DNA from: a virus
Virus record (IMG/VR): IMGVR_UViG_3300044971_001158
Span: 1-36,203 of that record
DNA length: 36,203 bases
Direction: 5' to 3' (one strand)
This document shows positions 1-36,203 of this stretch, one piece after another. Position numbers and translations under genes: made by a program. Within the stretch, counting starts at the first letter, position 1; each line of letters starts with the position of its first letter. A model generated the notes under the pieces. It saw only the letters and a program-made list of their open reading frames with translations. It did no database searches and was not told where the DNA came from.

Positions 1-1749
1 TAGTGAAAATAGCAGCCTCTTGGGTTCGGTCAGACTTGCGATACATTCCCGCCATCTTGCGAACGAATCCTGGTCGGTCTTTAGTCACTCGCATTGTTAG
101 CGAGCCGATTCTGCCGGGGGCAAGAACCTCAATCGGTTCAACAAGGTAGGCAGCACCATCAATCGTTGCCAACTTCGCCTGCCCGCCAATGGCAAACCGC
201 CCGCGTGTTTCGGCGTTCTTAGTAATGTGATCAATCAGCACAACGGCTGCGCCGCAGGCGGTGGCAACCGTTCTTGGAAAGATTCGCATCCAACGGGTGA
301 TTTCGTCATTGTCTTTGGTCTGTCCACCCCACATTGTTAGGGATTCCGTTACGCCATCAATTACCACTAGAACGGCGCTATCAGGTTGCAGGATATCTTG
401 CCAATATGGGTCATTTTCATTTCGCGGGCCATCAGGTCTGATATATGTGAAGTATTGGAGCAGGTTGGCACGGCTCACGCCTAACGCCTTGAGGCGGTTC
501 ACAATGTCAATCGCATCGGATTCAAAGTCAATATAAATGACCTTTTGATCAGCTTTTAGGCACTCGGCGGTGGCAATCTGAGCAATCCAAGACTTTCCTG
601 ATTCAGATTCACCATAAATCGAATGAACTCGCCCTGTATAAAGTAGCCCATTGCCATCAGTTCTTTTTAAGATTGTGGCGATGGGGGCAGCAAATAAGCC
701 GTCATAATAATCCTTTAATGGGATTGGCTTCCAACTTGATTCATCATCGCTTAGGTCGGCGGTGGTGACCTGTGAAGGGGCTTCAATGACATTTTGCGCT
801 AACAAATTATTCGGTTGCAGTAGTTCTTTAAGCTCTGTTGCCCCATAGCCAAGATTTCTTAATTGTTGTGCAGCCTGCTTAAAATCCCCGTTGGTGTTCA
901 AGTGGGCATAAGCGGCAAACTTTGAATAGGAACTTTCAGCTTCAAAGATGGTTGAGGTTGAGAAAACAAATAACTTATCGTTACCGTTAAAATTGGTGGT
1001 CGCGCTGATGCCCTCTGTCTTGTTCGGTCTGCGCCAGACTGTTGCCTCACCTTTTTGATAAACCTTTGACCATCCAAGAGGCAAAAGAATCTCATCCCAA
1101 GTGGTGCGTTGGTTGTAATCGTCACCGGGGCTGAGGGTGCCATCGTGCTTGGCAACCACATCTGCCTGAATCACTTGCGCTTTTGGCATCTCGTCAAACA
1201 TCGCAAAGATTTGGTGTAGTGCTGCTCTTTCGTGCATTGTAATCTTTGGGATTGACTCAATTGAACCCCCGATTAGTGTCCAATTGCCACCGTTAGGGTG
1301 CGTTGAACCGCCCGATGGCGCGGTGATTGTGAACCCGCCTTCGCTTCGCGTTTCGGCAAACACATCCACGCCGCCGTTTTCTCCCGGCTTTCGGGCTAAC
1401 TTAGTGTTGCCGCCGACTTCGCCGTCAATAACTCGGTATAGCCAATGTAACCCGCCTGATGGCGTTATCTCAACATAACCTGCATTTAGGCGCTGCCATA
1501 GTTCACCCAATCCTGAGTTGTTGGCAATCTCAGCGATGTCAAGGTGCATCTTTTGCGATACTGCTCGACCTTCAAGCTCTAGCATTTCAAGGTTGCCCGA
1601 TACTTTGCCCGTGATTACACCGATGCCATCAACATCGTGCTTAAACCAAAGCAATAATTCATCGGCAGTTGGCAGTTGCTCTTGGTATTTCTGCCAAGAT
1701 AAGGCAGGGCGCTTGCTTCCGTCATTTGCAACAGGAACAACGCTGATGC
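1..1749. repeat. Left copy of a diverged terminal direct repeat
   Basis: Every base from 1 to 1749 aligns to 34455-36203 at a fixed offset of 34454 with no net insertion or deletion. In the first 420 bases I counted about 22 mismatches (about 5%). In the first 120 bases, 12 of 13 mismatches fall on the third base of minus-strand codons. The repeat reaches both window edges exactly, as expected for overlapping ends of a circular or circularly permuted genome. Confidence 0.93.
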
Positions 1750-1795
1750 CTTCAGCTAAGAAGCGAAGTGCGGTGGTTAGGGTTGCGTTATTCAA
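1..1795 (-). CDS. Primase-polymerase/helicase, left-end copy, 3' truncated by window edge
   Basis: This is the N-terminal 598 residues of the same replication protein found at the right edge; the C-terminal wing is cut off at base 1. It begins with a bifunctional primase-polymerase domain (N-terminal motif ALRFLAEGISVVPVAN, then the SGNLEMLELEG and SGGLHWLYR motifs). A RecA-like ATPase with Walker A GESESGKS follows. The proposed start is TTG at 1795, because an in-frame TAA lies directly upstream; this start overlaps the stop of the methyltransferase beta gene by 8 bases. The places I compared with the right-end copy show no premature stop, only wobble changes and a few conservative replacements (N/T, D/E, IP/VG). 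Role inferred from the families: primer synthesis and DNA unwinding at the phage origin. A shorter TTG start at 1654 is possible but would cut into the primase domain. Confidence 0.85.
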   Translation of the reverse strand, partial: MNNATLTTALRFLAEGISVVPVANDGSKRPALSWQKYQEQLPTADELLLWFKHDVDGIGVITGKVSGNLEMLELEGRAVSQKMHLDIAEIANNSGLGELWQRLNAGYVEITPSGGLHWLYRVIDGEVGGNTKLARKPGENGGVDVFAETRSEGGFTITAPSGGSTHPNGGNWTLIGGSIESIPKITMHERAALHQIFAMFDEMPKAQVIQADVVAKHDGTLSPGDDYNQRTTWDEILLPLGWSKVYQKGEATVWRRPNKTEGISATTNFNGNDKLFVFSTSTIFEAESSYSKFAAYAHLNTNGDFKQAAQQLRNLGYGATELKELLQPNNLLAQNVIEAPSQVTTADLSDDESSWKPIPLKDYYDGLFAAPIATILKRTDGNGLLYTGRVHSIYGESESGKSWIAQIATAECLKADQKVIYIDFESDAIDIVNRLKALGVSRANLLQYFTYIRPDGPRNENDPYWQDILQPDSAVLVVIDGVTESLTMWGGQTKDNDEITRWMRIFPRTVATACGAAVVLIDHITKNAETRGRFAIGGQAKLATIDGAAYLVEPIEVLAPGRIGSLTMRVTKDRPGFVRKMAGMYRKSDRTQEAAIFT

Positions 1796-2609
1796 TTAGT
1801 TGTGCCACCAAACGCCCAACAATCCACTCGACTACCGGCACCGCTACCGCGTTACCCATTTGCTTATATCGGTTTGAATCGGCTTGCCCTGATGTCCAAT
1901 CGTCAGGAAATCCTTGCAGGCGTTCACACTCTGTTGGTGTCAAACGGCGAACAGTTTGTTCTGTTGCAACTCCGTGACCACTCACACGATCAAGTGTAAA
2001 CATTGGTGAACCATCATCACTAAAACCTTTACCTTGTGGCCCTGATGTGTCAGCTCTACCAATAACTGTTCCCTGAATCGGAATTGCAACCGCTTGACCG
2101 CCTGTTGTGTCTAATGTGTAAGCCGGTGCATTTTCATCACCAATTCCTAAACCATTTTGATTTTTTTCCATTTCTCGCCCATCTTGAATTGGATACACAA
2201 CCGCCATTCCTGCGCCACCTGCTCTAAGTGTCGGTGAATTTTCTTCACTTGCTTGAACATCTAACCCTTGAGTATGACTAAAAACCATTGGCACATTTCC
2301 CCCGCCTGTTCCATATCTTGCAACAACTGTTGGCACAATGCCATCTTCATAAACTCGCACATCGTTCACGCGAGTTCCATCAATAATCAAATGAGATGAT
2401 TTGCTTGCATTTGCTCTTAACGCATTTTTCACTTTTGCCTCAGCCCAATTTTCCTCAAATAATGATTTAGGTTCAAATAGAATCAAAACCGTTGCTCTTG
2501 TGTCACTTGCGTTATCAAATACATTCAAAGTCGGAACTACCCCCCCCGAAATCCAAGTTTCATAATCATCAACATTTTGCGCTCGGCGCGATTTAGTCCA
2601 CCACATCAA
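1788..2609 (-). CDS. DNA (cytosine-5) methyltransferase, C-terminal half (motifs IX-X)
   Basis: This frame carries the target-recognition region and closing motifs of a C5-cytosine methyltransferase. Motif IX reads RRLTPTECERLQGFPDDW near residue 220, and motif X is GNAVAVPVVEWI near the C-terminus. It has no SAM-binding or catalytic PCQ motif of its own; those sit in the overlapping upstream frame (2593-3348). Its first codons overlap the end of that frame by about 17 bases in a +1-shifted frame. The start could be ATG 2609 or TTG 2612, with only a weak AGG upstream. Either a single-base frameshift split one gene, or the two halves form a heterodimer in the manner of M.AquI. The expected role is modification of phage DNA against host restriction; no partner restriction enzyme is present. 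Confidence 0.85.
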   Translation of the reverse strand: MMWWTKSRRAQNVDDYETWISGGVVPTLNVFDNASDTRATVLILFEPKSLFEENWAEAKVKNALRANASKSSHLIIDGTRVNDVRVYEDGIVPTVVARYGTGGGNVPMVFSHTQGLDVQASEENSPTLRAGGAGMAVVYPIQDGREMEKNQNGLGIGDENAPAYTLDTTGGQAVAIPIQGTVIGRADTSGPQGKGFSDDGSPMFTLDRVSGHGVATEQTVRRLTPTECERLQGFPDDWTSGQADSNRYKQMGNAVAVPVVEWIVGRLVAQLIE

Positions 2610-3348
2610 CAACCTGCAATAAACCTGAATTAACGGCTTGGTTTGAACCCATCCCTTTTGTTAAATCTGAAACTGTGAGAGCATCAATTATTTTTCCTGC
2701 TCGGCTACTTTCTCCAACGCTGTCTGAAGTTGTTGAGGTAGAACCTTTCCGCGTTTGTTTGCTCGCCTCAAGATACCTTGCGCGGCCTTCGCTGAGAGCG
2801 AGTATTTCTGCAGGTGTTCCCCCTGAACCTCTAAGACATCCGACAATGAACACTCTACGCCTTCTTTGTGGTACTCCGTAGAATTGAGCATCACACACTC
2901 GCCACGCGACATCAAACCCGATGTCATCCAACGCGCTGAGGACAACTGCAAAATCTCTTCCGTCATTTGAGGATAATAAACCAGGGACATTTTCGAGAAT
3001 AAAGTTTTCCGCTTTGGTTTCGGTGAGAAGTCTGACGATTTCCCAAAATAAGCCTGATCTACTTCCCTGAAGTCCAGCTCGTTTGCCTGCAACTGACAAG
3101 TCTTGACAAGGGAAACCACCGGTGATGATTCCTCGCTTTGGGTTGAATCCGCATTGAATAAGTTGTTCACCTGTTACCCCCGAAACATCGCCGAAAATTG
3201 TTGAGCTTGGAAAATGTCGGCGTAACACTTCCTGCGCTTTCTTATCCCATTCAACTGATGCAACTACTTTTACACCTGATCTTTCAAGTGCTAAATCAAA
3301 TCCACCGACACCCGCAAAGAGTGAAACGGCGGTGATCTCCCCTACCAC
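2593..3348 (-). CDS. DNA (cytosine-5) methyltransferase, N-terminal half (motifs I-VIII)
   Basis: The SAM-binding motif I (SLFAGVGGFDLAL) lies about 8 residues from the start. The catalytic motif IV is GGFPCQDLS, with the nucleophilic cysteine in PCQ. Motif VI (ENVPGL) and motif VIII (QRRRRVFIVG) follow. The reading frame stops at TAA after the string GLLQVVDVVD, before the recognition domain, and the remainder is encoded one base over in the next frame. I chose GTG 3348 because it gives a 7-base overlap with the preceding small gene; TTG 3363 is the alternative and neither has a strong ribosome site. The family methylates cytosine C5 in double-stranded DNA. As an orphan enzyme in a phage, it most plausibly protects the genome from host restriction. 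Confidence 0.88.
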   Translation of the reverse strand: MVGEITAVSLFAGVGGFDLALERSGVKVVASVEWDKKAQEVLRRHFPSSTIFGDVSGVTGEQLIQCGFNPKRGIITGGFPCQDLSVAGKRAGLQGSRSGLFWEIVRLLTETKAENFILENVPGLLSSNDGRDFAVVLSALDDIGFDVAWRVCDAQFYGVPQRRRRVFIVGCLRGSGGTPAEILALSEGRARYLEASKQTRKGSTSTTSDSVGESSRAGKIIDALTVSDLTKGMGSNQAVNSGLLQVVDVVD

Positions 3349-3479
3349 TCCAACGCCATCCAAAAGATGCCAAGGTCAATTGATAGTGTCCATTTATCAA
3401 TCACAATTCCCAAGCCAAAACCTTTGCGCGTTCCAAAGGCTAAATAAAAACCATCTCTGATTTTAATTTCTTTCACCAT
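3342..3479 (-). CDS. Small hypothetical protein, 45 residues
   Basis: A 45-codon frame begins with ATGGTGAAAGAAATT and shares the A of the upstream stop (TAATG at 3481-3477). This coupled arrangement is the rule in this operon. The product begins MVKEIKIRDGFYLAFG and contains a glycine-rich RKGFGLGIVIDKW stretch reminiscent of short beta-strands. I recognise no family. Its end overlaps the methyltransferase start. The tight coupling on both sides is the main support that it is translated. Confidence 0.55.
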   Translation of the reverse strand: MVKEIKIRDGFYLAFGTRKGFGLGIVIDKWTLSIDLGIFWMALEW

Positions 3480-3649
3480 TAGTCTTTCCCCCAACCCGTT
3501 CCCTTAAAATGAACGGCAGGTGCCGCCCAAACCCGTTCCATCGCTATCTCGCAATTGCTGCATTTATATTCAATCTCAGCTTCATCCACTTTGCGAAAAA
3601 TTGGCATTACAACTTCGCACTTTGGGCATTTGTAATCAATGATTGGCAC
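3479..3649 (-). CDS. FmdB-type zinc ribbon protein, 56 residues
   Basis: The start chosen is GTG 3649, preceded by GGGGGAG, giving MPIIDYKCPKC at the N-terminus. This matches the usual MPIYDYxC opening of the FmdB/CxxC-CxxC putative regulatory zinc-ribbon family. Two CxxC pairs (CPKC and CSNC, near residues 8-11 and 29-32) would bind one zinc. The C-terminal AAPAVHFKGTGWGKD is also typical of that family. The reading frame stays open further upstream, but that part crosses the tRNA-like element and is unlikely to be coding. The function of the family is not well established; a regulatory or nucleic-acid-binding role is inferred. Confidence 0.8.
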   Translation of the reverse strand: MPIIDYKCPKCEVVMPIFRKVDEAEIEYKCSNCEIAMERVWAAPAVHFKGTGWGKD

Positions 3650-3673
3650 AACTCCCCCTTTGTTTTGTAGGCG

Positions 3674-3737
3674 TGAAATGGTTGGAATCGAACCAACTGA
3701 AGGCGCTTCCCCCCGCCAACGCAAACCTGCCATTTCG
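3674..3737 (-). other. tRNA-like element (perfect T-arm plus acceptor-like stem, no proper D- or anticodon arm)
   Basis: On the minus strand, GTTGG-TTCGATT-CCAAC (3697-3681) is a perfect T-arm with the canonical GGTTCGANTCC core. It is followed by CATTTCA (3680-3674), which pairs with CGAAATG (3737-3731) in 6 of 7 positions. A further GGCG/CGCC pair flanks it (3746-3743 with 3673-3670). Only 33 bases lie between the stems, with a 4-bp GGCG/CGCC hairpin whose 8-base loop has no U33-anticodon pattern. It therefore does not look like a decoding tRNA. It may be a degenerate tRNA, a tRNA-mimicking RNA, or a relic of a tRNA-targeting attachment site. Confidence 0.4.
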
Positions 3738-3772
3738 TTCCCCGCCACGACGATTAAACGGGGAGATTTAGT

Positions 3773-4219
3773 TTATTGCTTTTGTGCGCCTAATTGTGCC
3801 AAAAGAGCAGCAACTTCAGGTGTGATGCCTTCGGGTGTTGTTACCACCGCAGGGGCAGGGGCAGTTGCCCCGCCAATGAAGGCATTTGCTTTGGCTACTG
3901 CTGCCGCATCGCCTGTGGCATCATTTAGAATCCAAGGTGCAGATTTACCTGGCTTGGCAATGCCTTGGCCGATGCGAGCTAAGACCTTTTGCCCAACCTT
4001 TGCCTTGAGTGCGTTCTTAAGTGCAACATTGAAAAACAAAACATTGTTATAGGTTTTGTTTGAATCAAGATCAACAAGATTGACCTCAATGGCATCGGTT
4101 TCACCGTGAACGGTTTGAATTCCAACCTTATATTCGATTGGTTCGATTATTAACAAAGCACCGGCAAGGTCAGCAACTTTGACACTTTCGGTGGAACTGC
4201 TTGGTGCGCTGAATGTCAT
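3773..4219 (-). CDS. Conserved phage protein, possible OB-fold ssDNA-binding protein
   Basis: A 148-residue protein. The core, roughly residues 18-105, alternates short beta-like strands: LLIIEPIEYKVG, AIEVNLVDLDS, VLFFNVALKNAL and VLARIGQGIAKPGKSAPWIL. I recognise this layout from actinophage proteins placed next to the recombination exonuclease and often suspected to bind single-stranded DNA. The C-terminal third is Ala/Pro-rich and low complexity, ending LGAQKQ. It lacks the acidic tip of classical SSB. The gene overlaps the upstream small cysteine-rich gene by 4 bases (ATGA). Binding is inferred from context and strand pattern only. Confidence 0.5.
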   Translation of the reverse strand: MTFSAPSSSTESVKVADLAGALLIIEPIEYKVGIQTVHGETDAIEVNLVDLDSNKTYNNVLFFNVALKNALKAKVGQKVLARIGQGIAKPGKSAPWILNDATGDAAAVAKANAFIGGATAPAPAVVTTPEGITPEVAALLAQLGAQKQ

Positions 4220-4368
4220 TTGACATCCCCCGTTTCTGTTTGGGTGTTACTTTGGTTTTGTTGGTTTTCCAACTCTATTGGTGTTTCTAGTTCAGCCAAT
4301 TCTTTGGCTATGTCATTGATTGTTTTTGCGGGCATCCCGCAGGCGCAACCATCAGTGCAACACATCAT
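4216..4368 (-). CDS. Small cysteine-rich protein, 50 residues
   Basis: The start is ATG 4368, overlapping the exonuclease stop as ATGA (4368-4365). The N-terminus MMCCTDGCACGMPAK packs four cysteines into eight residues and could bind a metal or Fe-S cluster. The remainder is acidic and Gln/Asn/Thr-rich and probably unstructured. The open frame extends upstream to 4476, but that part only mirrors the exonuclease in another frame. No family is recognised. Its position between the Fe-S exonuclease and the putative ssDNA-binding protein suggests an accessory role in recombination, which is inference. Confidence 0.6.
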   Translation of the reverse strand: MMCCTDGCACGMPAKTINDIAKELAELETPIELENQQNQSNTQTETGDVK

Positions 4369-5108
4369 TTGGCTTCCATATCTCCATTGCAGGCAACCGA
4401 TAAATCGGTGCTGAACGGTCTGAAATAAGGGCAATAATTGCAATTGCGCGATGGCACCTTCGGTATCAATTCCCACATCGCAGGTGAGTTCTCAACATCA
4501 ACTGTTGAAAGTAATTCATAAACATTATCTAGGCGTTTAAGTGCGCCTATGGCAATTTGCTCATCGTATGGATGCAATTCAAGGTGCATATCCGATATTT
4601 GGCCGCCAGTTGGGAGAAAGGCAAGCCCAACCTGCTTAACATCGTACCCCTCTTGCGCCTTGCCATAGGCGTACAACTGAACTTGGATTATCTGTTGTTG
4701 GCTCGCACCGCTACTGCGCTTCTCCTTCACATTAGCGGGTGAGGTTGTTTTCCAATCAATGACAATCCCGTTTTCCTTATCGTAGAGATCAACTGTCCCG
4801 GAAAGATTGGCCCTAATCTTGACCTTACTCTCTACCTCAAACCGATCAGGAAACTTTGCAAAGATACCTTCCAAATGAGAGTGAATAGCAGTTCCAACTT
4901 GAGCTGCCCAATTGCCCCCACTTGATTCATTCACCTTTTCCCAATCAAGTAATTTATAGGCTAACTTGCGGGTACATTCTTGACCCACTTCACTTGGGCC
5001 AATATAAACCTGTTGCGAACGGGGCGAGAAAATACCCGCTTGAGTAATAATCTCGCCCAATTCAATTGCAAGAGCCTTACTTGGAGTGTTCAAAGGTGTA
5101 AAAGGCAT
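4365..5108 (-). CDS. Cas4/RecB-like PD-(D/E)XK exonuclease with Fe-S cysteines
   Basis: A 247-residue nuclease. His76/His78 (AIHSHLE), Asp107 (GTVDLYD) and Asp118-x-Lys120 (IVIDWKTT) form the PD-(D/E)XK active-site pattern of the RecB/Cas4 superfamily. Cys45 (GQECTRKL) together with Cys223, Cys226 and Cys240 near the C-terminus (CNYCPYF and VACNG) gives the four-cysteine arrangement that holds a 4Fe-4S cluster in Cas4 and AddB-type nucleases. The likely role is 5' or 3' end resection during phage recombination and replication. It sits in an operon with a possible ssDNA-binding protein and the 109-residue protein often found beside such exonucleases. No Cas1/Cas2 or CRISPR array is present, so a CRISPR role is unlikely. 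Confidence 0.85.
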   Translation of the reverse strand: MPFTPLNTPSKALAIELGEIITQAGIFSPRSQQVYIGPSEVGQECTRKLAYKLLDWEKVNESSGGNWAAQVGTAIHSHLEGIFAKFPDRFEVESKVKIRANLSGTVDLYDKENGIVIDWKTTSPANVKEKRSSGASQQQIIQVQLYAYGKAQEGYDVKQVGLAFLPTGGQISDMHLELHPYDEQIAIGALKRLDNVYELLSTVDVENSPAMWELIPKVPSRNCNYCPYFRPFSTDLSVACNGDMEAK

Positions 5109-5111
5109 CGC

Positions 5112-5441
5112 TTATTCATCTCCATTTACAACGGTAAAACGGCGAGATGTTGAAACTACCTCTAGCAAATCAATCACTTGAGCAGGCAGGATTTCTCGCG
5201 CCCGCTTAGTATCAAATCGTTTGCTTTCAACAACCGACCATCTGACAACAGGGCGATTGCCAAACATTCCAACTTGAGAATCACCAAGGGCAGATTCTAA
5301 GTGTGAACGGGCGATGTCAGCTACTTCTTGCCATTCCTTAATCTTTGCTAATGCTGACTTGTATTGCTCAAGCCACGCATTTGCATCGGCATCAAAATCA
5401 ACGATGCCTTTCTCTATTTCAACGGTCACTTTAACCCCCAA
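5112..5441 (-). CDS. Exonuclease-associated phage protein, 109 residues
   Basis: The N-terminal half is a predicted coiled coil (about residues 15-52: WLEQYKSALAKIKEWQEVAD). A short module then reads ALGDSQVGMFGNRPVVRWS and STSRRFTV. I associate this pattern, G(D/E)..vG...grpvv followed by a terminal stR.f.V, with the small domain fused to or encoded next to YqaJ/Cas4-type phage nucleases. The gene ends 3 bases before the exonuclease start. A partner or scaffold role in the recombination complex is inferred. Confidence 0.6.
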   Translation of the reverse strand: MGVKVTVEIEKGIVDFDADANAWLEQYKSALAKIKEWQEVADIARSHLESALGDSQVGMFGNRPVVRWSVVESKRFDTKRAREILPAQVIDLLEVVSTSRRFTVVNGDE

Positions 5442-5447
5442 AGTTTT

Positions 5448-5834
5448 TTAGTACCATTTGTCTTTTTTGAACTTTGCCCAGGCAGCGCAGGGGCCACCTG
5501 AACCATATTTTCTGCCGATGTAAGCAAGGGCAGCAACGGTTTGGGCAACTTCAGATTTACTGCGAGTCATCCCAAGGTTTCTATAAGTTGAATCTAACAA
5601 TTGACCCACGCCTTCGGCTGAGCTTGTTGGATTCTTTTTATCTTTCCAGGCGCTTTCTTTGCCCATAAGCAAATTAAAGCACTTAAAATCTTTTTCAGTG
5701 AGCAACTCGCGGGCGAGTTCCTTGTGATTAACCTGTTCCAAAATTGGGCGTTCTTTGTAAATGACCAATTCAGGAATTGCAGGTGTTGGATTTATTGCTT
5801 GAACCAATAGTGAAGTCACGGTTGAAACCACCAA
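5448..5834 (-). CDS. Lytic transglycosylase-like protein, probably secreted
   Basis: The C-terminal 80 residues match the lysozyme-like SLT fold. The catalytic glutamate is in LMGKESAWKDKKNP (about residue 60), followed by AEGVGQLLDSTY and the closing GGPCAAWAKFKKDKWY. The domain cleaves peptidoglycan glycan strands. The first canonical start is TTG 5834, but the frame stays open to 5894. The upstream codons would add IKPNTKRVINRIALILVV, a basic stretch followed by a hydrophobic one that makes a good signal peptide or anchor. A strong AAGGAG (5892-5887) sits 7 bases before an ATC codon at 5879, so the true start may be a rare ATC/ATT codon. The gene lies far from the lysis cassette, inside the early operon, so a job in cell-wall remodelling or superinfection exclusion is possible. 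Confidence 0.75.
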   Translation of the reverse strand: MVVSTVTSLLVQAINPTPAIPELVIYKERPILEQVNHKELARELLTEKDFKCFNLLMGKESAWKDKKNPTSSAEGVGQLLDSTYRNLGMTRSKSEVAQTVAALAYIGRKYGSGGPCAAWAKFKKDKWY

Positions 5835-6286
5835 TATGAGGGCGATTCGGTTAATGACTCTTTTTGTGTTTGGTTTGATTGGATTGCTCCTTCTCTAGCT
5901 GCCTTCGCAAGTTGTGCCGAAACCTTGTAAACATATTGGCTCGAACATTCAACTGTAATGGCAATTTCGTTGGCGCTTTTGTTTTCCCATAACATCTGAT
6001 GAATCATAATTGCTTTCTTAGATATTACAGTTCGCCGGCTTTTGCGGTTAATACTATGCCGTTGATCGGCTGTGTACCCGCCCCAAAATCCGTAAACAAT
6101 TCGCTTGTCAAGTGCGTACTCCAAACATTCCTCTCTATGAATACAACTCCCGCAGATTTGCTTGAGTCGGGGCAGGCGTTCTGCCTCATCGTGCTTCGTA
6201 TCTGGAAAGAAATAATCTTTATCCTCAACTTTTGCACATTGGGCTTCTCGGAACTTGGGTGAATCGCTGAATATGTCAAAGTTCAT
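5816..6286 (-). CDS. WhiB-family Fe-S transcription factor with extra C-terminal HTH
   Basis: From ATG 6286 (ATGA overlap with the upstream gene) the protein has 156 residues. The WhiB signature is complete: Cys17, Cys45, Cys48 and Cys54 (C-X27-C-X2-C-X5-C) to hold a 4Fe-4S cluster, then the GFWGG turn at 66-70. A basic tail (RKSRR) follows. Unlike minimal WhiB proteins, about 60 more residues form a likely helix-turn-helix (AIMIHQMLWENKSANEIAITVECSSQYVYKV, quoted in part), resembling a Trp-repressor or resolvase-like HTH. WhiB proteins are confined to Actinobacteria and their phages and act with the primary sigma factor. It probably tunes host or phage transcription early in infection. Confidence 0.92.
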   Translation of the reverse strand: MNFDIFSDSPKFREAQCAKVEDKDYFFPDTKHDEAERLPRLKQICGSCIHREECLEYALDKRIVYGFWGGYTADQRHSINRKSRRTVISKKAIMIHQMLWENKSANEIAITVECSSQYVYKVSAQLAKAAREGAIQSNQTQKESLTESPSYWWFQP

Positions 6287-6636
6287 CTCCTTGTACCGTA
6301 GCCCGCTTCTCGCAGTAAATTGGTGATTTGTTCTAGCGACATAATCGCCCACCAATTTGCGGTGTTAGCAGTTCCAACACCGTTGGGTTTCACAACCAAA
6401 ACGCCAAAGTCTGCCTTAGCGTTTTTGGTTTCCTGTTCGGTTTCTTTTAACCAAGCAGGAATCTTATAGGTTTTATGATTCTTAACTTCCCAAGCCAATG
6501 CAGGGGTGCCTGTTATATCGCCAAGATCAAGTGACCCGTTGAGCGCCCTTCTTTCGGCGTAAGGAAAACCGTTATCAATTAAGAATTTGACAACGGCTGT
6601 TTCCGCTGAGGTTCCCTTTGCTTTGGCTTTGGACAT
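6283..6636 (-). CDS. Holliday-junction-resolvase-like PD-(D/E)XK nuclease
   Basis: A 117-residue protein with the Hjc-type order of motifs: Glu12 (GTSAETAVVKFL), Asp40 (LDLGDITG) and Glu50-x-Lys52 (AWEVKNHK). A DFGVLVVKPNGVG strand follows. The size and motif order fit a phage Holliday-junction or branch-resolving nuclease. It would resolve recombination or packaging intermediates. The start shares a base with the stop of the upstream 27-residue membrane protein (TAATG), and its stop overlaps the WhiB start (ATGA). A general restriction-like endonuclease is the alternative. Confidence 0.75.
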   Translation of the reverse strand: MSKAKAKGTSAETAVVKFLIDNGFPYAERRALNGSLDLGDITGTPALAWEVKNHKTYKIPAWLKETEQETKNAKADFGVLVVKPNGVGTANTANWWAIMSLEQITNLLREAGYGTRR

Positions 6637-6719
6637 TAAATCTCACCATCATTATCAGCAAAAATGCCAACAACTGAAATCACGCAAATAATCATTACAA
6701 CTAGAGCTAACCAAAACAT
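6636..6719 (-). CDS. Tiny single-span membrane protein, 27 residues
   Basis: ATG 6719 follows AAAGGA about 10 bases upstream and gives MFWLALVVMIICVISVVGIF, nearly all hydrophobic, followed by a short acidic tail ADNDGEI. One transmembrane helix is predicted. The stop is fused to the resolvase start (TAATG). No homologue is recognisable at this length. The ribosome site and coupling support translation; the role is unknown. Confidence 0.55.
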   Translation of the reverse strand: MFWLALVVMIICVISVVGIFADNDGEI

Positions 6720-6787
6720 TTGGCGTTTTCCTTTCCGTTCAAGGTCAAGGGTGACACACGCTACACCATAAACCTGATCGCGACACG

Positions 6788-7360
6788 CTATCGGCTAAAT
6801 TGAATCTCAACCTGAAATGGTGCGCTGGTGTTTACATCAAACTTAGCTGAAAGCACTAGGGCAGTTTTGATGGCGTTGGTGGCGGTGTCAATGTTTAGTG
6901 TTTGCCCTGTTGCCTCGCCATAAACATCTGCCATTGAAGTCAGATAGCCAATGGCGTACGCGCTACCCGACCCGATGCCGTAGGTGAAGTCTATTGATTG
7001 TGAAATGCCTAGATCGTTGCCGATTTCAAAGATGTTGCCATTAAAGGCGAGCAGGTAGGCAAAACTCGCACCCTCTTTTTGGTAATCATAGCCATTGTCT
7101 TTGAACGCCTTGATAATGCTTGGAATCACTTTTTTGCCCATAAACCCAACGGGGTCGGTGCCATCGTATAGAGGCGGTTTCCAGTTATACATCAAGACAT
7201 CACCGGGGCGGCAATCCCCGCAGACCCCTAATAGGTACTTGCCAACCTTGACGATTTTGGGCGTTGAAGGCGAAATGATGCGCTTGTCACCATCGGTGAT
7301 TTGGCTGTCAGCTCCAAGGATAGCGAAGCCTTTGCCTTGGTAGCCTGCAATTGTGGTCAT
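6788..7360 (-). CDS. Proteasome beta / HslV-like Ntn-hydrolase
   Basis: After the initiator Met the protein begins TTIAGYQGKGFAILGADSQ. This supplies Thr1 as nucleophile, Asp17 (GADSQ) and Lys34 (PKIVKVGKYLLGVCGD), which corresponds to Lys33 of HslV and the proteasome. The GIGSGSAYAIG loop corresponds to the conserved region around Ser129. At 190 residues it has the length of HslV or a mature beta subunit. It should self-assemble into a ring peptidase. No HslU, ClpX or other unfoldase is encoded here, so it may act alone or with a host ATPase. It could degrade host or phage proteins, or process virion proteins. ATG 7360 places Thr1 right after Met. TTG 7369, with GAGGGG 5 bases upstream, has the better ribosome site and would add three residues (M-T-P). 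It is the first gene of the leftward operon. Confidence 0.85.
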   Translation of the reverse strand: MTTIAGYQGKGFAILGADSQITDGDKRIISPSTPKIVKVGKYLLGVCGDCRPGDVLMYNWKPPLYDGTDPVGFMGKKVIPSIIKAFKDNGYDYQKEGASFAYLLAFNGNIFEIGNDLGISQSIDFTYGIGSGSAYAIGYLTSMADVYGEATGQTLNIDTATNAIKTALVLSAKFDVNTSAPFQVEIQFSR

Positions 7361-7389
7361 AGGGGTCAATTCTACCCCTCTGAGGGGTA
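7361..7389 (-). promoter_or_regulatory. Two mutually exclusive hairpins at the protease start
   Basis: TACCCCTC-t-GAGGGGTA (7373-7380 and 7382-7389) is a perfect 8-bp inverted repeat. The inner arm can instead pair with AGGGGT at 7361-7366, directly abutting ATG 7360 (6-bp stem 7361-7366/7374-7379, 7-base loop). In RNA of the minus strand, the middle arm would choose between two partners. The GAGGGG ribosome site lies in the outer hairpin and the TTG and ATG starts lie at the second. It could equally be a DNA operator. Confidence 0.45.
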
Positions 7390-7442
7390 TCTGTGGGGTG
7401 GGTAACAGGCGGGAAATTAGCCTTATTTGCCTTGGGCGTGTC

Positions 7443-7472
7443 TTGACACTCTGTCGCGACAGGTGCTAATTT
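7443..7472 (+). promoter_or_regulatory. Rightward promoter with palindromic operator in the spacer
   Basis: TTGACA (7443-7448) and TAATTT (7467-7472) are separated by 18 bases. They lie 39 bases before the first rightward gene, which has AGAAGG upstream of ATG 7511. A perfect 12-bp palindrome CTGTCGCGACAG (7451-7462) fills the spacer, where a dimeric repressor would block RNA polymerase. Eight bases of it (TCGCGACA) recur at 6778-6785, between the protease and the next leftward gene. Confidence 0.65.
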
Positions 7473-7510
7473 TCTCTTATGGGGAACGGCCCCAAGAAAG
7501 AAGGCTCAAA

Positions 7511-7738
7511 ATGAAACTAGTTCCAACAAATGAGAAAGTGCAAATCAAGTGGTTTGCAATTTTTGCTGATGGTTCAAAAATGCGCAACAACCAAGGTTTT
7601 GTTCACAATGCTTGGGATGTAACTTGCTCTTGCGGTTGGGAAACAAAAACAGGTGGCGCAATTAAAGCATCAGTTCAATCAGATGTTGATTCACACAAAG
7701 TAATGGAACACAACTACACAAGAAAGTTTGGTGCGTAA
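7511..7738 (+). CDS. Small protein with possible zinc or surface-binding motif, 75 residues
   Basis: First gene of the rightward operon. ATG 7511 was chosen over the upstream in-frame start because AGAAGG lies 7-8 bases before it and the promoter falls upstream. The product contains TCSCGWET near the middle and DVDSHKVMEH near the end, so Cys-x-Cys and two His could bind a metal. I recognise a loose likeness to small actinophage proteins with a C-x-C-G-W centre but cannot name a family. Its stop overlaps the next start (TAATG). Confidence 0.7.
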   Translation: MKLVPTNEKVQIKWFAIFADGSKMRNNQGFVHNAWDVTCSCGWETKTGGAIKASVQSDVDSHKVMEHNYTRKFGA

Positions 7739-7941
7739 TGACTTACACCGAACTTATTGCGGAGCGTTTAGAAGTAAATCTTGAAACTGCAACAAAAATT
7801 CAAAACTTTGTTAATTGTTGGTTTGATTTTCGTTGGAGTGGTTCTTTCAAAAGCGACATTGTTAAAGTTTCAAAAGAGGCATATGCAATGATGCAAGACC
7901 CAAAATACGCAGAAATGACAAAGATGGCAGAGGAAAACTAA
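7738..7941 (+). CDS. Hypothetical small helical protein, 67 residues
   Basis: The protein is mostly helical by composition (MTYTELIAERLEVNLETATK opens it) with an aromatic patch CWFDFRW in the middle and an acidic Met-rich end. No family is recognised. Start and stop are both coupled to neighbours (TAATG at 7736-7740 and again at 7939-7943). Short early phage proteins of this kind often bind host proteins, but nothing in the sequence shows a target. Confidence 0.65.
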   Translation: MTYTELIAERLEVNLETATKIQNFVNCWFDFRWSGSFKSDIVKVSKEAYAMMQDPKYAEMTKMAEEN

Positions 7942-8252
7942 TGAATATCCGCGACAATATGCGTGTTCGTGTTTCACACATTTCAGGTGTTGAATTTGGA
8001 ACTATTGAAAGTGCAAAAGATGCCTCTCGCGCAATTCAATTTTGTATGAAAGTGACTGTCAAAATGGATGATGGCACTTTTTGCGCTTTCCCTATTGGAT
8101 GGTTGGAAGAAGTTACTGAAACTTACTATTGCGTGTTTTGTGATAACAAGGTGGGCAATTATCGCGTTTGCTTGAACTGCAACGAATACAAAGGCGTTGT
8201 TACCGAAGCCGAATTCAATCAATTCCAACTAGATTATCCGCGTGCAATATGA
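7941..8252 (+). CDS. Small zinc-finger protein, 103 residues
   Basis: The N-terminal part is a beta-rich segment, roughly residues 6-52 (MRVRVSHISGVEFGTIESAK through GTFCAFPIGWLEEV). It resembles a small SH3-like barrel. The second half holds a CVFC and CLNC pair about 12 residues apart, a zinc-ribbon arrangement. The gene is coupled to both neighbours, with its TGA overlapping ATG 8249. The combination suggests a nucleic-acid- or protein-binding adaptor; no function can be assigned. Confidence 0.7.
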   Translation: MNIRDNMRVRVSHISGVEFGTIESAKDASRAIQFCMKVTVKMDDGTFCAFPIGWLEEVTETYYCVFCDNKVGNYRVCLNCNEYKGVVTEAEFNQFQLDYPRAI

Positions 8253-8434
8253 GCGCAATGAAATCTCTTTACCTTGACCTAACAACAGGCGTTGCCGAAA
8301 TCAATCAAACTTTGGAAGAAGGATTTGACCTGCAAAATGCCACCTTTGAAACAATAGATTTGGCACTTTGCCAATCAATCATCAAGTTATCTGAAATGCG
8401 CAACACTCTAAAAGAATTGGGAGCAGTAAAATGA
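8249..8434 (+). CDS. Hypothetical helical protein, 61 residues
   Basis: ATG 8249 overlaps the previous stop (ATGA). The reading frame continues upstream, but that part lies inside the zinc-finger gene. The product, opening MSAMKSLYLDLTTGVAEINQ, is predicted mostly helical with heptad-like hydrophobic spacing, so it may form a short coiled coil. No family is recognised. It ends in an ATGA overlap with the next gene. Confidence 0.6.
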   Translation: MSAMKSLYLDLTTGVAEINQTLEEGFDLQNATFETIDLALCQSIIKLSEMRNTLKELGAVK

Positions 8435-8577
8435 GAATGACCCGCAAATGGCGTTTGGTTAGAACCGCCTTTATCATCGTTGGCGTTTGGCTAGTAATTG
8501 AAATCTCAAAAAACCTTTGGTGGACATCTGAAGGTTACTGTTGGGGCGATGCTGCCAAGTGCGTTGGTGGTCTGTAA
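8431..8577 (+). CDS. Small membrane protein, 48 residues
   Basis: MRMTRKWRLVRTAF gives a basic N-terminus, then IIVGVWLVIEIS forms one membrane span. The tail contains two cysteines in EGYCWGDAAKCVGGL that could form a disulfide outside the cell. An N-in, C-out orientation follows from the positive-inside rule. It may act at the host membrane, for instance in superinfection exclusion, but that is inference from topology alone. Start (ATGA) and stop (TAATG) overlap neighbours. Confidence 0.65.
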   Translation: MRMTRKWRLVRTAFIIVGVWLVIEISKNLWWTSEGYCWGDAAKCVGGL

Positions 8578-8702
8578 TGGTTACCCCACAACGCTCAATT
8601 CGCATCAATGAAGAACTATGGCGCAAAGCCAAAGAGAAAGCTGAAAGCGAAGGCAAGAACATAAGCGAAGTGATTGTTGCTTACTTGAAAGATTACGCCT
8701 AG
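8577..8702 (+). CDS. Ribbon-helix-helix DNA-binding protein, 41 residues
   Basis: The sequence RSIRINEELWRKAKEKAESE followed by GKNISEVIVAYLKDYA is the Arc/CopG pattern. It has a beta-strand with alternating exposed residues (R-S-I-R-I), helix 1 (EELWRKAKEKAESEG), a turn, and helix 2 (SEVIVAYLKDY). Such proteins bind DNA as dimers at short palindromes. As the last gene of the rightward operon it is the natural candidate to bind the CTGTCGCGACAG palindrome in its own promoter. That pairing is inferred. It ends 8 bases before a strong terminator. Confidence 0.82.
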   Translation: MVTPQRSIRINEELWRKAKEKAESEGKNISEVIVAYLKDYA

Positions 8703-8710
8703 CAAAAGGC

Positions 8711-8750
8711 GAAAGAACCCCCAACAGGAACGGCTGTTGGGGGTTCTTTC
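8711..8750. terminator. Perfect bidirectional terminator hairpin
   Basis: A 17-bp perfect stem (8711-8727 with 8734-8750, GAAAGAACCCCCAACAG and its complement) encloses a 6-base loop. The A/T-rich outer ends give pyrimidine-rich tails on both strands. It separates the rightward operon from the convergent leftward structural operon and can stop transcription from both sides. Confidence 0.9.
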
Positions 8751-8770
8751 TTGGGGGTGCGGTGAACGCA

Positions 8771-9037
8771 CTAAATCTGTGTTATGGTAAAAATTCTTTC
8801 ATAGTTATCAGCAAATGAGTCAGCGTATTTTGGCAGTTGATCGGACAAATTCCCCGTTAGGTTCTTGTCCAATATGTAGCTGACATCGGCATCATCATAG
8901 GCGTTACGCATTGAATTGTTGGCATCCAAGATAAACAACAAGTCATAATCTTGAGGCAACAAGTTAAACATTTCCTGTAGCGCCTTTGCCTGCTCAGGTT
9001 GCCCTTTTGAAGCAACTAGAAAAAGAATCTTATTCAC
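8771..9037 (-). CDS. Hypothetical protein, 88 residues
   Basis: GTG 9037 overlaps the stop of the DUF6378-like gene (GTGAATAA) and yields MNKILFLVASKGQPEQAKAL. An opening beta-strand, a helix and a second strand DYDLLFILDAN make a Rossmann-like or GT-A-like half-fold. The LLFILDANNSMRN segment recalls the start of an acceptor/DXD strand. At 88 residues it would be a fragment or a miniature. It is the last gene of the long late operon. I do not recognise a family. Confidence 0.65.
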   Translation of the reverse strand: MNKILFLVASKGQPEQAKALQEMFNLLPQDYDLLFILDANNSMRNAYDDADVSYILDKNLTGNLSDQLPKYADSFADNYERIFTITQI

Positions 9038-9296
9038 GGGTGGCAATCTCCCCTGAAATGCTGAAATACGCAGCGCCATCTATGAAACTATCAAGATGAT
9101 CGGGCGTTTCAATCAAGCGAGCAACCTTGACCAACGCCAAGCAGATTGCGGCTTGGGCGGGAGTAATCTCAGTTTCAAGATATACCGACCAAAGCGCCGC
9201 AATTCGTTGATGATTTGTTAGCGGGTCACCATAGTTTTTATTTCGATCACCGTGCGTGAGGCGTGAAGCCTCTTGAAGAATATCCCCCCGGAGCAT
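9030..9296 (-). CDS. DUF6378-like conserved phage protein
   Basis: The sequence pattern GDRNKNYGDPLTNHQRIAALW, then Y-L-E-T-E-I-T-P, then ALVKVARL and DSFIDGAAYFSISGEI is characteristic of a widespread phage family annotated as DUF6378. Its all-helical core with acidic and His residues recalls MazG-like nucleotide pyrophosphohydrolases. The metal-binding ExxE pattern of MazG is not clear here, so enzymatic activity is uncertain. An AGGAAAA ribosome site precedes ATG 9296. Confidence 0.75.
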   Translation of the reverse strand: MLRGDILQEASRLTHGDRNKNYGDPLTNHQRIAALWSVYLETEITPAQAAICLALVKVARLIETPDHLDSFIDGAAYFSISGEIATRE

Positions 9297-9304
9297 TTGT
9301 TTTC

Positions 9305-10369
9305 CTATTCTGTCGGTTCTTGGCTTGCGCTTAATTTGTAAAACTTAACATTTTCTTTAAGCCTATCAATCCACGGCGCTAAAGATACTGCCTTTTCACC
9401 GTGTTCAAGTGCCTCTTTTGGTTTGTTTAGGTTGTGGCACGCAATCGCAATTAGATCGTGTGGCAGGTATCCCCAAGCATCTGACTCGTTTAAGTATTCT
9501 AGTGGTTGCTGCGTTATTCTCAATGCGGCGTGGGCTTGGGCGTAACAGTCTAACCATAAGCCTTTTGAATAGTAATGTTGAGCAAGATCAACTCTTGGCT
9601 CTCGACTGCCTGGCGATTCTGCAATGGCTTTAAGTAGCCAAGATTCGCGTTCGGATTCATCCATTTTGGCTAAATAGCGCATTGAGGCAGCCCGTTCAGG
9701 TTTCCATACCGCCTTGGGCAACTCTAAATGGCGTTTAAACTCTTGTATTGCCTCTGCCCATTTATTGTGAAAGAACAGTTCTCTTGCGTTGTAAAAGCAA
9801 TTTCTATCATCTGTTGAATCTTCAAGCACCGATTGGGCGAGCAATTCAAAATACTGACCCCTTGATTTTGTATCGTCAGGGTGGTGATGGATTTCGAGCT
9901 TTGTCCAGGCTTGAAGTTCGCTTGTGGTACAAGTCAAGACTTCGTGAACAGGGTGCTTCCATCGGTAATTCTTGCGCGAGTGAATCTTATCCCCGCCGTA
10001 AACTAGGCCGGGCGAGCCGTCAGGGTTCCAACTCCAAGTGTATTTATACCTTGGGCGGGTAACTTGCGCTTCCAAAGATTCTAATTCCTTGCGCCACCCT
10101 GGTTGCAATTGCTCATCCATATCGAGTGCAATGCAGTAGTCAATGTCAAGTGGGATTGCGGCTAAGGATGCGTTGCGGGCATCGTCAAAGCGCCACGGGC
10201 TTATGCCAATGTTGATTACGCTGATGCCAAGGGCAGTTGCCAATTCAACAGTTTTATCAGTTGAGCCGGTGTCGGCAATGAGTAAGTAATCAGCATCTTT
10301 AGCTGAGTCATACCAACGCTGAACAAATTGTTCTTCGTTTAGCGCAATTGTGTAAATTGCTATTTTCAA
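9305..10369 (-). CDS. Family-2 glycosyltransferase with C-terminal TPR-like repeats
   Basis: Residues 1-105 form a GT-A fold: IAIYTIALNEEQFVQRW, the nucleotide-sugar-binding IADTGSTDKT, and the metal-binding D83-M-D85 in YCIALDMDEQL. A WKHPVHEVL motif near residue 140 is common in this glycan-extending group. From about residue 190 to the end, helical pairs resemble tetratricopeptide repeats (FYNARELFFHNKWAEAIQEF, LAQHYYSKGLWLDCYAQAH, CHNLNKPKEALEHGEKAV). The GT2-plus-TPR layout is known in bacteria and large phages. It lies next to the fibre genes and may decorate fibre proteins or modify host surface glycans; the substrate is unknown. Confidence 0.88.
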   Translation of the reverse strand: MKIAIYTIALNEEQFVQRWYDSAKDADYLLIADTGSTDKTVELATALGISVINIGISPWRFDDARNASLAAIPLDIDYCIALDMDEQLQPGWRKELESLEAQVTRPRYKYTWSWNPDGSPGLVYGGDKIHSRKNYRWKHPVHEVLTCTTSELQAWTKLEIHHHPDDTKSRGQYFELLAQSVLEDSTDDRNCFYNARELFFHNKWAEAIQEFKRHLELPKAVWKPERAASMRYLAKMDESERESWLLKAIAESPGSREPRVDLAQHYYSKGLWLDCYAQAHAALRITQQPLEYLNESDAWGYLPHDLIAIACHNLNKPKEALEHGEKAVSLAPWIDRLKENVKFYKLSASQEPTE

Positions 10370-10387
10370 GCGTTCCCCCGAACTTGG

Positions 10388-10621
10388 TTATTTGGCTAGT
10401 GCTGCGATTTCTTCAGGTGTTAAACCAAGGGCAGCCAACTTAGCTTGTGCTGATGCCTTAGCATCTGCCTCAGCTGCAGCCAAAGCGTCAGCTTCTGCCT
10501 TAGCAGTAGCAGCAGCGATAGCGTCTAGTTCACGTTGCTGGATTTCCTCTTGAGTTAGCGGAACTTCAACGGCTATTCCTGTAGCGCAATTAACTTCGAT
10601 CTTGATTGGTGTATCAGACAT
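10388..10621 (-). CDS. Ala-rich coiled-coil protein, tail-fibre associated
   Basis: A 77-residue protein. An N-terminal beta segment (IKIEVNCATGIAVEVPL) is followed by a long Ala/Glu/Asp helix and a conserved end KLAALGLTPEEIAAL. This ending is common in small phage proteins placed after tail fibre genes. It overlaps the preceding gene by 8 bases. A chaperone or fibre-joining role is inferred from position. Confidence 0.7.
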   Translation of the reverse strand: MSDTPIKIEVNCATGIAVEVPLTQEEIQQRELDAIAAATAKAEADALAAAEADAKASAQAKLAALGLTPEEIAALAK

Positions 10622-10922
10622 TCTCTATCTCCTTGATTGTATGTGCTTCATTTGAACAGTTCCATCGGCAGGTTGCCTCATCTAGCGTTGCTTCATCGTG
10701 GCACTTAGGCGCAATGAAGGCATCACGGGTGGCATCATAGGTATCGCCAATGCCAGCGTATTTGAATCTGATATTAGCGTTGTAACTTGTCTGTACCCAG
10801 ACACCACCTAAGCCAAGGTCATTGGCTAGGAAGTCTTGACCGCGATGTTCTTGCTCATCTGGTACAACTAATACCCGTAGAACGGTTCCACCATTAGGGT
10901 CTATCTCTGCAAAATGACTCAC
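10614..10922 (-). CDS. Conserved phage structural-region protein, 102 residues
   Basis: GTG 10922 overlaps the stop of the glycine-rich fibre gene as GTGA. The frame stays open to 11132, but that part is an Arg/Trp-rich translation of the glycine-codon repeats and is not credible. Motifs VLRVLVVPDEQEHRGQDFL, LGLGGVWVQTSYNANIR and YAGIGDTYDATRDAFIAPK are widespread in marine and freshwater phages, usually next to tail fibre genes. The C-terminus adds CRWNC. No biochemical function is known to me; a small virion or fibre-tip component is likely. Confidence 0.75.
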   Translation of the reverse strand: MSHFAEIDPNGGTVLRVLVVPDEQEHRGQDFLANDLGLGGVWVQTSYNANIRFKYAGIGDTYDATRDAFIAPKCHDEATLDEATCRWNCSNEAHTIKEIENV

Positions 10923-12241
10923 GCTAAATACCTCACAATTACTAGACCTGAACCGCCGTTGCCGCCAACACCAAACGCACCACCGCCGCCAGAACCTGTG
11001 TTCGCTACTGCCGCTGATCCGTTGCCAGCGCCACCGCCGCCTGAACCTGCTGCGCCAACAGTTCCGCTTGAACCGCCACCACCGCCACCAGCAAGATAAC
11101 CGCTTACACCTAAGCCTACAACTGATAGCCAAGATGAATGAGCATTTGAACCTGCGCCACCTGCTCCTGCTGTTGTTGAAGCAATAACATTTCCACCGAC
11201 TCCACCAGCGCCACCACCGCCCGCGGCAATTTGATTCTGAGTGCCGCCTGTATAATTTCCGCCAGCAAAACCCTGAACTGGTGAAGTTACAGGAGATGAA
11301 GCGCCGCCTGTTGATGAGTTGCCACCATTTACACCGCCACCGCCGCCGCCTGAACCGCCAGCTGCTCCATTATTGTTGGCAACCGCGCTAACATTTCCGC
11401 CTGAACCACCTGCGGTACTCGTTATGGTTGAAAATACTGAGTTATTGCCATTAGTTACGGTTCCGCTTGTCCAGTCAGCACCTGCTCCACCAGCACCAAT
11501 TGTTACTGTTGTTGCCGAAGTAGTAAGTGCCAAACCTGTTGTTGATCGGTAACCACCTGCACCACCGCCGCCGTGATGACCACCACCACCACCTGCAACA
11601 ACTAGCACATCGCAAGATAAGTTTGTGGCTGGGGTAAAGGTGCCTGAGCTAAGAAACGCGTGGTACCAGTAAGTTCCATCGGTCTGAATGATTGAACCGC
11701 CAGTTGCCTTTGGTGCCTTTGTTGGGGTAGTGCCAAGGGCAGATACGCCGTAAAGGGAGAAGGTTGAGTGTTGAACAAGTTGTCCAGTATTAGGAGTAAA
11801 AGTTATTGAAGTGATCGCTGCGGTACTAGACCATAAACCAGCAGACATATCAGCATAGGCAGTTGTTGCATTGTTTTCGCTTACGCTATCACCTGAATAA
11901 CTTTTGAAGTTGGCGCTTGTATAATTTGGAAAATACATTTCACCATTTCCAAAAGTGTTAGCAGTAGAACTTGCTCCAGAGTATTCAATTACAAGTCTTG
12001 GAAAACCACTGCCACTTGAAGCACTTGCGCCATTTCCATTTAAGTAACGACCAGTAAAACTTGTTGCGCTACCGTTTAAGGATATGTTAAGAAAGTTGCC
12101 GATATTTCCTGTGTTATCTCGCACAGACATTTTGACTACCAAATCGGTGTAGCCAGTTTGAGGGATGCTGTTGAATGTAACACTGCTTGCTCCCGCAGCG
12201 CCGACAGTAATTGTTTCTAGGAGTGTATATGTATTTGGCAT
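10919..12241 (-). CDS. Glycine-rich tail fibre / adhesin, 440 residues
   Basis: Residues 1-165 form a beta-rich module (YTLLETITVGAAGASSVTFN, SFTGRYLNGNG, TPNTGQLVQHSTFSLYGVSA). Related modules occur in the next two upstream genes (12254-12763 and 12776-13378). A short linker WYHAFLSSGTFTP leads to about 230 residues of polyglycine-like repeats. These end in GSGLVIVRYL, the hallmark ending of phage glycine-rich fibre tips that form a PGII-helix bundle. Such tips bind the host receptor and diversify quickly. The module at the N-terminus would anchor the tip to the tail. Confidence 0.85.
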   Translation of the reverse strand: MPNTYTLLETITVGAAGASSVTFNSIPQTGYTDLVVKMSVRDNTGNIGNFLNISLNGSATSFTGRYLNGNGASASSGSGFPRLVIEYSGASSTANTFGNGEMYFPNYTSANFKSYSGDSVSENNATTAYADMSAGLWSSTAAITSITFTPNTGQLVQHSTFSLYGVSALGTTPTKAPKATGGSIIQTDGTYWYHAFLSSGTFTPATNLSCDVLVVAGGGGGHHGGGGAGGYRSTTGLALTTSATTVTIGAGGAGADWTSGTVTNGNNSVFSTITSTAGGSGGNVSAVANNNGAAGGSGGGGGGVNGGNSSTGGASSPVTSPVQGFAGGNYTGGTQNQIAAGGGGAGGVGGNVIASTTAGAGGAGSNAHSSWLSVVGLGVSGYLAGGGGGGSSGTVGAAGSGGGGAGNGSAAVANTGSGGGGAFGVGGNGGSGLVIVRYLA

Positions 12242-12253
12242 TTAGTTTCCCCT

Positions 12254-12763
12254 TTAAGCCGCGGCAATGCCGTAGAGATTGAATGTTGTTCCTACCGCCA
12301 TTGTGCCTGAGAATGGTCTAATGTCTAGTTGAGTAATTGCTGAAGTGCTGGCATAGAGATTAACAATTGCTCTAGTGCCTAACCCAGCAGAACCTACTCG
12401 GCTAAGAATTGTTTTATTTGTAGTGGTATTGGAATAGTTTTGAAAGTTCCAAATTCCAACACCAAAACTTGTGCTAGTTGGAAAAGTATTTCCTTTTGTA
12501 TAAATACCATTTCCACCTAAATCTGTTTGACTAAAGCGCTCTGAACTTGCAGCGCTTCCATCTCCGCTCAGGAGTGTTGCTGAGTATTTGTTTGTAGTAT
12601 CTGAATTGCATCGAATATAAAAGGAAGTATTATCGCTCATCTGTATTGAGCCAACTAAAACTAAGTCAGTATAAGTTCCAGGAATACTAGAAAAGGTAAC
12701 TAGCGAAGAAGCAGAACCAAGAGTGGTGCTGGCGATTTGGGTATATGTATTTCCTGCTGGCAT
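12254..12763 (-). CDS. Tail fibre module paralogue, 169 residues
   Basis: The entire protein corresponds to the N-terminal module of the glycine-rich fibre. It shows YTQIASTTLGSASSLVTFSS, a TDLVLVGSIQMSDNTSFYIR strand pair, a NFQNYSNTTTNKT segment and a closing FNLYGIAAA that mirrors FSLYGVSA there. It has no tip domain. It is probably another virion fibre or spike component, or a competing short version of the fibre. The gap to the fibre gene is 12 bases. Confidence 0.75.
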   Translation of the reverse strand: MPAGNTYTQIASTTLGSASSLVTFSSIPGTYTDLVLVGSIQMSDNTSFYIRCNSDTTNKYSATLLSGDGSAASSERFSQTDLGGNGIYTKGNTFPTSTSFGVGIWNFQNYSNTTTNKTILSRVGSAGLGTRAIVNLYASTSAITQLDIRPFSGTMAVGTTFNLYGIAAA

Positions 12764-12775
12764 TGTCGCTACCCC

Positions 12776-13378
12776 TTACTTAATTCCATATAAAGCCCAA
12801 TGACTGTTAGCAGCAAATGTTGTACCGCTGACAGTTATTGAAATGCTATTAACTGCTGCTGTATTAAACCAAGCACCAGAAAACATATTTAACCAAGTGC
12901 TAGAACCATTCAAGTCAACGCCTGACAATGTACGAACTGTTGTATTTTTATTTGTATCTTTGTAGTCTAAAATGTCTATAATAATTCCTGTATAAGCACT
13001 TGCAGTATTTGTTGTTACTGGGCCTAACATATAACCATTACTTACTGAGCCTCCAGCAGATGTTGTAGCACCATTGCCTTCTAAAAAGTGCCAAGAATAA
13101 TTTGTGCCAGTATCTCCATTAAGTCTAATTACCATATTAGCCGCAGCCGCAGACGCAGCAGTTGCTCGTAATTGAAGATGACGATAAGTGCTAGGAATTG
13201 AACTAAAAACAACGGTAGTTGTGGTTGTGTAAGGCGTAACTGTCGCAATGCTGTCAAAGTCATTGGCAGGTGACCAAGGGTTCCAAGTAGTGTTACCCGC
13301 CAACATATCGGGATAGCGGTTTAAGGTCTTAAACCCACCCGCGTTTGACATCTTAAAGATGTTGTTGTTTGAAGCCAT
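12776..13378 (-). CDS. Tail fibre module paralogue with extra N-terminus, 200 residues
   Basis: Residues 50-200 repeat the module (TTTTVVFSSIPSTYRHLQLR, NYSWHFLEGNG, ISITVSGTTFAANSHWALYGIK). Residues 1-45 are a different opening (MASNNNIFKMSNAGGFKTLN followed by WNPWSPANDFDSIATV) that may dock to another tail protein. Closing motif LYGIK parallels the other two paralogues. Its start shares a base with the stop of the 101-residue gene. Confidence 0.75.
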   Translation of the reverse strand: MASNNNIFKMSNAGGFKTLNRYPDMLAGNTTWNPWSPANDFDSIATVTPYTTTTTVVFSSIPSTYRHLQLRATAASAAAANMVIRLNGDTGTNYSWHFLEGNGATTSAGGSVSNGYMLGPVTTNTASAYTGIIIDILDYKDTNKNTTVRTLSGVDLNGSSTWLNMFSGAWFNTAAVNSISITVSGTTFAANSHWALYGIK

Positions 13379-13683
13379 TAGGAGATTTCCACGCCCGAAA
13401 TGTGAAAGTTAATTGTGGTGGCTGATGCGCCACCACTGATGGTGTTTGTTGTAGCTAGGACTTGCTTGAGTGGAATCACGGTTGAATCATAGGCGCCAAC
13501 AGTTACAAGTGTGGCAATGTTTGTGCCGTTAAGCGCCATTGTGAATGAACCAATCGCACCCGCCGTGTTAGTTACCACAATGTCTGTGACCACCGTTGTT
13601 GTTGATGCCGGCACTGTGTAGAGCGTTGTGGCAGTATTTGTTGTTGCAGCTCCGCGAAAGAGTGCCTTTGATGTTTGTGGCAT
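13378..13683 (-). CDS. Small beta-rich virion protein, 101 residues
   Basis: The product is rich in Thr, Ala and Val with beta-strand periodicity: TLYTVPASTTTVVTDIVVTN, GSFTMALNGTNIATLV, TINFHISGVEIS. This resembles small phage proteins that form beta-sandwich decoration or fibre-joint subunits. It lies between the collagen-like fibre and the three fibre modules. No enzymatic motif is present. Confidence 0.7.
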   Translation of the reverse strand: MPQTSKALFRGAATTNTATTLYTVPASTTTVVTDIVVTNTAGAIGSFTMALNGTNIATLVTVGAYDSTVIPLKQVLATTNTISGGASATTINFHISGVEIS

Positions 13684-13708
13684 TAGTTACTGCTCCATTT
13701 TCTTTTCA

Positions 13709-15568
13709 TTAGTAAGCACCCATAAAAACCATTGTAAAATCTGATGGACCTGTAGCACCTGTAGCACCTGTAGCGCCAGTAGGTCCTGTTGCACCAACTG
13801 CTCCATTGGCACCCGTAGGTCCTGTTGGACCAGTTACGCCTTGAATACCTTGAGGTCCAGTTGGACCAGTTACAGTTGAAGCTGCGCCTGTCGCACCCGT
13901 AGGTCCTGTTACGCCTTGAATTCCTTGAATACCTTGCGCACCTGTAGGTCCAGTTACACCTTGGATACCTTGAATTCCTTGCGCACCTGTAGGTCCAGTT
14001 ACACCTTGAATACCTTGCGCACCTGTTGGCCCTGTTACGCCTTGAATTCCCTGCGCACCCGTTGGACCTGTAGCGCCTTGAATTCCTTGAATACCCTGAG
14101 CGCCAGTTGCACCCGTAACGCCTTGGATACCTTGGGCGCCTGTAGGTCCTGTGGCACCTTGAGTTCCTTGAATTCCTTGTGGGCCAGTAGGTCCAGTTAC
14201 ACCTTGGATACCTTGAACACCCTGAATTCCTTGAATACCCTGCGCACCTGTCGGTCCTGTTGGACCTGCGACACCTTGCGCACCTGTAGGTCCTGTGGCA
14301 CCTACGGCACCTGCTGCACCTGTCGGTCCTGTTGCGCCATCAATTCCCGCAGGGCCTGTAGCGCCTGTCGGACCTTGAATACCTTGCGCACCTGTTGGAC
14401 CTGTGGCTCCGGCAACGCCCGTTGGGCCTGTCGCACCTGTTGGACCTGTTGCGCCTTGTGGACCCGTGGCACCTGTCAAACCAACTGCAATGGTGATAAG
14501 CGAAAGAAGTTGAAAGTTTGCAAAGTTAGTTGTGCCAGTGCCGCCTGATGAATCAAGCACAACTGGAAGTTCAACATAGCCAGTTAGCAATGTTGGGGCT
14601 GCGGTGACCTTAAATTTTTGAAAATTGTTGTTAACATCTCGATCTTGAATGATGATGAAATCATCTGCCTTAAGCAATGCAAGCAAGAAATCAATGTCCT
14701 CGCCCGAATCGTCAATGTGATCAATGTTGATGCGTGTTGAGTTAATTTGTGTGGCATTGCCCCAACGAATATCTCCCGCACCAGGCTTGCCCGTGGTTGA
14801 TGATGTGTCTGCGGCGTAATTGAAAATTGTAGCTGAGCCACCATTTGCACCTGCAGGTCCTGTAGCACCTGTTGGACCTGTTGGGCCTGTAACTGTTGAG
14901 GCAGCACCTGTAGCACCAGTTGGTCCTGTTGGGCCAGTAGCACCTTCAGATGCGGCGGCTCCTGTTGGACCCGTTACACCTTGAATACCTTGTGGACCTG
15001 TTGGTCCTGTTGCACCCGTTGGGCCTGTAACGGTTGAATCTGCACCCGTGGCTCCTGTTGCACCTGTTGGACCTACTATGCCTTGTGGACCTGTTGGGCC
15101 AACTTCGCCTTGAATACCTTGAACACCTTGAATACCTTGGGCGCCTGTTGCGCCGACTGCGCCCGTAGGTCCAGTTACACCTTGAATACCTTGTGAACCT
15201 GTAGGGCCAGTTGCGCCTTGAATACCTTGGGCGCCTGTTGGACCTGTAACACCCTGAATACCTTGAGCGCCTGTTGGTCCTGTTACACCTTGAATACCTT
15301 GGGCGCCTGTTGGACCCGTAACACCTTGGATACCTTGTGAACCTGTCGGCCCAGTTACACCTTGAATACCTTGAGCGCCAGTAGCACCAGTTGCGCCGGT
15401 GGCACCTGTAGCGCCTGTGGCACCTTGGATTCCTTGTGAACCTGTTGGGCCTGTTGCCCCTGGCGGACCTTGCGGGCCTTGAAGGTTTGAAATAATAACT
15501 TCGGCAGGTGCGGCAATTTCAGCAATTACATCGGTGGTGCTTGAAGATACATAGATGATTGAACTCAT
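13709..15568 (-). CDS. Collagen-like fibre protein, 619 residues
   Basis: After a 28-residue beta-like head ([20 protein letters not shown]), long Gly-X-Y tracts run to near the C-terminus, dominated by [12 protein letters not shown] and [10 protein letters not shown] triplets. They form a collagen-type triple helix. Around residues 245-365 a globular insert interrupts them ([53 protein letters not shown]). I associate this kind of insert with a trimerising or receptor-binding knob. The C-terminus ends [11 protein letters not shown]. Such fibres extend from the tail or baseplate. The stop of the Ig-like protein overlaps its start by 4 bases. The repeat length can vary by recombination. Confidence 0.9.
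13735..15480. repeat. Imperfect tandem repeats coding for Gly-X-Y triplets
   Basis: The plus strand repeats variants of ACACCTTGAATACCTTG, GCGCCTGTTGG and TCCTGT units in multiples of nine bases, interrupted at about 14490-14840 by the globular insert. Synonymous codons vary between units, so the repeats are protein-driven, but many 15-18-base stretches recur exactly and could recombine. Confidence 0.85.
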
Positions 15569-15912
15569 CGAGTCACCTCTGCGCTAATAGCAAGTTCGCC
15601 TTGGACTAAACGGGTTACGGTGCCTGAGCCAGCAATTAGTTCAAGATCGTAAACATAAGTGCCTGCAGGTAAAAGTGTTGTTTGTGTAGCTGTTTGATCT
15701 AGGCTAATTGTTCCCAATGCGCCGCCAAGAGTGATGCCACCGTTTGCAGTTGTTAGCGTTAAAACTGTTTCAGTATCTTCAACATCAACGCGTGCTTGTA
15801 GGCGGGCAGTATAATTAGTTAGATTGACTGCAACATCGTTAATTTTCCAAGTCAAAAGAAGGTTAAAAGTTGCCCCTTGTTCAATCGTAAAATCTAAAGT
15901 ACCTGCTGCCAT
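15565..15912 (-). CDS. Baseplate/fibre adaptor, Ig-like BppU-type N-terminal domain
   Basis: A 115-residue single beta-sandwich: [69 protein letters not shown] and [11 protein letters not shown]. This pattern (beginning with ...QGATF..., then YxYDLEL, ending GxxxxSxEVT) is common in phage genes beside fibres and resembles the N-terminal baseplate-binding domain of upper baseplate proteins. It probably attaches the collagen fibre to the tail. Confidence 0.75.
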
Positions 15913-15940
15913 TTATTTACTCCAAAATTGAAAGGGTGGG

Positions 15941-16126
15941 TTACTTTGAGCCTCTGCCAAAATCTACGGCTGAAGCATCTAGCCACTTGAGGATTGGACC
16001 AGCAGCGCCAGCAAGGGCGGCATATCCAAGAGTCTTAAGGTCGGTTTCACCGGCAAGATATAGAGCTATTGCAGATGCAGCAGCGGCGCGAAACCAAGTT
16101 AATGAGATTTGTTTGAATTGTTCCAT
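15941..16126 (-). CDS. Holin-like membrane protein, 61 residues
   Basis: One hydrophobic span (SLTWFRAAAASAIALYLAG) is followed by a second weaker one (LGYAALAGAAGPILKWL) and a polar end DASAVDFGRGSK. The pattern W..A..a...A.YlaG..D...l..Aa.aa..p.l.kWL......fGRG matches small phage holins of actinophages and cyanophages. It lies directly after the endolysin gene, which supports the call. It would permeabilise the membrane at the end of infection. Confidence 0.75.
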   Translation of the reverse strand: MEQFKQISLTWFRAAAASAIALYLAGETDLKTLGYAALAGAAGPILKWLDASAVDFGRGSK

Positions 16127-16140
16127 TTTTGATTGCTCCC

Positions 16141-16638
16141 TTATTTCTTGCCGTGCAGTTTACAACAGGTGCAAACTTCGGCTTTGTCGGCTTTTTTAGC
16201 AGGAATTGGTACAATTTTAGCACCAAGTTGTGCAATTATTTTAGGCTGATTCATCCACCAAAACCAAGGTGAGGTGTCTTTTGAAAGTTCTTTTTTGATT
16301 GAAATGTGAAGATGCTTGGTATGTTGATTTAAACCTGTGTATTTGCGGTTGCCTTCTTTAGCTCTTGCCTTTGACCAAATCTTGCCGTTGAAAATTAAGT
16401 ATTCAACGCGCTTATCATCTTTTAACTGCTCAAATATGTCAGCACAATCAATGCCGTTCTTAGGGTCGTGGGTGAGGTCAACGGCTAAACCTGTGTTGTG
16501 ATCTGAACTTGGGTTTTGCTTTTGATGGGCAGCCGATGGCAATAATCCATCAGATGCCTTTTTGCGTGATGGCTTCAGGGCAGTGGCTTGGCGTAGCACT
16601 GCCACTGCCGCAGGTGTTGCCCTTTTTGCTAGTTTCAT
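16141..16638 (-). CDS. Endolysin, M15-like peptidoglycan peptidase
   Basis: A 165-residue protein. The zinc site is SSDHNTGLAVDLTHDPKNGID (His, Asp, about residues 45-65, quoted in part) and the later HTKHLHISI (about residues 108-116). This is the HxxxxxxD...HxH order of the M15/VanY-type D-Ala or L-Ala-D-Glu peptidases found in phage endolysins. The Cys-rich tail CTCCKLHGKK may add metal binding or wall affinity. It has no signal peptide, so export depends on the holin next door. It overlaps the start-side neighbour by 4 bases. Confidence 0.85.
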   Translation of the reverse strand: MKLAKRATPAAVAVLRQATALKPSRKKASDGLLPSAAHQKQNPSSDHNTGLAVDLTHDPKNGIDCADIFEQLKDDKRVEYLIFNGKIWSKARAKEGNRKYTGLNQHTKHLHISIKKELSKDTSPWFWWMNQPKIIAQLGAKIVPIPAKKADKAEVCTCCKLHGKK

Positions 16639-16826
16639 TTTTTTACCAAATCTAAGATTATTTCCATTTGAGCTTCAAGTCTGTTAATTGAATCGCGCAT
16701 TGAGTTGCCACCGTTGGGCTTGAGTTCTGCCAAGTAATGTTTTACAAGCCATCTTACCGCACCCGCAAATGCGCTTACAATTGCGATTATAGATACGATT
16801 AAGCCTGCCCAGTTTGCTGGTGTCAT
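16635..16826 (-). CDS. Small membrane protein, lysis-cassette component
   Basis: A single N-terminal span (WAGLIVSIIAIVSAFAGAVRWLV) followed by an amphipathic tail ending INRLEAQMEIILDLVKK, a short coiled coil. This N-out/C-in layout with a coiled tail is common among second holins and accessory membrane proteins of actinophages. A GGAG ribosome site lies upstream (ACGGAGATCGCGCAAATG). It lies directly before the endolysin gene. Confidence 0.7.
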   Translation of the reverse strand: MTPANWAGLIVSIIAIVSAFAGAVRWLVKHYLAELKPNGGNSMRDSINRLEAQMEIILDLVKK

Positions 16827-16840
16827 TTGCGCGATCTCCG

Positions 16841-16960
16841 TTATGAGTCAGTGGTAAGTTTTATGATTTGTGCTTTAAGGATTGCGTTTTCTTGGGCATA
16901 GTTGCCAATAGTTTCACGCATATTTTTTAAGACTTCCTGAATGTCAATCTCTTGTTCCAT
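16841..16960 (-). CDS. Tiny coiled-coil protein, 39 residues
   Basis: ATG 16960 abuts the stop of the S74 tail protein (GCATAAATGGAA). The product MEQEIDIQEVLKNMRETIGN followed by YAQENAILKAQIIKLTT has heptad hydrophobics and is predicted to be one long coiled-coil helix. It may pair with the coiled tail of the next membrane protein. Similar tiny genes precede lysis cassettes in other phages. No family name is assigned. Confidence 0.65.
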   Translation of the reverse strand: MEQEIDIQEVLKNMRETIGNYAQENAILKAQIIKLTTDS

Positions 16961-18745
16961 TTATGCCCCCTCTAGTGCTTCTATTCTTAGGATTGCTTCT
17001 TTTAACGCGCCTGTTAAATATGGAATTAGGTTAGTTGCCAAAATTGATTGATAGGCAGGATTGCCATCTTCATCAATAGCATCTTTCTCGCCCATAACTA
17101 ATGCTGGCAATACCTCTGCCAATTCGTGAGCAATAAAACCAACTTGAGGTTCTTCAGGGTCTTTGATGAATTCAAAAGAACGCAAGTTGATTTGCTTTAT
17201 TATGGAAGCAGCAGAATCAAAACTTTGAATGTTTTGCTTTAGTCGGTAATCCGATGCGTTTCTAAATGCAGGCACGCCGCCTGATGTGGTTGTAATACCG
17301 CCAGCATCTGCGCCGTTATACACCAAACGAATCAACTCTGAGGTGCCGCTGGCATTCCATCTATGAGCAAAAATTGGAATTATGTTATCTCTGCGGGCAA
17401 TCAACGCTCCTGTTGATGATATGTAAACGCCCGAAGTTTGACTTGTGCTTGAAGATGTGCTTGTGCCTGAAGTAATTGTTGGACCATTAAATTCACCGAC
17501 TACTGAAAGCGATGAGGCATTGACACCTGTTGAGCCAATTGTTAACGAGTTTGTAGCATCTGGTTGCAAAATGATTGATGTAGAGCCAATAGCAATTGCA
17601 GGAAATGCCGAAAAACCTGCGCTAGGAGAAGCGCCATAGTTGAAAACCATTCCATTGCTTGAATAGGGGAGAATCCAACCAACTGCGGTTCCGCTGCTAT
17701 TAGTAAATTTTAGCGCGTTGTTTGCACCGTCAAGAGAAACACTTGCCCCTGATGCGGCTGTTCGAATAGTGCCACCTGTGATTGTTGATGCACTTAATGT
17801 AGAACCGCCGATAGTTCCTGAAGTAGCTGTTAGAACTCCAGCCGATGTAACGGAAAATGTTGAACCAACCGTTAATGAGCCACCAGTAATGGTTGCGTTT
17901 GTTGATGTGATTGTGCCAGTAAAAACACCATCGGTTGCAGTAAGCACACCAGTATTAGTAACTGAGAACTTTGAACCGATGGTAAGAGTGCCACCAGTAA
18001 TGGTTACATTGCTTGAAGTAATTGTTCCTGTGACAGTTGCGCCTGTTGCAGTTAAAAAGCCAGAGGCATCAATAATGGCGTTGCCACCAATGTTAAGCGT
18101 TCCACCCGTAATGGTTGAACCTGTAACGCTTCCTGAAAATACCGCCGCGCCCGTTGTTGCGCTGATTGAAAAAGTGGCAGTGCCACCTGAGTTAAAGCCA
18201 GCCAAACCTAAAGAGTTAAGAACAACACGCGCACCGCTAGATGCAGATGCACCTGAGTAAACAGTAATGCCACCGCTATTGATGGCTGTCATTTGGTTGC
18301 TTGCGTTTACAATCGTGTTAGCACTTGGTTGCAATGAGCCAATTGCAGCGCTGTAAGCAATGGCAGCATCCGCAAGAGCTTCTGTCGCATCTGCCTGCGC
18401 TGCGACACCTTTAGCATCTGCAATGGCGGCATTTGCAAGGGCAGTGTTGGCTGCAGATTGAGCCGTTGCAATTGAACCATCTTGAGCAGAAACCCAAACT
18501 CCTGAACGGAAAACATAGGGCTTATTGCCATCATCTGTATCGTACCAAAGGTCGTTTTGTGTGACGGTAGCGCCAACAGGGGCAGTTGTTTGATAAAAAA
18601 TTTCAGCTTTGCCATCAACAAGAACTTCGACTTCGGCTAGTTGCGTTGTTGTCGCAGCCACTACCGGCAAAACGCTAGAAACCGTGAAGTCTGCAGTTTG
18701 TGTAACTGTGATTGGTGTGTTAGTAATTTGCGGGCAAAGTGGCAT
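16961..18745 (-). CDS. Distal tail/fibre protein with S74 intramolecular chaperone
   Basis: A 594-residue protein. The N-terminal 110 residues include a coiled coil (NALANAAIADAKGVAAQADAT in part). The middle, about residues 150-420, has repeated beta-helix-like ladders (TATGATVTGTITSSNVTITGGTL and near copies), a repetitive trimeric stalk. The last 97 residues from Ser498 (SDYRLKQNI ... QVGFIAHELAEVLP ... LIPYLTGALKEAILRIEAL) form the S74 peptidase/ICA domain. It trimerises the fibre and then cuts itself off with a Ser-Lys pair (S498 and K503 here). It is the distal tail or fibre before the lysis genes. Confidence 0.88.
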   Translation of the reverse strand: MPLCPQITNTPITVTQTADFTVSSVLPVVAATTTQLAEVEVLVDGKAEIFYQTTAPVGATVTQNDLWYDTDDGNKPYVFRSGVWVSAQDGSIATAQSAANTALANAAIADAKGVAAQADATEALADAAIAYSAAIGSLQPSANTIVNASNQMTAINSGGITVYSGASASSGARVVLNSLGLAGFNSGGTATFSISATTGAAVFSGSVTGSTITGGTLNIGGNAIIDASGFLTATGATVTGTITSSNVTITGGTLTIGSKFSVTNTGVLTATDGVFTGTITSTNATITGGSLTVGSTFSVTSAGVLTATSGTIGGSTLSASTITGGTIRTAASGASVSLDGANNALKFTNSSGTAVGWILPYSSNGMVFNYGASPSAGFSAFPAIAIGSTSIILQPDATNSLTIGSTGVNASSLSVVGEFNGPTITSGTSTSSSTSQTSGVYISSTGALIARRDNIIPIFAHRWNASGTSELIRLVYNGADAGGITTTSGGVPAFRNASDYRLKQNIQSFDSAASIIKQINLRSFEFIKDPEEPQVGFIAHELAEVLPALVMGEKDAIDEDGNPAYQSILATNLIPYLTGALKEAILRIEALEGA

Positions 18746-18753
18746 TTTTCCCC

Positions 18754-19902
18754 CTAAATTGTAATGCTATAAGGGTTGATGTCGGATGTGTTAAATGAAA
18801 CAATCCAATTATTTTGAGTAATTGTGTGTTTCATACCTTCAACCACAAGGTTCCATTGCAAAGATCGGCCATCGTAGGTTGTGCGCTGAACGCTTACTTG
18901 ATCGGCTAATTCTGTTGATAGGAAGTCAGGGTATAGCAATCCATTCTTGGCAACAACAAGGCCGTTAAAATCAATGCGTTCAACATAAGTATCAGGTGTG
19001 GCAAGTTTGCGTGATTCATACAAAGCTAGATTGGTTGCGTTTGTGTCAGTGTTAACAGGTGCAAAGATTTCCTTTTTCACTACACCGTAAGCGGCAACAC
19101 TTGGATTATATGTTGATGTAACTTGGTTGTTATCGCCACGCATAATAATGGCTTGATTTACCACATACTTTGTGCCTGGGTTAGTAATCAAATCTTGAAA
19201 AGGTACTGTGTTAGATGCGCCTGAATCGCTAAAAAGCAATTGAGTTGGGCGGCTAAACTTGTCAGATAATGGCACCAAAGTTGCCACGCCTGATTTTGAA
19301 ATATAGAAACGCCCTGAAATGGAATCAACGCACTCGGTAATTGCCTGCATACACCCACGGTTTTGAACTGTAGCCAACATTGTTACCGAACCTGATAGTG
19401 AGCGTGAAAATCCATTAGCGGTTGTCCAACCCGCATAATCTAACATTCTGCCAGCGCGAACCGCTGCCGTTTCTGAGTTAGCGGCGGTGGCTAAAGCGGG
19501 CGCGAAAGCATCGGCAATGTAGCCAATGCCATCGTAGAAAGTCATTGTCACATTCGGCAGGTAACCTTGATTCGTAAAGTTATTTTCAAGAAAGCCGTAA
19601 AACAATGGATAAGCTATTGAATTCCAAGTTGCAACAATTCGCATTTGCAAACCATCACGAAGGATGCTTACACCGCCAACAACCCACGGACTTGAAACGC
19701 TTGTGTTATCAGGGTCATAAATGCCACTGGTGTTGTTAAAAACAATGCTGGCAAAGCCTGCCTCATCACGCAAATCTGCGCGTTCGCGACCACGGCGAAA
19801 ATCTATTTGAACAACATCACTAATTGTAACCGAAGTCCAAGTTCCGCTTTTAAGAAACTGAACCGCGATACTAGGCGAAGTTACTCCGTCAAACGCTGGC
19901 AT
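18754..19902 (-). CDS. Minor tail / baseplate hub protein, 382 residues
   Basis: It follows the tape measure gene directly, as Dit/Tal-type proteins do. The N-terminal region reads VQIDFRRGRERADLRDEAGF and IVFNNTSGIYDPDN, the pattern of phage minor tail proteins that begin with a hub beta-sandwich. It includes YVERIDFNG and TYDGRSLQWNLVVEGMKHTI near the end. It is likely a tail-tip hub component joining the tube to the fibres. No peptidase motif is visible. Confidence 0.75.
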   Translation of the reverse strand: MPAFDGVTSPSIAVQFLKSGTWTSVTISDVVQIDFRRGRERADLRDEAGFASIVFNNTSGIYDPDNTSVSSPWVVGGVSILRDGLQMRIVATWNSIAYPLFYGFLENNFTNQGYLPNVTMTFYDGIGYIADAFAPALATAANSETAAVRAGRMLDYAGWTTANGFSRSLSGSVTMLATVQNRGCMQAITECVDSISGRFYISKSGVATLVPLSDKFSRPTQLLFSDSGASNTVPFQDLITNPGTKYVVNQAIIMRGDNNQVTSTYNPSVAAYGVVKKEIFAPVNTDTNATNLALYESRKLATPDTYVERIDFNGLVVAKNGLLYPDFLSTELADQVSVQRTTYDGRSLQWNLVVEGMKHTITQNNWIVSFNTSDINPYSITI

Positions 19903-21446
19903 TAGAGGATTGTCGTTCTAGCGTAGCGACCCACGCCAAGAGTTCCACCATTACGGCGGCCAGCAGTTTCAAGCCCATTTTTAACAACCTCAACAAGTGC
20001 ATCAGTTGAGCCAACAATTGCGCCGGCATTTACATTCACATTTATAGCGCCTTGAGCATTGCGGGTGCCGTATATCTTACTGCCACCGCCAATGGCGATT
20101 GAACTGCCGCCTGAAAGTGCCTTTTGGCGCGCTGCTAGTTCTTTCATTGCGTTTTCAGTGGCAATATCCATAACTGATTTTGTGTTTTTATTTGTAGCAA
20201 CCGTGTTCTTGTTAAGAGCAGCAAGCCAAGCTGAAAGCGCATCAGTGCCGCCGATTGTTGGACTAGGATTTTCATAAACTCTATTTGCCGACATTGAATA
20301 ATTGCCAACTGCACCGCCACCCGTGCTGCCTGGAATAGCGGATTTACCTTTAACAATATCAAAAAGATTTTTGGTAACTAAGGCTGTTGCACCTACTGCG
20401 GCTAAGGCTGCGACTGCTGTTCCAACGCTAACGCCACCTGTTGCAAGTGCTGTAGCAACTGCGGCTCCAAGAGCCGTTGCGCGTAAAGCTGCCATTGCTG
20501 TTGTAATTGTTCCAATTGCTATAACAAAAGCCGAAATTCGGCCCACAACAAACATTCCAGCGATTAAGGCTGCCATAGTTTTAACTAATCCCATATTGTT
20601 TGCAATCCAATTGCTAAAACTAATGGAAGCATTTAGTAGGGTAATTGCAGCATCCGCAGCAAAGGTAAATGAAGCAACAAGTTTAGTTTGATTTGTTCGA
20701 ACAAAATTCTCAATTGCGGGCAAAATCTTTGTAGTTACAGTAGTTGCAAATTTTTCAAGAACTGGAATCAGCGCATATCCTAAAGTTTCTAAGATTTCGC
20801 CAAAGGCTATTTTTAACCCTGCTAACCGATACTCAAGTGTTCCAGCGCGTTGAGCTGCAGCACCGCTTGTTTCTTTACTTACTTCCGCAAGAGCCTTTGC
20901 AAAGTCTTTAGATTTTATGGTTGCATTACTTAAACCAGGCACAAGTTGCTTTAAGCCCTTAAACTGCCCTGATGTCGCTTTAATAATTGCGCTTACTGAT
21001 GCCTCTAAATTGGCACCCGATGAAGCGCTAACATCTAACGCAGTTTGCATCAAAGATTGCGCTGCCGAAATTGACCCCGTAGCGGCAGTCAATCTCGCCA
21101 TCGCTGGCCTCAAATCATCATCAACAACTGAGAATTGCTTTTGAAGCGCGGTCACATAATTTTCTACACCGGCAATTGCGGCATCACTAGCATCTGCAGT
21201 GTTGCGCAAAGAATTAGCAAGAAGCACCTGTGACTTCTGATCTGCTATTGCAGCTTGAACGGCATCCTTGCCAATTTTAATTGCAAATGCTGCACTCGCT
21301 GCTGCTGCCAAACCAAATGCTTTTGTAGATTTCTTAGCAAAAGAATCAATGTTTTTGCCAAGTTTGGCAATATCTTTTTGAGCAGCCTTTGAACCTTTGT
21401 CTGAATACTGGGTGAGGATGCGAGCTACAATTGCGCCAACTGCCAT
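19902..21446 (-). CDS. Tail tape measure protein, 514 residues
   Basis: Long, Ala-rich and helical. The opening (QYSDKGSKAAQKDIAKLGKN) forms a coiled coil, followed by KAFGLAAAASAAFAIKIGKD and LTAATGSISAAQSLMQTALD, typical of TMP N-terminal regions. Membrane-like spans occur around residues 280-365 (LIAGMFVVGRISAFVIAIGT; AAVATALATGGVSVGTAVAA). At the usual 1.5 angstrom per residue, the length predicts a tail of about 77 nm. It is translated from ATG 21446 and overlaps the next gene by 1 base. Confidence 0.9.
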   Translation of the reverse strand: MAVGAIVARILTQYSDKGSKAAQKDIAKLGKNIDSFAKKSTKAFGLAAAASAAFAIKIGKDAVQAAIADQKSQVLLANSLRNTADASDAAIAGVENYVTALQKQFSVVDDDLRPAMARLTAATGSISAAQSLMQTALDVSASSGANLEASVSAIIKATSGQFKGLKQLVPGLSNATIKSKDFAKALAEVSKETSGAAAQRAGTLEYRLAGLKIAFGEILETLGYALIPVLEKFATTVTTKILPAIENFVRTNQTKLVASFTFAADAAITLLNASISFSNWIANNMGLVKTMAALIAGMFVVGRISAFVIAIGTITTAMAALRATALGAAVATALATGGVSVGTAVAALAAVGATALVTKNLFDIVKGKSAIPGSTGGGAVGNYSMSANRVYENPSPTIGGTDALSAWLAALNKNTVATNKNTKSVMDIATENAMKELAARQKALSGGSSIAIGGGSKIYGTRNAQGAINVNVNAGAIVGSTDALVEVVKNGLETAGRRNGGTLGVGRYARTTIL

Positions 21447-21449
21447 TTG

Positions 21450-22004
21450 TTACCCTCGCTCTTTGTTTAAGTGTGCTTGTAATTGAGCCTTGGCATCATT
21501 AAGAGCCTGCTCAACATTTTTTTCAATTCTAGCTTTATCTTTATCAACAACGCGCCATACTACACGCGATGCCTTACCAAATCTGTTGCCCAAAGTACGC
21601 AGAAATTGTGCAGAACTACCGCCACCAGTGCCAGCTTTAGTTTTACGGCCAGCAACTTCAAAGATTGAACCCGCTGCAGACTTGTTAAGTAAAGCTCCCG
21701 CACTTGTGGTGTAATCGCCTCGAACTTTACCTTGGGCTTTTGTCTTAGTAATTTTGCTTTTAATTTCACCAGCGTTCCAACCTGGCCAACCAGCACCACC
21801 GCGAGTGCGACCCGTAGCAGCATCTGATTTACGCCAACCACTCATCGGTGGGTCTTCGCTAATTAAACCTTTGGCATCTTTTTCAGCGCCTGCAAGTTCA
21901 CTATTGATAACTTTGTTAAAACGCCTAACTGCATCTTTATCAAATTCTTTCAATGCAGTAAGCGTTTCCTTAACGCCGTTAAGAACAATTACTTCATCAG
22001 CCAT
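21450..22004 (-). CDS. HK97 gp10-like structural protein, 184 residues
   Basis: The opening (EVIVLNGVKETLTALKEFDK) and the helical start with RRFNKVINSELAGAEKDAK fit the HK97-gp10/minor-capsid-like family of neck or tail-completion proteins, which begin with GvkeL...lk. A basic Gly-rich centre follows (RTRGGAGWPGWNAGEI). Its position between the chaperone and tape measure genes is unusual for gp10-like proteins, so it could also be a tail assembly protein. The start overlaps the -1 frame chaperone extension (TCTAATGGCTGATG). Confidence 0.6.
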   Translation of the reverse strand: MADEVIVLNGVKETLTALKEFDKDAVRRFNKVINSELAGAEKDAKGLISEDPPMSGWRKSDAATGRTRGGAGWPGWNAGEIKSKITKTKAQGKVRGDYTTSAGALLNKSAAGSIFEVAGRKTKAGTGGGSSAQFLRTLGNRFGKASRVVWRVVDKDKARIEKNVEQALNDAKAQLQAHLNKERG

Positions 22005-22149
22005 TAGATTTAGCTCGTTCCTTTAAGTAAACCGTCATTGCTTCAAAAATACCATCAGGGGCATCAAGTAATTCATTGGGTGAAATCCCCGTTTCGCAGG
22101 CCACCGCAGCAACCGTATAAATTAGGCTGTTGCGGTGGATTCGAAAGAA
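21997..22149 (-). CDS. Tail assembly chaperone T-extension in -1 frame
   Basis: The frame one base back from the upstream chaperone is open from 22149 to TGA 21997. It reads LIYTVAAVACETGISPNELL then DAPDGIFEAMTVYLKERAKS. It matches the T part of phage tail-chaperone GT proteins (...AveTGIsPseLLdtp..i..aM...LKeRAk..). The overlap window before the G stop is 22149-22122. No classic slippery heptamer X-XXY-YYZ lies in it; the nearest is TTCTTTC (22148-22142). It could also be made separately from GTG 22101. Confidence 0.65.
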   Translation of the reverse strand, partial: FFRIHRNSLIYTVAAVACETGISPNELLDAPDGIFEAMTVYLKERAKSNG

Positions 22150-22415
22150 CTATCAGCATCCAATTCGGCGCTAACTATTGAATCTAAATACTCAGGGCCA
22201 AAAAGTTTTACAGGTGTTCCACCGTTATTTTGCGCATCAACTTGCTGACATTTCCAAGCCAACCAATAGATATGCTCTACTTTTTGTTGTTCGCCTAGCA
22301 ACTTAGGCATACCTGCACCAAAGTTTTGTTCAAAAGCAACAATTATGCGTGGTGTTAATTTATATGATTTTTCAACACCATCAATTGTTTTTACCTTAAC
22401 TGCTAATCCATCCAT
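22122..22415 (-). CDS. Tail assembly chaperone, G protein
   Basis: A 97-residue protein opening VKVKTIDGVEKSYKLTPRII followed by FEQNFGAGMPKLL and VEHIYWLAWKC. These are the marks of the first tail assembly chaperone of siphoviruses (Y.ltpr.iv.fE..f.......e..iyWLaw). It sits between the tube proteins and the tape measure gene, the invariant place. It prevents tape measure aggregation during tail assembly. Its frame continues into a -1 extension (see 21997-22149). Confidence 0.85.
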   Translation of the reverse strand: MDGLAVKVKTIDGVEKSYKLTPRIIVAFEQNFGAGMPKLLGEQQKVEHIYWLAWKCQQVDAQNNGGTPVKLFGPEYLDSIVSAELDADSSFESTATA

Positions 22416-22433
22416 CTTTTCCCCCTTAGTTGA

Positions 22434-22868
22434 TTACGGTGTGATTGTTTTTGTGATTTGACCTGAGATGGGCCAAGTTGCTGAAACCGTGGCAAGTTCG
22501 CCCACGGCGCCTGATACTGGTTGCCATTCGGCAACAAGCGCGTTAAAAGTAAATTTTGGATTGCTTGCGCTAACTGTTGTGTTAACTGGGCGAATCTCCA
22601 TTGCCACAACTAAACCAACAGTTCCGTTTGTTGTTGTTGTGCCATTGATTAGTTCTTCAAGCGCGTTGTCTGCGTAGTCTTGATTAAACTCAATTGTAAT
22701 TGAGTTATCAGCAAGGCCAGCAACGCGGGTGCGAGCTGCGCCTGTAGTTGAGATTCCTGTGGTGTCAATAACATCATAACTCGTGCTTAAACTTACGGAA
22801 GTTACATATTGAGAGATGTCGTTGCTTGCAAACACCACATAAGCATTTGTTAAAACTAGGCGCGGCAT
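22434..22868 (-). CDS. Major tail tube protein, second copy
   Basis: A 144-residue protein: YVVFASNDISQYVTSVSLST, VIDTTGISTTGAARTRVAGL, NSITIEFNQDYAD, a VAEWQPVSGAVGELATVSAT strand and the end WPISGQITKTITP. It is aligned over its full length with the protein encoded just upstream (22869-23291). These features are those of small phage tube or lambda gpV-like proteins. The two copies are about half identical by eye. It may be the second tube subunit, or a decoration version. The first copy ends directly at the ATG of this one. Confidence 0.85.
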   Translation of the reverse strand: MPRLVLTNAYVVFASNDISQYVTSVSLSTSYDVIDTTGISTTGAARTRVAGLADNSITIEFNQDYADNALEELINGTTTTNGTVGLVVAMEIRPVNTTVSASNPKFTFNALVAEWQPVSGAVGELATVSATWPISGQITKTITP

Positions 22869-23291
22869 TTAGGCAATTGCCTTTGTGATTGCGCCTGAGA
22901 TTGGCCAAGTTGCACTAATTGTTGCAAGTTCGCCAACGGCACCTGAAAGGGCTTGCCATTCTGAAACAACGGCTGAAAATGTGTAGCTAGGATTGCTCGC
23001 ACCAACTACTGCTGATGTTGGCTTTACTACACAAGTCACATTTGTTCCAACAAGTGATGAACCAACTGCGTTAATTGTTACTTCAGGCGCAGATGTTGCA
23101 AAATCTTGATTAAACTCAAAAGTAACTGAATTATCTTGCAAGCCGCTAATTCTAGTGCGTGCGCCAGCAGAGGACATCCCGGTAGTGTCAACCACATCTT
23201 CGCTTGTGCTAAGAGATACGCTTGTAATAAATTCGCTAAGATTTATGCCATTGATTACAACTGAGGCATCTGTCAATACGGTACGGGCCAT
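22869..23291 (-). CDS. Major tail tube protein, first copy
   Basis: A 140-residue protein: SVVINGINLSEFITSVSLST, DVVDTTGMSSAGARTRISGL, NSVTFEFNQDFAT, then VSEWQALSGAVGELATISAT and WPISGAITKAIA. It differs from its tandem neighbour mainly in loops. Tube proteins polymerise as hexameric rings around the tape measure. Two tube genes in tandem suggest a tube with two subunit types or a dual-function pair. ATG 23291 follows the 55-residue gene by a single-base step. Confidence 0.87.
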   Translation of the reverse strand: MARTVLTDASVVINGINLSEFITSVSLSTSEDVVDTTGMSSAGARTRISGLQDNSVTFEFNQDFATSAPEVTINAVGSSLVGTNVTCVVKPTSAVVGASNPSYTFSAVVSEWQALSGAVGELATISATWPISGAITKAIA

Positions 23292-23459
23292 TTATTTTGT
23301 TTCCTCTACTGTTGCTGGTTTAGTTGTTACGGTTTTCTTGAGATGTTCGCTTGCAACTAAAGCATCAATGTTCAACTCTAGTTCAAGTAATTCTTTTTCG
23401 GTAATTGATTCATTTTTTTTCTTTGCCTCGAAATTGTCCGAGATAACTGTGTAGCTCAT
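23292..23459 (-). CDS. Small head-tail region protein, 55 residues
   Basis: ATG 23459 is chosen because AAGGAG lies 5 bases before it, although the frame opens earlier. The protein, MSYTVISDNFEAKKKNESIT then EKELLELELNIDALVASEHL, has a beta opening and an amphipathic helix, then a Thr/Lys-rich end. Such small genes between tail-completion and tube genes occur in many actinophages; the function is unknown. No family is recognised. Confidence 0.65.
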   Translation of the reverse strand: MSYTVISDNFEAKKKNESITEKELLELELNIDALVASEHLKKTVTTKPATVEETK

Positions 23460-23467
23460 TTTTCTCC

Positions 23468-23866
23468 TTATCCCCAAACGGTAATTCGGTAACGGTACGA
23501 AAGAAACTCAATATCCCCTGATGTGTAATTGCCCGCTTCGGCTGATGTAACACGCAAAGTGCTGCAAGCCCCACCAAGAGTTAGATCAGCTTCAATTGCT
23601 GCCTTGATTGAAAAATCCCCGCTACCTGCAAGGTATTTGTCAAGTTCATTTTGACCTGAACGCTCAGTGAAGCGTTGAACCAAAACAACAACATCTAGGT
23701 TTGCCTGGTCAAGTCCACGGGCATTGTTCAAGTCAAATGTGAAGTCCAATTGGCCAACAATGGCTGCTGGTGCAACTGGCACCGTAGGGATTAACTCGTA
23801 AGTACGCATCCCTTTAATCGCCTCTAAGTTGGCTTTTAAGCCGTTTCTAACCGCACTTGGTAACAT
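23468..23866 (-). CDS. Tail-completion / terminator-type protein
   Basis: A 132-residue protein: LPSAVRNGLKANLEAIKGMR, PTVPVAPAAIVGQLDFTFDL, LDVVVLVQRFTERSGQNELD, then SIKAAIEADLTLGGACSTLR and IEFLSYRYRITVWG. The order of an N-terminal helix, the ppPaavvg motif and the TLGG motif is the pattern of siphovirus tail terminator/neck proteins that cap the tail before head joining. It lies between the connector and tube genes, the usual place. It overlaps the connector stop by 1 base. Confidence 0.78.
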   Translation of the reverse strand: MLPSAVRNGLKANLEAIKGMRTYELIPTVPVAPAAIVGQLDFTFDLNNARGLDQANLDVVVLVQRFTERSGQNELDKYLAGSGDFSIKAAIEADLTLGGACSTLRVTSAEAGNYTSGDIEFLSYRYRITVWG

Positions 23867-24474
23867 TATACCGCCAAGCCGTTGTTCTTGCGTAGGGGGC
23901 GCAGCAGTGCCTCTACATCGGCATCTAATTTGGCAGCCAAACGCACTGTTCCTAAATCTGTATTTCCAGCAATTCCAAATGGTGACTGGTTACGAAGGAA
24001 CAGGCGAGAGGCTTGAATCTTTGCTGCGGTCTTTACTTCATATGGCACCGCTGACCATCCAAAAACGCCTTTAACCCTTATGGATTGAGGCAGGTTAAAT
24101 GGGAAAACATAAGAGCCGACTGCTAATAAGCGGCTCATCGGCCACCCGCGAGAAGGATTATTGACAGGTTCAAACATTGAATCATCTGCAGCCCAAACGG
24201 TGCCGTATGTGCGGTCAAAGTTATCATCGGTTGCAATTTCGCTAATGCTTACAAAATCATCAACAGGTTGAATGTAGTAATCGGTTGGGGTGTAGTAACG
24301 AGTTGCCGGCAATAACTCTGTGCCATCCTTGTAAAAGAAACGGCCACAATAATCATCTATCTGGCGTGAAGCGGTAGCAATTGCCATTTCAAGAGCTGCG
24401 TTATCAATCGAATCTTCAAGATTGAGTGCATCCTTAACTTCATTTAGGGTTACATACCCGTTAGTGATCGCCAC
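23866..24474 (-). CDS. Head-tail connector (adaptor) protein
   Basis: A 202-residue protein starting at GTG 24474. The opening YVTLNEVKDALNLEDSIDNA and ALEMAIATASRQIDDYCGRF are hallmarks of gp6-like adaptors that attach below the portal. A beta-rich insertion (DYYIQPVDDFVSISEIATDD) and a closing helical part (VKTAAKIQASRLFLRNQSPF) follow. It forms a ring under the portal and the binding site for the next neck protein. It overlaps the upstream small gene by 14 bases. Confidence 0.82.
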   Translation of the reverse strand: MAITNGYVTLNEVKDALNLEDSIDNAALEMAIATASRQIDDYCGRFFYKDGTELLPATRYYTPTDYYIQPVDDFVSISEIATDDNFDRTYGTVWAADDSMFEPVNNPSRGWPMSRLLAVGSYVFPFNLPQSIRVKGVFGWSAVPYEVKTAAKIQASRLFLRNQSPFGIAGNTDLGTVRLAAKLDADVEALLRPLRKNNGLAV

Positions 24475-24586
24475 GCGTGGTTCTCGTTTCTACTTTGGGA
24501 AGCATTGCGCGTTCCAATTGTGGAACGGCGGTAGCGGTTTCCTTTAATTTTACCTTAATTCTTAAAATTCTTTTTATGCGTTCCAT
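24461..24586 (-). CDS. Small basic protein, 41 residues
   Basis: ATG 24586 lies inside the end of the glycosyltransferase gene and the stop lies inside the start of the connector gene, so the frame bridges the gap of about 100 bases. MERIKRILRIKVKLKETATA is strongly basic and amphipathic, with the end KVETRTTRGDH. No ribosome site better than GATAT is visible and no family is recognised. It could be spurious; the bridging overlaps alone support it. Confidence 0.4.
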   Translation of the reverse strand: MERIKRILRIKVKLKETATAVPQLERAMLPKVETRTTRGDH

Positions 24587-25251
24587 ATATCGTGCTGCCT
24601 ATCATCTAACCAATAATTCTTTGAATGAGGCAGTATCGCGCCTGTATGAACATAGATTGGAAAACCAAGTGAACGAACACGGCGGCAAAATTGCAAATCT
24701 TCGCCAATCCATTCACCGTTGATAGGGCCATCCCAAAACCAACACCAATCTTGCCCTTGGTGTGGGTCGGCATCTGCTCTGATTGCTTCCAAAACGCTGC
24801 GGTGAATTAGTAAACATCCAGTGCCAGCAGCATCTACTTGGAAAACTGAATTTTTATCGTACTTGTTAAGTGGCAAAAAGCCTTCAGGAGCATCTTGAAA
24901 AATTGTTGGTACTGGTTGCGGGTATGGATAACCCGTTTCAAAACTAGCAAATACCAAACCTGCTACAACTGGGCGTTCTTTATCGTGTGCAGTTTCAATT
25001 AACTTATCAAATGCTTCAACGGATAGTTGCTCATCTGAATCCATCATTAGTAGCCAATCGGATTTAGTTTCTAAGAATTGCTTAACTAACCGATTGCGTT
25101 GCTTTGAAAGTAAACCTGAACCCTTGATGCGAATAAACGGACCAAGGCGTGCTGATCTTGATTGAGCAACTTGAATTAAACTAAATGCGAACCCGCCATT
25201 AACGGTTCCTGGGTCGCAACTGCCGATTGAAACTTTATGTGCTGATTTCAT
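24574..25251 (-). CDS. Glycosyltransferase inserted in the head module
   Basis: A 225-residue GT-A fold: VSIGSCDPGTVNGGFAFSLI, KQRNRLVKQFLETKSDWLLM, and the metal-binding D71-S-D73 in MMDSDEQLS. The acceptor-side part includes VAGLVFASFETGYPYPQPVP, VDAAGTGCLLIHRSVLEAIR and WIGEDLQFCRRVRSLGFPIY. The GEDLxFCxR motif is typical of the family with DXD that attaches sugars to proteins. It lies between the capsid and connector genes, where it is an extra gene rather than an assembly part, so it may glycosylate the capsid or other virion proteins. A GGGGGAA ribosome site precedes ATG 25251. Confidence 0.85.
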   Translation of the reverse strand: MKSAHKVSIGSCDPGTVNGGFAFSLIQVAQSRSARLGPFIRIKGSGLLSKQRNRLVKQFLETKSDWLLMMDSDEQLSVEAFDKLIETAHDKERPVVAGLVFASFETGYPYPQPVPTIFQDAPEGFLPLNKYDKNSVFQVDAAGTGCLLIHRSVLEAIRADADPHQGQDWCWFWDGPINGEWIGEDLQFCRRVRSLGFPIYVHTGAILPHSKNYWLDDRQHDIWNA

Positions 25252-25275
25252 AGATTCCCCCGAATCATTTAAGAA

Positions 25276-25317
25276 GTAAGAGGCGGGTTAGCCGGGGGAG
25301 AAAAACCCGCCTCTTAC
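25276..25317 (-). terminator. 14-bp hairpin downstream of the capsid gene
   Basis: GTAAGAGGCGGGTT (25276-25289) pairs perfectly with AACCCGCCTCTTAC (25304-25317) around a 14-base loop rich in C on the minus strand. There is no clean T-run after it in the leftward direction, so it may be a leaky terminator or an RNA-stabilising end. Either would raise capsid mRNA relative to downstream genes. Confidence 0.65.
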
Positions 25318-25334
25318 AATTTGTTAACTTTGGA

Positions 25335-26687
25335 TTAGAAAGTTGGAGCTACTAAACCAGTACCGCTAATGATTGAAGCGGCCTTTGGATAACGCTCAGC
25401 AGAGAAAGCACCAAATCCGTAAACAACAGATTTGATTGTAAGTGATGAAGCACCAGTTGCATCAAATGACAATGCGAATGGTGAACCTGGTTGCTCCCAA
25501 AGGTGCATTTCAGGTGCTGCTACGCAGTAGATTTCATCCTGATTTGTTGCTGCGCCGTATGTTGTTCCAACATTTGCATCAGAGATGATTGGCAAGCCAA
25601 GCATTTGATAGCCAGTGTTTGCATAAGCTGCAACGCCTGCGCCTACACCTGATGCGTTCATTGGACCGTTAGCAGTTGGAACTACTAATGGGCGGCCTGA
25701 AGTATCAACTGCTGCTAACAAAAATGCTAGGCGGCGTGGGTGCATAATCCAGTGTGTAGGTGTTTCAAACACATTTGACTGAATTTGCTGAATTGCATCA
25801 GCTAGTTTTGGATATAGCAACGCAACTGTTGGTGTTGTTGCTGTGAATGTAATTGCGTTTCCACCTGAAGCGCGGATTCCCTTGAACTGGCCGTTTGAGC
25901 CTGTTCCGTTTAGAACCTGAGCATCAACTGTTGTGTGCCAAGAACGGATTAGGTCAGCAACAACGAATGTGTCAATGCCTGTTCCGCGCTCAATTGCCTG
26001 GCGTGATAGGTCCTGCTGTCCAGCGATTGTGCGTACTGGAATTGATAGCAGTGTGTCATCGGCATCAGTTTCTGAAACTGCAGTGTTCTGAGTTTCTTGA
26101 ACTGCTGTTGATGTGCCTGTGGTCATACGGCTAATTTCTAGCGACATACCGGCGGCTGGAAGTGTGTGCTTTGCAGTTGCGAAATCTGCAGTTGGTCGGC
26201 CAGCGCGTGCAAATGGTGCAGCAAGGTCAACTAAGTATTGAGGAACAACTAAACCAGCGAAGTTTGATGTGTCAACATCGCGGCGCTCGATTGATTCTTC
26301 CTTTGTGTGGCGAGCAAGGCGCTCTTGTGCGTTGTAATCTCCGCGAACCTGTGCGTTGAATACATCCTTAACGAATGAAACGCCAGCATCAGGTGAGTAT
26401 GTGCGAGCTTCGCGAGTAACTGTTGCGCCGCCTACCTTTGGTGTGATTACTGCTGCAACTGATGAGCGCATTTCTGCAACCTTTGCATCTGCTGCTGCCT
26501 GTGTTGTGAACTTTTCGATTTTTGCATCTAGTGCGCGTGCTTCTTCTACAAGAGCATCAACCTTATCGGTTTCCTCTGCAGTAAGGTCGGTGCGAGATTC
26601 TGCGGCTACTGCCTCAAGAACTGCATCCATTTCTGCCTTAACTGCATCACGGCGCTCAAGAGCAACATCAAGATATGACTTTGACAT
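25335..26687 (-). CDS. HK97-fold major capsid protein
   Basis: From ATG 26687 (TTGGAGAAATAATG) the protein has 450 residues. The N-terminal 100 residues are a helical delta domain (LDVALERRDAVKAEMDAVLE, DKVDALVEEARALDAKIEKF), which the protease would remove. The shell domain has the HK97 pattern: AAPFARAGRPTADFATAKHT, then QDLSRQAIERGTGIDTFVVA, HWIMHPRRLAFLLAAVDTSG, LPIISDANVGTTYG and FSAERYPKAASIISGTGL. It assembles as hexamers and pentamers of the head. The adjacent protease and portal confirm the call. Confidence 0.95.
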   Translation of the reverse strand: MSKSYLDVALERRDAVKAEMDAVLEAVAAESRTDLTAEETDKVDALVEEARALDAKIEKFTTQAAADAKVAEMRSSVAAVITPKVGGATVTREARTYSPDAGVSFVKDVFNAQVRGDYNAQERLARHTKEESIERRDVDTSNFAGLVVPQYLVDLAAPFARAGRPTADFATAKHTLPAAGMSLEISRMTTGTSTAVQETQNTAVSETDADDTLLSIPVRTIAGQQDLSRQAIERGTGIDTFVVADLIRSWHTTVDAQVLNGTGSNGQFKGIRASGGNAITFTATTPTVALLYPKLADAIQQIQSNVFETPTHWIMHPRRLAFLLAAVDTSGRPLVVPTANGPMNASGVGAGVAAYANTGYQMLGLPIISDANVGTTYGAATNQDEIYCVAAPEMHLWEQPGSPFALSFDATGASSLTIKSVVYGFGAFSAERYPKAASIISGTGLVAPTF

Positions 26688-26798
26688 TATTTCTCCAATG
26701 AGTTTGTAATTGTTTTGAGGTGGTGGCAATGCTCTCCACGGCGCTTTTAGGGTGTGGGATTTGCTCCGACTTCGATCTGCTACTTGTGCAGCAGAAAC

Positions 26799-27743
26799 TT
26801 ATTTTGTGTTATTGATAATTGCTTTGGCTAAGCGCAGTGAAATTGAACGCGCTGGCACATCGGTTGGCTCTAACTCAACTTCAGGTTCTTCAACTTCAAC
26901 AGTTGGGGTTAGTGTGTTTAATCCAAGCAAAACTTCAAGCATTGTTTTTCCTTCTTCAAGGCTGTCATAAGAATCAGATACCTTTTCAAGAATTGAATTG
27001 ATAACAAGAGTTGATTCGCCATCTAATGCGCGACCTTCTTTAATTGCTTCCATTGCGTTTTTGATTGCCTCTCTTGCTTCAACTGAGGTGGTTGGGTAGG
27101 CCGGATAAGTAACCACGCTAACATCGCCATCGGCCAATGAAACTTCGGTAAGCGTACGAGTTGAGCGATCTTCGCTCCACTTTTGGCGAATCACACGAAA
27201 AGCAAAACTCATTTGGTCAACATCTCCGCGCTCAACTAATTTGTAAAGGTCGCGCCCCTCGCTAGTGTCTGCAATAACTGCATCCATAAACAAGCCGCGA
27301 TCATCTTCAGTAAGGGTCAAAGTGCCATTCTTTGTGCGAGCTAATGGCAAACCTTCGTGATTGATAAGCAAACGAACATCAGGTGTTTCGCTTAATGTTT
27401 TACGGAAAGCGCCGGGGGCGATAGTTTCCTTAAATGGTAGGGGAACGCTTGCATCATTGAACACTGCTGCGTAACCACGCAACCGCATTGTTCCATCATC
27501 TGCTTGGCGTGCTTCAACATCTTGAACCGTAAATGTACGGCGTTCAATTTCTTTCACTTTGCTCCTTGAGTTAACTTCCCCGCCTGGTTCCATATCTTCA
27601 GAGATTGAAACTGCAACCATTTGATCTATTGCATCTTGCTTATTATCGTGACACGCAAGCGTTGTATAAGAACCATCTGTTTCTTGCTTTACTGTTGCCC
27701 ATCCTGAACAATCAGCTTGTTTATTACTAATAAAGTAAGGCAT
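26799..27743 (-). CDS. Prohead protease, HK97 U35 type, with an extra N-terminal domain
   Basis: Residues 75-240 carry the U35 fold: RLRGYAAVFNDASVPLPFKE, then His in LLINHEGLPLART and Ser in VDQMSFAFRV, which with a Glu form the catalytic set. Residues 1-60 (ADCSGWATVKQETDGSYTTL ... CHDNKQDAIDQMVAV) are an extra small domain seen fused in some actinophage proteases. The C-terminal 60 residues are acidic and may target the protease inside the head. It cuts the delta domain of the capsid protein. It starts with the portal stop overlap TAATG. Confidence 0.9.
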   Translation of the reverse strand: MPYFISNKQADCSGWATVKQETDGSYTTLACHDNKQDAIDQMVAVSISEDMEPGGEVNSRSKVKEIERRTFTVQDVEARQADDGTMRLRGYAAVFNDASVPLPFKETIAPGAFRKTLSETPDVRLLINHEGLPLARTKNGTLTLTEDDRGLFMDAVIADTSEGRDLYKLVERGDVDQMSFAFRVIRQKWSEDRSTRTLTEVSLADGDVSVVTYPAYPTTSVEAREAIKNAMEAIKEGRALDGESTLVINSILEKVSDSYDSLEEGKTMLEVLLGLNTLTPTVEVEEPEVELEPTDVPARSISLRLAKAIINNTK

Positions 27744-29137
27744 TACTGAACCTCATAAACTGCAGTTGGGTCGGTTGGGTCAATTGTTGAAATCTGTTGT
27801 AACTGACTTGATGGAACGCCAGTGTGTTTCATATCAGGCAAGCCAACTGCCTTTGTAACCGCTGCAGGGTCAAAGCCGACTTGAATCAATGCAGCAGCAA
27901 TTTCGGTGCGTAGCTTGAGGCCAACATCTTTAGCATCTGAAGCATCAATGTTTTGCAATGGAACGCGGTATTGGTCACCATCTTCAATCGGTGCCATATC
28001 TTCGTAAGCGTGAACATCGTTGAGTGAAAGGAAACCTTCGCGTAATCCCTTAGTGTAAGCATCATAACGCTCAAGAGTTGTGCCACGAAGTAGCGCATCA
28101 AGGTTGAATCGAATAAAACCATCAGGCTCAGGCAACAATGTTGAAAGAGATTGTTCAATTCGCTCCAAGATTGGGCGCAAAGAGTGTTGAACAAATGAAA
28201 GATTTTGCGCTTCAACTGAGGCAAATGACATCGCACCAGCAACAGGGTGACCTAAAAGGCTAAGCGGAACACGGAAAATGCGAGCAATTTCTTCCACACT
28301 AAAACGGCGGGTGTCTAATAACTGCGCATCTTGAGCGTTGATCTGTAGCGGTTGGAAACTTGCGCCACCTGAAAGGATGCCAATTTTGCCAGCGCGGTAA
28401 GGGCCAGTGTGTGTAAGGTTCCAATCACGGCCAATATCTTGTGCTTGTTCTTCAGTTAATTCGCCGGGAACTTCAATTACACCGCCAGGGTTGGCAGCGT
28501 TGCCGAAATAAGAGGCGGCATAAACATCTGCTGCCATTGCAGCGCCAAGTGTGGTGCGGCAGGCACCAATTGGTGAAAGGCCATAACGATCACCAGGCAA
28601 ACGGAAATCAGGAATGTGTAAAAGTTCTTTGTCTGTTAGGCGTTGCTCATAAACGCCTTGTGAATCTTTAACCTGCACAAAATAAACCAATGGCTCACCT
28701 GGCGCTAGGCGCTCAATGCGAACATTGCGGGGATTCAAAACATAAAGCTCTTGAACATCGCCCATATCATCGCGCACTGTCAAGATGTAAGCGTTACCTT
28801 CAAGTTTGAATGAAGTAACAATTTGCTCATAAAATTCAAGGCGTGTTGTTTCAGGATTTGGGCGTGACACCCACGCTGGTTGATCGCCATAAATTGTTGA
28901 GTATGGCAAGCGGTTACGGCCACGGCGCACATAAGCACCTACTGGCAAAGATGAAACTGTGTCTGCCAAAAGGCGCACGCAAGAATAAACTGTGGACATT
29001 CGAATTGCAGTTTCTGAATCTACAGTTACTCCCGCAAGAGATTGAAATTGGGGGCGGCCGGGAATCAATGGCTCAACATATTGATTATTGGCTGATCGCT
29101 TTGAACCTGACCCCGCCAAACGCTTTGATAAACTCAT
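27743..29137 (-). CDS. HK97-family portal protein
   Basis: A 464-residue protein with the phage portal pattern: ETAIRMSTVYSCVRLLADTV, SLPVGAYVRRG, then NAYILTVRDDMGDVQELYVL, LHIPDFRLPGDRYGLSPIGA, and later RRFSVEEIARIFRVPLSLLG and SFVQHSLRPILERIEQSLST. It forms the dodecameric ring through which DNA is packaged and ejected. It follows the small membrane gene with a TAATG overlap and precedes the protease. Confidence 0.95.
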   Translation of the reverse strand: MSLSKRLAGSGSKRSANNQYVEPLIPGRPQFQSLAGVTVDSETAIRMSTVYSCVRLLADTVSSLPVGAYVRRGRNRLPYSTIYGDQPAWVSRPNPETTRLEFYEQIVTSFKLEGNAYILTVRDDMGDVQELYVLNPRNVRIERLAPGEPLVYFVQVKDSQGVYEQRLTDKELLHIPDFRLPGDRYGLSPIGACRTTLGAAMAADVYAASYFGNAANPGGVIEVPGELTEEQAQDIGRDWNLTHTGPYRAGKIGILSGGASFQPLQINAQDAQLLDTRRFSVEEIARIFRVPLSLLGHPVAGAMSFASVEAQNLSFVQHSLRPILERIEQSLSTLLPEPDGFIRFNLDALLRGTTLERYDAYTKGLREGFLSLNDVHAYEDMAPIEDGDQYRVPLQNIDASDAKDVGLKLRTEIAAALIQVGFDPAAVTKAVGLPDMKHTGVPSSQLQQISTIDPTDPTAVYEVQ

Positions 29138-29277
29138 TAGTTAGCCTTCTCTGTAATCCATACTAGAAAAATACCCGCAACAACTAAAGCAAGTGGAACT
29201 GAAATCATCGCAAGCCCTGTTGTAACTAGCGTTACCCCAACAACTTCAACTGCAACTGATAAATCAATCTTCTTCAT
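29137..29277 (-). CDS. Small membrane protein between terminase and portal, 46 residues
   Basis: ATG 29277 follows GGGAGCAAA and gives MKKIDLSVAVEVVGVTLVTT then GLAMISVPLALVVAGIFLVW and a polar end ITEKAN. It has one or two hydrophobic spans with a basic start. Its stop is fused to the portal start (TAATG). Similar small hydrophobic genes lie between terminase and portal in several actinophages. No role is known to me. Confidence 0.7.
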   Translation of the reverse strand: MKKIDLSVAVEVVGVTLVTTGLAMISVPLALVVAGIFLVWITEKAN

Positions 29278-29285
29278 TTTGCTCC

Positions 29286-30809
29286 CTATACCTGAATTGA
29301 AAAGAATCTAGCCACTGGTGCAGGTGGTTCAGCCGGTTGTGTTGCGCGGTCATATCCAAAAATGGAAGCAACGGCGGCATCTACCTTGCGGCGTGAACTT
29401 GCTTTGGCAACCATAACTCCGCGAGATGATTGCTTTGTCACGCAGTTTGCAATGTGTCTAGCAAGTGCGGGGTTTCCATCGTGAGTAAACGATTGGTTCA
29501 CAACGGCTTCGTAGAATTTTTGCGTGGCGGGAACCATTCGTTCAGCAGAGTTCGGATAGCTGACAACGGGAAGCCCTGCCTCATCCAATACCATAAAAGT
29601 TCGCTGCCAACGGGCGGGGTCAAAGACAATTTCTCTGACACTGAATCTTTCATCTCTGAAGGTGGCAATGATTGTTTCTTCGACTTCGGCAACGGGAATG
29701 TGCCAGTCTTGTTCAGCATCATCTGGCCTTTCCCATAAACCGACAACCATTAAATGCGGCTTATCGCCACCAAGTAACCACATTACTAAGGCCGTTGAGT
29801 CATTTGAAAATGCGCCATCAAAGGCAAGAATTACATCCTCACCAATTTCAGGGTAACGATCTTGGTCCTCTAACGCTTCCCAAGCACCTGTTGGCAACCA
29901 AGCAACCGAAGTATTTACAAAACAATTAAGGCGCTTGGTTCTAAACTCAGCTTCAGGTGTTCGCAAAACTGCAGAACGCATTTCATCCAAGTCGGTAATG
30001 TCACCAAGGCCAGGGTTTGCTTGAGGCCAAAGTTCTTCGTTGCGGTGATCGCCTTCAGGCTTCTCAGGTTCCCACCAAGCAAAGAAAAATGATTGATCTT
30101 TCTTTTCTTCTTTAATTATTTGCTGCCCGTATTGATAAAGTGAGTAACAAAGAGAATCTTGACCGTTGCTTTGTGACTTAATGCCCGCAGTTGTAATACC
30201 TAAAAGCAAAGAATCTTCACGCGCACCACCGGCAAGTGAAAGCACATTCCACAATTCCCAACTAGGTTGGGCGTGAACTTCATCAAAGATAACAAGCGGG
30301 GAAGGGTTCAAACCTTCTTTTGAATACGCTTCAGCAGAAAGCACTCGGTAAACCGAACCCTTATCTTTGAATTCAATCGCATCGCGGTAAAGCGTGAACA
30401 TAGATGAAAGCTCTTCATCCATCTCAATCATTCGCTTGGCGGTGCCAAATACAATTCGCGCTTGTTCCTTATCGGCTGCGCAAGAATAAATTTCCGAACC
30501 GTTACCGCCTAGAGTCAAACCTGCTAAGCCGATTGAAGCGCCAAGTGCTGACTTGCCTGACTTACGCGCCATCCCAATCAGGGCGGTGCGATGGCGAAAG
30601 CGCCCGTCATCGCGGCGGGCAAGGGCGTGATTTAACAATTCCTTTTGCCAATCGCGCAAGACAAGCAACTTGCCCGCAGGCGAGCCAACTGAATCTTTAG
30701 TTACTCGGCAAACCGCTTCAGTGAAGTTGGCATAGAGTGGGCCATCGCCGCGTTCACGATCTTCAATCGGAACAGGCGTGAGCCATTTAGGGGGCCAAGA
30801 ATTAGTCAC
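29286..30809 (-). CDS. Terminase large subunit
   Basis: A 507-residue protein. The ATPase carries Walker A at about 79-87 (GMARKSGKS) and Walker B at about 172-177 (LVIFDE), followed by the LLGITTAG coupling motif. The nuclease domain begins at about 327 (VILAFDGAFSNDSTALVMW) with the metal-binding Asp331, and a further Asp lies in SSRRKVDAAVA near the C-terminus. It is the HK97/Terminase_1 type. It packages DNA and cuts concatemers. GTG 30809 overlaps the TerS stop as GTGA. Such terminases are typical of cos-type or headful phages depending on subfamily. Confidence 0.95.
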   Translation of the reverse strand: MTNSWPPKWLTPVPIEDRERGDGPLYANFTEAVCRVTKDSVGSPAGKLLVLRDWQKELLNHALARRDDGRFRHRTALIGMARKSGKSALGASIGLAGLTLGGNGSEIYSCAADKEQARIVFGTAKRMIEMDEELSSMFTLYRDAIEFKDKGSVYRVLSAEAYSKEGLNPSPLVIFDEVHAQPSWELWNVLSLAGGAREDSLLLGITTAGIKSQSNGQDSLCYSLYQYGQQIIKEEKKDQSFFFAWWEPEKPEGDHRNEELWPQANPGLGDITDLDEMRSAVLRTPEAEFRTKRLNCFVNTSVAWLPTGAWEALEDQDRYPEIGEDVILAFDGAFSNDSTALVMWLLGGDKPHLMVVGLWERPDDAEQDWHIPVAEVEETIIATFRDERFSVREIVFDPARWQRTFMVLDEAGLPVVSYPNSAERMVPATQKFYEAVVNQSFTHDGNPALARHIANCVTKQSSRGVMVAKASSRRKVDAAVASIFGYDRATQPAEPPAPVARFFSIQV

Positions 30810-31273
30810 TTAGACTTTTGCTGCTCTAACAACTGGGCTAACTTGCCCTTTGTTGTTACTTCAGCAACCCCCAACTTACTGCGATCAACTGGCGTTAAGC
30901 CAAGCAATGAAAGCAATTTTACAATGTCATTCTCAACCGTGTTTAACATTCCAAACAACGGGTTGGCATAGGCGTAACCCTTGTCGGTAAAAAGCACATA
31001 GTCCGTAGCAGCTAGTTTCTCTTTTAGCTCGTACTTCTTATCCATCTTTTCACAAAGTTCTATAAGCAATTTGGCATCGGTGTTAGCAATCCAAGGTGCC
31101 ATTGATCGAACATCTGCCCACATCTTTTGACCCGCATCGCTAAGGTGTAACGGCGCATCGCCTTTGATTGCTGGCAACGCAATCACATTCTTTAGGTCAG
31201 GCAATGAACGCTTGCCAGGGTTTCCGTTCTTACGCTTTTGTTCTATCGGCTTTGGTGGTCTGCCTGCTGTCAT
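30806..31273 (-). CDS. Terminase small subunit, P27 family
   Basis: A 155-residue protein. GRPPKPIEQKRKNGNPGKRS at the start is the basic DNA-binding end of P27-type small terminases. It is followed by LHLSDAGQKMWADVRSMAPW, IELCEKMDKKYELKEKLAAT and the closing LLSLLGLTPVDRSKLGVAEV. The last motif, lG.sP.dRskLg, is the family signature. It recognises the packaging site and presents DNA to TerL. Confidence 0.93.
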   Translation of the reverse strand: MTAGRPPKPIEQKRKNGNPGKRSLPDLKNVIALPAIKGDAPLHLSDAGQKMWADVRSMAPWIANTDAKLLIELCEKMDKKYELKEKLAATDYVLFTDKGYAYANPLFGMLNTVENDIVKLLSLLGLTPVDRSKLGVAEVTTKGKLAQLLEQQKSK

Positions 31274-31282
31274 TTGTTCCTC

Positions 31283-31681
31283 TCATAAATCCACCGCCCC
31301 CGGTAGATGAACCGCCTGCGCGATTGGTAAAAAGCCAACGGCTTTTTCAACCAACTGCGCATTGCCAAAATCTGTTGTTGCAGGCATCGGGTGATTTTCC
31401 CAAGTGACTTGAACCTTATGCAAGTTGAACGCATAGATTCCCTGCGGTGTTGCGTTGATGTAGCAAGGAGCAAAGCCAATTTCATCAGCTCGCTCAACTA
31501 GCGCATCAAACTTTTTCTTTTCAATAAGTAAATCTTCATAGTGAGTTCGCCTGCACTTGAGTTCAATGTGCAGCTTGGCTGCGCTTGATTCGCAATCAAA
31601 GCGCGAAAATTGCTTGGCGCTCTTTTTCAAATCAGGCAAAAAACTTTTGCGCAAAATCTCAAACAGTTCTAATTCGGACAT
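31283..31681 (-). CDS. PD-(D/E)XK-like protein upstream of terminase, 132 residues
   Basis: From ATG 31681. Residues 25-45 read FSRFDCESSAAKLHIELKCRR: Asp29, Glu40 and Lys42 could be the D...ExK core of a PD-(D/E)XK nuclease. Next is HYEDLLIEKKKFDALV. A second half with CYINATPQGIYAFNLHKV resembles strands of the same fold. It may be a DNA-processing nuclease used with packaging or a restriction-like enzyme. It lies between the terminase pair and the HNH genes. I recognise only the fold pattern, not the family. Confidence 0.6.
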   Translation of the reverse strand: MSELELFEILRKSFLPDLKKSAKQFSRFDCESSAAKLHIELKCRRTHYEDLLIEKKKFDALVERADEIGFAPCYINATPQGIYAFNLHKVQVTWENHPMPATTDFGNAQLVEKAVGFLPIAQAVHLPGAVDL

Positions 31682-31796
31682 TTGGTACAAACCCCCCAAG
31701 TTTCATTTCGCGGAAAGATGCGCGGTGAGGGCATCGGGGTGTCTAACCCCTGTGAGTGCCGAACTTTGGATGGGCTACGGGGAGTGCCACGGGGGG
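31682..31796. other. 115-base non-coding gap, candidate packaging (cos/pac) region
   Basis: It sits between the HNH nuclease and terminase-side genes, the position of cos in HNH-terminase phages. It holds an inverted repeat GGGGT-gtcta-ACCCC (31736-31750) and a direct repeat GAGTGCC at 31754-31760 and 31782-31788. There is also a GC-rich tract CACGGGGGGC. No long gene fits. The function is inferred from position and repeats only. Confidence 0.35.
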
Positions 31797-32093
31797 CTAT
31801 TTGTCCGATTTGCGTGAATTGCACCTTCTGCATAAAACCTGAACATTGGACCACACAGACAGGCCGCCATCGGCAAGGGGGCGAATATGATCAGCGGTTA
31901 AATCTTTTGTGCTTTTACAAATAGAACACCAAGGTTGAGCCTCTCGCGCTGCCTTAGATAACTTGCGCCATTCGGCATCGTAGCCACGATCTAATCTTGA
32001 TGGTCGCTTGCGATCTTTAACCCGCGCACAACTAACGCAGCGAGCAGCTCGAACAACAACATTACAATCAACACACGGTCTAGGTAGCATCAT
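31797..32093 (-). CDS. HNH endonuclease
   Basis: A 98-residue protein. CVDC and CVSC pairs in the first 25 residues precede the RGYDAEWRKLSKAAR helix. Then WCSICKSTKDLTADHIRPLA and SVWSNVQVLCRRCNSRKSD hold the Zn-binding cysteines and the catalytic His of the HNH fold. It resembles HK97 gp74-type nucleases that work with the terminase at packaging. It overlaps the EndoVII stop by 14 bases. Confidence 0.9.
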   Translation of the reverse strand: MMLPRPCVDCNVVVRAARCVSCARVKDRKRPSRLDRGYDAEWRKLSKAAREAQPWCSICKSTKDLTADHIRPLADGGLSVWSNVQVLCRRCNSRKSDK

Positions 32094-32454
32094 CTGTTCT
32101 TAGTAAATAGTTAACGGCTTCATTCAAACTGTTGATGTTGTCTTTAAAGTAACCAAGGCCAACATTGCATCTCATACATAATAACCCACGCACTTGATCT
32201 GTTGCGTGGTTATGGTCAACTGCTAATCCGTTTTTACTTTCTTCAGCATTGATGCCACAAATAGCGCACGAATAGTTCTGCGCTTGTAGTAACGCTTCAT
32301 AATCTTTTTTCGGAATATCAGTAATGTTGCGATGCTTACTGCGACAATCCCTGCAAACATCATAACGACCATCAGGAGTGCGCTTATCATTGTGGAAAGC
32401 ATCAAAACTCTTTGTCTCTAAACAATTGCGGCAACGCTTTGTATTATTCGTCAT
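32080..32454 (-). CDS. Recombination endonuclease VII
   Basis: From ATG 32454 (chosen because the frame upstream is a mirror of the 59-residue gene) the protein has 124 residues. Zn-binding pairs lie in RCRNCLE and VCRDCRS. The catalytic region is CAICGINAEESKNGLAVDHN, followed by RGLLCMRCNVGLGYFKDN. The DHxH and RxLLCxxCNxxLG motifs define the EndoVII family, which resolves branched DNA before packaging. It overlaps the upstream 59-residue gene by 11 bases. Confidence 0.92.
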   Translation of the reverse strand: MTNNTKRCRNCLETKSFDAFHNDKRTPDGRYDVCRDCRSKHRNITDIPKKDYEALLQAQNYSCAICGINAEESKNGLAVDHNHATDQVRGLLCMRCNVGLGYFKDNINSLNEAVNYLLRTDDAT

Positions 32455-32623
32455 CTCTATCAAAATCAATAATAGGTTCAGGCATTGATGTATAGAGTGC
32501 GTAAGCGTTAAGAGATGATGTTGAAGCGCGTGATAATAATGTTTCAATAGCATCAAATGAGATTGCTTGGTCAGTGCTTACTTCAGTGCATACATCACCG
32601 ATTGAAACGCTAATCATTATCAT
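32444..32623 (-). CDS. Small acidic protein, 59 residues
   Basis: ATG 32623 overlaps the stop of the 49-residue gene as ATGA. The sequence MIMISVSIGDVCTEVSTDQA opens with a beta strand, then a helix ETLLSRAST, and ends in an acidic tail FDRDDE. No family is recognised. Its end is coupled to the EndoVII start. Confidence 0.6.
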   Translation of the reverse strand: MIMISVSIGDVCTEVSTDQAISFDAIETLLSRASTSSLNAYALYTSMPEPIIDFDRDDE

Positions 32624-32769
32624 TTGCTTAACTCCAATCGGCTATCAAGTAAATCATCAATAAACTTATCAACAAGATGTTTCTTGCTATCAATTGTTGT
32701 TTTGCGTGAGGCAATTGCGTGCGCTAAGGCTTCATCAATTTCTTCAATGGTTTCAGTATCGTTATCCAT
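32620..32769 (-). CDS. Small helical acidic protein, 49 residues
   Basis: Three ATG codons in a row (32775, 32772, 32769) follow AGG; I report the last, with two extra Met residues possible. MDNDTETIEEIDEALAHAIA then SRKTTIDSKKHLVDKFIDDL reads as a mostly helical protein. It is the first gene after the terminator at about 32.8 kb and starts the late packaging block. No family is recognised. Its end overlaps the next start (ATGA). Confidence 0.6.
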   Translation of the reverse strand: MDNDTETIEEIDEALAHAIASRKTTIDSKKHLVDKFIDDLLDSRLELSK

Positions 32770-32784
32770 CATCATCCTATAAAT

Positions 32785-32815
32785 GAAAAAACCTCAGCCG
32801 TTGGATAACGGTGAG
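32785..32815 (-). terminator. Rho-independent terminator
   Basis: On the minus strand CCTCA-CCGTT-atcc-AACGG-c-TGAGG is followed by TTTTTT, a strong stem with one bulged C. It lies after the early operon (last gene ends at 32883) and before the packaging genes. It is thus also between the possible promoter at 32849-32880 and its first gene. Confidence 0.85.
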
Positions 32816-32840
32816 GGTAGTGAGTAGATAGCGATTCCTG

Positions 32841-32880
32841 TTACACATAGTGTAAGGCATATTTTTGAACCAACTGTCAA
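32841..32880 (-). promoter_or_regulatory. Possible leftward promoter overlapped by a palindrome
   Basis: On the minus strand a consensus TTGACA (32880-32875) is followed 20 bases later by TACACT (32854-32849). The spacer is longer than the usual 16-18, so the promoter is uncertain. The palindrome TTACAC-ata-GTGTAA (32841-32855) covers the possible -10 box, as an operator would. A terminator follows 34 bases further on. Confidence 0.45.
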
Positions 32881-32882
32881 AT

Positions 32883-33644
32883 TTAGTTGGTTTTATCTCT
32901 CATCTTGATAATCGCTGCCAAGTCAAACAACTTACCCTTTTGCGGTATCGAATTGCCTTTGATGATCTTATACACCGCCCGTTGCGTGATGCCAAGCCAA
33001 AGGGCAATTGCCTCAATGTCTAAATAGAACCGCCGATTGGGATTGCTCATTGCAAGGGCAATTAATCTGATAACACTCCAAGAGTTCTTGCACCCGTGAC
33101 AGGTAACGCCCTTTTCTAAGTTCTCAACATCAATCACAACGAACTTGCGACAATCATCAGTTGGGCAAGGAATTCGCCTTGGTTGTTCTTTGAATTGTTT
33201 GGCTGCTGCCAATCCTTTTGAATGTAGCTCTTTTACCTCATTAGCAAAGTCTTTAGCCCAATCCTGATTAGTAGTCCAATCAAGGTGGGCAATATGGAAT
33301 TGGCAGGTTGCCTCAACTTCTTTGGCAGTTGTTGGTTCCTTGACCACAAAAGCCGGCGGTGTCAGTTGGCGTTCTGCTCTGATGATCTGCTCCCAACCGT
33401 GAAGGATGGCCAAGAGTTCAGTTGCCATTGAGAAATCTAGGGCGTTGACATTGATTCCAATGGAACGCTCAGTTGATGGTGAGCCTGACCCTGAACGCCC
33501 AGGCGTTAGATACTCACTTGCCTTGACCTGCAAAATTGGCAACTCAATCAATTGGGATTGCAGGTTGAATCGGCAGGTGAAGCAAGCACCTTCGTTGCGA
33601 GATGGTCGAAGGCAGATGTTGCAGGTTAGTTGCTCGGTTTCCAC
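32883..33644 (-). CDS. Zinc-finger / HTH DNA-binding protein, 253 residues
   Basis: GTG 33644 overlaps the stop of the preceding gene (TAGTG). The frame stays open to 33746 but that would overlap the previous gene by 103 bases. A first zinc ribbon is CNICLRPSRNEGACFTC (residues 8-24) and a second is CPTDDC ... CHGC (about residues 165-195). The C-terminus is an HTH: LDIEAIALWLGITQRAVYKI, then IKGNSIPQKGKLFDLAAIIK. Such proteins are common near actinophage primases and may regulate transcription. It is the last gene of the early operon. Confidence 0.75.
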   Translation of the reverse strand: METEQLTCNICLRPSRNEGACFTCRFNLQSQLIELPILQVKASEYLTPGRSGSGSPSTERSIGINVNALDFSMATELLAILHGWEQIIRAERQLTPPAFVVKEPTTAKEVEATCQFHIAHLDWTTNQDWAKDFANEVKELHSKGLAAAKQFKEQPRRIPCPTDDCRKFVVIDVENLEKGVTCHGCKNSWSVIRLIALAMSNPNRRFYLDIEAIALWLGITQRAVYKIIKGNSIPQKGKLFDLAAIIKMRDKTN

Positions 33645-33994
33645 TAGAACGGTATCCCATCGGTTTTGTTGTCGGGTTTCGGTGGTAATCCACCATTGCC
33701 AAAGTAATCGGGCATCTCTTGGGCAAATATGGTTATCGGGCGGCATTGATGTTGGCCAAGCACAATGGGGTTCTTAGCCCACATCCTCGCCCCGACCCTT
33801 GGCGTTGCCTCAAAGGTTCGCCCTAGTCGGTGGATTTGGTAGGTTCGCAACCCGCCAACCTTGGCTGTTATCTCTGCCAAAAGGTTGAGTGGGTTTGGGT
33901 CAAGTTTGGTTGGCACCCCTGTTGAGCTGTGACCAAACCAAATGAGGTTTCCGCAATTTCGGCAATCAATGGCAGAAAATAAGAATTGACTCAT
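33644..33994 (-). CDS. Zinc-binding conserved actinophage protein, 116 residues
   Basis: The opening CRNCGNLIWFGHSSTGVPTK with a CxxC at residues 11-14 and a later HQC (near residue 83) suggest a split zinc site. The pattern C..Cg..I.w....G...plDP.P recurs in small proteins downstream of actinophage primases. A regulatory or DNA-associated role is inferred. Weak ribosome site GGGAACGAACCT precedes ATG 33994. Confidence 0.7.
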   Translation of the reverse strand: MSQFLFSAIDCRNCGNLIWFGHSSTGVPTKLDPNPLNLLAEITAKVGGLRTYQIHRLGRTFEATPRVGARMWAKNPIVLGQHQCRPITIFAQEMPDYFGNGGLPPKPDNKTDGIPF

Positions 33995-34000
33995 AGGTTC

Positions 34001-34132
34001 GTTCCCAACCCGATAATGATGGTGTTCCTCTTTCCGCTTATATACATAAGCGGAACGGAACGAACACCGATCACGCTCAATTCTGCCCGTGTTCCCTTTT
34101 TAAAAAGGAACACAAAAGGAACGGAACGGAAC
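34001..34132. repeat. GGAAC iteron cluster with nested palindromes
   Basis: GGAAC occurs at 34052, 34057, 34107, 34118, 34123 and 34128, and its complement GTTCC at 34001, 34024 and 34091. A perfect 10-bp inverted repeat TTCCGCTTAT-atac-ATAAGCGGAA (34032-34055) lies inside a 7-bp outer pair GGTGTTC/GAACACC (34021-34027/34062-34068). A further imperfect palindrome GTGTTCCCTTTTT-AAAAAGGAACAC occurs at 34089-34113. It is a gene-free gap next to the primase-helicase gene. An origin or regulator-binding cluster is the inference. Confidence 0.6.
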
Positions 34133-34134
34133 AC

Positions 34135-36203
34135 TTAGTTTGCCCCCAAATAAGAGATTTTGGCATCAACAAAGTTGAAATGGTCTTTGCCCATCGGTGA
34201 AATGTAGAGAACAAATGACCTCTCATTACCCCTGTTTTCAATCCAACCACCTGCCACCAAATCGCCAATGATGCCGCCAATTGACTCTTTGGAACCTGCC
34301 ACGCCATCTTGAACCATTCGGCGGGTGCTACCAGGATGATTGTGAATAAACTCAGCTACCTCTTTGAGTTTCTTAAACTCGCGGTTGGCATCTGCCTCAT
34401 CTTCCTTTAGCGGTACGCCAATGACATATTCCATCTGCGCCCGTGTCGAATCAATGGTGAAAATGGCAGCCTCTTGGGTGCGGTCAGACTTTCGGTACAT
34501 TCCCGCCATTTTGCGAACAAACCCCGGTCGGTCTTTGGTTACTCGCATTGTCAGCGAGCCAATTCTGCCGGGGGCAAGAACCTCAATCGGTTCAACAAGG
34601 TAGGCAGCTCCATCAATCGTTGCTAACTTCGCCTGCCCGCCAATGGCAAACCGCCCGCGTGTTTCGGCGTTCTTAGTAATGTGATCAATCAGCACAACGG
34701 CAGCGCCGCAGGCGGTGGCAACCGTTCTTGGAAAGATTCGCATCCAACGGGTGATTTCGTCATTGTCTTTGGTCTGACCACCCCACATTGTTAGGGATTC
34801 CGTTACGCCGTCAATGACCACTAGAACAGCGCTATCAGGTTGCAGGATGTCTTGCCAATATGGGTCAGTTTCATTACGCGGGCCATCAGGTCGGATATAT
34901 GTGAAGTATTGGAGCAGGTTGGCACGGCTCACGCCTAGCGCCTTGAGGCGGTTTACAATGTCAATTGCATCTGATTCAAAGTCAATATAAATGACCTTTT
35001 GATCAGCTTTTAGGCACTCGGCGGTTGCAATCTGAGCAATCCAAGACTTTCCCGATTCGGATTCACCATAAATTGAGTGAACTCTGCCCGTATAAAGTAG
35101 CCCATTGCCATCGGTTCTTTTTAAGATTGTGGCGATTGGGGCGGCAAATAAGCCGTCATAATAATCCTTTAAGGGGATTGGCTTCCAACTTGACTCATCA
35201 TCGCTTAGGTCGGCGGTGGTGACCTGTGAAGGTGCTTCAATGACATTCTGAGCCAATAAATTATTCGGTTGAAGTAACTCTTTCAGGTCAGTTGCCCCGT
35301 AGCCAAGATTTCTTAATTGTTGGGCAGCCTGCTTGAAATCCCCATTGGTGTTCAGGTGAGCGTAAGCGGCAAACTTTGAATAGGAACTCTCAGCTTCAAA
35401 GATAGTTGAGGTTGAGAAAACAAATAGTTTGTCATTACCATTGAAATTGGTGGTGGCAGAGATTCCTTCGTTCTTATTCGGTCTGCGCCAAACGGTTGCC
35501 TCACCCTTTTGATAAACCTTTGACCAACCAAGAGGTAACAAGATTTCATCCCAAGTTGTTCTTGCGTTGTAATCATCACCGGGGCTGAGGGTGCCATCGT
35601 GCTTGGCAACTACATCTGCTTGAATAACTTGCGCTTTTGGCATTTCGTCAAACATCGCAAAGATTTGGTGAAGGGCTGCTCTTTCGTGCATCGTAATCTT
35701 TGGGATCGCCTCGATTGAACCGCCAATTAGTGTCCAATTGCCACCGTTGGGGTGAGTTGAACCGCCCGATGGCGCGGTGATGGTGAAACCGCCTTCGCTT
35801 CGCGTTTCGGCAAACACATCCACGCCGCCGTTTTCACCTGGCTTTCGGGCTAACTTGGTGTTGCCAGGTATCTCGCCGTCAATGACTCGGTATAGCCAAT
35901 GCAAACCGCCTGATGGAGTCATTTCAACATAACCCGCATTTAGGCGCTGCCATAGTTCGCCTAACCCTGAGTTGTTCGCAATCTCAGCAATATCAAGGTG
36001 CATCTTTTGTGATACTGCTCGACCTTCAAGCTCTAGCATTTCAAGGTTGCCCGAAACTTTGCCCGTGATTACACCAATGCCATCAACATCGTGCTTAAAC
36101 CAAAGCAATAATTCATCGGCAGTTGGCAGTTGCTCTTGGTATTTCTGCCAAGATAAGGCAGGGCGCTTGCTTCCGTCATTTGCAACAGGAACAACGCTGA
36201 TGC
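34135..36203 (-). CDS. Primase-polymerase/helicase, right-end copy, 5' truncated by window edge
   Basis: 688 residues are visible; the left-end copy supplies the missing start, giving about 704 residues in all (add about 47 to the numbers below for full-length numbering). Counting from the TTG codon at 36108, the primase-polymerase domain has GVITGKVSGNLEMLELEG at 12-29, SGGLHWLYR at 66-74, and VDVFAETRSEGGFTITAPSG at 96-115. The helicase part has Walker A GESESGKS (348-355), Walker B AVLVVIDGVTE and a DHITKNAETRGRFAIGGQAK motif, like RepA/AAA_25 helicases. The C-terminal 85 residues form a winged helix (KKLKEVAEFIHNHPGSTRRM). It primes and unwinds DNA. Its stop lies beside the GGAAC cluster. 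Confidence 0.93.
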   Translation of the reverse strand, partial: ISVVPVANDGSKRPALSWQKYQEQLPTADELLLWFKHDVDGIGVITGKVSGNLEMLELEGRAVSQKMHLDIAEIANNSGLGELWQRLNAGYVEMTPSGGLHWLYRVIDGEIPGNTKLARKPGENGGVDVFAETRSEGGFTITAPSGGSTHPNGGNWTLIGGSIEAIPKITMHERAALHQIFAMFDEMPKAQVIQADVVAKHDGTLSPGDDYNARTTWDEILLPLGWSKVYQKGEATVWRRPNKNEGISATTNFNGNDKLFVFSTSTIFEAESSYSKFAAYAHLNTNGDFKQAAQQLRNLGYGATDLKELLQPNNLLAQNVIEAPSQVTTADLSDDESSWKPIPLKDYYDGLFAAPIATILKRTDGNGLLYTGRVHSIYGESESGKSWIAQIATAECLKADQKVIYIDFESDAIDIVNRLKALGVSRANLLQYFTYIRPDGPRNETDPYWQDILQPDSAVLVVIDGVTESLTMWGGQTKDNDEITRWMRIFPRTVATACGAAVVLIDHITKNAETRGRFAIGGQAKLATIDGAAYLVEPIEVLAPGRIGSLTMRVTKDRPGFVRKMAGMYRKSDRTQEAAIFTIDSTRAQMEYVIGVPLKEDEADANREFKKLKEVAEFIHNHPGSTRRMVQDGVAGSKESIGGIIGDLVAGGWIENRGNERSFVLYISPMGKDHFNFVDAKISYLGAN
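34455..36203. repeat. Right copy of the diverged terminal direct repeat
   Basis: Matches 1-1749 base for base at offset 34454 without net indels, about 95% identical where counted. It covers the 5' part of the primase-helicase gene up to the edge. The sequence after the left copy (1750-1795) supplies the missing start of this gene. Confidence 0.93.

Follow-up and report, generated by a model that had tools for sequence, protein, structure and literature searches.

What would a bacteriophage do with a proteasome-like protease and no unfoldase to feed it? The question is raised by a gene at 6788-7360 (minus strand) of a viral sequence of 36,203 nucleotides (IMG/VR record IMGVR_UViG_3300044971_001158), hereafter the window. 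An earlier reading of the letters, the original prediction, took the product for an active Ntn hydrolase heading a leftward early operon, and offered an early attack on host proteins, subversion of the host Pup-proteasome pathway or self-processing as its role.

The product is a predicted proteasome-fold hydrolase

The reading frame lies where it had been placed, running on the minus strand from an ATG at 7360 to a stop at 6788 and encoding 190 residues that begin Met-Thr-Thr-Ile. The Pfam Proteasome family (PF00227) matches residues 2-45 only, with 26.7 bits against a curated cut-off of 22.4 bits, and matches no other protein of the genome, while the PHROG 1040 profile ('peptidase HslV family') extends over residues 1-186 (E=2.9e-22). 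The AlphaFold2 model (pLDDT 91.4) contains the expected Ntn sandwich with helices H1-H4, H2 being formed by residues 70-88, and has no helix after residue 174, the chain stopping after a strand at 183-188. Foldseek comparison of the model with the PDB returned BPH and HslV as the best matches (E about 1e-10, TM about 0.73), and the family profile search placed BPH first and HslV second, both ahead of the proteasome subunits; identity to the solved relatives is only about 20%. At the level of profile and predicted structure, the gene is confirmed as encoding a proteasome-fold Ntn hydrolase.

The catalytic set named in the original prediction is all in place, with Thr1, the predicted nucleophile once Met is removed, directly after Met (codon 7355-7357), Asp17 (7307-7309) and Lys34 (7256-7258), all on the minus strand, and the GIGSGSA loop at residues 128-134. 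Lys34 is the canonical Lys33 displaced by a one-residue insertion. Thr1, Asp17, Lys34, Gly47, Asp174 and Thr177 are present in 83/83 distinct homologues, which comprise the window lineages and the Planktophila-phage lineage; Asp174 and Thr177 are the equivalents of proteasome Asp166 and Ser169, and Ser130 (the Ser129 position) is Ser in 74/83 and Thr in the remainder. A wider set adds HslV, PrcB and homologues from phages of Gram-negative bacteria; Asp17 and Lys33 occur in every row of it (29/29), and Thr1 in all rows except one, which has Ser there. Furthermore, the gene is under strong purifying selection (median dN/dS about 0.08 among 17 close relatives). Fold, catalytic set and selection support the predicted activity, and we regard the enzyme as very probably active. 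That the protein is a relic or a purely structural subunit of proteasome fold is extremely improbable in view of both the invariant catalytic residues and the low dN/dS. Finally, two features set the actinophage clade apart from HslV and PrcB: a conserved Arg50 lies next to the oxyanion hole, and H1 is followed by a W-x-P-P loop before H2. These features may give it a specificity or an assembly that differs from theirs.

A conserved promoter-like element precedes the start codon

A hexamer TAGAAT (7369-7374, minus strand), the -10 element of a predicted leaderless promoter, ends 8 nt before the ATG. Among the window lineages, every distinct upstream region (66/66) has a TANNNT ending 5-8 nt before the start codon, against a background of 4.9% at shifted positions. 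Both the hexamers (TAGAAT, TACAAT, TACACT, TACCAT, TAGCCT and others) and their flanks vary between clades, and the element is therefore being kept as its surroundings change. Only one other start in the window has a TANNNT match, and that one lies inside an upstream coding region; no canonical -35 box was seen upstream of the protease gene. Leaderless genes of Actinobacteria have this same layout, with TANNNT close before the start codon (cf. PMC3160421 and PMC3898074).

The protease mRNA is thus predicted to be leaderless in the window lineages, and in the Planktophila-phage lineage a purine-rich leader resembling a Shine-Dalgarno sequence replaces the leaderless promoter. Because the conserved element ends 8 nt before it, the ATG at 7360 is likely to be the real start; a TTG start at 7369, given in the mechanical listing, was rejected, as the conserved element overlaps it. 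A leaderless promoter would place the start at Met-Thr1, so that removal of Met alone would expose Thr1, with no propeptide. An inverted repeat, ACCCCTCTGAGGGGT (7374-7388), abuts the -10 element and is a candidate operator, although imperfect in relatives. Inverted repeats like GTGTCGCTACGCGACGACAC adjoin the -10 element in the 50% group of relatives (upstream regions L103-L115), where they too are candidate operators.

The gene heads a leftward operon upstream of WhiB

At its two ends the window carries versions of one 1.75-kb stretch (3-1749 and 34457-36203, 92.5% identity), and given this overlap the genome is essentially complete at about 34.5 kb. Such a repeat points to a genome that is circular or permuted, in whose assembly the primase gene was included as two variants. 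The leftward unit runs in the order protease, RusA/VRR-like nuclease, WhiB, transglycosylase-like gene, exonuclease, methyltransferase and, across the junction, primase. Its second gene (6283-6636, minus strand; phrog_244) encodes a RusA-like resolvase or PD-(D/E)XK-like nuclease and holds the same place in close relatives; the WhiB-like regulator (PF02467, 52 bits) lies at 5816-6355, and the transglycosylase-like gene, a phrog_1956 gene and the exonuclease (phrog_1674) occupy 4365-5834, all on the minus strand. The cytosine DNA methyltransferase (1788-3363, minus strand) falls into two overlapping frames, a split shared by most relatives, and in L080 and L093 it is seemingly one frame.

The protease is the first gene of this unit, as had been claimed. 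Its immediate upstream neighbour is the divergent rightward gene at 7511, and a strong terminator-like stem of 17 pairs (8711-8750, minus strand) closes the late leftward block, setting that block apart from both the protease operon and the rightward genes; this stem comes from a consensus scan in which the number of sites in the region is not above that in shuffles. The arrangement recurs in related phages, with WhiB following the protease gene within 3 kb at 69/69 testable loci, these loci being mutually related and not independent events, and the operon with exonuclease and WhiB persists as identity of the protease falls from about 97% to about 50%. A nucleotide search with the operon among known phages gave no match. 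WhiB was considered as a substrate of the protease and set aside, as proximity alone points to it. What stands of the proposed early operon is its content, with genes of replication and recombination (exonuclease, RusA/VRR-like nuclease, WhiB, primase), and its own promoter element; early expression is likely by extension from these.

Relatives are abundant in viral sequences

At least 573 relatives of the protease are present in IMG/VR. No close relatives were found in bacterial genomes in the GTDB scan, nor in 396 Actinomycetota genomes by a search run without a positive control, and within what was searched the lineage looks viral. A phylogeny against HslV and PrcB, which the original prediction had proposed as a check, sets the freshwater actinophage clade on a branch of its own (support 99/98), separate from both. 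The clade consists of abundant freshwater actinophages, and cultivated Planktophila phages have related enzymes. Among named phages, homologues occur for instance in Actinomycetia phage DSL-LC01, in phages of Arthrobacter and Microbacterium and in many phages of Gram-negative bacteria. In Vibrio phages V6Aob and henriette, a peptide deformylase gene lies close upstream of the protease gene (L126 2283-2771, L128 1633-2130), and its product could help to expose Thr1. The Geobacillus virus E3 topoisomerase entry (L122 1-736) notes an in-frame stop codon, with peptide evidence for a fusion.

This abundance, together with the position of the gene near nucleotide metabolism genes in several phages, some of them large, is what would be expected of a low-specificity peptidase that degrades peptides and damaged proteins and so feeds phage synthesis in streamlined, nutrient-limited hosts. 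We consider such amino-acid recycling quite improbable, however, since a gene that stands first in the leftward programme with a promoter of its own suggests a narrower task.

Unfoldases of phage and host

When the main proteins of the window were scanned with Pfam, a few small ORFs and the tail genes apart, no ATPase for the protease emerged, the only ATPase-type hit being the RecA-like domain of the primase, and a search of the retrieved phage loci, run with a positive control, found no HslU-like ORF. With the genome essentially complete, these results uphold the claim that no ATPase partner is encoded. This leaves the host, which we infer to be likely one of the streamlined freshwater Actinobacteria of the small-genome class; a terminase scan for the host returned one Actinomycetes MAG contig only, and among named phages it is Pontimonas phage phiPsal1 that has the nearest terminase and portal.

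Of 198 Actinomycetota genomes, just one has an HslU above its cut-off, encoded on a contig that also carries an HslV gene; Pup exceeds its own cut-off in 91/198, with none in the 22 genomes of 1.6 Mb or less (0/22), genomes that may be incomplete. As HslU is near-absent from the phylum and Pup absent from its small genomes, both pairing with a host HslU and the suggested subversion of the Pup-proteasome pathway are weakened to the point of being unlikely. In a broader version, a ring of the phage enzyme would take the place of the peptidase in a host AAA+ machine (ClpX, ClpC1 or a Mpa/ARC ATPase), or work alongside it, and so divert the substrates of that machine. In its favour, AAA+ partners serve both HslV and the 20S core, and some HslU relative was detected in 198/198 of the Actinomycetota genomes, nearly all of these matches being weak and below the cut-off. 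The same scarcity of HslU proper and of Pup in small genomes weighs against this docking, as does the finding of Fuchs et al. (PMC8665760) that such homologues have no co-occurring AAA+ interactors, and we hold it to be improbable.

A possible processing role in Planktophila phages

Phages E7 and F5 were isolated on Ca. Planktophila (PMC10202952), and we take OX376640 (39.1 kb) and OX376641 (38.9 kb, LanE43-AprF5) to be their genomes. Both phages, and DSL-LC01, carry a homologous enzyme with 33-35% identity to the window protease, and in DSL-LC01 WhiB comes directly after the protease gene. In F5 (L117 4201-6537), by contrast with the operon-head copy of the window phage, the gene lies downstream of the terminase and begins 16 nt past the portal gene; the F5 proteins scanned between portal and capsid included none recognised as a head maturation protease. 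Many phages keep a head maturation protease in the slot after the portal gene. The enzyme may have a processing role in Planktophila phages, and family members among structural genes fit an early host-takeover role less well.

These observations favour the idea that the enzyme specifically matures one or a few phage proteins, as a protease or else as a connectase-like ligase, for example in the part of head protease in Planktophila phages. Against it, the window phage has its own conventional head maturation protease (phrog_80, 26799-27743, minus strand), its proteasome-like gene heads a replication and recombination operon, and several other phages keep theirs near nucleotide metabolism genes. 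The suggested self-processing is therefore unlikely in the window phage, where a head protease role was rejected because phrog_80 fills that slot, and is possible in Planktophila phages; as an account of the family it strikes us as unlikely, yet worth serious consideration.

A proposed model

We propose, with modest confidence, that the gene encodes a propeptide-free peptidase of proteasome fold from the HslV/BPH branch, which works without a dedicated unfoldase and cleaves proteins in early host takeover. A leaderless mRNA would begin at or beside the ATG, making the protease the first protein of the leftward replication and recombination programme. After deformylation, host methionine aminopeptidase would take off the Met before Thr, leaving the Thr1 nucleophile exposed. 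The subunits would then assemble, probably into a ring or double ring by analogy with BPH, the chamber of which would admit unfolded or flexible polypeptides only. During infection it would cleave or clear a restricted group of proteins, whether of the host or of the phage, most plausibly in the course of host takeover. A bolder form of this model, which we rate as fairly unlikely, has the enzyme as a core, first-made viral 'mini-proteasome' of abundant freshwater actinophages, an ATPase-free ring protease that would act selectively against host regulators or defence proteins, removing them as the leftward programme begins, its Planktophila relatives having been recruited as head maturation proteases.

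The conserved context, the promoter-like element and the homologues in cultivated E7 and F5 make the function of a viral proteasome subunit testable, and the promoter-like element implies a route to an exposed Thr1 without a propeptide.

Comparison with known systems

That phages carry a proteasome subunit without an unfoldase is already known, having been pre-empted by Fuchs, Alva and Lupas in 2021 (PMC8665760), who described the proteasome homologues AAH, PPH and CPH in phages with neither AAA+ partners nor an informative genomic context. The window protease resembles these and PHROG 1040 in being a compact Ntn hydrolase of Caudoviricetes with no propeptide, C-terminal S12/H5 or AAA+ partner. 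PPH has about 140 residues and lacks helix H2, unlike the window protease with its 190 residues and H1-H4, and Anbu has a long C-terminal H5 helix and coiled coils where the window protease has no helix after 174. HslV (ClpQ) shares the fold, Thr1 directly after Met, Asp17 and Lys33, but the window protease scores 13.9 bits against the NCBIfam equivalog cut-off of 137, no cognate HslU is present in the phage loci and the two are separate in the tree. PrcB, the actinobacterial 20S beta subunit, shares the catalytic set, including the Asp166 and Ser169 positions, and differs from the window protease, which has no propeptide and no alpha subunit and lies on a separate branch.

As BPH and HslV outrank proteasome subunits, and as the protein is compact and without S12/H5, profile and model place the window protease in Group I of Fuchs et al. 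(HslV/BPH/AAH/CPH/PPH). Their survey found no Actinobacteria-specific phage with AAH, a gap on which the actinophage clade bears with an assignment at the level of Group I, and its Table 1 lists no phages for BPH. BPH (5ovs, 5ovu), which forms a tetradecameric double ring, is the best match by fold and profile, a comparison made with a monomer model and at the monomer level, and it apparently works without an unfoldase; PMC5777263 supports this unfoldase-independent, BPH-like reading. Identity to BPH is about 20%, and Arg50 and the W-x-P-P loop between H1 and H2 belong to the phage clade. What is new beside these systems is the freshwater actinophage clade itself, its conserved placement at the head of an operon upstream of WhiB, and its predicted leaderless promoter element.
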